44,499 bases of DNA from Candidatus Doudnabacteria bacterium (GTDB lineage Bacteria; Patescibacteriota; Doudnabacteria; UBA920): assembly GCA_003151625.1 (NCBI GenBank), contig PLYC01000029.1, positions 2,921 through 47,419 on the forward strand, given 5' to 3'. Made by a program: the position numbers and the translations under genes. Positions 1 to 44,499 of this stretch are shown here, in pieces (position 1 is the stretch's first letter; each line of letters begins with the position of its first letter). Below the pieces are notes generated by a model. The model was not told the origin of the DNA. It ran no database searches and was given only the letters and a program-made list of their open reading frames with translations.

Positions 1-538
1 CGCTGATAAGAAGAAGATATAGTCTACACCATATGAAAGTATGGATTTAAGTACGATGTCGGCTCATCACATCCTGGGGGTGAAGAAGCTCCCAAGGGTT
101 ATGCTGTTCGCATATTAAAGTGGTACGCGAGCTGGGTTCAAAACGTCGTGAGACAGTTTGGTCCTTATCTGCTGTGGGTGTACGAAACTTGAGTAGTCGC
201 GTCTCTAGTACGAGAGGACCGAGACGCATAGACCTCTGGTGTACCCGTTGTCCTGTCAAGGGCATGGCGGGGTAGCTAGGTCTAGTTTAGATAAGCGCTG
301 AATGCATATAAGCGTGAAGCTGTCTACAAAACTAGGTTTCGTTGTGATCCTTCGGGATCACGAAAGGTTCGGGGAAGACTACCCCGTACAAAAAATTAGA
401 TTTAAGATGTAAGATGTAGGATTTAAGTAGCAATACTTAAGTCTGAAATCTTTAATCTCTAATCTGATTTCATAGGTTGCAGGTGTAAGCACAGTAATGT
501 GTTCAGCCGAGCAATACTAATCAACCGAAAATTTTAAA
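1..538 (+). rRNA. 23S ribosomal RNA, 3' part
   Basis: Domain V/VI of the large-subunit rRNA, cut at its 5' side by the window edge. The conserved peptidyl-transferase-proximal text (GATGTCGGCTCATCACATCC, then GGTACGCGAGCTGGGTT and AGTACGAGAGGACCG) is readable from about 56 to 222. The molecule ends near 538, judged by the usual terminal segment with AATACTAATCAACCG. Between the conserved GGGGAAGACTACCCC and AGGTTGCAGGTGTAAGC stretches lies an extra hairpin (393-470) absent from E. coli-type 23S. The exact 3' end cannot be fixed without the 5' partner strand. Confidence 0.97.
393..470 (+). other. Extra 37-bp hairpin inside 23S rRNA, GCAA tetraloop
   Basis: Bases 393-429 pair register-for-register with 434-470 (31 of 37 positions Watson-Crick or G-U, no bulges) around a GCAA loop at 430-433, a GNRA tetraloop. 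It sits in domain VI, in the region of helices 99-101, where E. coli has only a short loop. The arm sequences resemble the AT-rich palindromic repeats seen elsewhere in bacterial intergenic DNA, so this may be a repeat accommodated as a helix extension. Confidence 0.85.
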
Positions 539-578
539 TTCTATTTTTATTAACTAGCAATTTGTGACTTTATTGTCC

Positions 579-676
579 CACAGATGCACCGATTTCACAG
601 ATACACAGATTTTTCTTTTCCACGTTTGTGGGGAGTTGTCTGTCATCTGTGTCATCTGTCCCCATCTGTGTATTAG
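579..676. repeat. CACAGAT/ATCTGTG inverted repeat element
   Basis: The left half carries CCACAGATGCACC and CACAGATACACAGAT, the right half TCATCTGTGTCATCTGTCCC and CATCTGTG, forming an imperfect long hairpin around CCACGTTTGTGG. It is repetitive rather than coding. Whether it is a named dispersed family needs a whole-genome comparison. Confidence 0.5.
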
Positions 677-686
677 TGGATATACA

Positions 687-794
687 ATGTTCAAACAACA
701 ACTAAAGATTTTAGGTTTAATGCTAATAATTTTAGCAGTCACCGCGGCTTTTTTTATACTTAGCCAAGGTACCGTTAACGCATTAAAACCTTAA
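687..794 (+). CDS. Possible 35-residue membrane peptide in the rRNA spacer
   Basis: ATG at 687 opens a 35-codon frame with one hydrophobic stretch (residues about 7-26, ILGLMLIILAVTAAFFILS) followed by a short polar tail. No Shine-Dalgarno site is visible, although the housekeeping genes here often lack one. Its place between 23S and 5S, right after a repeat, argues against a real gene; the clean single-span pattern argues for keeping it as a candidate. No family recognised. Confidence 0.2.
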   Translation: MFKQQLKILGLMLIILAVTAAFFILSQGTVNALKP

Positions 795-868
795 AAGTCA
801 TCCTTAATCTTCTACCCATTATCCTTAACGGACACAGGGTAAAGGGTGAAGGATAAAAGATAAGTGTT

Positions 869-906
869 CCCATAATTGTTTTCAACTAGTTGAAAACAAT
901 TATGGG
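869..906. repeat. Perfect 38-base palindrome at the 5S 5' boundary
   Basis: Two 17-base arms (CCCATAATTGTTTTCAA and its complement) flank CTAG. The last three bases (904-906) are also the first three bases of the 5S acceptor-like stem, so this hairpin and mature 5S folding exclude each other at the junction. It could be a processing signal or a dispersed repeat. Confidence 0.8.
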
Positions 907-1014
907 TGGCATTTCCAGCCGGGCTCGACCTGATCCCATCCCGAACTCAGTAGTCAAAACGGCTTGGGCCAATGATAGTCATACGCATGTATGTGCAAAA
1001 GTAGGTGGCTGCCC
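904..1014 (+). rRNA. 5S ribosomal RNA
   Basis: The core CCCATCCCGAACTCAG (935-950) is the conserved loop B/helix III signature. The ends pair as helix I: GGGTGGC (904-910) with GCTGCCC (1008-1014), including two G-U pairs, giving 111 bases. A terminator follows immediately. Order 23S-5S on the plus strand is standard. Confidence 0.93.
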
Positions 1015-1021
1015 TTTATAT

Positions 1022-1058
1022 AAAAGACTCTTCCTTAAAAGAAGAGTCTTTTATTTTG
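1022..1058 (+). terminator. Rho-independent terminator after 5S
   Basis: AAAAGACTCTTC pairs with GAAGAGTCTTTT around CTTAAAA, followed by a T-rich tail. It ends the rRNA transcript. Confidence 0.9.
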
Positions 1059-1102
1059 TACGATTCGAGAATTGAGGCTCGCCCTGTATCCGAATTTGAT
1101 GA

Positions 1103-1126
1103 GTGGTACTGGGCTGCCCTTTATAT
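1103..1126 (+). repeat. Remnant copy of the 5S 3' tail
   Basis: The tail of 5S with its downstream bases (GGCTGCCCTTTATAT, 1008-1022) recurs as GGGCTGCCCTTTATAT (1111-1126), again directly before a terminator. This suggests a duplicated and mostly deleted 5S-terminator unit. Confidence 0.55.
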
Positions 1127-1129
1127 GAT

Positions 1130-1158
1130 AAGCCTCTCTTAACCGGGAGGCTTTTCTT
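1130..1158 (+). terminator. Second rho-independent terminator
   Basis: AAGCCTCTC pairs with GGGAGGCTT around TTAACC, then TTCTTATTTC. It follows the 5S tail copy and insulates the downstream methyltransferase. Confidence 0.85.
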
Positions 1159-1174
1159 ATTTCTTTAAAGATTT

Positions 1175-1202
1175 TTTACCCGTCTATTTTTTATGCTATA
1201 AT
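1175..1202 (+). promoter_or_regulatory. Leaderless promoter of the methyltransferase gene
   Basis: TATAAT at 1197-1202 with a TATGC extension just upstream and a weak TTTACC -35 about 16 bases before it. Only six bases separate the box from the ATG at 1209, so transcription should start at or next to the start codon. Confidence 0.7.
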
Positions 1203-1208
1203 TCCTGT

Positions 1209-1772
1209 ATGATGTTATTTTTAATAGTTATGTTGTTGGTCGCCGTATTTATATTATTTATAATCACCAGTTCATTTTTGGGTTTTATAATAACGCGCGT
1301 GCCGTTTGTGTCGACTTACAAGGGAGACATTGAGTTTATTGTAAAAAAGCTTGGCATAAACTCGGCCGATGTTTTTTATGATCTTGGCAGTGGTGATGGC
1401 AAGGTTGTTTTTTTGGTAGAGAAACTGTCAGGGGCAAAAGTTAAAGGTTTTGAGTTAACTTGGTGGACTCATTTGTTGGCGCAATTAAAAAAGTTGATAA
1501 GAAGATCACGCGCCCAACTTGTTAATCGCAATTTTTTTAAGCAAAACTGGTCAGATGCCAATTATATTTACGGTTATTTATATCCGCCTTTAATGGGAAG
1601 AGTGGAAGAAAAGTTTTTGGCGGACTGTAAGCCCGGTAGTATAGCAATTATCCGTGATTTCCCGTTTCCAAAATTAAAGCCAGTGGAAGTTTATAACTTG
1701 CCGAAAAAACACGAGATTTACATTTACCAAGCACCATTTCCAAAGTCAGACGGTAGAATTAAAGTAAGTTGA
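1209..1772 (+). CDS. Membrane-anchored class I SAM-dependent methyltransferase
   Basis: 187 residues. An N-terminal hydrophobic segment (residues about 1-30) anchors the protein. A Rossmann methyltransferase core follows with the SAM-binding motif I DVFYDLGSGDGKVVF near residues 55-70 and an acidic end to strand 2 (VKGFELT). The later LADCKPGSIAIIRDFPFP fits strands 4-5. Such short anchored methyltransferases of unknown substrate are common in small-genome bacteria; substrate cannot be told. The ATG at 1209 is supported by a TATAAT box six bases upstream. It is monocistronic: a terminator precedes it and an AT-rich hairpin follows. Confidence 0.85.
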   Translation: MMLFLIVMLLVAVFILFIITSSFLGFIITRVPFVSTYKGDIEFIVKKLGINSADVFYDLGSGDGKVVFLVEKLSGAKVKGFELTWWTHLLAQLKKLIRRSRAQLVNRNFFKQNWSDANYIYGYLYPPLMGRVEEKFLADCKPGSIAIIRDFPFPKLKPVEVYNLPKKHEIYIYQAPFPKSDGRIKVS

Positions 1773-1822
1773 TTTGGGCAAAAGTCATAAACAATGTAAA
1801 ATTTTATTTAAATGGTGCTTGG
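1727..1822. repeat. 13-bp inverted repeat spanning the methyltransferase stop
   Basis: CCAAGCACCATTT at 1727-1739 is matched by its exact complement at 810-822 past 1000 (1810-1822). The hairpin brackets the stop codon and may act in 3' processing, or be a copied fragment. Confidence 0.5.
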
Positions 1823-1864
1823 TTTATAAGAAAATGTAGATAAAAAATTATTGATTTTATATAT

Positions 1865-1896
1865 AAAATATCCTTTAATTAAAAGGTATTTTTATT
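1865..1896 (+). terminator. AT-rich terminator
   Basis: AAAATATCCTT pairs with AAGGTATTTT around TAATTAA, followed by TTATTTATC. Placed to end the methyltransferase transcript. Confidence 0.55.
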
Positions 1897-1921
1897 TATC
1901 CACAAAAGTGTAGAAAATAAG

Positions 1922-1950
1922 TTGACAAGAATATTTTGTGGGTATATTAT
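1922..1950 (+). promoter_or_regulatory. Consensus sigma-70 promoter upstream of the TrmB-type gene
   Basis: TTGACA at 1922-1927, a 17-base spacer and TATTAT at 1945-1950. The transcript would begin near 1957 and carry the palindromic element at 1979-2120 as its leader. Confidence 0.75.
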
Positions 1951-1978
1951 CATTTGGTACGGAAATTAATTTATCCTT

Positions 1979-2120
1979 GGTGTCATTCTGAGGGAGTGCA
2001 ACCGCCCGAAGAATTCAACCCAAGGATAAAGAGATCCTTCACCCCTCGCCCATTCGGCAAGCTCAGGGCGCCTTAAGCTCCGCCGAACAGGCGGGATGCT
2101 ACTTAGGGTTCAGGATGACG
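1979..2120. repeat. GTCATTCTGAG-type dispersed palindromic element
   Basis: It starts GTGTCATTCTGAGGGAGTG and ends GGGTTCAGGATGAC, complementary ends typical of a widespread bacterial intergenic repeat class. The middle holds GATCCTTCACCCC and inner GC-rich stems. It occupies the leader of the TrmB-type gene, and related text occurs at 8337-8378 and inside acs (7081-7117). Confidence 0.65.
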
Positions 2121-2138
2121 CCCTGGCGCAGTAATATT

Positions 2139-2891
2139 ATGGAAATACAGGTCATATTAAAGAATTTTGGTCTTTCGGAAAAAGAGGCGGCGGTTTATTT
2201 GTCGCTTGTTGAGCTTGGCCCGTCATCGGTTAGGGAAATCGCAGCCAAATCCAAGGTTAACCGCGGCACTACTTATGATATTTTAAAATCGTTAATTACC
2301 AGCGGCATAGTTTCTTATTACAATAAGGAATCCAAACAGTATTTTATGGCCGAGGAACCGGAAAAATTGCTTGCGGCTATAGACCAAAAAAAGGAAGACT
2401 TAGATGAAGTTCGGGAAAATATTGAACAAAGCTTGCCTTTAATTAAAACTTTGTTCGAAAAGCAGGGGGGGAAGCCGGTGGTGAAGTTTTACGAGGGAAG
2501 CAAAGGGGTAAGGCAAATTTTTGAGGATGTTTTGTCTGTAGGTGCAAAATTAGGGAACAAATCGTACTATTTATATTCATCCGCTACGGCTGAACATCGC
2601 AAGAACGTTTATGGAAGTATGCCGGATTTTAGCGAAAGAAGAATTAAAAAGGGAATAAAAGTAAAAATTATTTCCTTGGGTGAAGGCGGACAATTGGCCG
2701 GACTGGATGAGCGTAAGCAAATGCCGGCAGATAATAAAGACTTAAAAGCCACCCACGAAATAATTTACGCGGGGAAGGTCGCGCATATTAGCATAGATCA
2801 AAATGGTGACCCGGTAGGGGTCGTTATTCAAAACGAAGAGATTTATAATATGCAAAAAATGATTTTTGAATTTACCTGGAACAAGCTTTAG
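2139..2891 (+). CDS. TrmB-family transcriptional regulator
   Basis: 250 residues from the ATG at 2139; an upstream in-frame ATG at 2115 lies inside the repeat and is unlikely. Residues about 1-75 form a winged helix typical of TrmB (FGLSEKEAAVYLSLVELGPS, then REIAAKSKVNRGTTYDILKSL). A helical linker (residues about 75-110) leads to a C-terminal phospholipase-D-like sensor fold (KFYEGSKGVRQIFEDVL). TrmB proteins control sugar uptake or central metabolism, mainly in archaea and some bacteria; the ligand here is unknown. The gene stands alone with a consensus promoter at 1922-1950. Confidence 0.85.
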   Translation: MEIQVILKNFGLSEKEAAVYLSLVELGPSSVREIAAKSKVNRGTTYDILKSLITSGIVSYYNKESKQYFMAEEPEKLLAAIDQKKEDLDEVRENIEQSLPLIKTLFEKQGGKPVVKFYEGSKGVRQIFEDVLSVGAKLGNKSYYLYSSATAEHRKNVYGSMPDFSERRIKKGIKVKIISLGEGGQLAGLDERKQMPADNKDLKATHEIIYAGKVAHISIDQNGDPVGVVIQNEEIYNMQKMIFEFTWNKL

Positions 2892-2950
2892 GTTGCGGGT
2901 AGTTTCAGCAATCCTTTATAGGGTTGTGGTGAAAAAATAAAGGAGAGGTT

Positions 2951-3325
2951 ATGATAGTGGGCTTCGTGGATTTTGATGAGGAAAACGACGAGCTGCCACC
3001 CGTCCCGACTGAGCCGTTACCAGACGACCTGAATGCCTATTTGGGTTTTCTGAGAACCTTCTTCGAATGGTTGAAGGACCCCTCAAACTCCGTCGCTACA
3101 GAACTGTTTACCAGTTCAATGATCAGTAGTGGAGGTACGGTGAGCCAGTTTATGCTGGATTTGCTGTCGGCGGTGGACCAGAAACACTACCCCTGGTCTA
3201 TGCTCGACGACAGCTTCGTGGTCCGCACCGCGGCTGGTAAAGCTTCGGCTTGGCTGCAAGGCCAGGGGGCACAGTGTGCTTTGGAGTTGGAGTTCGCACG
3301 CGAGCTCCGGTTGTATCAATCGTAG
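2951..3325 (+). CDS. Orphan 124-residue protein
   Basis: Not recognised. The N-terminus is acidic and proline-rich (DFDEENDELPPVPTEPLPDD); the rest looks helical and soluble (LGFLRTFFEWLKDPSN, SQFMLDLLSAVDQ). No signal peptide, membrane span or metal motif is seen. Base composition is more GC-balanced than its neighbours, and it has a strong Shine-Dalgarno site (AAAGGAGAGG) just before ATG, unlike most genes here. A compact terminator follows at 3347-3373, so it is an independent unit. It belongs with the other balanced-composition genes of this window and may be acquired DNA. Confidence 0.65.
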   Translation: MIVGFVDFDEENDELPPVPTEPLPDDLNAYLGFLRTFFEWLKDPSNSVATELFTSSMISSGGTVSQFMLDLLSAVDQKHYPWSMLDDSFVVRTAAGKASAWLQGQGAQCALELEFARELRLYQS

Positions 3326-3346
3326 GCGTTATCATGAGTTATCAAG

Positions 3347-3380
3347 AGGGGTGGACGTTCGTTGTTCACCCCTATAGATT
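3347..3380 (+). terminator. Terminator of the orphan gene
   Basis: AGGGGTGGAC pairs with GTTCACCCCT around a short loop (347-373 past 3000), followed by ATAGATTTTTATT. It separates the orphan gene from glmS. Confidence 0.85.
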
Positions 3381-3401
3381 TTTATTAAATATATAAATTT
3401 T

Positions 3402-5222
3402 ATGTGTGGAATTGTTGGTTATATTGGTAAAAAACAAGCATTGCCAATCCTGCTTCAGGGATTGCGCGATTTGGAATATAGAGGATACGATTCGGCCGGA
3501 ATTGCGGTTCTTGATAATAGAAAAATTGATAGAGTCCGCGAAGTTGGTAAGGTGGATATGCTGGCCAAAAAAATTGGGCAGGATAAATTTGTGGGCACCA
3601 TTGGTATTGCCCATACCCGTTGGGCTACGCACGGGGGAGTTACGGAAAGCAACGCCCATCCCCATATTGTCGGGGAAGGGAAGTTGGTGTTAGTACACAA
3701 TGGGATTATTGAAAATTACCGGGAAATAAAAAAACAGCTTAAAAACCAACATCAGGAATCGGAAACCGATTCGGAAATTTTGGGACAGCTGATATTTGAA
3801 AATTATCAAGGTGACTTAATGAAAGCCGTAAAACAGGCTTTGTTGAAAGTGCGCGGTACTTATGGGATTGTGGTCATGCACGCGGATCATCCGAATCAGC
3901 TGGTTGCTGCGCGTTTGGGCAGTCCGTTATGTATTGGTATTGGAGACAAAGAATATTATATTGCCTCCGATGTTACGCCAATGCTGCCGTTTACCAAGCA
4001 GGTAACATTTTTGGACGACGGGGAAATTGCATCTATCAACGGTGATGGGTTAAAAATTTTGAATATGCGCGACGAGATTATCAACAAAACCGTGACCCAA
4101 ATAGACTGGGATCAGGCCAAAGCGCAAAAGGGGGGGTTTGAAAATTTTATGCTTAAGGAAATTTTTGATCAACCCACGGTGTTTGAAGACGCAATTCGCG
4201 GCAGGTTTAATGTCGACGAAGGAACGGCGGTTTTGGGCGGCCTGAATATGACCCTGGAACAGATGAGGGATATTAAGCGCGTGATGATAATCGCCGAGGG
4301 AACGGCTAGGCACGCCGGCCTAATTGCCAAATACGCTTTTGAGCGTTTGGCTAATTTGCCCACAGAGGTGGACTTTTCATCGGAATTTCGTTATCGCGAT
4401 CCGGTTGTCAATAAAAATACTTTAGTCTTCGTAATTTCGCAATCAGGAGAAACCGCGGATACCTTAATGGCAGCGCGTGAAGCCAAGCGCAAGGGTGCGG
4501 TTGTGAGGGGGATTGTTAATGTGGTCGGCTCAACAATCGCGCGCGAGACCAAAGCCGGAACATATATTCATGCCGGCCCGGAATTGGCCGTGGCTTCCAC
4601 CAAGGCCTATACCAATATGGTGGCGGTGCTGCTCCTATATGCTTTACAATTTGGTAGGATTAAGCATACTTCTTTGGCAACAGGCCAGAGATTGCTTCAG
4701 GGACTTTTGGAAATTCCGGAAAAAATGAATGAAATTTTAAAACAGACCGATAGTATCCAGAATATCGCGAAGCAATATCAGCAATATCACAATATCCTCT
4801 TTATGGGACGCGGCGTAAATTATCCGGTGGCTTTGGAAGGGGCACTGAAACTTGAAGAAATTTCCTATATCCATGCCGAAGGTTTGGCGGCCGGAGCCAT
4901 GAAGCATGGGCCGTTGGCGCTGATATCTAAAGATGTTCCCGTAGTTGCGATTTTAAGCAAAGACCAACTCTACGAAAAAATGAAATCTAGCATCCAGGAA
5001 GTCCGCGCCCGCGGCGCCCGCACTTTGGTCATTGCCACAGTGGGCGACGAAGAGGCAAAAGAGGTTGCGGATGATATAATATATGTCCCTGATACCATGG
5101 AACTCCTCGAGCCACTGTTAAACACTATTCCCCTGCAATTATTCGCCTATTACATAGCCGTGGCCTTAGGCCGCGATGTTGACAGGCCGAGGAATTTGGC
5201 GAAAAGCGTGACGGTGGAGTAA
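3402..5222 (+). CDS. glmS: Glutamine-fructose-6-phosphate aminotransferase (isomerizing)
   Basis: 606 residues, the usual full length. It makes glucosamine-6-phosphate from fructose-6-phosphate and glutamine, the first committed step to UDP-GlcNAc and peptidoglycan. MCGIVGYIG gives the catalytic Cys2 of the Ntn-type glutaminase domain (residues 1 to about 230). Two SIS sugar-isomerase domains follow (about 280-420 and 450-590; ISQSGETADTL in the first), and the C-terminus LAKSVTVE is the conserved active-site tail. No Shine-Dalgarno is seen; a TATAAA lies four bases before the ATG. A pyrophosphorylase and a YvcK-like protein of the same pathway lie downstream. Confidence 0.97.
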   Translation: MCGIVGYIGKKQALPILLQGLRDLEYRGYDSAGIAVLDNRKIDRVREVGKVDMLAKKIGQDKFVGTIGIAHTRWATHGGVTESNAHPHIVGEGKLVLVHNGIIENYREIKKQLKNQHQESETDSEILGQLIFENYQGDLMKAVKQALLKVRGTYGIVVMHADHPNQLVAARLGSPLCIGIGDKEYYIASDVTPMLPFTKQVTFLDDGEIASINGDGLKILNMRDEIINKTVTQIDWDQAKAQKGGFENFMLKEIFDQPTVFEDAIRGRFNVDEGTAVLGGLNMTLEQMRDIKRVMIIAEGTARHAGLIAKYAFERLANLPTEVDFSSEFRYRDPVVNKNTLVFVISQSGETADTLMAAREAKRKGAVVRGIVNVVGSTIARETKAGTYIHAGPELAVASTKAYTNMVAVLLLYALQFGRIKHTSLATGQRLLQGLLEIPEKMNEILKQTDSIQNIAKQYQQYHNILFMGRGVNYPVALEGALKLEEISYIHAEGLAAGAMKHGPLALISKDVPVVAILSKDQLYEKMKSSIQEVRARGARTLVIATVGDEEAKEVADDIIYVPDTMELLEPLLNTIPLQLFAYYIAVALGRDVDRPRNLAKSVTVE

Positions 5223-5290
5223 TCCGCGTGTTCCCTTCTCCCCCTTTGGGGGAGATGCCGAGTGCATCCGAGGCAGAGAGGGTGCAGTGT
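5222..5290. repeat. Palindromic intergenic element
   Basis: GC-rich hairpins (TCTCCCCCTTTGGGGGAGA, then CCGAGTGCATCCGAGG) fill the gap between glmS and the HAD gene. Similar CCCCC/GGGGG text is found inside the endonuclease Q-like gene at 18286-18325. Confidence 0.6.
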
Positions 5291-5322
5291 AGTGTGTCGA
5301 TTCATAGGTCGCCGATAATATT

Positions 5323-5985
5323 ATGAAAACCCACAACAAATTTAAACTCGCAATCTTTGACATGGACGGCTTGCTTATAGACTCCGAGTTGCATTGGGGA
5401 AAATTCGCACTGCTTTTGTGGAAGGAATTGGACGTGCCCTATAGCCAAAGTTTGTTAAGAGACTCTTTGGGTTTAAAGACAGAGGATATGTTTAAAATGG
5501 TAAAGTCAAAGTATTATCCCAAACTTTCCGTGGTTAATGCGAGACGGATCCATGGAAAATACAAAAAAGTAGTTTATGGAAAATCTAATCTGTTAAAAGG
5601 AGCCGTTAAACTTTTAAAAGATGTGAGTAAAAGCGGGATGCCAGTAGCTTTAGCAAGTTCTTCATCATTTGAATCTATTGATATAGTTTTGAGGAAACAC
5701 AATATTAAAAATATGTTTAACGTTATATTTTCCACGGCAAGTATGAGGTTGCCGGGTAAACCCAGTCCCGCTGTGTATACAAAGTTAATTAAAAAATTTA
5801 AATTAAGCCCAAAGGAAGTTGTAATTTTTGAAGATTCCGGAGTGGGGGTAGCCTCGGCAAAAGGCAGCGGAGCAAAAGTTATTGCCGTTCCGGACAAGCG
5901 CTGGAGCCACGGGAATTTTTCATCAGCGGATTTAATTGCTAAGTCTTTGGCTGATAAGAACGTTTATAAGTTTTTAGGATTATAA
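5323..5985 (+). CDS. HAD-superfamily phosphatase (beta-phosphoglucomutase-like)
   Basis: 220 residues. Motif I IFDMDGLLIDSE carries nucleophile Asp13 and acid/base Asp15; motif II is SSSS near residue 108; the motif III lysine lies in GKPSP near 147; the acidic motif IV is FEDSGVGVASA near 168. A helical cap of subfamily I separates motifs I and II. Family members dephosphorylate or isomerise sugar phosphates or clear damaged metabolites; the substrate is not evident. It begins a close-packed run with the HIT-like gene (8 bases downstream) and acs. Confidence 0.88.
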   Translation: MKTHNKFKLAIFDMDGLLIDSELHWGKFALLLWKELDVPYSQSLLRDSLGLKTEDMFKMVKSKYYPKLSVVNARRIHGKYKKVVYGKSNLLKGAVKLLKDVSKSGMPVALASSSSFESIDIVLRKHNIKNMFNVIFSTASMRLPGKPSPAVYTKLIKKFKLSPKEVVIFEDSGVGVASAKGSGAKVIAVPDKRWSHGNFSSADLIAKSLADKNVYKFLGL

Positions 5986-5993
5986 TTTACTAT

Positions 5994-6479
5994 ATGGGAA
6001 CCATAATGGACATTTACGGCAAGAAACATAAGGTTATTGGTTGCCTCGGGTGTCATTTAAGGAAAAATCAAATTCCCAGTGCTGGTGTGGTTTTAGGCAC
6101 CAAATATTTTGAAGTTGAGCAAGACACAGAAATTCCAATTGCAGCCTTTATGATTATTGTTTCCAGACGACATTTTAAAGGCTTTGGCAATTTAACTAAA
6201 TCCGAGCAAAAAGAATTTATTAAAATTTTGGCTAAAGTCAGGAAAGCAATGGAAAAAGTTTTGGGAATTAAAGTGGTGTATATTTTTCAGAATGAAGACA
6301 GTACTTCCCACTTTCATGTTTGGATGTTTCCAAGATACAAATGGATGGATAAATTTGGAAATAAAATTGAGTCAGTTAGGCCGATTATGGAATACGCAAG
6401 GAAGAAATTAAAGACCAAGAAAAATTTGGAAGAAGTAAACAAGAGTCGGGAGAAGTTGAAGAAAGATCTAATGAAATAG
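5994..6479 (+). CDS. HIT-like (histidine-triad) protein with degenerate triad
   Basis: 161 residues, or 157 if the start is at 6006. A Cys pair near the N-terminus (GCLGCHL) and the strand-helix order resemble HIT/GalT-like nucleotide hydrolases or transferases. The signature reads SHFHVWMFPR near residues 103-112: the first two His are present but the third is replaced by Trp, so it differs from the HxHxH triad. The C-terminal 30 residues are Lys-rich and helical. It is four bases upstream of acs, probably co-transcribed. Substrate unknown; classification by motif only. Confidence 0.65.
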   Translation: MGTIMDIYGKKHKVIGCLGCHLRKNQIPSAGVVLGTKYFEVEQDTEIPIAAFMIIVSRRHFKGFGNLTKSEQKEFIKILAKVRKAMEKVLGIKVVYIFQNEDSTSHFHVWMFPRYKWMDKFGNKIESVRPIMEYARKKLKTKKNLEEVNKSREKLKKDLMK

Positions 6480-6483
6480 TTTT

Positions 6484-8322
6484 ATGATTACCAACGAACA
6501 ATTCCAAAAAACCTACGAAGAGTCCATAAAAGACCCGGAAAAATTCTGGGAGCAGGTGGCGCGCGAGGAAATTTCCTGGTTTAAAAAATGGGACAAGGTT
6601 TTTAACTGGGACTTTCCGAACTACCAGTGGTTTTTGGGTGGCAAACTGAATATTACTTTTAATTGTTTGGACAGGCATATAACAGCCGGTAAGGGAGACA
6701 AGGCTGCGCTGACTTATTTGAACGAGAAGTACGAAAGAATTACAATCACATACAAGGAGCTGCTGTTGCAGGTAAATAAATTTGCCAACGGGTTAAAGTC
6801 GCTGGGAGTAAAAAAAGGCGATAAAGTGGTTTTATATATGCCTTTGGTAATAGAGCAGGCTGTGGCTATGCTGGCTTGTGCGCGCATAGGAGCCGTGCAT
6901 AGCGTGGTGTTTGCCGGGTTTAGCGCCAATGCCCTGCGTGAGCGGATAGAAGACTGTCAGGCAAAAATTGTCGTAACTGCAAATTGGACTTTGCGACGCG
7001 GTACCAAAAAAGAATTAAAATCGACAGTTGACGAAGCAGTAAAGGGGTTGGAGTTTGTGGAGAATGTGATAGTTTTGTCGAGAGGGTCATCCTCTCGCAG
7101 CGAGAGGATGACCCTCTCTGGAGATAAAGAAACTGATTATCATCAGCTAATACAAAATCAAAGCGACATCTGTGAACCCGAGCCCATGGAATCAGAAGAT
7201 GCGTTGTTCGTGCTTTATACATCCGGCTCAACCGGTAAACCCAAAGGTATTGTCCATACGGTTGGCGGCTACAGCGTTTATACTCATTACACCACAAAAA
7301 AAGTTTTTGATATTCAGGATGGCGATGTATACTGGTGTACCGCGGATTTTGGCTGGATAACCGGCCACAGTTATGTTTTATACGGGCCGCTATCGAATGG
7401 ATTAACATCGTTAATGGTGGAGGGAACGCCCGACTATCCAACTCCCGACCACTGGTATAAAATAATCGAGCAGGAAAAAGTAAATATTTTTTATACATCG
7501 CCAACAGCTTTAAGAATGCTTAGGAAGTATGGTGAAGAATATCCCAAAAAACATAATTTTGAAAGTTTAAGGATTTTAGGGACTGTAGGAGAGCCTATTA
7601 ATCCCGAAGTTTGGCTGTGGTATAAAAAGAATATTGGCGGCGACAAATTGCCGATAGAGGACACCTGGTGGCAAACGGAAACAGCGGGCCACATGATTGT
7701 CGCTTTGCCGGGACTCACGCAAAAGCCGGGTAAAGCCGGCAAGCCTTTTTATGGCATTGAGGCGGACGTGGTGGACGAAAAAGGACAAAGCATTCCGGCA
7801 AACGAAAAAGGATTTTTAATTATAAAAAAGCCCTGGCCTTCCGCCTTGCGCGATTGTTTAAATAACCACGAAAGGTTTGAAAAATATTGGACCGAGATAA
7901 AGGGAGTTTATTTTACCGGGGATTTTGCCATTAAAGATGAAGACGGCGACATTCAAGTGCTTGGCAGGAGCGATGACGTAATGAATATTTCCGGCCATCG
8001 TATTGGCTCTGCTGAAGTTGAAAATGCCTTGGTGTCGCATCCGGCTGTTTCGGAGTCGGCGGTAATTGGCAAACCCGACGAAATAAAAGGCGAGCGGATA
8101 AAAGCTTTTGTGGTTTTAAAACCGGAATATTCGCCGAGTGACGATTTAATTAAAGACATAAAGTCGCATATAAAAAGGGAAATTGCCTCTATGGCGGTAC
8201 CGGATGAAATAGAATTTGTGGCAAGTTTGCCCAAAACAAGAAGCGGCAAGATTATGAGGCGTGTTTTAAAAGCAAGAGAACTCGGCCAAAGCGAAGGCGA
8301 CTTATCGGTATTGGATCAATAG
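6484..8322 (+). CDS. acs: Acetyl-CoA synthetase, AMP-forming
   Basis: 612 residues, slightly shorter than the usual 650 or so. It converts acetate, ATP and CoA to acetyl-CoA, AMP and PPi. The P-loop-like YTSGSTGKPKG lies at about 243-253, WWQTETAGHM near 397, the hinge/adenylate motif GRSDDVMNISGHRIG near 494, and the catalytic, acetylatable Lys in TRSGKIMRRVL near 589. Residues about 199-212 (RGSSSRSERMTLS) are encoded by a perfect palindrome inserted in frame in a loop before the CEPEPM segment, so activity should survive. It is followed by the phosphoketolase gene; both meet at C2 metabolism. Confidence 0.95.
   Translation: MITNEQFQKTYEESIKDPEKFWEQVAREEISWFKKWDKVFNWDFPNYQWFLGGKLNITFNCLDRHITAGKGDKAALTYLNEKYERITITYKELLLQVNKFANGLKSLGVKKGDKVVLYMPLVIEQAVAMLACARIGAVHSVVFAGFSANALRERIEDCQAKIVVTANWTLRRGTKKELKSTVDEAVKGLEFVENVIVLSRGSSSRSERMTLSGDKETDYHQLIQNQSDICEPEPMESEDALFVLYTSGSTGKPKGIVHTVGGYSVYTHYTTKKVFDIQDGDVYWCTADFGWITGHSYVLYGPLSNGLTSLMVEGTPDYPTPDHWYKIIEQEKVNIFYTSPTALRMLRKYGEEYPKKHNFESLRILGTVGEPINPEVWLWYKKNIGGDKLPIEDTWWQTETAGHMIVALPGLTQKPGKAGKPFYGIEADVVDEKGQSIPANEKGFLIIKKPWPSALRDCLNNHERFEKYWTEIKGVYFTGDFAIKDEDGDIQVLGRSDDVMNISGHRIGSAEVENALVSHPAVSESAVIGKPDEIKGERIKAFVVLKPEYSPSDDLIKDIKSHIKREIASMAVPDEIEFVASLPKTRSGKIMRRVLKARELGQSEGDLSVLDQ
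7081..7117. repeat. In-frame palindromic element inside acs
   Basis: Arms of 17 bases (AGAGGGTCATCCTCTCG and its exact complement) flank CAG. GTCATCC/GGATGAC text links it to the intergenic elements at 1979-2120 and 8337-8378. It adds about 13 residues without breaking the frame. Confidence 0.85.
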
Positions 8323-8336
8323 GAATCACCACGTGT

Positions 8337-8380
8337 GTCATCCCGACCGACGAGTGCAGCCGAGGAGTGGAGGGATCCCT
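8337..8380. repeat. GTCATCC-type repeat in front of the phosphoketolase gene
   Basis: GTGTCATCCCGACCGACGAG followed by GGAGTGGAGGGATCCC, a truncated copy of the dispersed element. An in-frame ATG at 8367 lies inside it, which argues for the later start at 8400. Confidence 0.55.
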
Positions 8381-8399
8381 TATCTATAACGAGATAAAT

Positions 8400-11165
8400 A
8401 TGAATTCAATCTTAGAAAAAATAAATAAATATGTCCGCGCGGCAAATTATTTGACCGTAACACAAATTTATTTGCAGGACAATTTTTTGTTAAAAAGACC
8501 ACTTAAGGCCGAAGACATTAAACCCAAGCTGTTTGGCCATTGGGGAACTTGCCCGGGAATTAATTTTGTTTATGGGCATTTAAATTATTTGGTAAAAGAA
8601 CATAAGCAATCAACAGTCTTTGTGCTTGGACCCGGACACGGCATGCCGGGGCTCCAGGCGAATTTATTTTTGGAAGGCACGCTCGGCCAATACTATAAAG
8701 ACGCAAGCCTTAATGAAAAAGGCATAGGGTATATTTCCAAAATGTTCGCGTGGCCATACGGCTTTTCCAGCCACTGTAGTCCTGAAACCCCGGGCCTTAT
8801 CTTGGAAGGCGGAGAGCTTGGTTATTCCCTGTCCAGTGCTTATGGTGCCGTACTTGATAATCCGGATTTATTAGCCGCTGTTTTAATTGGAGACGGCGAA
8901 GCGGAAACCGGTCCCATTGCGGCCTCCTGGCATATCAACAAACTCGTTAATCCAGCAACCAGCGGGGCGGTGTTGCCGATTTTGCATTTAAACGGTTATA
9001 AAATTTCTGGACCGACAATTTTTGGCAGGATGAGCGACATTGAGTTAAAAAACCTTTTTGAAGGCTATGGCTATGAACCATTTTTTGTGGGCGGTGAGAA
9101 TATTAACGAACGGATGTTCGAGACCCTTGAAAAGTGTTATAAGAAAATCACAGACATCCAAAAGGCGGCGCGCAACGGAAAAATTTTTAACCCGATTTTT
9201 CCCATGATAATTATGCGTTCCCCAAAAGGCTGGACCACAGTTAAGGAATTGAGGGGACAGCAAATAGAAGGCACAATTTTAGCCCACCAGGTTGTGATGC
9301 CCACCGTAAAAGGCGACGAGCAGGAGTTAAGGGCACTTGAAGAGTGGCTGAGATCTTACCATTTTGAAGAGCTTTTTGATCCAAGAAAAGGATTTATCCA
9401 GGATATTTTTGATGTTGTTCCAGAAGGTAACTTGTTAATGGGCAATAATCCCCATATGTTTGGTAAAAATTATAAGCCTTTGGTTTTGCCTAAGGCCGAA
9501 CAGATGGCCAAAGACGCTTCCATCCCGGGCAAAATCCAGTCAAACTCCATGCGTATGGCCGGCGGCTTTTTAAAAGAGATATTTGCTTTAAACAGGGGGC
9601 AAAAGAATTTTAGGCTTATGTCCCCCGATGAAACTTACTCAAACCGCTTAGACGATGTATTTCAGGAAACCGCCAGGGGATTTGTCTGGCCGTTTGACGG
9701 AAGCGATAAAGATATGTCGCGTGACGGCCGTGTAATGGAAATGCTGTCGGAGCATAATATGCACGGGTTGGCCCAAGGTTATGTGCTCACGGGCAGACAC
9801 GCGGTGTTTACCACTTATGAAGCTTTCGCTCAGATTTTTTCCAGCATGGCTCATATGTACCAGAAGTTTTTAAAGTATGTCCGTTTAATGCCCTGGAGGC
9901 AGGACATCCCTTCTTTGAATTATCTTTTGACTTCCACCGCGTGGCGGCAGGAGCACAACGGTTATTCCCATCAAAATCCTGGTTTTATTTCCGGCATGCT
10001 GGAAAAACACAACGATTTTATAAAAGTATATTTTCCGGTTGACGACAACAGCATGCTTGCGGTTTTGGAAGAATCCATGCCGTCTAAAAATCAGATGAAT
10101 ATTATTACAGCCGGAAAAACTCCGGAGCCCCGCTGGCTTAGTTTGGAGCAGGCGCGAAACGCTTTAAAAGACGGACTGTTGACCTGGAATTTTTTGAGCG
10201 ATGAAAATCCGGATTTGGTTTTGGTGGGTATTGGGGACTATGTCACCAAAGAAGCTGTTGCCGCTTTGGAAATAATAAAAAAAGATGCGCCCGAAATTAA
10301 AATCCGCTTTGTAAATGTTGTAAGGCTGCAGGCCGCGTGCGGATGTAAAGATGAATTCCATCCCCAGATTCCCAACGCGGAAAAGTATTTTACCCTGGAT
10401 AAGCCCGTTATTATTAATTTTCACGGCTATCCGGAAGCAATGCAATCCATTTTGTTTAAGCTAAAAAATCCGTCGCGTTTTTCCGTGCATGGTTACATTG
10501 AAGAGGGGGGAACGACCACGGCGTTTGATATGCAGGTTCGCAATAAAACAGACCGCTACACTTTGGCGGTTGAGATTTTAAAAACCATGGCGCAAGAAGG
10601 CGTTATTTTCGAGGAGAAGAAAGTTTTTCTTACAGCAAAATACCAAAAAGTACTTGAAAATCATAATATTTTTATCAAAAAATTTGGTATGGATCCCGCG
10701 GAATTGGAAAATTGGCAATGGGCGGGAAAAATGCCGGAGACATTGAACAGACAAAATATTGAGCACGGCGCTATTTTGCAAAATGCCAGAACAATAGCTT
10801 TTATTGGGCTTTCCGATAACCCTCAGCGCCATAGCCACCAGGTGGCAAAGTATTTTCAGGAGAAGGGCTACCGAATTATTCCCATCAACCCAAATATAGC
10901 CGAAGTTTTGGGAGAGAAGTCCTATAAGAGCCTTTTGGATATTCCCAAAGGCATACACATAGATATTGTTGATATTTTCAGAAAGCCGGAGGAAGTTGTG
11001 GCGCATATGAAAGAAGTTATGGAGCGGGGCAATATAAAGACCGTATGGCTTGCCGAGGGCGTAAACAGCACTCTTGCCGAAGAGTTTGCCGAAGACTACG
11101 GCCTGTCCATGGTCACGAACTTTTGTATTATGGATGCGTATAAGAAAATTGAATTAACAAAATAA
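8400..11165 (+). CDS. Phosphoketolase fused to a C-terminal CoA-binding domain
   Basis: 921 residues from the ATG at 8400. Residues 1 to about 790 are a complete xylulose-5-phosphate/fructose-6-phosphate phosphoketolase: HWGTCPGINFVYGHLN, GPGHGMPGLQANLFLEG, the family signature EGGELGYSLSSAYGAVLDNP and the thiamine-diphosphate motif GDGEAETGPIAASWHINKL. It cleaves the sugar phosphate to acetyl phosphate plus a shorter aldose phosphate. Residues about 795-921 form a separate Rossmann domain of the YccU-like CoA_binding_2 type (IAFIGLSDNPQRHSHQVAKY, IIPINPN, VDIFRKPEEV, VWLAEGV). Ordinary phosphoketolases of about 790 residues stop before it. The fusion suggests acetyl-phosphate production coupled to CoA sensing or acyl transfer; this is inference. 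Confidence 0.93.
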   Translation: MNSILEKINKYVRAANYLTVTQIYLQDNFLLKRPLKAEDIKPKLFGHWGTCPGINFVYGHLNYLVKEHKQSTVFVLGPGHGMPGLQANLFLEGTLGQYYKDASLNEKGIGYISKMFAWPYGFSSHCSPETPGLILEGGELGYSLSSAYGAVLDNPDLLAAVLIGDGEAETGPIAASWHINKLVNPATSGAVLPILHLNGYKISGPTIFGRMSDIELKNLFEGYGYEPFFVGGENINERMFETLEKCYKKITDIQKAARNGKIFNPIFPMIIMRSPKGWTTVKELRGQQIEGTILAHQVVMPTVKGDEQELRALEEWLRSYHFEELFDPRKGFIQDIFDVVPEGNLLMGNNPHMFGKNYKPLVLPKAEQMAKDASIPGKIQSNSMRMAGGFLKEIFALNRGQKNFRLMSPDETYSNRLDDVFQETARGFVWPFDGSDKDMSRDGRVMEMLSEHNMHGLAQGYVLTGRHAVFTTYEAFAQIFSSMAHMYQKFLKYVRLMPWRQDIPSLNYLLTSTAWRQEHNGYSHQNPGFISGMLEKHNDFIKVYFPVDDNSMLAVLEESMPSKNQMNIITAGKTPEPRWLSLEQARNALKDGLLTWNFLSDENPDLVLVGIGDYVTKEAVAALEIIKKDAPEIKIRFVNVVRLQAACGCKDEFHPQIPNAEKYFTLDKPVIINFHGYPEAMQSILFKLKNPSRFSVHGYIEEGGTTTAFDMQVRNKTDRYTLAVEILKTMAQEGVIFEEKKVFLTAKYQKVLENHNIFIKKFGMDPAELENWQWAGKMPETLNRQNIEHGAILQNARTIAFIGLSDNPQRHSHQVAKYFQEKGYRIIPINPNIAEVLGEKSYKSLLDIPKGIHIDIVDIFRKPEEVVAHMKEVMERGNIKTVWLAEGVNSTLAEEFAEDYGLSMVTNFCIMDAYKKIELTK

Positions 11166-11168
11166 TTT

Positions 11169-12185
11169 ATGAGTAAGATTATGTCCCGCGAAGCGGGATC
11201 CCGCTTTGCGGGAAAGAACATTGTAATTATAGGCGGCGGAACCGGAACTTCCACTTTACTTCAGGGTTTAAAAAAATATCCTGTGGATTTGTCGGTTATA
11301 GTTTCCACTGCTGACGACGGAGGGTCAACGGGGATTTTAAGAAAAGAACTGGGGGTTATTCCGCCGGGGGATATCCGCCAGTGCCTTTTGGCGCTTTCAG
11401 ATGTGCCAAAAGAGGTTAAAGAATTGTTTAACTTTCGCTTTTCTTCCGGCAAGCTCAAAGGACACAACGCGGGAAATATTATTTTAGCCGCTTTGGAAAA
11501 AATATCGGGAATAGAAGAAGGGGTGAGTTTGGCAAGCAAGATGCTGAATGTCCGCGGACAGGTTTTGCCTGTATCGTTAACCCCAACTACTCTCTCGGCA
11601 ATTTTGCAAAACGGAAAAAAAATAGTCGGTGAGCATTTTATAGACGATAGAAAGCCCATAGGCAAAGCCTCTCCGATTAAAAATCTGCGGCTTTCTGCCG
11701 CCAAGGCAAACCCTCGGGCGCTTAAGGCTTTAGGCGAGGCCGATGCCATCGTTTTTGGACCGGGGGATTTGTATACCAGCGTCTTGCCAAGTTTGTTGGT
11801 CAGCGGTATCAACGGAGCCATAAACAGGTCAAAGGCAAAGAAACTTTTGGTAACCAACATTATGACCAAATTCGGTCAGACGGACGGCTTTAAAGCCTCG
11901 GACTTTGTAACGGAAACAGAAGCCTATCTTAAGGGGAAAATTGACTATGTTTTGGCAAATAATAAAAAGCCAAGCCAAGAAATTTTAAGGAAGTATGTAA
12001 AAGAAAAAGCCGAGTTTGTGGAAACGGATATTAACGCTTTGGCTAAAACCAAAGCCGAAACGATTGCCCTGAATCTATTATCGGACAGTATTATTAAAAA
12101 AACAGCAGGTGATAGCCTAAAAAGAAGCTGGCTTAGACATGATTCCGAAAAACTTGCTAAAATAATTTGGGAATTAATTAGTTAA
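11169..12185 (+). CDS. yvcK: YvcK/CofD-like protein (UDP-GlcNAc-binding gluconeogenesis factor)
   Basis: 338 residues. The nucleotide-binding motif IGGGTGTSTLLQGLK near residues 20-34 and STADDGGSTGILRKELG, then PPGDIRQCLLALS, are hallmarks of the YvcK/CofD-like fold. YvcK binds UDP-sugars and supports cell-wall growth on gluconeogenic substrates in Firmicutes. It starts three bases after the phosphoketolase stop, without a clear Shine-Dalgarno. Its N-terminus MSKIM is followed by SREAGSRFAGK, encoded by a palindromic repeat (11184-11213), and the normal first strand (NIVIIGGG) begins only after it. An alternative is an unrelated CofD-like transferase, less likely without F420 genes. Confidence 0.88.
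   Translation: MSKIMSREAGSRFAGKNIVIIGGGTGTSTLLQGLKKYPVDLSVIVSTADDGGSTGILRKELGVIPPGDIRQCLLALSDVPKEVKELFNFRFSSGKLKGHNAGNIILAALEKISGIEEGVSLASKMLNVRGQVLPVSLTPTTLSAILQNGKKIVGEHFIDDRKPIGKASPIKNLRLSAAKANPRALKALGEADAIVFGPGDLYTSVLPSLLVSGINGAINRSKAKKLLVTNIMTKFGQTDGFKASDFVTETEAYLKGKIDYVLANNKKPSQEILRKYVKEKAEFVETDINALAKTKAETIALNLLSDSIIKKTAGDSLKRSWLRHDSEKLAKIIWELIS
11184..11213. repeat. In-frame GGGATCC palindrome at the start of yvcK
   Basis: 30-base near-perfect palindrome centred on GGGATCCC (TCCCGCGAAGCG on the left, TTTGCGGGA on the right). It encodes SREAGSRFAG. Same family as the elements in GAPDH and rpoD. Confidence 0.85.
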
Positions 12186-12192
12186 AATAAAA

Positions 12193-12228
12193 GACCTATA
12201 AAATTCACGGCCGTGAATTTTACAGGTC
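12193..12228. other. 36-base hairpin between yvcK and the GNAT gene
   Basis: GACCTATAAAATTCACGG and its complement with one mismatch. It lacks a T-run on the plus strand, so it may be an mRNA-stability or processing hairpin rather than a terminator. Confidence 0.7.
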
Positions 12229-12237
12229 ATAAATATT

Positions 12238-12600
12238 ATGGAACTAAAAATTGAAGAGATTAAAAAAGACATATACGGAATTAAGATTACCGCCAATGAG
12301 GGCGATAAAATTATTGGCTGGCTGCAACTTTATATTATTAGCAACGAAAGGCACGATGAACCATACGCTTTTTTGGAAAATTTATATGTTGAAGAAGAAT
12401 ACCGCAAACATGGTTTAGGCACCCAATTGATCCAGGCGGCCATTGAAGAATCAAAAAAAAGGTATTGTTATAAAATTATCGGCACTAGCCGCACCTATAA
12501 GGAAGCAGTTCACAAATTTTATTTAAAGAATGGTTTTACAAACTGGGGGTATGAATTTCGTATGGGCTTAAAGGACTCCAAACCAAAACAGAAAGACTAA
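12238..12600 (+). CDS. GNAT-family N-acetyltransferase
   Basis: 120 residues, a compact single GNAT domain. Motif A, LYVEEEYRKHGLGTQLIQAA (residues about 43-62), has the R-x-x-G-x-G/A signature that binds the acetyl-CoA pyrophosphate. Motif B, AVHKFYLKNGF near residues 95-105, is also typical. Substrate unknown. It lies between yvcK and a GlmU-type pyrophosphorylase, five bases from the latter, and a role in amino-sugar acetylation is tempting but unproven; the GlmU acetyltransferase domain is of a different (left-handed helix) fold. Confidence 0.85.
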   Translation: MELKIEEIKKDIYGIKITANEGDKIIGWLQLYIISNERHDEPYAFLENLYVEEEYRKHGLGTQLIQAAIEESKKRYCYKIIGTSRTYKEAVHKFYLKNGFTNWGYEFRMGLKDSKPKQKD

Positions 12601-12604
12601 CTTT

Positions 12605-13345
12605 ATGCGCAATCAGATTGTTATACTCGCTGCCGGCAAAGGAACAAGGATGGGCAACCCCAAGGTACCCAAGGTTTTGGTAATGCTAAAAAATAAACCG
12701 CTTATTTTGTACGTGCTGGAAGAAATGGAAAAAATTAACCAGCTGGCCAAGCCGGTGTTGGTGGTAGGCTTTGGAGCCGGAAAAGTCCAGCAGGTTTTGG
12801 GGAATAATTATCTTTATGCGTTTCAGGATAAACAGCTTGGTACCGCTCACGCTTTACAGGCGGCCAAAAATAAAGTTAAAGCGGAAAATATTTTGGTGCT
12901 TTACGGCGATATGCCGTTTATAAAAGCGGAGAGCCTAAAGGATTTAATCAAGCAACATTTTAAAAGCGGCTCCAAAGTCAGTATGCTGACCGCGGAGACA
13001 AAAAATTTTAAAGGCGGCAATGTTTCGCTGGAACATTACGGAAGGATTATCCGCAGTCCGGTCGGGGACATAGCCGGTATAGTAGAATACAAAGACGCTA
13101 CCGACGTTCAAAGGAAGCTTAAGGAAGTAAACCCCGGCATATATATGTTCCAAACTAAATGGCTTTGGGAGAACCTAAAGAAAATTGAAAATAAGAACAA
13201 GCAGAATGAATATTATTTAACGGACATTGTGCAAATTGCCCTAAGCCAGGGAGAGAAAATTAACTCCATTTTGGTTGACACCAAAGAGGTATTAGGAATT
13301 AACAGTAGGGAAGACCTACAGATAGCGGAGCAATTACTCAAATAA
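12605..13345 (+). CDS. GlmU-type N-acetylglucosamine-1-phosphate uridyltransferase (pyrophosphorylase domain only)
   Basis: 246 residues, matching only the N-terminal half of bifunctional GlmU. The nucleotide-binding motif is LAAGKGTRMGNPKVPKVL (residues about 8-25). FQDKQLGTAHALQAAKN is the uracil/sugar-binding QxxxLGTAHA motif, YGDMPF the metal-binding aspartate, and NPGIYMF and NEYYLTDIV complete the family pattern. It should make UDP-GlcNAc from GlcNAc-1-P and UTP, with GlmS supplying GlcN-6-P. The left-handed-helix acetyltransferase half is absent, so acetylation must be done elsewhere. It ends the run that began at 5323; a terminator follows at 13433. Confidence 0.87.
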   Translation: MRNQIVILAAGKGTRMGNPKVPKVLVMLKNKPLILYVLEEMEKINQLAKPVLVVGFGAGKVQQVLGNNYLYAFQDKQLGTAHALQAAKNKVKAENILVLYGDMPFIKAESLKDLIKQHFKSGSKVSMLTAETKNFKGGNVSLEHYGRIIRSPVGDIAGIVEYKDATDVQRKLKEVNPGIYMFQTKWLWENLKKIENKNKQNEYYLTDIVQIALSQGEKINSILVDTKEVLGINSREDLQIAEQLLK

Positions 13346-13432
13346 TCGCACTACAGATAGCTATAGAACATATGAGTTTTGTAGTTATCTGGACCCCTTG
13401 TTCCATTCAGTAGATGGTGGATATCATACTCT

Positions 13433-13460
13433 AACTTGCCTTAAATATGGCAAGTTTTTA
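13433..13460 (+). terminator. Terminator of the glmU-type operon
   Basis: AACTTGCC and GGCAAGTT pair around TTAAATAT, followed by TTTAGG. Confidence 0.85.
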
Positions 13461-13463
13461 GGT

Positions 13464-13503
13464 TTGACAAAATATAGTATGACATTGTATGATACTATCA
13501 TAC
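13464..13503 (+). promoter_or_regulatory. Promoter with GTATGA half-sites (RHH-type operator)
   Basis: TTGACA at 13464-13469, 18-base spacer, TATGAT at 13488-13493. GTATGACA (477-484 past 13000) and GTATGATA (487-494) are spaced 10 bases apart, and the second forms a perfect 17-base palindrome GTATGATACTATCATAC (487-503) over the -10 box. A protein bound there would block transcription. Ten-base spacing of short half-sites is typical of ribbon-helix-helix repressors. Related sites precede the RHH-fusion gene. Confidence 0.75.
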
Positions 13504-13512
13504 AGAGATAGG

Positions 13513-13564
13513 AGGCAGATGTGGGAGCCAAAGGTTAACTCTTTTGACTCCGCCATCTGCCTTT
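13513..13564 (+). other. Leader hairpin, copy 1
   Basis: GGCAGATG...CATCTGCC outer stem with inner GGAGCCAAAG pairing to TTTTGACTCC, followed by a short TTTTA. It resembles an attenuator. A sequence relative occurs at 15054-15094 on the other side of the aminotransferase gene. Confidence 0.65.
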
Positions 13565-13569
13565 TATAA
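13519..13569 (+). CDS. Possible 16-residue leader peptide
   Basis: ATG at 13519 sits three bases after AGGAGG, the best Shine-Dalgarno sequence in the neighbourhood, and opens MWEPKVNSFDSAICLL before TAA. The frame is buried in the hairpin 13513-13564, so ribosome passage would affect the fold, as in translational attenuation. The very short spacing and the lack of a run of one amino acid leave this uncertain. Confidence 0.3.
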   Translation: MWEPKVNSFDSAICLL

Positions 13570-13782
13570 CCGCTGAATTGACGCTGAAAAAATGTTCTTT
13601 AAAATATTGGGTATCTTTTGGCGGCAAGCGATAGGAGTCTATATTTAGATCCTTCACTTTGTTCAGGACGACAGAAATAAATTTCTGTCGCTTGCCGCTT
13701 GCCTCATATCGAGGGGAATGAGGCGAGGGGTGCCCTTAACCATAAGGGGGATGAATCTAGACTTAGAAAAGGGAGAACAGGG

Positions 13783-14943
13783 ATGTTAATACCAAATACG
13801 AACTATCGGGCCATGTTGGAAGCAGCGCGGCCTCATGAAGGATTTTGGCTTGATTGCGGCCTTGGGCATCCGGCTTTTGACGGTAACCCCGCGGGTGTTG
13901 CTGCTCTGGAATCGGTGCCTTGCTTGAAAGGCAGTAACCACTACGCATGTGAAGTGCCGAGCACTTTGAGTGACGCGATCATGGCTTTTGTTTTGCTTAT
14001 GTTCAAAGTCACGCTCAGCGAAAACCAGATTGCGGTACCGACTATCGGTACTCGCTGTGTACCTGGCTACATATCGCTTGAGTTTTTGGCTGAAAACCAC
14101 CGTCCAATGGTTTGGTTGGCGGAAGCGCCAGGCTATCCTGGCCACACGGTGGTTATCGATCAATACGGAGGAGTGTGCAAACGGGAGGCAACTCATGGCT
14201 TTGAATTCATTGACATCGTAGAGGCCATGGAAAATAAAGGACGGCTTCAAGAATACGACGCTGTAATTTTCCAAGCCGTGGTAAACCCTACCGCTAAGAG
14301 AACCTCTGATGGAGCAGTTCGCCGTATCGCAGAGTTCGCCGCACGCACCGGCAAGCTAGTTTATTTTGACGGAGCATACCAGTGCGTTACGCATGGAAGC
14401 CCGGTTCCAAGCCCTCTTCTTGAAGTTGGTAATCCGTATAGCAATATCATATGGACATACTCAACTTCCAAGGGAGATCAGCTGGCGTCGTTGGCCTACA
14501 GCTTGCTACTTGGAGACCCACGTTGGGTGGGCAAGTTTAGCAAGGTACAATCGGCAACTCGTGAAGGGGGCAGTATGGCTGGATACTCGGCGCTTGAAGC
14601 TTGTTTGAACAACCCAGGGTTTCTGATGGAAACCAGTCATGGGTATGACAGACTTCACCGGCTTTTGGCAAGTGCTCTCTCTCCCGCTGGGATGTTTGTG
14701 CCCAAGCGGGAAGGAAGCATTTTCGCATATGTGCCAATTCCCGAATGCTGGTGGGAAGCCGGTAAGGACTCGTATGACTTCGCTATGGAGTTGGCGCGGA
14801 ATGGAGTCCTAACTTATACTGACCGTCAGTTCAATGATTCAGGCAGACACCTGCGTGTTAACCTGTCTAGTTTCTTGGATGTCCCGCGGGTTCGCGATCG
14901 TCTAACAGAAGTTGTGGCTAGCACAAATCGTATGTACAACTAG
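13783..14943 (+). CDS. PLP-dependent aminotransferase, fold type I
   Basis: 386 residues from the ATG at 13783, chosen for the GGGAGAACAGGG ribosome site; an ATG at 13699 lies within the structured leader. The order of fold-type I landmarks is present: Asn in AVVNPTAKRT near 167, Asp196 and Tyr199 in VYFDGAYQ (binding pyridine N and O3'), the Schiff-base Lys230 in YSTSKGDQLAS, and a C-terminal Arg in HLRVNLSS near 358 for the substrate carboxylate. It fits class I/II aminotransferases; the substrate is unknown. Balanced base composition and its own promoter mark it off from the neighbours. It lies between two related hairpins and next to an RHH-fusion regulator candidate. Confidence 0.85.
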   Translation: MLIPNTNYRAMLEAARPHEGFWLDCGLGHPAFDGNPAGVAALESVPCLKGSNHYACEVPSTLSDAIMAFVLLMFKVTLSENQIAVPTIGTRCVPGYISLEFLAENHRPMVWLAEAPGYPGHTVVIDQYGGVCKREATHGFEFIDIVEAMENKGRLQEYDAVIFQAVVNPTAKRTSDGAVRRIAEFAARTGKLVYFDGAYQCVTHGSPVPSPLLEVGNPYSNIIWTYSTSKGDQLASLAYSLLLGDPRWVGKFSKVQSATREGGSMAGYSALEACLNNPGFLMETSHGYDRLHRLLASALSPAGMFVPKREGSIFAYVPIPECWWEAGKDSYDFAMELARNGVLTYTDRQFNDSGRHLRVNLSSFLDVPRVRDRLTEVVASTNRMYN

Positions 14944-15053
14944 TGCAAATCACACTTTCAAAACCTTTTTTTGTTACAACGCGGCGGGTGGACAGCTGGA
15001 GAGTTCTCGCAAGAGAATTCAGCCAGCCTCCTCCCGCCAAGTCACTTCAGCCC

Positions 15054-15094
15054 CGGATGCTGGGGCCAAAGGTAAAACTTTGGCTCCACCATCT
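15054..15094 (+). other. Leader hairpin, copy 2
   Basis: TGGGGCCAAAG pairs with CTTTGGCTCCA around GTAAAA; GATG and CATC extend it. The sequence aligns with 13513-13564 (GATG, GGGAGCCAAAGGTTAA, GACTCCGCCATCTG), so the two hairpins bracket the aminotransferase gene. Confidence 0.65.
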
Positions 15095-15118
15095 GTTGCT
15101 GAACAAAAAGGGGCATTC

Positions 15119-15152
15119 TGGACATTTTTATACTGTATGATATAGTATGATG
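15119..15152 (+). promoter_or_regulatory. Promoter with two GTATGAT half-sites
   Basis: TGGACA at 15119-15124 and TATAGT at 15141-15146 (16-base spacer), overlapped by GTATGATA at 15135-15142 and GTATGATG at 15145-15152, again 10 bases apart. The same half-site and spacing occur at 13477-13494. Confidence 0.65.
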
Positions 15153-15178
15153 GTGGTCAAACAAATAATTGTAATCAA

Positions 15179-16045
15179 ATGAACAGGGAGCGTTTAACAA
15201 TCACTTTAAGAAACGATCTTTTAAAGGCTTTGGACGGGGAAATTGACGGGGAAAGGCTTCGGAACAGGAGCCATGCTATTGAGTATTTTTTGTCCCGTTC
15301 TTTGGGATTAAAAACAGTAAAGGTTTTAATCTTGGCCGGAGGCAAGCCCGTATATTTTGAAAGCGAACAAAAAGCTTTGCCTAAGGCAATGGTAAAAATT
15401 GCGGGCAAGCCGTTATTAGAACAAACTTTACACAGACTTAAAACTGCCAAGCTTACGGAAATTTATATCTCTTTAGGCGAGGGCGGCGAAATAATAGAAG
15501 ATTATTTTGGCGATGGCAGTAAACTAGGATTAAATATTACGTACATCCAGCAGAAGAGCGGATGCTTGGGAAACGCCCAGCCGCTGCTCCAGGCAAAAAA
15601 GTTTTTTAACAGCGGATTTTTACTTCTTTATGGGGACGTGCTTTCCGACATCGACTATGGTGATTTTGTGGAATTCCATCGCAACCAAAAAGCCGCGGTT
15701 TGTACCATGGCGCTTACCAGTACGGAAGCTGTTGATATGTGGGGGTTGGCCAGGCTCCAGGGCAACAGGATAGTGGAGTTTGAAGAAAAGCCAAAAAATC
15801 CCAAAACTTTTTCCCGTTTAGTAAATGCCGGAATTTATTTAATGGAGCCGGAGATGTTTAGCTTAATTAGTGTTAAAGCAAACCCGTCTCGCCCGAGGCG
15901 AGCCGAGGCGGACAAACTGGAAAGCGATGTGTTTCCTCGTTTGGCGGAAGAAGGCAGGCTGTTTGGTTACCCGTACGAAGGGCTTTGGCTGGATATTTCA
16001 AACAGTGCGGCGTATCGACAGGCCGTCAAAGAGTTTAAAGGTTAA
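15179..16045 (+). CDS. Ribbon-helix-helix domain fused to sugar-nucleotidyltransferase-like domain
   Basis: 288 residues. Residues about 1-43 form an RHH DNA-binding unit: strand RLTITLR, helix NDLLKALDGEI and helix SHAIEYFLSRSLG. Residues 47-288 follow the NTP-transferase fold of glucose-1-phosphate thymidylyl/mannose-1-phosphate guanylyl transferases (VKVLILAGG, LPKAMVKIAGKPLLEQTL, LLYGDVLSDID, IVEFEEKPKNP, VNAGIYLMEPEMF). The GTR of the usual GGxGTR loop is replaced (GGKPVYFESEQKALPK), and the LGTAG motif reads LGNAQ, so catalysis may be lost. A nucleotide-sugar-responsive repressor is plausible. Residues near 237-246 (PSRPRRAEAD) come from an in-frame repeat. No Shine-Dalgarno is seen. 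Confidence 0.82.
   Translation: MNRERLTITLRNDLLKALDGEIDGERLRNRSHAIEYFLSRSLGLKTVKVLILAGGKPVYFESEQKALPKAMVKIAGKPLLEQTLHRLKTAKLTEIYISLGEGGEIIEDYFGDGSKLGLNITYIQQKSGCLGNAQPLLQAKKFFNSGFLLLYGDVLSDIDYGDFVEFHRNQKAAVCTMALTSTEAVDMWGLARLQGNRIVEFEEKPKNPKTFSRLVNAGIYLMEPEMFSLISVKANPSRPRRAEADKLESDVFPRLAEEGRLFGYPYEGLWLDISNSAAYRQAVKEFKG
15884..15913. repeat. In-frame PSRPxRAEADK-type element
   Basis: CCCGTCTCGCCCGAGGCGAG then CCGAGGCGGAC, read in frame as PSRPRRAEADK. The same GC-rich element occurs in the PadR gene (37890-37920), in the endonuclease Q-like gene (19029-19060), and in part at 41231-41268. Confidence 0.8.
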
Positions 16046-16051
16046 TATTTC

Positions 16052-16111
16052 AATTTCAATAAATATCTATTTATATTAAAGATAGAATATTGATAGATAT
16101 TTATTGAAATT
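16052..16111. repeat. 19-bp perfect inverted repeat
   Basis: AATTTCAATAAATATCTAT at 16052-16070 and its exact complement at 16093-16111, loop 22 bases. It separates the RHH-fusion gene from GAPDH; it may work as a weak AT-rich terminator or be a mobile palindrome. Confidence 0.8.
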
Positions 16112-16125
16112 AATTAATATTCTTT

Positions 16126-17187
16126 ATGACCATGGAAAAAAAGTCCCGCGGAGCGGGATCCGGCTCCGCCGGAAAAAAAATAAAAATTGCCATTAACGGC
16201 CTTGGTAGGATCGGCCGGGTGTTTTTAAGGATTGCCCACGATAACCCGAATTTTGAAATAGTCGCGGCTCATAGCCGCAGTGGCCTAGATATGTACGCCC
16301 ATTTGCTCAAGTACGATACCGCTTATGGCGTTTGGGACAGGGAAGTAAAAGTTAAAGGCAAAAATTTGATTATAGACGGGAAAAACATTCCGTTTATTTC
16401 CGATACTAACGGCCACCTTCCCTGGAAGAGGTTGGGAGTTGATATTGTCATAGACGCAACCGGCAAATATACCAAGCGTCCCGAAGCGGCTAAGCATTTG
16501 GAAGATGGAGCTAAATACGTTGTGGCCACAGCCCCAATGGACGATGCCGACGAAACCTTGGTTTTTAGGGCCAACCACCAGAAATTTGACCCAAAGAACC
16601 ATCACATTGTGTCCGCCGGTTCCTGCACCACGGTTTGCAGTACATTAACCATAAAAGTTTTAGAAGAAAATTTTGGTCTAAAGCAGGGTTACATTAATAC
16701 GGTACACGCGGTAACCGGAGACCAAATGCTGCTGGACGGCAGCCACAAAGATTTGCGTCGTGCCCGCGCCGCCGGAGAATCTATTATCCCGACCACCACA
16801 GGCGTCAGTAAGACCATTACCAAATTATATCCGCACCTAAAAGGGAAAATTTCGGCTTTGTCTTTACGTGTGCCGGTGTTAAATCCATCTGTCGTGGTTC
16901 TGACCGCGGAACTAAAAAAAGCCACCACTTTGCAAGCCTTAAACAAAGCTTTTGCCAAGGCCAGCGTTGGGGAGCTAAAAGGAAGTTTGGGGGTAAATAA
17001 TTTGCCTTTGGTTTCCACCGATTTCCGCGCCAACCCCAACGGCGCAATAGTTGACCTGTTCAGCAACGAAGTCGTAGACGGCCGCCTGGTCAACATTTTA
17101 GCCTGGTATGACAATGAATGGGGCTATGTCCAGCAAATGGTTTATTTGTTGGAATATATCTGCAAAAGGATTTCTGCTATAAAATAA
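16126..17187 (+). CDS. gap: Glyceraldehyde-3-phosphate dehydrogenase
   Basis: 353 residues, longer than the usual 330-340 because of an N-terminal addition: MTMEKK is followed by SRGAGSGSAGKK from a palindromic repeat, then the true Rossmann start IKIAINGLGRIGR. Catalytic Cys167 sits in SAGSCTTVC and His194 in NTVHAVTGDQ. DGSHKDLRRARAAGESIIP and the C-terminal WYDNEWGY are conserved. The loop after strand 2 reads EIVAAHSRSGLD, where NAD-linked enzymes have a conserved Asp (IND); Ser50 and Arg51 here hint at NADP(H) use. It oxidises or forms glyceraldehyde-3-phosphate in the lower glycolytic path that the pyruvate kinase and PEP synthase genes continue. Confidence 0.95.
   Translation: MTMEKKSRGAGSGSAGKKIKIAINGLGRIGRVFLRIAHDNPNFEIVAAHSRSGLDMYAHLLKYDTAYGVWDREVKVKGKNLIIDGKNIPFISDTNGHLPWKRLGVDIVIDATGKYTKRPEAAKHLEDGAKYVVATAPMDDADETLVFRANHQKFDPKNHHIVSAGSCTTVCSTLTIKVLEENFGLKQGYINTVHAVTGDQMLLDGSHKDLRRARAAGESIIPTTTGVSKTITKLYPHLKGKISALSLRVPVLNPSVVVLTAELKKATTLQALNKAFAKASVGELKGSLGVNNLPLVSTDFRANPNGAIVDLFSNEVVDGRLVNILAWYDNEWGYVQQMVYLLEYICKRISAIK
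16144..16173. repeat. In-frame GGGATCC palindrome at the start of gap
   Basis: TCCCGCGGAGCGGGATCC followed by GGCTCCGCCGGA; encodes SRGAGSGSAG. Same family as 11184-11213 and the rpoD elements. Confidence 0.85.
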
Positions 17188-17199
17188 ATAAATTTTACC

Positions 17200-17246
17200 A
17201 CATACAAAGAGACTCTTTGCGCACCGCAAAGAGTCTCTTTGTATGT
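17200..17246. terminator. Bidirectional terminator between gap and the inositol monophosphatase gene
   Basis: ACATACAAAGAGACTCTTTGC and its exact 21-base complement around GCACC. It lies between convergent genes and can serve both. Confidence 0.85.
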
Positions 17247-17255
17247 TCCCTCAGC

Positions 17256-18041
17256 TTAAATGGAGATTTTTTTTACTAAGCTCAATAATTTTTTATGGAT
17301 TTTACCGTTACTCGCAATAATTTGTTTTGTTTTTGGAGTAATTTTTTTCCCTTGCCAATCGGTTGCTTTCCCTCCGGCTTCTGTGACTAAGAGCACCGCC
17401 GCCGCCATATCCCAAATATTTAGCCGTCCATGGACATAATAATCAAATGTCCCCCTCGCAACTGCGCAAGTCTCCAAAGCGGCACTGCCAAACACTCTAA
17501 CCTTATTGGCATTTTGGATCATAAATGGCAGGATTTTAATGCCCAGACTTTTATCCCTGCCCCAACCGGCCGCGCCAAAGAAATTTTTTATGTTGTTGGA
17601 AGATGATACGCGGATTTTGTTACCGTTTAAAAATGCTCCCCTCCCTTTAATTGCTGTTAAGAGTTCGTTGGTGCTTGGGTTATAGACTACGCACAGTAGT
17701 GGCCCTTGGTTGTTCCATAAAGCAATCGATATACAGCAAAAAGGAACTCCGTGAATAAAGTTTGTTGTGCCGTCAATGGGGTCTATTATCCAAAATAAGT
17801 CCTTTTTCGTAATGTCACTCTGCCCGAATTCTTCGCCAATGATTTTATGGTCAGGAAATTTTTTTAAAATAGACGCCCTAATTTGTTTTTCTATGGCCAG
17901 ATCCACTTCAGTGACAAAATTAGTAATGTCACCATTTTTAATTTTAATGTGTTTGGCTTTGCCAAAGTTTTTTTTAAAAACCACTGTGGCTTTTTTAGCC
18001 GCATCTACAGCAACTTTTAAATATTGTTCTTGTGAATTCAT
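17256..18041 (-). CDS. Inositol monophosphatase family protein
   Basis: 261 residues, standard length. Metal-binding motifs are all present: GEEFG (Glu70/71), DPIDGTTNFIHG (Asp87, Asp90) and the C-terminal NIWDMAAAVLLVTEAGG with its Asp near 213. The family hydrolyses inositol-phosphate, fructose-1,6-bisphosphate or PAP with Mg2+. With no other fructose bisphosphatase in view and PEP synthase nearby, a gluconeogenic role is possible, but substrate cannot be read from sequence. TATAAT on the minus strand (18054-18049) lies seven bases before the ATG, so the transcript is probably leaderless and divergent from the next gene. Confidence 0.92.
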   Translation of the reverse strand: MNSQEQYLKVAVDAAKKATVVFKKNFGKAKHIKIKNGDITNFVTEVDLAIEKQIRASILKKFPDHKIIGEEFGQSDITKKDLFWIIDPIDGTTNFIHGVPFCCISIALWNNQGPLLCVVYNPSTNELLTAIKGRGAFLNGNKIRVSSSNNIKNFFGAAGWGRDKSLGIKILPFMIQNANKVRVFGSAALETCAVARGTFDYYVHGRLNIWDMAAAVLLVTEAGGKATDWQGKKITPKTKQIIASNGKIHKKLLSLVKKISI

Positions 18042-18082
18042 ATGCTGTATTATACAACAAATTGAGCTATAATACTATAGTT
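18042..18082. promoter_or_regulatory. Compact divergent promoter pair
   Basis: In 41 bases there is TATAAT for the minus-strand phosphatase (18054-18049, seven bases from its ATG) and TATAAT for the plus-strand gene (18068-18073, nine bases from its ATG at 18083). The two -10 boxes are so close that the promoters must share or compete for space. Confidence 0.7.
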
Positions 18083-19456
18083 ATGAGAATAATTGCGGAT
18101 TTACAAATACATTCAAAATATAGCAGAGCTTGTTCCCAGGAGCTTAATCCCAAAAACACTGGCCTGTGGGCTGATAAAAAGGGAATTGGGGTTATTGGCA
18201 CCGGGGATTTTACGCATCCAAAGTGGCTGGCGGAACTTAAAGAAGCTTTGGAAGAGGTAAAGCCCGGGCTATATCAACTTAAATCACCCCCACCTAACCT
18301 CCCCCGTCAAGGGGGAGGAAGGGGACAGCCTTTATTTATGTGCACGGCAGAGGTGTCATCGATTTATAAGTTGGGTGATAAAGTCCGACGCGTGCATAAT
18401 TTGATTTTCGCCCCGAATTTTGAGGCAGTGGATAAAATAATTATTGGCCTGGAAAAAGTTGGGGCTAATTTAAAATCCGATGGCCGGCCGATTATGGGCG
18501 TGCATTGTGATGATTTGGTTAAAATTGTTAAAGAAGCTTCTCCCGAGGCCGAGGTAATTCCCGCTCACGCCTGGACGCCGCATTTTGGGGTATTTGGATC
18601 ATTATCAGGTTTTAACTCCATAGAGGAGGCTTTTGGCGACCAATCAAAATATATCCGCGCCATTGAAACAGGATTATCAAGTGATCCCAAAATGAACTGG
18701 CAAATATCCCAGCTTGATAAATATTCTTTGACTTCTAATTCGGATGCGCACAGTTTGCGGAAGCTGGGCAGGGAAGCCAATGTTTTTGAGATTGATGAAA
18801 AAAAATTATCATACGCGGAAATTATTAGTGCTTTATACAGCAAAGATACCAAAAGGTTTTTGTACACCATTGAATTTTTCCCCGAAGAAGGCAAATACCA
18901 TTTAGACGGCCACCGCGACTGTAAATTTTCCTGCCTGCCAAGCCAAACCAAAAAGCTAAAAGGAATTTGTCCGGTTTGCGGAAAAAAACTTTTGGTGGGT
19001 GTTTTATCGCGTGTGGATGCATTATCGGACCCGTCTCGCCTTCGGCTAGCCGAGGCGGGTCGCGAGCTTGGCTTTACACCGCCCCGAGCCATTCCGTTTA
19101 AGAGCGTTATTCCGCTGGAAGAAATTATCGGAGAAACTTTTGACGTTGGAGTTCAAAGTAAGAGAGTTGTGGAGATATACGAAAGAATGGTAGCCACAGT
19201 CAGTAGGGTAAGGTCTAGACCCTACCCTACACCGGACAGTGATTCTTTTGGAGAATTTTCCATCCTCCTCGATCTTCCCGAAAATCAAATCGCCAAAATT
19301 TCCTCCCCCGAAATTGCCCAAGCCATTATCCGCGTGCGCGAAGGCAAGGTTCAGGTGGAAGGCGGCTACGACGGCGTGTTTGGCAAAATACACATATACG
19401 AAGAGACCGAACGCGAAAAGATTTTTAAAAAGCCCAAACAAATGGGGTTATTTTAA
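18083..19456 (+). CDS. Endonuclease Q-like PHP-domain DNA repair protein
   Basis: 457 residues from the ATG at 18083. The PHP domain opens with IADLQIHSKYSRACSQ, then GIGVIGTGDFTHPKWLAEL and IPAHAWTPHFGVFGS, giving the His/Asp metal ligands. A zinc-binding segment (Cys pairs around DCKFSC and GICPVCGKK, residues about 289-312) precedes VGVLSRVDALSD, as in archaeal and Bacillus EndoQ, which nicks 5' of deaminated or abasic bases. The tail has IIRVREGKVQVEGGYDGVFG. Three palindromic repeats are inserted in frame: SPPPNLPRQGGGRG (residues about 68-82), PSRLRLAEAGRE (316-328) and SRVRSRPYPTPD (373-385). Confidence 0.85.
   Translation: MRIIADLQIHSKYSRACSQELNPKNTGLWADKKGIGVIGTGDFTHPKWLAELKEALEEVKPGLYQLKSPPPNLPRQGGGRGQPLFMCTAEVSSIYKLGDKVRRVHNLIFAPNFEAVDKIIIGLEKVGANLKSDGRPIMGVHCDDLVKIVKEASPEAEVIPAHAWTPHFGVFGSLSGFNSIEEAFGDQSKYIRAIETGLSSDPKMNWQISQLDKYSLTSNSDAHSLRKLGREANVFEIDEKKLSYAEIISALYSKDTKRFLYTIEFFPEEGKYHLDGHRDCKFSCLPSQTKKLKGICPVCGKKLLVGVLSRVDALSDPSRLRLAEAGRELGFTPPRAIPFKSVIPLEEIIGETFDVGVQSKRVVEIYERMVATVSRVRSRPYPTPDSDSFGEFSILLDLPENQIAKISSPEIAQAIIRVREGKVQVEGGYDGVFGKIHIYEETEREKIFKKPKQMGLF
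18286..18325. repeat. In-frame element 1 in the endonuclease Q-like gene
   Basis: CCCCCACCTAACCTCCCCC facing GGGGGAGGAAGGGGAC, with a GTCAA loop. It is coded through as SPPPNLPRQGGGRG before the conserved CTAEVSSIY strand. Confidence 0.75.
19029..19060. repeat. In-frame element 2 in the endonuclease Q-like gene
   Basis: ACCCGTCTCGCC facing GAGGCGGGT around TTCGGCTAGCC; coded as PSRLRLAEAGR. Same family as 15884-15913 and 37890-37920. Confidence 0.75.
19203..19230. repeat. In-frame element 3 in the endonuclease Q-like gene
   Basis: GTAGGGTAAGGTCT and its complement with one mismatch (28 bases); coded as SRVRSRPYP. Confidence 0.8.
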
Positions 19457-19493
19457 ATCGTAATCACCAGTTTATTGCCGTGAATTAGTTGGA

Positions 19494-19522
19494 TTGTAAT
19501 TAAGCACAAAAGTTGTTATAAT
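19494..19522 (+). promoter_or_regulatory. Leaderless promoter of pyruvate kinase
   Basis: TTGTAA at 19494-19499, a 17-base spacer, TATAAT at 19517-19522, and ATG six bases later at 19529. Confidence 0.75.
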
Positions 19523-19528
19523 CGCTTT

Positions 19529-20920
19529 ATGAAAAAGACTAAAATAGTTTGCACTTTGGGGCCGACATCGCAATCCGTTAAAACTTTAACCGAAATGGTC
19601 AAGGCCGGAATGAATGTCGCCCGTTTGAATTTTTCCCACGGCGACCACCAAAACCACGCGATGCTTATAAAAAACATTCGTGCGGTGGCCAAGAAACTCA
19701 ACACCACAATTACCATTATTCAGGATTTACACGGGCCGAAAATCCGGGTTTTGGAAATGAAGGAACCCATAAACGTAAAAGTCGGGCAGACTGTGGTTAT
19801 TGGCCAGGATTTTAAGCTTGATTTGGACGTCATGAAGTCCATTCGTCCCAAGCAGCGGATTTTAATAGAAGACGGGCTTATTGAACTCGAAGTGGAAAAA
19901 ATAATCAAGGGAAAGATTTATTGTATTGCTCTTTCGGCCGGAAAAATCCAGTCGCACAAAGGCGTGAACCTTCCCCGCACCAAATTAAAAATCCCAATTT
20001 TGGGGCCTAAAGACATAGAAGATTTAAAATTTGGGCTCTTGCAGGACGTGGACTATGTGGCGCTGTCGTTTGTGCGGACAAGCCACGACGTAAAAAACTT
20101 GCGCCAATTTATAGAGAAATATAATCCGAAAAATTTTCAAAAACCTTTAATCATTGCCAAAATAGAAAAGCCGGAAGCGGTTAAGAATTTTGATTCCGTT
20201 TTAAAACAAACCGATGCCGTTATGGTGGCGCGCGGAGACTTAGGGGTGGAAATGCCAGAGAACCGCGTACCGATTATCCAAAAAACTATTATCCAAAAAT
20301 GCCTAAGAGCCAGTAAGCCGGTGATTGTAGCCACGCAAATGTTGGACAGTATGATTCGCAACCCCAGACCAACCAGAGCGGAAGTCAGCGATGTGGCCAA
20401 TGCCGTTATTGACCAGGCCGACTGCGTTATGCTTTCCGGCGAAACGGCTTTTGGGAAGTTTCCGATTAAGGCCGTGGCCGAAATGGCCAGAATTATTGAG
20501 ACCACGGAAAAGAGCAGTTTTTTGCCGGTGCATAAACATTTAACCGACAAAATTGTTAACAGAATAGAGGCCGTGGCCGAAAGCGTGTTCGATTTGGCCA
20601 TGCACACCAACGCCAAAGTTATTGTGGGAGCCACCGACAGCGGCTTTACCGCCCGCGAAGTGGCGCATGAACGCCCGTACCACCAGCATTTGGTTATGCT
20701 TACCCCGAACATTAAAACCATGCGGCAAATTAATTTAATTTGGGGCGTGCAGGCATTTTTGGTGCCGGAAGTTACAAATTTTGAGGATTTATCCGAAGAA
20801 ATGATGGACACCATTAGAGCAAAAAAATTGGCGCGCAAAGGTGAAAGGATTGTGGTTGTTACCGGCGAGCCGCTGGGGCAGAAAGAGAATTTGAATTTGG
20901 TTGAGGTGAAAACGGTTTGA
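19529..20920 (+). CDS. pyk: Pyruvate kinase
   Basis: 463 residues, full length. TKIVCTLGPTS at the start, ARLNFSHG, then IIQDLHGPKIRV, and the catalytic lysine/metal region IIAKIEKPEAVKNFDSVL plus VMVARGDLGVEMP near residues 225-243. The substrate-site signature MLDSMIRNPRPTRAEVSDVANAV and the C-terminal allosteric-type domain (about 340-463) are complete. It transfers phosphate from PEP to ADP. It is transcribed alone from a leaderless promoter, with a terminator before the PEP synthase gene, so the two opposed enzymes can be controlled separately. Confidence 0.97.
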   Translation: MKKTKIVCTLGPTSQSVKTLTEMVKAGMNVARLNFSHGDHQNHAMLIKNIRAVAKKLNTTITIIQDLHGPKIRVLEMKEPINVKVGQTVVIGQDFKLDLDVMKSIRPKQRILIEDGLIELEVEKIIKGKIYCIALSAGKIQSHKGVNLPRTKLKIPILGPKDIEDLKFGLLQDVDYVALSFVRTSHDVKNLRQFIEKYNPKNFQKPLIIAKIEKPEAVKNFDSVLKQTDAVMVARGDLGVEMPENRVPIIQKTIIQKCLRASKPVIVATQMLDSMIRNPRPTRAEVSDVANAVIDQADCVMLSGETAFGKFPIKAVAEMARIIETTEKSSFLPVHKHLTDKIVNRIEAVAESVFDLAMHTNAKVIVGATDSGFTAREVAHERPYHQHLVMLTPNIKTMRQINLIWGVQAFLVPEVTNFEDLSEEMMDTIRAKKLARKGERIVVVTGEPLGQKENLNLVEVKTV

Positions 20921-20975
20921 GGGAGTGAATAGTGCCTAAAGAATAGAGAATAGGATAAGACAAATTTATACTGAT

Positions 20976-21013
20976 CAAAGAGCCTGGGTGAGTTCCGGGT
21001 TCTTTGTTTTTTA
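20976..21013 (+). terminator. Terminator after pyruvate kinase
   Basis: CAAAGAGCCTGG pairs with CCGGGTTCTTTG around GTGAGTT, then TTTTTTAG. Confidence 0.88.
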
Positions 21014-21014
21014 G

Positions 21015-21043
21015 GTGACAATTTGGGGAAAAAGTTATATAAT
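21015..21043 (+). promoter_or_regulatory. Promoter of PEP synthase
   Basis: GTGACA at 21015-21020, a 17-base spacer and TATAAT at 21038-21043. The leader of about 72 bases contains a GCATC/GATGC hairpin (21057-21077). Confidence 0.75.
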
Positions 21044-21121
21044 ATAGTAAGTAATCGCATCAGATAATACATGATGCACTTTTAGAAACAAAATTTTTTA
21101 TCCTTAATTAAGACAATTTTT

Positions 21122-23593
21122 ATGGCTGACGCAAGAGAAGGAAAGTTTATATTGTGGTTTAACGAGATCGGCAAGACCGACGTGCACTTAGTTGGCGGCA
21201 AAAATGCTAACTTAGGGGAGATGTATCAAAATTTAATAAATGCCGAAAGCAAAACTTTTCCTGGTGAAAAAATTTCCGTGCCCTTTGGTTTTGCCGTGAC
21301 AGCCGCGGCTTACGCCCATTTTATTAAGGAAAATGTTTTAGACGCTAAAATTCGGGACGCTTTGGCGGGTTTAGACACGCACGACATTAAACAGCTGGAA
21401 GAAAAAGGTCAAAAAGTCAGGCAATTAATTTTAGAAGCCTCTTTTCCGGCCGACCTGGAAAAAGAAATTAAAATCGCTTTTGGGGAGTTGGGTAAAAAGT
21501 TAGATTTATCGCCCCAGGATTTAGACGTAGCCGTAAGGTCTAGTGCCACTGCCGAAGATTTACCGGATGCCAGTTTCGCTGGACAGCAGGAAAGCTATTT
21601 GAACATCCGCGGCGACCACGAACTTTTGGAGGCAATTAAAAACGCTTTCGCTTCTTTATTTACCAACCGCGCTATTTCCTACCGCGTAGACCAAAAGTTC
21701 GATCATTTTGCCGTAAAACTTTCCGTGGCCGTGCAAAAAATGGCTCGCTCTGACCGCGGTATTTCCGGCGTAATGTTTACCATAGATACCGAAAGCGGTT
21801 TTAAAGATTTAATTTTAATTAACGCGGCCTGGGGGCTCGGAGAATTCGTGGTTAAGGGCGTAGTTACGCCCGACGAATTTAAAGTTTTTAAGCCAACTTT
21901 AAAAAAGGGTTTTAAATCCATAATCAGCAAACGTTTAGGGAGCAAGGAGAAAAAATTAATATACGCCAGTGAAGGAACCAGTCCGACCAAAGAAGTTCCG
22001 GTGGCCGAAGCCGACCGCCACAGTTTTACTTTGGACGATGAGCAAATTTTAAAACTAGCCAAGTGGGGAGCAATTATAGAAGATCACTATCAGCGCCCAA
22101 TGGACATTGAGTGGGCGTTTGACGGCATTCAAAAAGAGCTGTTTATAGTTCAGGCCCGGCCGGAAACTGTACAGGCCAGAAAAGACATTAAAGTCTTGGA
22201 AGAGTTTGTCATGGAAGAAAAGGGTAAAGTTATTTGCCAAGGCGCGGCAGTGGGAGCCAAAATCGGCCAGGGCAAAGTCCACTATATTAAAGACGCTACG
22301 CAGTTAAGCGAATTCAAAAAAGGCGAAGTTTTGGTTACGGAAATTACCGACCCGGATTGGGAACCAATTATGAAAATTGCCAGCGCTATTGTTACCAACA
22401 GCGGCGGCAGAACGTCTCACGCGGCCATTGTGAGCCGCGAGCTTGGAATTCCGGCTATTGTCGGCACCGGCAACGCGACCGAAGTTTTAAAAACCGGTAT
22501 GGAAATAACCGTGTCCTGCGCCGAGGGAGAGCTGGGCAGGATTTACGAAGGGCTTTTAAAGTATGAAGTTGTGAGAACCGATTTAAATAACTTCCAGCCG
22601 CCCAAGACCGATATTAAAATGATAGCCGCGGATCCGGAGCTGGCTTTTAGCCATTCGTTTTTGCCGCAAAGGGGCGTGGGATTGGCTCGGGAAGAATTTA
22701 TTATTTCCAATTTTATTAAAATCCATCCGAACGCCCTTATAAATTACGGAAAATTAACCGATAAAAATATTATTGATCAAATAGACGAACTCACGGCAGG
22801 GTATCCCGACAAAGCCAAGTATTTTGTGGAAAAACTTTCTTTCGGTATTGCCCAGCTGGCCGCGGCGTTTTATCCTTACGACGTTCTTTTAAGATTTTCC
22901 GACTTTAAGACCAATGAATACGCCAATTTAATTGGTGGAAAAATTTACGAACCGGAAGAAGAAAACCCAATGATAGGTTGGCGCGGAGCGAGCCGGTATT
23001 ACGACCCAAATTTTGAGCCTGCGTTTGCCCTGGAAGTGGCCGCCGTCAAATTGGTTCGCGAACAAATGGGTTTGTGGAATTTAAGCGTCATGATTCCGTT
23101 TTGCCGCACTCCCGAAGAAGGCAAAAAAGTTGTTGAGACTATTTATAAATACGGGCTGACCAACCGCATTACCCCCGAGGCCCGCAAGGCAAAACACAAC
23201 GGCGATTTAGTGGAAGGTTTTGAATGCTGGGTTATGGCGGAAATTCCCAGCAACATTTTGCAGGTGGACGAATTCGCGGAAATTTTTGACGGATTTTCCA
23301 TCGGCTCAAACGATTTAACCCAGCTGACCTTGGGTCTTGACCGCGACAATAAAACCATTGCCCCAATTGGCAATGAGAGGAACAAATCCGTCCATAAGCT
23401 CATTGAAATGCTTATAAAAGAAGCGCACAAAAAACATCTCAAAGTCGGCATTTGCGGCCAAGGCCCCTCCGACTTCCCGGACTTCGGCGAATTCCTAGTC
23501 GACCTTGGCATAGACAGTATTTCCCTAAACCCCGATACCGTAATGAAAGCCACAGTTAAGATTAAGGCTGTGGAGGATAAGTTGGGGAGATAG
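21122..23593 (+). CDS. ppsA: Phosphoenolpyruvate synthase (pyruvate, water dikinase)
   Basis: 823 residues, full length. The N-terminal ATP-grasp-like domain starts with VHLVGGKNANLGEM and includes VAVRSSATAEDLPDASFAGQ. The phosphohistidine domain carries His433 in GGRTSHAAIVSRELG. The C-terminal TIM-barrel PEP/pyruvate domain has GFSIGSNDLTQLTLGLDRD and KVGICGQGPSDFPDF with the catalytic Cys. The reaction is pyruvate + ATP + water to PEP + AMP + Pi. With pyruvate kinase just upstream this forms a PEP/pyruvate node; run in reverse it would also recover ATP from the AMP made by acetyl-CoA synthetase, which is a hypothesis. Confidence 0.96.
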   Translation: MADAREGKFILWFNEIGKTDVHLVGGKNANLGEMYQNLINAESKTFPGEKISVPFGFAVTAAAYAHFIKENVLDAKIRDALAGLDTHDIKQLEEKGQKVRQLILEASFPADLEKEIKIAFGELGKKLDLSPQDLDVAVRSSATAEDLPDASFAGQQESYLNIRGDHELLEAIKNAFASLFTNRAISYRVDQKFDHFAVKLSVAVQKMARSDRGISGVMFTIDTESGFKDLILINAAWGLGEFVVKGVVTPDEFKVFKPTLKKGFKSIISKRLGSKEKKLIYASEGTSPTKEVPVAEADRHSFTLDDEQILKLAKWGAIIEDHYQRPMDIEWAFDGIQKELFIVQARPETVQARKDIKVLEEFVMEEKGKVICQGAAVGAKIGQGKVHYIKDATQLSEFKKGEVLVTEITDPDWEPIMKIASAIVTNSGGRTSHAAIVSRELGIPAIVGTGNATEVLKTGMEITVSCAEGELGRIYEGLLKYEVVRTDLNNFQPPKTDIKMIAADPELAFSHSFLPQRGVGLAREEFIISNFIKIHPNALINYGKLTDKNIIDQIDELTAGYPDKAKYFVEKLSFGIAQLAAAFYPYDVLLRFSDFKTNEYANLIGGKIYEPEEENPMIGWRGASRYYDPNFEPAFALEVAAVKLVREQMGLWNLSVMIPFCRTPEEGKKVVETIYKYGLTNRITPEARKAKHNGDLVEGFECWVMAEIPSNILQVDEFAEIFDGFSIGSNDLTQLTLGLDRDNKTIAPIGNERNKSVHKLIEMLIKEAHKKHLKVGICGQGPSDFPDFGEFLVDLGIDSISLNPDTVMKATVKIKAVEDKLGR

Positions 23594-23628
23594 TAGAATT
23601 TTATCTTAAATATTTTTTGTTTTTCGAC

Positions 23629-23674
23629 TTCCGCCTTTGCTAAAGCTTCCAACTTCGCCAAGGCTAAGTCGGAC
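23629..23674. repeat. Intergenic SAFAKASAD-type element
   Basis: TTCCGCCTTTGCTAAAGC followed by TTCGCCAAGGC, related to the palindrome coded as SAFAKASAD inside dnaG (25047-25072). Confidence 0.6.
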
Positions 23675-23700
23675 TAGTCGGCAGATAAGTCGGTCGGGAC

Positions 23701-23734
23701 AAAAAAATCTGAACATAAGTTCAGATTTTTTTGG
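23701..23734 (+). terminator. Terminator after PEP synthase
   Basis: AAAAAAATCTGAAC and its exact complement around ATAA; ends in seven T. Confidence 0.88.
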
Positions 23735-23764
23735 CACAAACCATTCATCAAATTCAGGTATTAT

Positions 23765-23860
23765 GCCATGAACCACTAGCTAAACTATTTCCCCAGTATT
23801 TAGTGGCACAGTTTTGTGGCTGTGCCATGATACCCGAGCTTTTAGCGAGTGGTTCATGGC
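23765..23860 (-). other. 20-bp inverted repeat running into the tRNA-Ser 3' end
   Basis: GCCATGAACCACTAGCTAAA (23765-23784) matches the complement of 23841-23860 with one mismatch. An inner hairpin TGGCACAG/CTGTGCCA (23804-23827) fills the loop. The right arm contains the tRNA CCA end and discriminator (23857-23860), so the structure starts within the tRNA precursor on the minus strand. Confidence 0.75.
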
Positions 23861-23946
23861 GGAAGCGGGGGGATTCGAACCCCCGAACCCTTTGACAGGT
23901 TGCGCGCTTTCCAAGCGCGTGCACTCGACCACTATGCGACGCTTCC
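23857..23946 (-). tRNA. tRNA-Ser(GGA)
   Basis: 90 bases on the minus strand. Acceptor stem GGAAGCG/CGCTTCC, discriminator G and an encoded CCA (plus-strand TGG at 23857-23859). The anticodon arm is CGCGC-TTGGAAA-GCGCG with anticodon GGA, reading UCC and UCU. A long variable arm (ACCTGTCAAAGGGT) marks a type II tRNA as expected for serine, and the T arm is GGGGG-TTCGAAT-CCCCC. Confidence 0.95.
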
Positions 23947-24035
23947 TTATTGGCCAAATCCCAATTATAGTAGCATAAAACCAGTAGTTTTGTCGAGGTT
24001 GCGGGCAGGTGATTTTAAAGCTAAAATATAGGTGT

Positions 24036-25868
24036 ATGAACGATCCAGTCTTACAAGATATCAAAGACCGTTTGAATGTTGCCGATGTAATTGCCGGTTA
24101 TATTCCGGTAAAAAAAGCGGGCAGCAGCTTTAAAGCGTTGTGCCCTTTTCATAGTGAAAAAACGCCAAGTTTCCAAATAAGCCCGCAAAAACAAATATGG
24201 CACTGTTTTGGCTGTGGGGAAGGCGGTGATATTTTTGGTTTTGTAATGAAGTACGAGAATCTGGATTTCAAAGACGCGTTAAAGATTTTGGCGGACAAAG
24301 CCGGAGTACAATTGCCGTCTTACCGGCCGGAAAATAAGCCGCAACAGGACGAAAAAGAATTATTGTTGCGCATTAATGATTTTGCCGCTCGTTACTATCA
24401 CGAAATTTTAATCAAAGACTCCAGGGGCAAAGCGGCTTTGGAATATTTAAAAAATCGTGGGCTAACGGAAGGCACCATAAAACAGTGGCAAATTGGCTTT
24501 GCGCCCGACGACTTCCACGCGCTGGAGAGGGCTCTGCTCGCAAAAAAAGTCAATCTTCAGGACGCAATAAAGGCTGGAGTTATAAGCAAAAACGAACGCG
24601 GGCAAATGTATGACAGATTTCGCGGGCGGGTGACTTTTCCAATTTATGATTATTTTGGCAACACCGTTGGGTTTTCGGCTCGCATACTCATAGATGACCA
24701 AAAATCAGCAAAGTATGTCAACTCCCCGGAAACCGCGGTTTATAATAAAAGTAAAATTTTATTTGGCCTGAATTTTGCCAAAAACAGTATTCGCAAGCTG
24801 GACGAAGCGGTAATTGTGGAAGGGCAAATGGATTGTATTTCCGCGCATCAGGGTGGTTTTAAAAATGTCGTGGCCTCAAGCGGTACGGCTTTAACCGAGG
24901 CCGGACTAATCCAGCTTGGGCGGTTAACTAAAAACTTAAAGTTTTGCTTTGATGCAGATCAGGCCGGACAAACCGCCAGCCGCCGCGCCGGGGAAATTGC
25001 TTTAAAAATGGGTTTCCGGTTAAAAATTATTGTCTTGGAAAAGGTTTCCGCCTTCGCCAAGGCTTCGGCGGATGCCCAACTATCAATTAATCCGGCTGAA
25101 GCCGGAAAAAATCAATGGTGGGCAAAGGATCCTGACGAACTCATAAAAAAAAGTCCGGGTCTATGGGAAAAAGCAGTGGCCGAAGCAATATGGTTTTTGG
25201 ACTGGCAAATGGACACAGCGGAAAAAAAATTCGCTCAAGACCCCGTTGAGCAAAAGCATTTCCTGAGCGAGCAGGTGGTTCCGTTGCTGGGCGCTATAGC
25301 CGATCCGTTGGAACAGGACCATTACATCCATAAACTTTCAACCAGGTTTTTAATTTCCGAAAAAACAATTTTGGAGCAAATAAAAAAACAGGCCGCGGGC
25401 AAGAAACCGGAATTGAATCTGGTAAACCAGAATATTCCAAACGGAAGCCTACTTTTGGAAAAGGAAATTTTAGGAGGTCTTTTGGTTTTCCCCGAATATT
25501 TGTCGGAAATTAAAGACCGGTTAACCGTTGAGGATTTTGAAAATACAGAGGTTCGGGAACTTATAAATTCAATTCTTTTGGGAAATACCGGTTTTTTGGA
25601 GTTAAAAAATTCGTCATTAGCCAAAGAGACCCAATTTATGGTAGAATCACAGTTAGATGAGTTATTAGGGAATCAAACCGTTTTAATGAAGGATTTGCAA
25701 AAGGCCTTTGCTATTTTGAAAATAGGGGCAATAAAAAAGCGTCAGCAACAGCTCCAAAATGAAATTAAAAACGCGGAAAATAGTAATAATAAAGCGAAGC
25801 TGGATGAATTAAATAAGGAGTTCGCCCAGATTTCCGGGGAGAGAATTAAGTTTGAAGTTTTATTATAA
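24036..25868 (+). CDS. dnaG: DNA primase
   Basis: 610 residues from the ATG at 24036; the ATG at 24009 would add a sequence not seen in DnaG. It makes RNA primers at the replication fork. The CHC2 zinc ribbon uses Cys36, His39, Cys57 and Cys60 (LCPFHSEKTPSF, WHCFGCGEGGD). The catalytic core has RGRVTFPIYDYFG and the TOPRIM motif EAVIVEGQMDCISAHQ, followed by FCFDADQAGQTA. Before the conserved KDPDELI motif sits an insertion of about 24 residues starting SAFAKASADAQ, encoded in part by a palindrome. A C-terminal helicase-binding-like domain is present. It stops three bases before rpoD, the classical dnaG-rpoD pair. Confidence 0.95.
   Translation: MNDPVLQDIKDRLNVADVIAGYIPVKKAGSSFKALCPFHSEKTPSFQISPQKQIWHCFGCGEGGDIFGFVMKYENLDFKDALKILADKAGVQLPSYRPENKPQQDEKELLLRINDFAARYYHEILIKDSRGKAALEYLKNRGLTEGTIKQWQIGFAPDDFHALERALLAKKVNLQDAIKAGVISKNERGQMYDRFRGRVTFPIYDYFGNTVGFSARILIDDQKSAKYVNSPETAVYNKSKILFGLNFAKNSIRKLDEAVIVEGQMDCISAHQGGFKNVVASSGTALTEAGLIQLGRLTKNLKFCFDADQAGQTASRRAGEIALKMGFRLKIIVLEKVSAFAKASADAQLSINPAEAGKNQWWAKDPDELIKKSPGLWEKAVAEAIWFLDWQMDTAEKKFAQDPVEQKHFLSEQVVPLLGAIADPLEQDHYIHKLSTRFLISEKTILEQIKKQAAGKKPELNLVNQNIPNGSLLLEKEILGGLLVFPEYLSEIKDRLTVEDFENTEVRELINSILLGNTGFLELKNSSLAKETQFMVESQLDELLGNQTVLMKDLQKAFAILKIGAIKKRQQQLQNEIKNAENSNNKAKLDELNKEFAQISGERIKFEVLL
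25047..25072. repeat. In-frame SAFAKASAD-type palindrome in dnaG
   Basis: TCCGCCTTCGCC AAGG CTTCGGCGGA, a 26-base near-perfect palindrome, coded as SAFAKASAD in the loop before KDPDE. Confidence 0.85.
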
Positions 25869-25871
25869 TTT

Positions 25872-27302
25872 ATGGTTAAGAAGAAAATTTCCGCCAGAGG
25901 CGGATCCGCCTCTGGCGGAAAAAAATTTAAGAAATCCCGCGGAGCGGGATCTCAGGCAAAGCCTGACCAGGCTCTGCCTGGCGGAAAACACTTTGCCGGG
26001 AAAACTGCAAAGACTGCTGCCCGGAGAATTTTGAAGAAATCAACAAAGAAGAACATAAAATCCCAGTCTGCCAAGCAGAAAATTCACAAGTCTGCGCCGA
26101 AAACGGCCCCCGCTTTGCCGGCGGCCAGACAGGCTGTTTTGCCTTTGCCCGAACACTCTTTGGACGCGGAAAAGCTGTTAAAGAAATTAATGGAAAAAGC
26201 TGCGGAGCGCGGTTTTGTGACCGAGGCGGAACTTTTGCATACACTGCCGACTTTTGAAGACGATATACAGGGCTTGGAAGCAGTTATGGATGCTTTGGAA
26301 AAACGCGGCATAGAAATAGTGGAGCAGGAAGTGGCCAGCGTTTGGGAACAGAACAAAGCCCCGGAAGTCGATCCAAACGAGAAACCTCAAAAGGGTAAAA
26401 AGTCTCGCGGAGCCGGGTCTGCCTCGGGCAAAAAAAAACAGGACGACATGGTGGATGCTTTTGATTTGGGCGATATTTACGACGACTCCATTCAAATGTA
26501 TTTGCGGGAAATCGGCAAGGTTTCTTTGCTTAAAGGCGCGGAAGAAATAGAACTTGCTAAAAGGATTGGCAAGGGTGACGTAGCCGCGCGCAGAAAATTA
26601 ACCGAAGCTAACCTGCGTTTGGTAGTCAGCATCGCAAAAAAATATATGGGCCGCAATTTAGGCCTGCTTGATTTAATTCAGGAAGGGAACTTGGGTTTGT
26701 TTAGGGCCGTGGAAAAATTTGATTGGCGCAAAGGCTATAAATTTTCTACTTATGCCACTTGGTGGATTCGCCAGGCCATAACCCGCGCGTTGGCGGATCA
26801 GTCACGCACGATTAGGATTCCGGTACATATGGTTGAAACTCTGAATAAGTACGCCCAGGCTGAGCGATCGCTTGTACAAGATTTAGGGCGCGAACCTTTG
26901 CCGGAAGAAATTGCCGCGGAAATGGGCATAGAAGTGGAAAAAGTTTATCATCTTAAAAAGATTTCCCAGGAAACAGTGTCCATAGATTCTCCGGTCGGGG
27001 AGGATGACGGTGAAGATTCATCGCTTGGCGATTTTATAGTAGACGAAGACACCACCAAGCCCAACGAAGTTGCCGGCCGGCAAATTTTGAAAGAATACGT
27101 GGGCAATATTTTATTGGACTTGGATCCCCGCGAACAAAAAATCCTCAAAATGCGCTTTGGCCTGGAAGACGGCGTGACCCACACTTTGGAAGAAGTGGGC
27201 GAGGAATTCGGCGTGACCCGCGAACGAATTCGGCAGATAGAATCTAAAGCTTTAGAAAGAATCAGAGAACATATTGATATAGACAAGCTTAGGGATTACT
27301 AG
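25872..27302 (+). CDS. rpoD: RNA polymerase primary sigma factor (sigma-70)
   Basis: 476 residues. Region 1.2-2 begins with [16 protein letters not shown] (about residue 205); region 2 contains [32 protein letters not shown] and [15 protein letters not shown]; region 3 follows; region 4 ends with [20 protein letters not shown], the -35 recognition helix. The N-terminal 100 residues are Lys-rich and unlike region 1.1, and hold repeat-coded segments: [31 protein letters not shown], and [12 protein letters not shown] near residue 178. All lie outside the DNA- and polymerase-binding core. The gene is three bases after dnaG. The matching TTGACA/TATAAT promoters in this window fit such a sigma factor. 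Confidence 0.96.
25889..25920. repeat. In-frame GGATCC palindrome 1 in rpoD
   Basis: Perfect 32-base palindrome: TTCCGCCAGAGGCGGA and its complement, centred on GGATCC. Encodes [10 protein letters not shown]. Confidence 0.9.
25935..25986. repeat. In-frame element 2 in rpoD, compound
   Basis: TCCCGCGGAGCGGGATC as in gap, followed by nested arms TCAGGCAAAGCCTGA and CCAGGCTCTGCCTGG; looks like one palindrome placed inside another. Encodes [17 protein letters not shown]. Confidence 0.75.
26403..26431. repeat. In-frame element 3 in rpoD, decayed
   Basis: TCTCGCGGAGCCGGGTCTGC followed by CTCGGGC; coded [10 protein letters not shown]. Same family as the gap element but with lost pairing. Confidence 0.65.
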
Positions 27303-27373
27303 GAAAGATATTCCTGATATTATGATATTGATGAAATTTTAGATTTCCTAATTTCCAAATATCTAAAAAAATT

Positions 27374-27406
27374 AAATCCGCCCTTAAATAAGGGCGGATT
27401 TTTTTA
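27374..27406 (+). terminator. Terminator after rpoD
   Basis: AAATCCGCCCTT and AAGGGCGGATTT around AAAT, then TTTTAAG. Confidence 0.92.
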
Positions 27407-27569
27407 AGTGGATAACCCTGTTTAACCTTTATTTATGCGGGCAGTAAACCCCCACACCCAAAGCATAAAAAACATCTTCCCTGTTAAGTCAAAGGCCTTT
27501 TGAGTTATCCACCAAAATATATTTGCCATGGGTTTGGTGTGGGAGTAAAATTAAGGTAGAAAGGAAAGA

Positions 27570-27750
27570 GTATAGATGATTAACAGTTCAGGGTTAGCCA
27601 GGTAGCTTTTCCAAAGCCGCGAAAAGCCTACAGGCGCTTAAGCCTGAAAGTCTAGAAAATTAATCTAGAGAAAAAAGAAAATCGCATATGGGAAAAGCTA
27701 GCCTGAAATAAACCCCCTTACTCCATATTAGGATAAGGGGGTTTATTGTT
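27570..27750 (+). ncRNA. Candidate structured RNA with its own terminator
   Basis: A 14-bp closing helix joins 27599-27612 (CAGGTAGCTTTTCC) to 27691-27705 (GGAAAAGCTAGCCTG) with one bulged G. Inside are two hairpins: CAGGC/GCCTG with loop GCTTAA (27631-27646) and TCTAGA/TCTAGA with a 7-base A/T loop (27651-27669), giving a three-way junction. Directly after comes a 14-bp terminator (27707-27747). No good frame covers it. It does not show the conserved cores of RNase P RNA, tmRNA or SRP RNA. The 5' end is a guess. Strand is inferred from the terminator T-run. Confidence 0.6.
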
Positions 27751-27752
27751 TT
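27707..27752 (+). terminator. Strong terminator after the candidate RNA
   Basis: AATAAACCCCCTTA pairs exactly with TAAGGGGGTTTATT; loop of 13 bases; then GTTTTTA. Since the stem is symmetric it may also serve the minus-strand gene that ends at 27847. Confidence 0.85.
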
Positions 27753-27767
27753 TATATTTACGAATTA

Positions 27768-27830
27768 CGAACGGGTACGAACTTACGAAGGGTTTTGCTT
27801 CGTACGTTCGTAAAGTTTCGTACTTCGTAA
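27768..27830. repeat. TACGAA-word palindromic repeat
   Basis: ACGAATTACGAACGGGTACG and ACTTACGAAG face CTTCGTACGTTCGTAAAG and TTTCGTACTTCGTAAA. The element is built of repeated ACGAA/TTCGT words and probably belongs to a dispersed family. Confidence 0.6.
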
Positions 27831-27846
27831 ACTCAGTTTTGAGGAT

Positions 27847-28947
27847 TTATAAGTCTAACAGTATCGCCGCGATCCACGGGAAGACCACGGTCACATCGCT
27901 TTGGATAATTTGGTAATAGCTTTTTGTGGAGAGTTTATCCCAGGTTATTTTTTCTTTGCCCCCCGCTCCGCTGTAGGAGCCGTAAGACATGGGGGATGAG
28001 CCAATTTCTATAAAGCCAGCCCAATCGCGAACTTTGCCGTGTAATCTAAGATCATGCTTGAGTGATGGCACTACGCAAATCGGGAAGTCCGCGGAAATTC
28101 CGCCACCCAGCTGTAAAAATGCAATGGGAACGTTTTTGGATTCCTTCATATACCAGTCGTACATTAAGTGGAAATAATCCAAACCGGTTTTCATTACATT
28201 GGCATCGACAAAGGTGTCGTCTTTCTTTTTGTGGATTCCACTGTAAGTGTAACTGGAAAAAATATTGCCCATGGTAGAGTCTTCAAACCCCGGAATAACT
28301 ATTGGGATATTTTTTTCAAAGGCGGCATAAGCCCAACAGTCCTGGGGGTTAGCCTGGGGATCGTGCTTAATCAGCTTTTCTTTAAAGAGCCTTCTAAAGT
28401 ATTCGTGGGGAAAATATTTTTCTCCTTTTTTTTGAGCTTCTTTCCACATTTTAAGCAGGTGCGGTTCCATAATGCGCACGCTTTCATCTTCGGGTAAAAA
28501 AGTGTCTGTAATTCGGCGTAGGCCGGCATCGCGCAGTTCTGCTTCTTGCTCGGGAGTGAGCTCGGTGTAGCGGGGGATATTGGCATAATGGGAATGAGCC
28601 ACATAACGGTAATAGCTTTCTTCGTGGTTGGCGCCGGTGGCGGAAACCAAATGGACTTTATTTTTCCTAATCAGTTCGGCCAACATTACCCCAACTTCAA
28701 AAGAGCTTAATGCTCCGGCCACGGTAACTACCAATTTCCCGCCGTTTTTTAAGTGATTTTTTAGCCACAAAGCCGACTGGTAAGAAGCCCCGCCGTTTAA
28801 GTGATTTAAAGTCTTTTCCGCAAATTTTGAAACCGGTGCGGAAGCTTTTTTAACATTCTCGCTCAAAGTCCCCACGGACTTTCTATTGTCCGGCTCTATA
28901 AGTTTTCTTAGGCCGGGAGACAACTTACTGAATTTTTTATTAGCCAT
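27847..28947 (-). CDS. Deoxyhypusine synthase-like protein (possible homospermidine synthase)
   Basis: 366 residues from the ATG at 28947, chosen for AAGGAG eight bases upstream; a frame extension to 28992 has no such site. It matches the deoxyhypusine synthase fold: GGKLVVTVAGALSSFEVGVMLAELI (NAD site), VSATGANHEESYY, and the C-terminal EKITWDKL with Lys near 338 at the place of the catalytic lysine (human Lys329). The GGGxxKHH segment of eukaryotic and archaeal enzymes reads LGGGISADFPICVV, as in bacterial DHS-like proteins. Bacteria lack eIF5A, so it more likely moves an aminobutyl group between polyamines. Agmatine-to-putrescine genes lie just upstream on the same strand. Confidence 0.85.
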   Translation of the reverse strand: MANKKFSKLSPGLRKLIEPDNRKSVGTLSENVKKASAPVSKFAEKTLNHLNGGASYQSALWLKNHLKNGGKLVVTVAGALSSFEVGVMLAELIRKNKVHLVSATGANHEESYYRYVAHSHYANIPRYTELTPEQEAELRDAGLRRITDTFLPEDESVRIMEPHLLKMWKEAQKKGEKYFPHEYFRRLFKEKLIKHDPQANPQDCWAYAAFEKNIPIVIPGFEDSTMGNIFSSYTYSGIHKKKDDTFVDANVMKTGLDYFHLMYDWYMKESKNVPIAFLQLGGGISADFPICVVPSLKHDLRLHGKVRDWAGFIEIGSSPMSYGSYSGAGGKEKITWDKLSTKSYYQIIQSDVTVVFPWIAAILLDL

Positions 28948-29012
28948 CTTAAGAACTCCTTCTTTCCGCGAATTCCTATTGTAATAGTTCAAGCGAGATT
29001 AATTACGAAATT

Positions 29013-29041
29013 ATTTTATATTGATATTATATTGATGTCAA
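29013..29041 (-). promoter_or_regulatory. Promoter of the deoxyhypusine synthase-like gene
   Basis: On the minus strand TTGACA (29041-29036), a 17-base spacer and TAAAAT (29018-29013). The leader is about 60 bases with a Shine-Dalgarno site. Confidence 0.65.
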
Positions 29042-29091
29042 TAAATAGCAGGTTGCTGCCCCTCGACTCTGCTCGGGACAGTAACTATGAA

Positions 29092-30159
29092 TTAGATTGT
29101 TGGTTGCTGTTGGGTCATGCAGTGAATCGCCCCGCCGCCGTATATAATATCGGAACAATCTATCCCAATTACTTTACGGTCAGGGAAGCAGGATTGGATA
29201 ATTTCCAAAGCCCGCGCGTCGTTTGGGTCATTAAAGACCGCGGCTAAAACCGCCGTATTGCCAATATAAAAGTTACAATAGGAAGCTGGTATGGAACCGC
29301 CGTCGTTGTAAGCTTTATGGGGCATTGGAAGATTTATAAGATTAAACGGTTTGCCGTTATGGTCCGTGGCTTTTTTTAGGGTTTGATAAGTATCTTCCAA
29401 AATTTTGAAATTGGGATCGGCTTTGTTGTCTTCGTAAGCGAAAAGAATGGTGTTTTCCGAGGCAAACCTGGCAATTTCGTCTATGTGGCCGTCGGTATGG
29501 TCGTTGGTTAGTCCCTGTTTAAGCCAGACAGTTTTACTCATTCCTAAAAATCCGGCAAAGTATTTTTCATAAGCGGCTTTGGTGAGTTTTGGATTTCGCG
29601 TAAGTAAACATTCCTCGGTAGTTAAGATTATTCCTTTGCCGTTGCCTTCAATGGCTCCACTCTCCAAAATAAGTCCCGGTTCAAACATCCGTTTATCTAT
29701 TTCACCTCTGAGTTTAAAAAATACCTCATTGTCCTTTATTAAAGTTTTAAATTTTTCCCCGTAAGCATTGTACGCCCATTTTATCCAGGCCTGCTCGTGA
29801 GTTTTGGGATTGTTGATGAATAGAGGACCGTAATCTCGCATCCAAACATCCGCGTAGTCAGTAATATGAAAAGTAATTTTATTTAAATCCACACCAGCCT
29901 TTTGCATTAATGTACTAGTACGTTGGTGCATAAGGTCGTCTGTAACCAGTAAATCAACCGGTTCGCTTTCGTGGATGGCTTTTATAACATCAACAAACTT
30001 TTGTTCAACTCTTTCAAGCCGCCCTTTATCAGCTTTCCCTTCGGGCTCGTTTAAAGAGCCGAACGATATAATGTCGTGCGGCCACGCCAGCCACACAGCG
30101 GAATGCTCTTCCCATTCCGCGGGTAAATGGAATCCTAGTTGTTTTGGAGTTTCGGTCAT
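29092..30159 (-). CDS. aguA: Agmatine deiminase
   Basis: 355 residues, full length. It converts agmatine to N-carbamoylputrescine and ammonia. The opening PAEWEEHSAVWLAWPHD, MRDYGPLFI, ESGAIEGNGKG and NDHTDGHIDEIARF are family blocks, and the catalytic Cys is in the C-terminal GGGAIHCMTQQQP. Its ATG overlaps the stop of the preceding HAD gene as TAATG, so translation is probably coupled. The amidase for the next step is two genes upstream in the same operon. Confidence 0.95.
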   Translation of the reverse strand: MTETPKQLGFHLPAEWEEHSAVWLAWPHDIISFGSLNEPEGKADKGRLERVEQKFVDVIKAIHESEPVDLLVTDDLMHQRTSTLMQKAGVDLNKITFHITDYADVWMRDYGPLFINNPKTHEQAWIKWAYNAYGEKFKTLIKDNEVFFKLRGEIDKRMFEPGLILESGAIEGNGKGIILTTEECLLTRNPKLTKAAYEKYFAGFLGMSKTVWLKQGLTNDHTDGHIDEIARFASENTILFAYEDNKADPNFKILEDTYQTLKKATDHNGKPFNLINLPMPHKAYNDGGSIPASYCNFYIGNTAVLAAVFNDPNDARALEIIQSCFPDRKVIGIDCSDIIYGGGAIHCMTQQQPTI

Positions 30160-30821
30160 TAGAATTGTCCTAAGTTAATTTGGTCAAAAGAATCTACTAT
30201 AATATCGGCGTCTTTTAATATTTCCCCGGCAAACGATGTTGTAATTCCAACAGATTTCATACCGGCTCGTCTGGCTGCTTCAATCCCGTTTGGAGCGTCT
30301 TCTATTATTAGGCATTCAGCAGGGGAGACTCCTAATTGCCGCGCTGCGTAGAGAAAAATATCAGGGCTGGGCTTGGATATATTTCCAACGTCATGGATAT
30401 GAAAAATATTATTGCCAAAAAAGTCGCGAATTGGAAGTTTTTGTTCGACCAATTCCATAAACTCTTTTTTTATGGCGGTGCCCACAGCAGTTTTAAAAAT
30501 ACCTTTTACCTCGTTATTAAAGAAATCGGTAAATCCGTTTACAAAGGTAATGTCTTTTTTAAACAACTTTTCCATTATTTGGATGCGTTCTTCCTCAAAG
30601 TCTTTGGCGTCGCCAGAAAAATTCAGGATTTTTTGCATAGTCACCGCACCGTCAAAAATTGAATTGCCGACAATTTTCGCCACAATATCAGAGGCGTATA
30701 TTTTATCCAAATTTGCCACACCAGGGCAATGGTTGGCAAGAAATTCCAAGTCTCCCTTGACCCACAGTTTATGGGTGTCTATAACAACGCCTTCGGCGTC
30801 AAATATAACCGCTTTAATCAT
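30159..30821 (-). CDS. HAD-superfamily protein in the polyamine operon
   Basis: 220 residues. Motif I reads VIFDAEGVVIDT: nucleophile Asp8 is kept but the general acid/base at +2 is Glu10 rather than Asp. The cap is helical (subfamily I); the conserved Lys is in ISKPSPD near 150 and the acidic motif in IIEDAPNGIEAARRAGMK near 173. Its place between N-carbamoylputrescine amidase and agmatine deiminase with no spacing (TAA followed by ATG on one side, TAATG overlap on the other) suggests a role in the same pathway or in repairing its by-products. Substrate unknown. Confidence 0.85.
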   Translation of the reverse strand: MIKAVIFDAEGVVIDTHKLWVKGDLEFLANHCPGVANLDKIYASDIVAKIVGNSIFDGAVTMQKILNFSGDAKDFEEERIQIMEKLFKKDITFVNGFTDFFNNEVKGIFKTAVGTAIKKEFMELVEQKLPIRDFFGNNIFHIHDVGNISKPSPDIFLYAARQLGVSPAECLIIEDAPNGIEAARRAGMKSVGITTSFAGEILKDADIIVDSFDQINLGQF

Positions 30822-31763
30822 TTATTTGCCTTCCAGAGCTTTCTTCTCGTCCTTATAGTGGGCGACGTTGGCAAGACCTTTGGATTTTTTTACCAGTTTG
30901 TTTGTGATTAAAGATTTGTATGTATCCGGCCGGCGGTTTCGCAAAAATCCCCAGCCATCGGCAAAGAACTTGTTGCGTTCAAGATCAATTTTTGCAATTA
31001 TAACCTCTTCTTTTTTGGAGTCCGCGCGTTTTATAATTTTGCCGAAGGGATCGGAAACAAACGATTGTCCAAAAAATTCCATTCGTCCTTCCCGCCCAAC
31101 GCGGTTGACGGTGCAAACGTAAAGGCTATTGTCTATGCCATGGCTCCTAATGCTGGTTTCCCAGGCATCGTGCCAGTCGCCTTCCGATTTATATCCGATT
31201 ATGTTTCCTAAAGCGGTCGGATAAAAAATTATCTCCGCGCCTTCCAAACGCACGGTTCTGGCAGCCTCGGGGAACCATTGGTCGTAACAGATTAAAACCG
31301 CAAACGTCCCGAATTTGGTTTTGTATATTTTGTATCCACTGTCGCTCTGCTTAAAATAATCTTTTTCATAGAAGCCCGGGTCTTGGGGAATATGAATCTT
31401 GCGATAAGTATCTAATAATTTACCGCGATGATCAATTACAGCCGCGGAATTATGGTATTCCCATTTCCCGGTTTTATTTTTGGCTTTTTCGTAAACCGGT
31501 ACAATTAAAACCACACCATAATCTTCGGCCAGCCATGAAAACATTGTTGTTGAAGATCCTGGAATGTATTCGGCGTATTTGTCTTTGTCGTCGCCCTGCC
31601 GTTGGGGGAAGTATGGCGTATTATAAAGTTCCTGCAGGCAAATAATTTTTGCGCCTTTTTTAGCTGCCTTAATAACCAAGTCGCAGGTATGGGCAAAGTT
31701 TTTGGACATATCGGGCCCGGCTTTAGTTTGCACAAGGCCGATGGTAACAATTTTTTTTTGCAT
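30822..31763 (-). CDS. aguB: N-carbamoylputrescine amidase (nitrilase superfamily)
   Basis: 313 residues. It hydrolyses N-carbamoylputrescine to putrescine, CO2 and ammonia. The Glu-Lys-Cys triad is visible: CLQELYNTPYFPQ (Glu), DTYRKIHIP (Lys) and VLICYDQWFPEAAR (Cys). QELYNTPYF and the size are characteristic of the plant/bacterial AguB group. It is the first gene of the minus-strand operon aguB-HAD-aguA. The C-terminal 35 residues are Lys-rich and appear to be an extension. Confidence 0.94.
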   Translation of the reverse strand: MQKKIVTIGLVQTKAGPDMSKNFAHTCDLVIKAAKKGAKIICLQELYNTPYFPQRQGDDKDKYAEYIPGSSTTMFSWLAEDYGVVLIVPVYEKAKNKTGKWEYHNSAAVIDHRGKLLDTYRKIHIPQDPGFYEKDYFKQSDSGYKIYKTKFGTFAVLICYDQWFPEAARTVRLEGAEIIFYPTALGNIIGYKSEGDWHDAWETSIRSHGIDNSLYVCTVNRVGREGRMEFFGQSFVSDPFGKIIKRADSKKEEVIIAKIDLERNKFFADGWGFLRNRRPDTYKSLITNKLVKKSKGLANVAHYKDEKKALEGK

Positions 31764-31978
31764 AGTATAAGTGTAGCGCGCCGACTCGTCGCTGTAGTTT
31801 TAGAGAAAGAGGGCTCATCGGCAATGTAGCGGAAGCCACCGGTTTCCATAATATGGCGGCCGATGGCCGCCGCTACGCCCAAATAATAATTACCCCTATA
31901 TTCTACTATAATACGCCGATTTATGCTATAATTTTTTTAGAGGCGTTTGAGGCCCATTTTTAATTAAAAATTTTAGCG
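31764..31978. other. Divergent gap between aguB and pyrD
   Basis: 215 bases. It contains a multi-stem palindromic element (31826-31876) and TATAAT boxes at 31905-31910 and 31927-31932 on the plus strand. Confidence 0.6.
31826..31876. repeat. GTAGCGG/CCGCTAC multi-hairpin repeat
   Basis: Outer arms GTAGCGG and CCGCTAC enclose GGAAGCC-ACC-GGTTTCC and GGCGGCC-GAT-GGCCGCC hairpins, a cloverleaf-like dispersed element. Confidence 0.75.
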
Positions 31979-33076
31979 ATGGGCAAAATAAAAGACAATG
32001 TCATTGGCTGGCTGTACAGGCATATCCTTAAGCCGGTTTTCTTTTTAATGGATCCGGAAAAAGTGCACGACCTCATGATAGTTGCCGGCAGAGTTTTGGG
32101 CAGTAATTCGGCTACCAGAAGATTAACGGGCTTAACGTTTGGCTATCAGAACCCTAAGCTTACCCAAAAGATCACGGGGTTAGAGTTTAAAAATCCAATC
32201 GGTTTGGCCGCGGGTTTTGACAAGGAAGCTTATTTGCCGGGAATTTTACCCAGCGTGGGTTTTGGTTTTGAAGAGGCCGGCTCCATTACCGCTTTGCCGT
32301 TTGATGGCAACGAACGTCCGTGGATGTGGCGCTTGCCTGAGCAGCAGGCACTTCGGATAAATTATGGATTAAAGAATTCCGGAGCGGCAAACATCCACAA
32401 TAGGCTAAAGGGCAAAAAATTCAGCTTCATTTTAGGTATTAGTCTGGCCAAAACTAATTCTGAAAAGACCTCCCACGTCCAAAGCGGCATAGCTGATTAC
32501 TTTGAAAGTTATAAAATTTTTCAGGATGTCGGTGACTATTTTACCATTAACATTAGCTGTCCCAATACCTGCGAACCGAGCCCGATTTTTGCCCAGGCCG
32601 AAAATTTGGATTTGCTTTTGGCCAAACTTTTTTCCATCCCTAAAACTAAGCCGGTGTTTGTTAAGTTGTCGCCGGATTTGGCCGAAGATCAGTTGGATCG
32701 TATTTTACAGGTTGGCAATAAATACCCGCTTGACGGTTTTATTTGCACTAACTTGACCAAAATAAATAAATTTAACCACCAGGGTAAGGGCGGTTTTTCC
32801 GGCAAAGCTGTTGAGGAGCTTTCTAATCAAATGTTAGCCAAAGTTTATAAGTTTTACGGCGGCAAAAAAATTGTCATTGGCTGTGGGGGAGTGTTTAGCG
32901 CAGAAGACGCGTACAAAAAAATCCGCCTTGGCGCGTCGCTAATTCAACTAATTACCGGAATGATTTTTCAAGGACCGCAACTGATTGGCGAAATTAACAG
33001 GGGTTTGGTAAAATTGCTTGAGAAAGACGGGTATAGAAATATTTCCGAAGCTATAGGGGTAGACAACAAGGCGTAA
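31979..33076 (+). CDS. pyrD: Dihydroorotate dehydrogenase, class 2-like
   Basis: 365 residues. It oxidises dihydroorotate to orotate in pyrimidine synthesis, with FMN. The N-terminal helix (LYRHILKPVFFLMDPEKVHD) is the membrane/quinone tunnel element of class 2, followed by NPIGLAAGFDKEA, FEEAGSITALPFDGNERP and INYGLKNSGA. The catalytic segment is NISCPNTCEPS with Cys194 where class 2 enzymes carry Ser; Cys is the class 1 base. IGCGGVFSAEDAYKKIRLGA and LIQLITGMIFQGP bind the FMN phosphate. No other pyr genes are in the window. A TATAAT at 31927-31932 gives a 40-base leader. Confidence 0.92.
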   Translation: MGKIKDNVIGWLYRHILKPVFFLMDPEKVHDLMIVAGRVLGSNSATRRLTGLTFGYQNPKLTQKITGLEFKNPIGLAAGFDKEAYLPGILPSVGFGFEEAGSITALPFDGNERPWMWRLPEQQALRINYGLKNSGAANIHNRLKGKKFSFILGISLAKTNSEKTSHVQSGIADYFESYKIFQDVGDYFTINISCPNTCEPSPIFAQAENLDLLLAKLFSIPKTKPVFVKLSPDLAEDQLDRILQVGNKYPLDGFICTNLTKINKFNHQGKGGFSGKAVEELSNQMLAKVYKFYGGKKIVIGCGGVFSAEDAYKKIRLGASLIQLITGMIFQGPQLIGEINRGLVKLLEKDGYRNISEAIGVDNKA

Positions 33077-33127
33077 GTTTGATATGATTTTTATATTGTT
33101 TAATTTTGTTATAGATTTACGCAAGTC

Positions 33128-33299
33128 CTAAGTCAGAACTCATTTTAAAAATCCTTCGGGCTGCAATTCCAGCATTTTGACGTCTTGGCCTTAAAAATTT
33201 TTCCGCTTAGCTCTGGCTAAACACCAAAATTTATTAACAGCCAATCCGCTCAAAATCCTGGAATTTCGCCTACAAATTATTTTTAAAATGAGTTCTTAG
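33128..33299. mobile_element. MITE-like long palindromic element
   Basis: About 172 bases. Outer arms GAACTCATTTTAAAAAT (33136-33152) and exact complement (33279-33295); inner arms AATTCCAGCATTTTGA (33165-33180) and complement with one mismatch (33250-33265). CTAAG and CTTAG-like ends continue the symmetry. No frame. It separates pyrD from the ABC exporter genes. Confidence 0.7.
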
Positions 33300-33332
33300 T
33301 TAAATAATCGTTTAAGCAAGATTGATAACTTG

Positions 33333-34136
33333 ATGAATAATATTATTGAAGTAAAAAATCTCACGAAAAAATTTGGCGACTTTACGGCTGTAAATAATAT
33401 TTCCTTTGATGTTAAACAGGGGGAAATTTTTGCTTTTTTGGGGCCGAACGGCGCGGGAAAGTCCACTACCATTAAAATGCTGACAACTCTGCTAAATCCA
33501 ACCGGCGGCCATATTTCGTTAAACGGTTTCAATCCTACTAGCCAGTCCGCCAAGGTCAGAAAGTCCTTTGGCATAGTTTTTCAGGACCCTTCTTTGGATG
33601 ACGAGCTAACCGCCTGGGAAAATATGGAATTTCATGGTGTGCTTTATAACGTGGAAAAGAAATTAAGGCGCCAGCGGATTGAACAGTTAATGACTCTGGT
33701 GGAACTTTGGGATCGGAAAGACAGTTTGGTTAAGGAATTTTCCGGCGGTATGAAACGCCGCTTGGAAATTGCGCGCGGGCTGCTGCATCATCCCAAAATA
33801 ATGTTTTTGGATGAACCAACTTTGGGATTGGATCCACAAACCCGCAACCATATGTGGACCTATTTGCAGGATCTTAACAAAAGCGAAGGCATTACAGTAT
33901 TTTTTAGCACCCACTACATGGAAGAAGCGGATCGCGTGGCTCAGCGCATTGCCATAATTGACCACGGGAAGATTATTTCCAGCGGCACTTCCCAAGAGTT
34001 ACAGGCGCAAACCCAAACCGCTTCTTTGGAAGACGCGTTTTTAAAGTTAACGGGCAATGTTATCCGCGACGAGGGGGCCAGCTCTACAGATAAATTGCGG
34101 ACGCACAGGCAGTGGCGAGGTGGAGGAAGAAGATAA
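33333..34136 (+). CDS. ABC transporter ATP-binding protein (drug-exporter/ABC-2 type)
   Basis: 267 residues from the ATG at 33333. Walker A is LGPNGAGKST, the Q-loop FGIVFQDPSLDDELTAWEN, the signature FSGGMKRRLEIARGL, Walker B IMFLDEPTLGLDP and the switch His in FFSTHYMEEAD. Such DrrA-like subunits power export of hydrophobic compounds or polysaccharides. The permease gene follows after 100 bases of AT-rich inverted repeats. The C-terminal tail (DKLRTHRQWRGGGRR) is unusually Arg-rich and may be derived from a repeat. Confidence 0.93.
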   Translation: MNNIIEVKNLTKKFGDFTAVNNISFDVKQGEIFAFLGPNGAGKSTTIKMLTTLLNPTGGHISLNGFNPTSQSAKVRKSFGIVFQDPSLDDELTAWENMEFHGVLYNVEKKLRRQRIEQLMTLVELWDRKDSLVKEFSGGMKRRLEIARGLLHHPKIMFLDEPTLGLDPQTRNHMWTYLQDLNKSEGITVFFSTHYMEEADRVAQRIAIIDHGKIISSGTSQELQAQTQTASLEDAFLKLTGNVIRDEGASSTDKLRTHRQWRGGGRR

Positions 34137-34140
34137 GGGT

Positions 34141-34237
34141 ATTAAATAAAATTGACCATAATTAAGTAAAATTGAACAGAATTGACCGCAGTAAATTTTA
34201 CTTAATTTTATTTATTTTTACTTAATTTTAGTTAATT
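34141..34237. repeat. AT-rich inverted repeats between ABC genes
   Basis: ATTAAGTAAAATT (34161-34173) with AATTTTACTTAAT (34194-34206), and AAATAAAATT (34144-34153) with AATTTTATTT (34204-34213). Words AAGTAAAATTGA and AATTGACC recur. It could modulate expression between ATPase and permease. Confidence 0.65.
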
Positions 34238-34987
34238 ATGAAAACTATCTATATAATGTGGATTAGGGAATTAAAACGCTACTGGCGCTCCAAGTCCAGA
34301 ATGGTTGGCAGCTTGGGGCAGCCTTTGCTTTTTTTATTGGCTTTGGGCTACGGACTTGGCGCGACTTTTCAAAAAGCCGGCGAAGGCAACTACATGAATT
34401 TTTTGGCTCCCGGAATTATCGGTATGAGCATTATTTTTACTTCTATTTTTTCCGGCATTCAGGTAATTTGGGACAGGCAATTCGGTTTCTTAAAGGAAAC
34501 TATGGTCGCGCCGGTGTCGCGTTTTAATATAATGATTGGCCGCACTTTGGGCGGTGCCACAATCGCGGCAATTCAGGGCATGGTAGTTTTTATTCTGGCT
34601 TTAATATTTACCAGTTTTCGCCCTTATAATTGGTTTTTAGTTTTTCCCGCGGTTTTAGTAATGCTTTTGGTCGGGACAATGTTTACGGCTTTGGGCACGG
34701 CCATTGCCTCACAGTTGGAAGATATGCAGGGCTTCCAGCTGATTATGAATTTTTTGGTTATGCCGTTGTTTTTTCTATCCGGCGCTCTGTTTCCGCTGGA
34801 CGGCCTGCCGCCTGTTTTGGTTATAATAACCAAATTTGACCCGTTGTCTTACGGAATAGATGCTTTTAGAATTTTATTGGCCAATACCGGACACTATCCC
34901 TTGTCCTTGGATGTGTCGGTGCTTGCCGTTATCACTTTTTGTTTTTTGTCCGTCGGCGCTTATTTGTTTTCAAAAATACAAATATAG
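34238..34987 (+). CDS. ABC-2 type transporter permease
   Basis: 249 residues with six hydrophobic segments: about 22-42 (SLGQPLLFLLALGYG), 56-78, 104-130, 136-160, 166-190 and 220-245. ELKRYWRSKSRMVGSLGQP at the N-terminus and FLSGALFPLDGLP before the fifth segment are typical of the DrrB/NodJ-like ABC-2 family. It pairs with the ATPase encoded just upstream to form an exporter. Substrate unknown. Confidence 0.92.
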   Translation: MKTIYIMWIRELKRYWRSKSRMVGSLGQPLLFLLALGYGLGATFQKAGEGNYMNFLAPGIIGMSIIFTSIFSGIQVIWDRQFGFLKETMVAPVSRFNIMIGRTLGGATIAAIQGMVVFILALIFTSFRPYNWFLVFPAVLVMLLVGTMFTALGTAIASQLEDMQGFQLIMNFLVMPLFFLSGALFPLDGLPPVLVIITKFDPLSYGIDAFRILLANTGHYPLSLDVSVLAVITFCFLSVGAYLFSKIQI

Positions 34988-35050
34988 ACCACGGATAGGC
35001 GGATTGGGAACTAAAATCACAGCTGTGCTTATCAAAGTTTGTGTATTAAC

Positions 35051-35083
35051 AGAACCTTATTATATAAACAGGGTTCTTTTTAG
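35051..35083 (+). terminator. Terminator after the ABC permease
   Basis: AGAACCT and GGGTTCT pair across TATTATATAAACA, then TTTTAG. Confidence 0.75.
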
Positions 35084-35113
35084 TTAGTGATGGAATTTTA
35101 GGCGGTTAGTTGT

Positions 35114-35119
35114 TATGAT
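35114..35119 (+). promoter_or_regulatory. Leaderless-type -10 box of the transglycosylase gene
   Basis: TATGAT at 35114-35119, six bases from the ATG at 35126. The -35 region (TGGAAT, 35091-35096) is weak. Confidence 0.55.
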
Positions 35120-35125
35120 GAATGT

Positions 35126-36466
35126 ATGGATAATTGGCGAAAACAATATTCAATATTAGTTATTGTTGCTTTTATAAGCGCATCTTTTTATCCTGTGCCG
35201 ATTTTAGCGCAAACTGCCGGCGATTCCGTGGCTACCCAGCAGCAGCTGCAACAGCAACTTCAGGCCATACAGGATCAAATCCAGGGGCTCCAGCAGCAGC
35301 TGACGCAGACCCAGGCGCAAAAAAACACTCTTGCCAATAAAATAAAAAGCTTGCAAAAACAACAGGCGGTGTTGAATTTGCAAATCCAGGCCACCAATTT
35401 GCAGGTTAACCAGCTGGGCGACCAAATTACCGTTACCCAAAATTCCATTGAACAAAATAACGCCCAGGTTTTGGATTTGCAAAATCAAATTGCCGCGGTA
35501 TTGCGAGCCATTAACCAAAACGACAGTTACCCATTTTTATATACAGCCATAAGCCAGCAAAAACTTTCCGACGTTTTTGGGGTTTATGAAGATTACACCC
35601 AAGTCTCCCGCGGTTTGAGTTCATTAATAAACAAACTTAATTCCGCCAATCAAGAGTTGTCCCAGCAGAAACAGGATTTATCCGACCAACAGCAGACCGC
35701 GCAAAATTTATTGGCCATAAAAGTTTTACAGCAAAATCAGCTAACCGGAAGTGTCAACGACCAGAGCTCTTTGCTCACCCAAACCAAAGGCCGGGAAGCC
35801 GATTATCAGGCAACTTTAAAAGATACTCAGGCGCAGGCTGCGGGCATTCGTAGTCGGCTGTATCAATTGCTCGGGGTGTCATCACAAATTACTTTTGGGC
35901 AGGCGGTACAAATAGCCCAATGGGCAAAAGGCGCCACGGGAATTGACCCGGCTTTTTTGTTGGCAATTTTAAGCCAAGAGTCTAATCTTGGACAAAACGT
36001 GGGTACCTGCAACCGTCCCGGAGATCCCGCAAGTAAAAGTTATAAAGTGATAATGAATCCCACGCGCGACATCCCGCCGTTTTTACAAATTACCCAAGCC
36101 TTGGGGATGGATCCGGACATAACTCCCGTGTCGTGCCCGATGCGTGATTCAAAAGGCAATCAGGTTGGCTGGGGCGGCGCCATGGGACCGGCGCAGTTTA
36201 TTCCTTCCACCTGGGTTGGATATAAAGACAAGGTCGCCCAGCTTACGGGCAACAGTCCGGCCAATCCCTGGGACATCCGCGACGCGTTCGCGGCCGCGGC
36301 AATCAAGTTAACTTCCAATGGAGCTGACGGCACTTATCAGGGCGACTGGAACGCGGCTATGCGCTATTTTTCCGGCTCCACGAATGTAAAATACCGCTTT
36401 TACGGTGATAACGTTATGTCCACCACGGCCAAATATCAGAGCGACATTAGCGCGTTGGGTAAATAG
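35126..36466 (+). CDS. Secreted coiled-coil lytic transglycosylase
   Basis: 446 residues. A signal peptide (YSILVIVAFISASFYPVPILAQ, cleavage likely after Ala near 28) is followed by a long Gln-rich coiled coil (about 35-250, QQLQQQLQAIQDQIQGLQQQ), as in peptidoglycan-hydrolase regulators of the FtsEX-binding type. The C-terminal domain (about 260-446) is lysozyme-like: catalytic Glu in LAILSQESNLGQ, and GWGGAMGPAQFIPSTWVGY, as in MltB/SLT-type enzymes. It would cleave peptidoglycan outside the membrane, perhaps during division. Two Cys (GTCNRPGD, VSCPM) may form a disulfide. Confidence 0.9.
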   Translation: MDNWRKQYSILVIVAFISASFYPVPILAQTAGDSVATQQQLQQQLQAIQDQIQGLQQQLTQTQAQKNTLANKIKSLQKQQAVLNLQIQATNLQVNQLGDQITVTQNSIEQNNAQVLDLQNQIAAVLRAINQNDSYPFLYTAISQQKLSDVFGVYEDYTQVSRGLSSLINKLNSANQELSQQKQDLSDQQQTAQNLLAIKVLQQNQLTGSVNDQSSLLTQTKGREADYQATLKDTQAQAAGIRSRLYQLLGVSSQITFGQAVQIAQWAKGATGIDPAFLLAILSQESNLGQNVGTCNRPGDPASKSYKVIMNPTRDIPPFLQITQALGMDPDITPVSCPMRDSKGNQVGWGGAMGPAQFIPSTWVGYKDKVAQLTGNSPANPWDIRDAFAAAAIKLTSNGADGTYQGDWNAAMRYFSGSTNVKYRFYGDNVMSTTAKYQSDISALGK

Positions 36467-36479
36467 CAGAATAACAAAG

Positions 36480-36506
36480 CCAACAAAGAGTTTCTTTGTT
36501 GGGGTC
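36480..36506. terminator. Terminator between convergent genes
   Basis: CCAACAAAGA and TCTTTGTTGG around GTT; located between the transglycosylase and the minus-strand membrane gene. Confidence 0.75.
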
Positions 36507-36515
36507 TAATAGGTT

Positions 36516-36842
36516 TTAGCGATTTTTTATATTGGCCCAGACATGCTGCCACCACAGTGAAGTCTGATTAAAGTAAGGGTGCGAGTTTGGTGCGTACTGC
36601 CATAAAATCCAAATCATAATAACCACAAAAGCCAGCCAGGCAACAGATTCAAAAAACCCGTTGTGATGATAGTAGTATTGTCCGTGGTCTTTACTGCTGT
36701 AGTAGGCGTGCCATCGGGCGGTTTTAATCGGCCACATTACAAAGCTGTAAACGCAGAGCCAGCCCAGTATGGCAATCCAAATTGGGATAGAGGCCGGCAG
36801 GAGCATGCCAAAGATAACGCCGTGTTTAATTAAGGTTACCAA
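36516..36842 (-). CDS. Small two-span membrane protein
   Basis: 108 residues, not recognised. Hydrophobic segments at about 8-38 and 64-82, separated by a His/Tyr-rich loop (RWHAYYSSKDHGQYYYHHNG). It ends with a Trp-rich tail. It is nine bases downstream of the PspC-domain gene on the same strand, and probably the third member of the PadR-PspC operon; a structural role at the membrane with the PspC-like protein is a guess. Confidence 0.7.
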   Translation of the reverse strand: MVTLIKHGVIFGMLLPASIPIWIAILGWLCVYSFVMWPIKTARWHAYYSSKDHGQYYYHHNGFFESVAWLAFVVIMIWILWQYAPNSHPYFNQTSLWWQHVWANIKNR

Positions 36843-36851
36843 ACCTACCAG

Positions 36852-37577
36852 CTAAGCCAGTGACAGCGCGGCGGTTAACAATCCCAAAAACGGGGGGAAG
36901 AGCGGAGGATGAGCCGCGGCATAGTATTGTTTTTTGGCTGCCCACTTTTCTTGTTTGATTTTATTTTTCCATTCACGCTTGTGCTGTTTCCACTCCGAAC
37001 GGTCGGCAAATTTTGCGTACTCTTCGCGGGCTCGGTCGATATAATCCTGCGCCGTATACGGTGAACCCGAGGCGGCGGCTTTTTGTTCCGAAGTCGTGGC
37101 GCGGGGTACGACTATCATCATAATTAAATACACCAAAATTCCTGCCCCCTGAGTCAGTATGGTAAAAATAATAAAAACAATTCTGACCAGCGTGACATCG
37201 GCGTTAAAATAGGCGGCCAGCCCAGTGCACACGCCGCGGAACACCGCACCTTCGGCAATTAGATAAAGTCTTTTGGGAGAAGCTTGGCTTTTTTCATTGT
37301 CCGCATCTTTGTTATTGGTTGGCTCGCTTTCCACGCTTCCCATTTGCTCAATAATCGTTTCTATTTTCTTGGCCGTGACTACTGTTTTGCTTTTGGAAAG
37401 ATACTGCTCGCACTTTTCCGCCAACCCCTGTTCCAGGTCGGCCATAATTTCTTCCTTGCCCTGATCGTGCGCCAGTTTGGCTTCGGCTTCTCGTAAATAT
37501 TTTTCCAGAATCTCATAGCCCTGTTCTTCCAGCTGGTAGCTGCGGCCGTTTAAATTTATGTTAATGACTTTGTTCAT
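36852..37577 (-). CDS. PspC-domain membrane protein
   Basis: 241 residues. The first 90 residues are soluble and charged (KYLREAEAKLAHDQGKEEIM), resembling the N-terminal part of PspC-like proteins of Bacteroidetes and CPR bacteria. The PspC domain follows at about 103-162: KRLYLIAEGAVFRGVCTGLA, then TLVRIVFIIFTILTQGAGILVYLIMMIVVP with a membrane pair. A charged helix (RAREEYAKFADRSEWKQHK) and a final hydrophobic stretch end the protein. PspC domains take part in envelope-stress sensing. ATG overlaps the PadR stop by four bases, showing translational coupling. Confidence 0.88.
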   Translation of the reverse strand: MNKVININLNGRSYQLEEQGYEILEKYLREAEAKLAHDQGKEEIMADLEQGLAEKCEQYLSKSKTVVTAKKIETIIEQMGSVESEPTNNKDADNEKSQASPKRLYLIAEGAVFRGVCTGLAAYFNADVTLVRIVFIIFTILTQGAGILVYLIMMIVVPRATTSEQKAAASGSPYTAQDYIDRAREEYAKFADRSEWKQHKREWKNKIKQEKWAAKKQYYAAAHPPLFPPFLGLLTAALSLA

Positions 37578-37933
37578 AAATTTTTCCCTAAGTTAATAAT
37601 CGTCTTGTCAATTTTTTTCCAATAGTCGTTAAGCAAACCTAATTGTATGGCTCCTTTTTCGGTCAGGTGATAGTATTTGCGCGGCGGTCCGGCTTCGGAC
37701 TCCACCCATTCGTAGTCTACGGCGCCATCCTGTCTTAACCGCGAAAGCAGGGGATACAGCGTGCCCTCCTGGGTGGCAAATTCCGTGGATTTAAGAGTTT
37801 CCAAAATATTCGCAGCGTAAACCTTTTTGACCGATATGACTTGCAGAACGGCCAACTCCAACAACCCTTTGCGGATTGGTCCGAATTTGTCCGCCTCGGC
37901 TCGCGCCGGGCGAGACGGGTCATTTATTTCCAT
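37574..37933 (-). CDS. PadR-family transcriptional regulator
   Basis: 119 residues. The winged helix runs from GLLELAVLQVISVKKVYAANILETL through TQEGTLYPLLSRLRQDGAVDYEW to GPPRKYYHLTEKGAIQL, the typical PadR pattern. The N-terminus carries NDPSRPARAEADKFGP, coded by a GC-rich repeat (37890-37920) inserted just after the start; related PadR proteins begin directly at the RKGLLEL helix. First gene of the operon with the PspC-domain gene. A symmetric site upstream (37955-37978) is a likely operator, so it probably controls itself and the PspC protein. Confidence 0.92.
   Translation of the reverse strand: MEINDPSRPARAEADKFGPIRKGLLELAVLQVISVKKVYAANILETLKSTEFATQEGTLYPLLSRLRQDGAVDYEWVESEAGPPRKYYHLTEKGAIQLGLLNDYWKKIDKTIINLGKNL
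37890..37920. repeat. In-frame PSRPARAEADK element in padR-type gene
   Basis: TCCGCCTCGGCTCGC facing GGGCGAGACGGGT around GCC; read on the minus strand as PSRPARAEADK. Confidence 0.8.
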
Positions 37934-37954
37934 TAGATTAAGGTTACTAATAAA

Positions 37955-37978
37955 GCTACCTTTCTATATAAAGGTAGC
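37955..37978 (-). promoter_or_regulatory. Predicted PadR operator
   Basis: GCTACCTTT and AAAGGTAGC flank CTATAT, a 24-base dyad located 22 bases before the padR-type ATG. TTGACT and TATAAT-like text lie further upstream on the minus strand (about 37984-37999), placing the dyad at the transcription start. The ATAC/GTAT core of classical PadR sites is not obvious, so the assignment rests on symmetry and place. Confidence 0.6.
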
Positions 37979-38027
37979 ATACTATAAAATTATAGTCAAG
38001 GGGTCTCAAAGCAAATTTTGCGGATTT

Positions 38028-38058
38028 AAAAACCCCTTATTAAAATAAGGGGTTTTGC
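38028..38058. terminator. Terminator downstream of the MFS gene
   Basis: AACCCCTTATT and AATAAGGGGTT around AA, with T-runs on both strands; ends the minus-strand MFS transcript. Confidence 0.85.
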
Positions 38059-38073
38059 TTAACTTTTTTTATC

Positions 38074-39312
38074 CTATTTACTTGCAAAACCTGATTTTCT
38101 GTTTTTTATCATTTGCAAAGCACCGATGCTGGCTGCTACTAAAGCGGCAATTCCGCCCAGAACCAAGCCCCATCTCGGCCCGGCGTGCTCGCCGATAAAG
38201 CCGATAATCGGCCCGCCAATGGGAGTTGAGCCCAAAAACGCCATGGTCCACAACGACATAACCCGGCCGCGCATGCTTGGTTCGCTTTCTAATTGCAGGG
38301 TTGTATTTCCGGTTGACAGGAAATTTATGGAGAAGAAGCCTACAAGTACCAAGGCGGCCAAAACCAAAATAAAGGAAGGCGCAATGGCGGCTAAAAGCAT
38401 TGTGGCGCCAAACAACCACGCCGCGTTAACCAGCGTGCCGGGTTTGATTTTTTTCCGGCTGGCAGTATACAGGCCTCCGGCCATGGAGCCAAGTCCCATG
38501 GCTACGGTTAAGGCGGCGTAAGTGCCTGCGTTGCCGTGAAAGGTAAACTGGGCGACCAGCGGCAAAATTACGGCAAATTCATAAGTCAGGGTGCCGATTA
38601 TAGCCATCATCAGCAAAGTTTCCCGTAAAATTTTATTGGATTTAATATAACGGAAGCCTTCCATGAGCTGGCCTTTTTTATGTTCGGCCTTTGGAGCCGG
38701 GCTGAGTTCTTCGGCTGTCATCATAAACAGGGCAATTAATACGGCAATAAAAGACAGAGCGTTAATAAAAAAACATGGCGCCAAACCCAAACCCGCAATA
38801 ATTCCGCCGCCAATAGCCGGGCCAATAACCCGGGCTAAATTTACCTGGGTGGAGTTTAGTGAGACAGCGTTTTGCAGGCTATCCTTGCCTACCATTTCAA
38901 AAATAAAAGTTTGGCGGGCGGGGTTATCTATTGTGTTAACACAGCCAAGCAGTATGGCCAAAACATAAACCATCCATAACTGGACGCTGCCTGTGGCCAC
39001 CAAGATTCCCAAAACTAGCGCTAACATTGCCGAAGCGCTTTGGGTAAAGTATAAAATTTTGCGTTTGTCAAAGCGGTCGGCCACAATGCCGCCAAACGGA
39101 GCAAAAAACAACACGGGCAGGAATTGCGCGGCCACAATAAGCCCCAGCTGAGTGCCGGATTTGGTTATTTGCAGGACCAGCCAAGTTTGCCCTATGGTCT
39201 GCATCCACGTCCCGCATAAAGAAACCGCCTGCCCAAAAAAATACAGGCGGTAGTTGCGGATTTTTAAAGAGGCAAAAGTCCGCTGGCTGATTTTTTTTAT
39301 TTTATGGCGCAT
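38074..39312 (-). CDS. MFS transporter (EntS/MFS_3-like exporter)
   Basis: 412 residues with about 11-12 hydrophobic segments. The start SLKIRNYRLYFFGQAVSLCGTWMQ and the loop motif GGIVADRFDKRKIL (motif A, residues about 73-86) identify the EntS-like branch; FINALSFIAVLIALFMM, GNTTLQLESEPSMRGRVMSL and FLGSTPIGGPIIGFIGEHAG are also characteristic. Members export siderophores or drugs. The substrate is unknown. It is transcribed alone on the minus strand, with its terminator at 38028-38058. Confidence 0.92.
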   Translation of the reverse strand: MRHKIKKISQRTFASLKIRNYRLYFFGQAVSLCGTWMQTIGQTWLVLQITKSGTQLGLIVAAQFLPVLFFAPFGGIVADRFDKRKILYFTQSASAMLALVLGILVATGSVQLWMVYVLAILLGCVNTIDNPARQTFIFEMVGKDSLQNAVSLNSTQVNLARVIGPAIGGGIIAGLGLAPCFFINALSFIAVLIALFMMTAEELSPAPKAEHKKGQLMEGFRYIKSNKILRETLLMMAIIGTLTYEFAVILPLVAQFTFHGNAGTYAALTVAMGLGSMAGGLYTASRKKIKPGTLVNAAWLFGATMLLAAIAPSFILVLAALVLVGFFSINFLSTGNTTLQLESEPSMRGRVMSLWTMAFLGSTPIGGPIIGFIGEHAGPRWGLVLGGIAALVAASIGALQMIKNRKSGFASK

Positions 39313-39584
39313 AAGTTATCTTAACGAAAACACCAAAAACTTTCAACCCTTCTCTTTGGCACTTTGACATTTTGCAAAAAATGACAATAATGGTAATATA
39401 GGTATAATTAAACTAAGATAATGATTATCTTGCAAATACATTGGCGGTAGGAAGTTTTGGCATATTGGGTTTTGTGCTGTACTGGCTGGGGGTGGCTTTG
39501 CACGCGGGACCGGAGGTAGAAAAAGATCAAATTAATAACGACCCGAGAGTTTAAACAATCATAAAAAAATTATAAATAAAAAAT
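39313..39584. other. Divergent gap between the MFS gene and mscL
   Basis: 272 bases. TATAAT at 39403-39408 on the plus strand (weak TGACAA upstream), an AGATAATGATTATCT palindrome (39416-39430), then a possible 37-codon TTG-started frame (39441-39554). Confidence 0.5.
39441..39554 (+). CDS. Possible 37-residue membrane peptide upstream of mscL
   Basis: A frame opening with TTG at 39441 encodes a hydrophobic stretch (SFGILGFVLYWLGVALHAG) followed by an acidic tail (PEVEKDQINNDPRV). There is no ATG and no clear ribosome site; it may be a gene remnant. It lies between a plausible promoter (TATAAT 39403-39408) and mscL, so it would be on the same transcript. Confidence 0.25.
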   Translation: MAVGSFGILGFVLYWLGVALHAGPEVEKDQINNDPRV

Positions 39585-39986
39585 ATGCTTAAAGGATTCA
39601 AGCAGTTTGTGTTAAGAGGCAATGTGGTGGACCTGGCCGTTGGTGTGGTAATTGGCGCCGCTTTTGGCACGGTGGTTACGGCTTTGGTAAAAGATTTAAT
39701 CACGCCGATTATTGCGGCCATAGCCAAAACGCCGAATTTTTCCGGTTTAGTTTTTACCTTAAACGGCAGCAAGTTTATGTACGGGGATTTTATCAACGCC
39801 CTTATTTCTTTTTTGCTGGTTGCGGCTTCAATTTATTTTTTTGTGGTTACTCCCATGAACATGCTGGTCTCGCGCATGCATAAAGAGCCCCCGGTCGACC
39901 CGACTACAAAAAAGTGCCCCCAGTGCTTAAGCGAAATTTCCATAGATGCCAGGCGCTGTGCGTTTTGCACCCAACCGTTAGTCTAA
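39585..39986 (+). CDS. mscL: Large-conductance mechanosensitive channel with C-terminal zinc ribbon
   Basis: 133 residues. KGFKQFVLRGNVVDLAVGVVIGAAFGTVVTALV is the conserved N-terminal amphipathic helix plus TM1 gate of MscL; TM2 is at about 68-90 (INALISFLLVAASIYFFVV). It forms a tension-gated pore that releases solutes on osmotic downshock. After the cytoplasmic helix comes KKCPQCLSEISIDARRC and FCTQPL, a four-Cys zinc ribbon (about 108-128) that replaces the charged bundle of E. coli MscL. Spacing and Cys pairs fit zinc binding. Confidence 0.95.
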   Translation: MLKGFKQFVLRGNVVDLAVGVVIGAAFGTVVTALVKDLITPIIAAIAKTPNFSGLVFTLNGSKFMYGDFINALISFLLVAASIYFFVVTPMNMLVSRMHKEPPVDPTTKKCPQCLSEISIDARRCAFCTQPLV

Positions 39987-40005
39987 AAACTATAAATATA
40001 GTAAA

Positions 40006-40034
40006 CGCCGCGATAAATATCGCGGCGCTTTTTT
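40006..40034 (+). terminator. Terminator after mscL
   Basis: CGCCGCGAT and ATCGCGGCG around AAAT, then CTTTTTTATG. Confidence 0.92.
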
Positions 40035-40091
40035 ATGCAAAGAAGATAGTGGTATAATTACGCAGTAAACAACTAACGACTATATAACAAT

Positions 40092-40322
40092 ATGAACAAG
40101 CAAAAAGGTTTGGTTATTTTGGGAGTAATATTAGGCATTATCTTATTTATCATCGGCTTTATTTATGCCACACATACGGCCGGAAGCCTGCCAACGTATT
40201 TCCCCGGTTACTTGGCCGGAGCAACCAACGTTCACACTAAACACAGCGTGGCTGCCTTTATAGCCGGCGTGGGCTGCTTTATTTTTGCCTGGTTCCAAAG
40301 CGGCCCAAAGGCGGCTATCTAA
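40092..40322 (+). CDS. Small two-span membrane protein
   Basis: 76 residues, not recognised. Hydrophobic segments at about 7-27 (LVILGVILGIILFIIGFIY) and 51-70 (SVAAFIAGVGCFIFAWF) are joined by a loop with THTAGSLPTYFPGYLAG. A TATAAT box lies at 40053-40058. The last eight bases overlap the 3' end of the convergent UppP gene. Small proteins of this pattern are common in bacteria, and function cannot be inferred. Confidence 0.65.
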   Translation: MNKQKGLVILGVILGIILFIIGFIYATHTAGSLPTYFPGYLAGATNVHTKHSVAAFIAGVGCFIFAWFQSGPKAAI

Positions 40323-41175
40323 AATATAAAATTATAGAATAAACCACTCCCGCGGTGAGGCAGTATAAGGCAAAGGGGGTGAGTTTGTTTGTGTGGAAAT
40401 ACTTTATCAGGAATTTTACCGAGAAGTAGGCGGCAACGGCGGCGGCTAAAGCGCCGGCCAGGGACGGGCCGATTAAATAATAATTTTGCGGCTTAAAAAA
40501 ATCGGACAGGCTCAAGGCCGCCGCCGCCCCAATTATGGGCGTGGCTAAAAGAAAGCTAAATTTTGCGGCGTCTTCGTTGGACAGGCCAACCAGCAGGCTG
40601 CCGGCCATAGTGGAGCCGGAGCGGGACAGGCCGGGGATTAAAGAAAGTATTTGGCTTATGCCAACCCAAACAGCCTGCCACCAGGAAAGCTTGGCAATGT
40701 TGCCGTAAGATTCGCGGCCACTTTTGTTTTCCGGAGCTTTTTTTCTTAAAATTTCCGCCGCGTAAAGCACCGCGCCGTTAAGAATCAAAAAAAATGCCGC
40801 TGATTGTGGTGAGGCAAACAGGCTTCTTAATTTATCCTGAAAAATTAAACCTAAAATTCCCGTTGGAATTGTGCCAACAACCAACAGCCAGCCAACTTTG
40901 GCCCAGACGTCATCGCTCTTAATTTGTCTTTGAGCCAGCGAGCGGAAAATCCCTTTTATAATGTTGACCCATTCTTTCCAAAAAAAGACAAACAGCACCA
41001 AAGCCGTGGCCAAATGCGTAGCCACTAAAAAGGTTAAAAAAAACGGATCGTTTTGGTTAATGTTCCAGCCGACTAATTTGGGGAGGATGACGCTGTGGCC
41101 GAGGCTGGAAACTGGGAACAGTTCGGAAATGCCCTGGATTAAACCAATAATAATGGCTTGGAAGTATGTAATCAT
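40315..41175 (-). CDS. uppP: Undecaprenyl-diphosphate phosphatase
   Basis: 286 residues with about eight membrane spans. It recycles the lipid carrier of cell-wall synthesis by removing one phosphate from undecaprenyl diphosphate, at the outer membrane face. The first motif GLIQGISELFPVSSLGHSVI gives Glu18, Ser24 and His27; the second, PGLSRSGSTMAGSLL near residue 167, gives the catalytic Arg. Fits the BacA family throughout. An exact inverted repeat (41185-41221) sits just upstream of its ATG and probably stops read-through from the minus-strand genes above. Confidence 0.95.
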   Translation of the reverse strand: MITYFQAIIIGLIQGISELFPVSSLGHSVILPKLVGWNINQNDPFFLTFLVATHLATALVLFVFFWKEWVNIIKGIFRSLAQRQIKSDDVWAKVGWLLVVGTIPTGILGLIFQDKLRSLFASPQSAAFFLILNGAVLYAAEILRKKAPENKSGRESYGNIAKLSWWQAVWVGISQILSLIPGLSRSGSTMAGSLLVGLSNEDAAKFSFLLATPIIGAAAALSLSDFFKPQNYYLIGPSLAGALAAAVAAYFSVKFLIKYFHTNKLTPFALYCLTAGVVYSIILYFR

Positions 41176-41184
41176 ATAAATATC

Positions 41185-41221
41185 ATAACAAAAAGTCGCT
41201 ATTAAAGCGACTTTTTGTTAT
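41185..41221. terminator. Symmetric terminator upstream of uppP
   Basis: ATAACAAAAAGTCGCT and exact complement around ATTAA. A T-run lies on both strands; on the minus strand it isolates uppP from upstream genes. Confidence 0.8.
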
Positions 41222-41234
41222 TTGCGACATAGGC

Positions 41235-41268
41235 GAGTCTGCCCTTGCTAGCAAGGGCAAGCGAGACG
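41235..41268. repeat. Intergenic relative of the PSRPxRAEADK element
   Basis: A perfect 20-base palindrome (TGCCCTTGCTAGCAAGGGCA, 41240-41259) between GAGTC and GCGAGAC text. Confidence 0.6.
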
Positions 41269-41341
41269 AGGAGCAAGAAAGATTTAATACCCCAGACAGC
41301 TTAAGCTGCAGTTTCATAGCAGCGAAGCTTCGATAAATACC

Positions 41342-41389
41342 TCGGCCTCATAAACGACGTTCGTACCTGCGTGGCATAGATAAGCGAAT
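41342..41389. repeat. Direct repeat, copy 1
   Basis: TCGGCCTC, then AACGACGTTCGTACCTG (41353-41369), then ATA-ATAAG text. The 17-base core is identical in copy 2 (43341-43388). Confidence 0.75.
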
Positions 41390-41447
41390 ATTTGGTGTGG
41401 CTAGGGTTACTGGTTCACTTGCAAATTTTTATATACAAAAAGAAGAA

Positions 41448-41486
41448 GCGTTGCGTATGGGGTAGGCCCAAAACGAAACGCTCCTT
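41448..41486 (-). terminator. Terminator of the receiver-domain operon
   Basis: On the minus strand GGAGCGTTTCG faces ACGCAACGCTTC across TTTTGGGCCTACCCCAT, followed by TTCTTTTTGTAT. Confidence 0.65.
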
Positions 41487-41489
41487 TGT

Positions 41490-41861
41490 TTACAGTGCGG
41501 CAACGGCATTGCGCAGGTTCTCACCCTCGTCACCCTTTTGGGCGTGCTCGTCGCCGAAGCCCCCCATGTTCTTCGGGAGCGAGCTGTGGGAGACGATTTT
41601 GACAGGCAATCCGAGACTCCGGATTATGTGAGCGAGGATTGCGCCATCAAGCGGATCGACGTAGCACCGCCTCAGATTGGCATCCAGTACAGCTATCTGT
41701 ACACCCATTTCTTGCAGCCATCCCTCGCAGATCATCTTGATCGCCCCCAGTAAGTCCGTGGCTTGCAAGACAACTTCATGCCCGGCTTCCTTGAGGGTTG
41801 TCTCAGCCTGCCACATCTCGTCACGGTTGTCATCAACTAAGAAAATCTTTGCGTTTTCCAT
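41490..41861 (-). CDS. Stand-alone response-regulator receiver protein
   Basis: 123 residues, only a REC domain. IFLVDDNRDE provides the acidic pair, IAVLDANLRR the phospho-acceptor Asp near 60, IVSHSS the conserved Ser/Thr position, and the Lys lies in HAQKGDEGENL near 110. No output domain is attached, so it acts by protein contact, or as a phosphate carrier. AGGAAGGGGGCAAG gives a strong ribosome site. It follows a 75-residue gene by 14 bases. Base composition is GC-balanced. No histidine kinase is seen in the window. Confidence 0.85.
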   Translation of the reverse strand: MENAKIFLVDDNRDEMWQAETTLKEAGHEVVLQATDLLGAIKMICEGWLQEMGVQIAVLDANLRRCYVDPLDGAILAHIIRSLGLPVKIVSHSSLPKNMGGFGDEHAQKGDEGENLRNAVAAL

Positions 41862-41875
41862 CTTGCCCCCTTCCT

Positions 41876-42103
41876 CTATCCAAATCCAAACGCGAGACGG
41901 ACGTACTCCATGTCACGCGTGACCTTCTCGAACAAAACATTGGCCGCGTCTTCGCCGAGAATGTCGGTGACCCACGGAGACGTAATCACGCCCTCGTCTT
42001 CTTCGGCGATTTGTCTAGCCTGCGCTAACACCTCCTCGGCAGGTTTGGTCAGGAGTTGGGGCTCCTCTTCAACGAAACGTTCAAACTGAGCCAGAGATAC
42101 CAT
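41876..42103 (-). CDS. Small acidic protein paired with the receiver gene
   Basis: 75 residues, not recognised. Helical and acidic (FERFVEEEPQLLTKPAEEVL, ARQIAEEDEGV), with no membrane segment. It has a plausible ribosome site (AAGAGGAAC) and lies 14 bases before the receiver-domain gene on the same strand, so the two products may interact. Composition matches the other balanced genes. Confidence 0.6.
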   Translation of the reverse strand: MVSLAQFERFVEEEPQLLTKPAEEVLAQARQIAEEDEGVITSPWVTDILGEDAANVLFEKVTRDMEYVRLAFGFG

Positions 42104-42207
42104 ACGCTTGTTCCTCTTTGTAGTTCGTCCGGGGATTGATATTGCTTCCCCAAAGACCTTTTATTATAACTTAAAAAGCCTCTTAAATCAAGGGTTTTAA
42201 GACAGCC

Positions 42208-43273
42208 CGAATTCAAGGTACACTGTACCACTTTGGAGTAAAATGACAACTACCAAGGAGTCTAAAAGGAAAATGCAGGTATTAACATCGGTGCAGAGGG
42301 AATGGATAGAATTTTTTAACAACAAAGGTCAGGGTCCAAGAGAGATCGGCAGGCAGATTAAACGCGACCATACGGTCATTTCCAGAGAGCTGAAACGGAA
42401 CACCAAACCGGGGAAAAAGTATTCGGCGGTAACGGCTCAAAAAATGGCAGACTTTAAAGCCAAGAAAACCAACAAACGAAAATTGGATAAAGATTTAGAG
42501 CTGCATGATTACGTGGTAAAGAAAATTAAGGAAGGTTTTTCACCGGATGAGGTGTCGGGAGAACTTAAAAATTTTCCTACTACGAGCCTAAAGGGAAAAA
42601 CAATTAGTTATGAAGCTATTTACGACTATATCTACAACGGCGAAGGTAAGTGGGAAAGTTTGTATCAGCACCTCAGGAAAAAACATCGTAAGCGGAAGGT
42701 TCAGCATAGCCGTAAAAGTCAGAAAGTAGCCATCCCGGAGCGTGTTTCCATACACTTAAGGCCAAGTATCATCAACGAGCGGAAAAGAGCCGGAGATTGG
42801 GAAACAGATAGTGTTAAGTTTAAAAAACAAAAAGCTTCTTTGTCTGTGCAATACGAACGAAAACTGATGCTGGTTCGTATACATAAAGTTAAAGACGGGA
42901 CCATGGAAGAGACCGAAAAAGCTATTTCTAAAAGTATTGAATCCCTGCCCCAAGATTTGTTTTTAAGCTTAACCTGGGACAACGGCAAGGAGGGAGTTTG
43001 CCACACTAAGATACGGGACAATTACAACATTGAAACTTACTTTTGTGACCCCTACAGTTCCTGGCAAAAAGGCGGAGTGGAAAATCTTAACGGCTTAATC
43101 CGAGAGTACTTGCCAAGGGATACTGACATGGCTACCATAACCAATGAAGACATCTACCGCATACAAGAACTTCTTAACAACCGGCCGAGGAAGAAACTTG
43201 GCTACCTGACACCCAACAAAGCTTTGGCGGCGATCACTAATCAACTAACTGGTGCACTAAATCCCTGAATTCG
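42208..43273 (+). mobile_element. IS30-family insertion sequence
   Basis: About 1066 bases. The ends are imperfect inverted repeats: CGAATTCAAGGTACACTGTA (left, from 42208) and the complement of the right end, CGAATTCAGGGATTTAGTGC (from 43273). The single gene fills the element, and its stop lies in the right repeat. No clear target duplication is visible. Confidence 0.65.
42243..43268 (+). CDS. IS30-family transposase
   Basis: 341 residues, intact. N-terminal helix-turn-helix (FNNKGQGPREIGRQIKRDHTVISRELKRN, residues about 21-50), then the DDE catalytic core: Asp in RAGDWETDSV near 183, Asp in SLTWDNGKE near 244, and Glu in WQKGGVENLNGLIREYLPR near 280. Length and motifs match IS30 transposases that move by a circular intermediate. 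The upstream GTACACTGTACC palindrome (42218-42229) lies near the left end and may be part of the promoter or binding site. The gene is undamaged, so the element may be active. Confidence 0.93.
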   Translation: MTTTKESKRKMQVLTSVQREWIEFFNNKGQGPREIGRQIKRDHTVISRELKRNTKPGKKYSAVTAQKMADFKAKKTNKRKLDKDLELHDYVVKKIKEGFSPDEVSGELKNFPTTSLKGKTISYEAIYDYIYNGEGKWESLYQHLRKKHRKRKVQHSRKSQKVAIPERVSIHLRPSIINERKRAGDWETDSVKFKKQKASLSVQYERKLMLVRIHKVKDGTMEETEKAISKSIESLPQDLFLSLTWDNGKEGVCHTKIRDNYNIETYFCDPYSSWQKGGVENLNGLIREYLPRDTDMATITNEDIYRIQELLNNRPRKKLGYLTPNKALAAITNQLTGALNP

Positions 43274-43340
43274 TAAAGTTCGATTATTAGGCGTTTTTTC
43301 ATGGTCCCGTAACTCCGCATAACTATCATACGCAAATCTT

Positions 43341-43388
43341 TCGGCCTCCTGAACGACGTTCGTACCTGTTTGAGATAAATAAAGGGAA
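43341..43388. repeat. Direct repeat, copy 2
   Basis: TCGGCCTC, then AACGACGTTCGTACCTG (43352-43368), then GATAAATAA text. With copy 1 it brackets the receiver-domain pair and the IS30 element. Confidence 0.75.
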
Positions 43389-43403
43389 TTTTGTTGTTAT
43401 TTT

Positions 43404-43452
43404 CTAAAAAAACAGACGCCTTACTCCGATCGTCGATCGAAATAAAGCGTCT
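43404..43452 (-). terminator. Terminator of the unknown membrane protein gene
   Basis: On the minus strand AGACGCTTT pairs with AAGGCGTCT across TTTCGATCGACGATCGG (itself self-complementary), followed by GTTTTTTTAG. Confidence 0.88.
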
Positions 43453-43474
43453 CAAAGTGTGCTGGCCAGTACGA

Positions 43475-44476
43475 CTATTTACTGAACTGATGAGAGCAAG
43501 AAAGCCAAAGCCTTCTGTCCCAACGTTTTAGGTAAGTGTCGTAAAAACCATAAATATTCAAGACTTTAACCAGTCGGCCCCACTTATTATCCGGAGCCCT
43601 TAATACCTGGCCGGGGTTTACCACCAGCCCCATATCGTTTTCCGTCCACCGCCCCGTTGCCTCAACGTGCTTCTCTTCGAGGTCTATACTCAAGCCAGTC
43701 ACGGCTCGGCACAGAACTCCGGAACACTTAGGCGGCCCTCGGAGACTTTGAATGTGCCTATCCGTCGAGGCTGTCTTACTGCGGTCGAAGCCGAATGTCA
43801 GCCGATTAGTCAAGGTCAGGCGCAAACCTTTCCAAGACACGTTGGCGTTGACGAACGCGCCGGTGGCATCCACCTTGGCCAGAACCAGATTGTACTGCGG
43901 TCCGAATGTGCCGTTCAGAGTAACGTAGCGGCTAAGACGGATTTTTGCGCCGATGCCGGTAAAACTGGAAGCAGCACCGGTTTGCATGTTCCTTTGGTTC
44001 TGATTCATCAGGACAAATCCGCCGTCGGTAAAGGTCAGAACTGTCTGATGCGTATGCAACTCGTCGGCCAAAGCAAGGATCTGCACTGTCGGCGAGGCTT
44101 CGGCGTTTTGCGTGTGAGGATCATTACCATCCGAGATGGTAGCTTGGCCGTTCGCTTGCTCGCGGGTGGCTTCCTGGGCCTTAGCAACTCCCATGGAAAA
44201 CAGCGATAGGACGAAAGCGAGACCATAGCACGGCAAATAGGCACACGCCCAGGCCAGCCAGACAATTTTTTGGACCGGCTCTTTGACCAGTAGGAAATAC
44301 AACCCCACTGGCCAGAAAACTAACGCTGGAAGTAATATCCACGGCCGGAGCAAATCCCAAAGAGGATTTTTGTCTTGGCGAAGGCGGAATGCGATCCAGA
44401 AAGGTATTACGAGCAGAATCGTCGGCCAAAAATTCACGGCCTCGTACTGCCAAAGCGCGTGAGGATCGCAATGCAT
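43475..44476 (-). CDS. Membrane protein with beta-rich C-terminal domain, unknown
   Basis: 333 residues; an in-frame TAG lies 18 bases upstream, so the ATG at 44476 is the first possible start. Three hydrophobic segments (about 14-32, 45-64, 70-97) are followed by a Ala-Gln-Glu linker (KAQEATREQANGQAT) that could also be a signal cleavage site. Residues about 140-333 show alternating patterns like antiparallel beta strands (RYVTLNGTFGPQYNLVLAKV, LRLTLTNRLTFGFD) and end in DRRLWLSCSHQFSK. This recalls beta-barrel or beta-sandwich porin-like proteins, odd for a single-membrane bacterium. Composition is GC-balanced; it has its own terminator. No family recognised. Confidence 0.65.
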   Translation of the reverse strand: MHCDPHALWQYEAVNFWPTILLVIPFWIAFRLRQDKNPLWDLLRPWILLPALVFWPVGLYFLLVKEPVQKIVWLAWACAYLPCYGLAFVLSLFSMGVAKAQEATREQANGQATISDGNDPHTQNAEASPTVQILALADELHTHQTVLTFTDGGFVLMNQNQRNMQTGAASSFTGIGAKIRLSRYVTLNGTFGPQYNLVLAKVDATGAFVNANVSWKGLRLTLTNRLTFGFDRSKTASTDRHIQSLRGPPKCSGVLCRAVTGLSIDLEEKHVEATGRWTENDMGLVVNPGQVLRAPDNKWGRLVKVLNIYGFYDTYLKRWDRRLWLSCSHQFSK

Positions 44477-44499
44477 GGCGACTTCAAACCACTAACACT

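Follow-up and report, generated by a model that had tools for sequence, protein, structure and literature searches.

A ribbon-helix-helix–nucleotidyltransferase fusion with an altered catalytic loop in Doudnabacteria, a possible autogenous repressor sensing nucleotide sugars

The 44,499-nt stretch of a Candidatus Doudnabacteria genome analysed here (the window; GCA_003151625.1, contig PLYC01000029.1) contains a gene whose product joins a short, potentially DNA-binding N-terminus to a nucleotidyltransferase (NTase) body with an altered catalytic loop. The question raised by this locus is whether an enzyme domain has been reused as the ligand sensor of a transcriptional repressor, as was suggested by the original prediction made from the sequence alone. 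The features considered are listed in Table 1.

Table 1. Features of the window and its genome that bear on the function of the fusion protein.
Feature	Position	Strand	Remarks
GlmS	3402-5222		identified by reading the ORF
YvcK	11169-12185		named UDP-GlcNAc-binding by the family model
GlmU-type uridylyltransferase	12605-13345
Second operator (putative)	13477..13503	+	GTATGACATTGTATGATACTATCATAC; combines a direct repeat with a perfect palindrome
PLP aminotransferase (Aminotran_1_2), candidate target	13699..14943	+	true start may be internal
Putative promoter	15119..15146	+	TGGACA 15119-15124, 16-nt spacer, TATAGT 15141-15146; consensus match only
Auto-operator (putative), 10-bp direct repeat	15135..15151	+	GTATGATATAGTATGAT
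RHH-nucleotidyltransferase fusion gene	15179..16045	+	288 aa; ORF exactly there
RHH domain, residues 1-45	15179..15313	+	NikR-like strand RLTITL; RNRSHA begins a helix
GT-A NTase domain, residues 46-288	15314..16042	+	GTR lost; D153, D272, K69, E203, K204 kept
Altered catalytic loop, residues 53-64	15335..15370	+	AGGKPVYFESEQ where enzymes read AGGxGTRLRPLT
GAPDH	at 16126		beyond the fusion gene
Remote PLP aminotransferase orthologue, genome of the window	G000 C5:73346-74542		GTATGACAGTATCATAC just upstream

The N-terminal 43 residues had been proposed to form a ribbon-helix-helix (RHH) unit. Taken singly, the sequence matches the Pfam model RHH_1 over its first 43–45 residues below threshold (E = 0.09). 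This doubt is removed by the homologues and the structural model. RHH_1 is recognised at E ≤ 0.01 in 20 of 48 full-length homologues, and a profile built from 22 sequences of the N-terminal 47 residues has E. coli NikR as its best PDB match (E = 2e-6). In the AlphaFold structure prediction, helices at residues 12–21 and 30–45 follow an extended N-terminus (mean pLDDT 90.4); the model is a monomer, and the beta ribbon requires a dimer. A strand region, two helices of RHH length, and recognition by family profiles thus place this N-terminus in the RHH superfamily, as proposed. The R-x-T-x-T strand and the RNRSHA motif are nearly invariant over the phylum-wide fusions. In NikR, Arg3, Thr5, and Thr7 contact operator bases, and R-x-T-x-T is likewise present in the fusion protein.

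The remaining part of the protein matches NTP_transferase (PF00483; E = 1.5e-31, residues 48–284) and resembles structures of UGP, RmlA, MurU, and GMPP, with TM-scores of up to 0.87 by target length. It possesses the GT-A fold, both metal-ligand positions (D153 and D272), and the lysines of the PK and EKP motifs (K69 and K204) characteristic of pyrophosphorylases, as well as E203 and G218. Fold and metal Asp are therefore retained, and the proposed loss of GTR from GGxGTR is evident: KPVYF stands in its place, the loop (GGKPVYF) lacks the GxG(T/S)R signature, and a basic residue is missing from the GTR position in the lineage of the window (GGKPVYFESE). The proposed loss of TAG from LGTAG has to be narrowed. 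The window protein reads LGNAQ, but GTAQ is found in most order-level relatives, which leaves the T-to-N change as the one peculiarity of the subclade of the window. Decay into a pseudogene is ruled out by the low dN/dS, a sign of purifying selection. The value for the NTase domain is ~0.04 in L033/L034, the single unsaturated pair, and does not exceed ~0.1 in pairs with finite, near-saturated dS, while dS is saturated in most pairs compared. A 30-nt GC-rich in-frame insert (15884-15913; RPRRAEADK) is present in the NTase region and occurs a second time in another ORF (37889-37918); a different in-frame insert occupies the same place in the NTase of locus L027.

The survey of other CPR genomes revealed full-length fusions in dozens of Patescibacteria. 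The gene occurs in 19 of 49 genomes of the class sample, and in the phylum sample 48 of 380 genomes have matches at E ≤ 1e-30, which include NTases lacking the RHH. At least 215 loci in named genomes encode a relative with the signature [ILV]RNRSHA[IVL]E. The 80 loci retained from these belong to Doudnabacteria (the window's closest relatives among named genomes), Uhr-, Buchanan-, Falkow-, Kerfeld-, Jackson-, and Gottesmanbacteria, others, and DPANN archaea (mostly Altiarchaeota). Intact-GTR fusions were present in several DPANN archaeal MAGs (L150, L155, L161, L168, L169, L173, L184, L190, and L203); gene exchange with CPR or mis-binning is a possible explanation for the DPANN fusions.

GTR is absent in 80 of the 101 distinct fusions and intact in the other 21. 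Among the 80 GTR-less proteins, D153 is retained in 79, K69 in 78, and E203 and D272 in 76 each; every pocket residue counted besides GTR is retained in at least 95%. In an NTase tree built without the loop columns, GTRLRP, GVKMRP, GVKFRPLT, and fully degenerate loops fall in different clades, the window belonging to the fully degenerate one. Such a degenerate nucleotide-binding loop, and the fact that a fold can persist for oligomerisation alone, would suit an NTase part that binds no ligand and serves as a mere dimerisation scaffold of a constitutive autorepressor. Since a pure scaffold needs none of D153, K69, E203, K204, and D272, which are nearly invariant in the GTR-less proteins, we consider this reading improbable.

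Published mutants of related enzymes indicate what the loss of GTR may entail. In GalU, the T20M/R21H exchange lowers Vmax by about three orders of magnitude with a similar S0.5 for UTP, and raises the S0.5 for Glc-1P ~60-fold, i.e. weakens affinity; GalF, in which GTR is changed to GMH, keeps weak activity (PMC4643126). Loss of GTR can thus cost catalysis more than nucleotide binding, but does not spare the whole pocket. The weak activity of GalF also bears on another possibility, namely a bifunctional trigger enzyme comparable to PutA or NadR. The protein would then still be an active pyrophosphorylase despite its unusual loop and repress its own gene as well. Retention of the metal Asps and of the PK and EKP lysines agrees with this, as do the 21 intact-GTR fusions, several of them in glycolytic operons, and the conservative change from GTR to GVK in many relatives. 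Lysine replaces the GTR arginine in many class B relatives, and some activity may persist there. The lineage of the window, however, has lost any basic residue at this position, and exact operators (described below) accompany 40 of 80 GTR-less fusions vs 1 of 21 intact ones, although related sequences are non-independent. We regard an active trigger enzyme as unlikely here. The NTase domain appears to be catalytically disabled in the lineage of the window, while the intact-GTR members of the family may still be enzymes.

The GTATGA half-site, of NikR type, recurs upstream of the fusion gene, either as 10-bp direct repeats or as GTATGA-N5-TCATAC palindromes. Of 48 loci, 16 carry the exact pattern TATGAN5TATGA in the upstream 200 bp, with 21 sites vs 0.26 expected from the density in the rest of the same loci. 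In the enlarged set, 41 of 101 distinct fusions have an exact upstream site, and a plus-strand site occurs in 41 of these 41; the consensus is GTATGATAnnGTATGATA. About half of the GTR-less fusions have no exact site upstream, and in some species a palindromic site replaces the direct repeat. Often the repeat contains a -10-like hexamer that is preceded, at a distance of 15–19 nt, by a TTGACA-like box; in the window, the putative -10 box TATAGT sits inside the auto-operator. Promoter scores exceed those of shuffled upstream regions modestly (8.9 vs 8.2). Given this -10-like core, part of the motif may be a promoter signal.

A reversed control is misleading within upstream regions, because AGTATN5AGTAT belongs to the repeated operator; the sites were instead judged against genome-wide controls and the background density. 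Genome-wide, GTATGATANNNTATGA has 28 matches over 28 gene-bearing genomes (at least one in 18 of them), and its reversed pattern has none. It is absent from 28 of 30 genomes scored as gene-less. In one of the two exceptions, the site is directly followed by a copy of the fusion gene that a contig end truncates; in the other, a genome of 69% completeness, it precedes a HAD hydrolase gene. Incompleteness of the genomes blurs gene absence in this comparison, and the relatives are non-independent. Within the window's genome (1.5 Mb), the looser TATGAN5TATGA occurs twice, both times in the window (13478 and 15136), and the reversed control five times, so the evidence for this pattern lies in placement, not in count. 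Since the motif itself was derived from this gene family, semi-independent evidence comes only from the genome-wide searches, the gene-less genomes, and the remote target.

Two aminotransferase genes are candidate targets. The putative second operator overlaps a predicted -10 box in front of the adjacent aminotransferase gene, and this arrangement of an upstream site and an adjacent aminotransferase is common to the five species of the subclade. A palindrome also precedes the remote aminotransferase in the genome of the window (G000) and in G009 and G019, with near-matches in G015 and G018. This site is absent in G017, a congener without a detected fusion; in G010 and G016, the fusion is present and the remote aminotransferase has no site. 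The operator was also detected before HAD hydrolase genes (L124 and L035) in G013, where it adjoins a GlmU-type NTase, and in G001. The sub-cut-off Pfam score of the single sequence and the overlap with a -10-like sequence might suggest an ordinary enzyme variant whose N-terminus does not bind DNA, or whose nearby sites serve a different regulator. The remote footprint, together with the NikR profile match and the link between operator and gene presence, makes this very improbable.

The leaders of both genes in the window have further features. The stretch between the aminotransferase gene and the auto-operator (14960-15135) is strongly structured and RNA-like (MFE -82.6 kcal/mol, z -8.5); no Rfam family was detected at gathering thresholds in the leaders, including this one. 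A hairpin behind the 13477-13503 site, in the aminotransferase leader (13513-13562), is conserved in L028 and L029 and is possibly a leader control element. Further upstream (8367-11165), the window encodes a phosphoketolase that carries a fused CoA_binding_2 domain at its C-terminus.

In other genomes, the fusion gene adjoins gapdh, pgk, aldolase, and PfkB genes (aldolase and PfkB named from reading the sequences), so the family likely has a role near glycolysis. The loci of intact-GTR fusions L060, L062, L084, L085, and L086 lie within pgk-aldolase-PfkB operons, with YvcK and GAPDH upstream in L085 and L086; L086, though grouped with these loci, itself reads QAKRLRP, not GTRLRP. Inspection by eye did not recognise the GTATGA operator before the glycolytic operons of intact-GTR relatives.

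The fusion shares features with several known systems. Like NikR, it combines an N-terminal RHH with an R-x-T-x-T strand, a putative GTATGA half-site, and a predicted C-terminal ligand domain in the same chain. The E. coli NikR operator is GTATGA-N16-TCATAC (PMC7055735), whereas the putative sites of the fusion consist of direct repeats of 10 bp or of palindromes with a shorter spacer (GTATGA-N5-TCATAC; 11 bp, roughly one turn of the helix). The fusion also carries an NTase fold (PF00483 only) and no nickel-binding regulatory domain; orthology with NikR is ruled out by the absent metal-binding domain and the different operator spacing. PutA, an RHH fused to a proline-catabolic flavoenzyme, is an autogenous repressor (PMC5293562). 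The joining of RHH to an enzyme domain and an operator at its own promoter appear to be common to PutA and the fusion, but the enzyme fold differs, and PutA is catalytically active while the lineage of the window appears disabled.

GalF resembles the fusion in being a degenerate pyrophosphorylase homologue with changed GTR and low activity. GMPPA, which is among the fold matches, is a regulatory subunit of the human GMPPA/GMPPB complex, of which GDP-mannose-bound structures have been solved. Both act by protein contact and, unlike the fusion, are without a DNA-binding domain. RmlA, MurU, and UGP (PF00483) share the GT-A fold and the PK, GD, EKP, NAG, and W-x-D motifs; the fusion differs from them in the lost GxGTR and the gained N-terminal RHH. 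A toxin-antitoxin system is ruled out, since RHH and NTase form one conserved chain located by central-metabolism genes and the fold is GT-A; toxin NTases have a Pol-beta type fold.

We probably deal with an autogenous repressor whose disabled NTase pocket would sense a metabolite, which is the best reading of the sequence evidence. The protein, as a dimer or higher oligomer, would bind GTATGA half-sites through its RHH head and repress its own gene. Bound to sites overlapping the -10 box or directly behind it, the protein would block its own promoter and likewise those of the adjacent and remote aminotransferase genes. The NTase body would descend from an active NDP-sugar pyrophosphorylase. 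Because the phosphate-binding and catalytic arginine of GTR was lost while metal, sugar, and phosphate-binding residues remain, its pocket could bind a nucleotide sugar, or a sugar-1-phosphate with an NTP, without turnover, and occupancy would alter operator affinity. For the originally predicted sugar-nucleotide-sensing repressor, DNA binding and autoregulation are strongly inferred from the gene-linked, phylum-wide operator footprint and the NikR-like recognition strand. The reuse of an enzyme as a sensor is supported by graded GTR loss with a preserved pocket and by the GalU and GalF mutants, and a nucleotide sugar as ligand is plausible from the fold. Since GlmS, a GlmU-type uridylyltransferase, and YvcK are encoded nearby, our guess for the lineage of the window is a UDP-amino-sugar such as UDP-GlcNAc.

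We give an even chance to the broader proposal of a CPR-wide group of RHH repressors whose NTase lost catalysis in steps, the loop passing from GTR via GVK to a form lacking basic residues, and became a metabolite sensor; each would control its own gene, aminotransferase genes, and perhaps genes of glycolysis. The open-licence literature yielded no paper on RHH-nucleotidyltransferase fusions, which is weak evidence of novelty; to our knowledge, this would be the first RHH regulator in which a dead NTase pocket senses a nucleotide sugar. Regulation of transcription in CPR bacteria is little known, and here a family, its putative operator, and candidate targets are named together from sequence. 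Binding, ligand, and catalysis are each directly testable. Given the intermediates between intact and degenerate loops, the transition from enzyme to sensor may be readable from living relatives.
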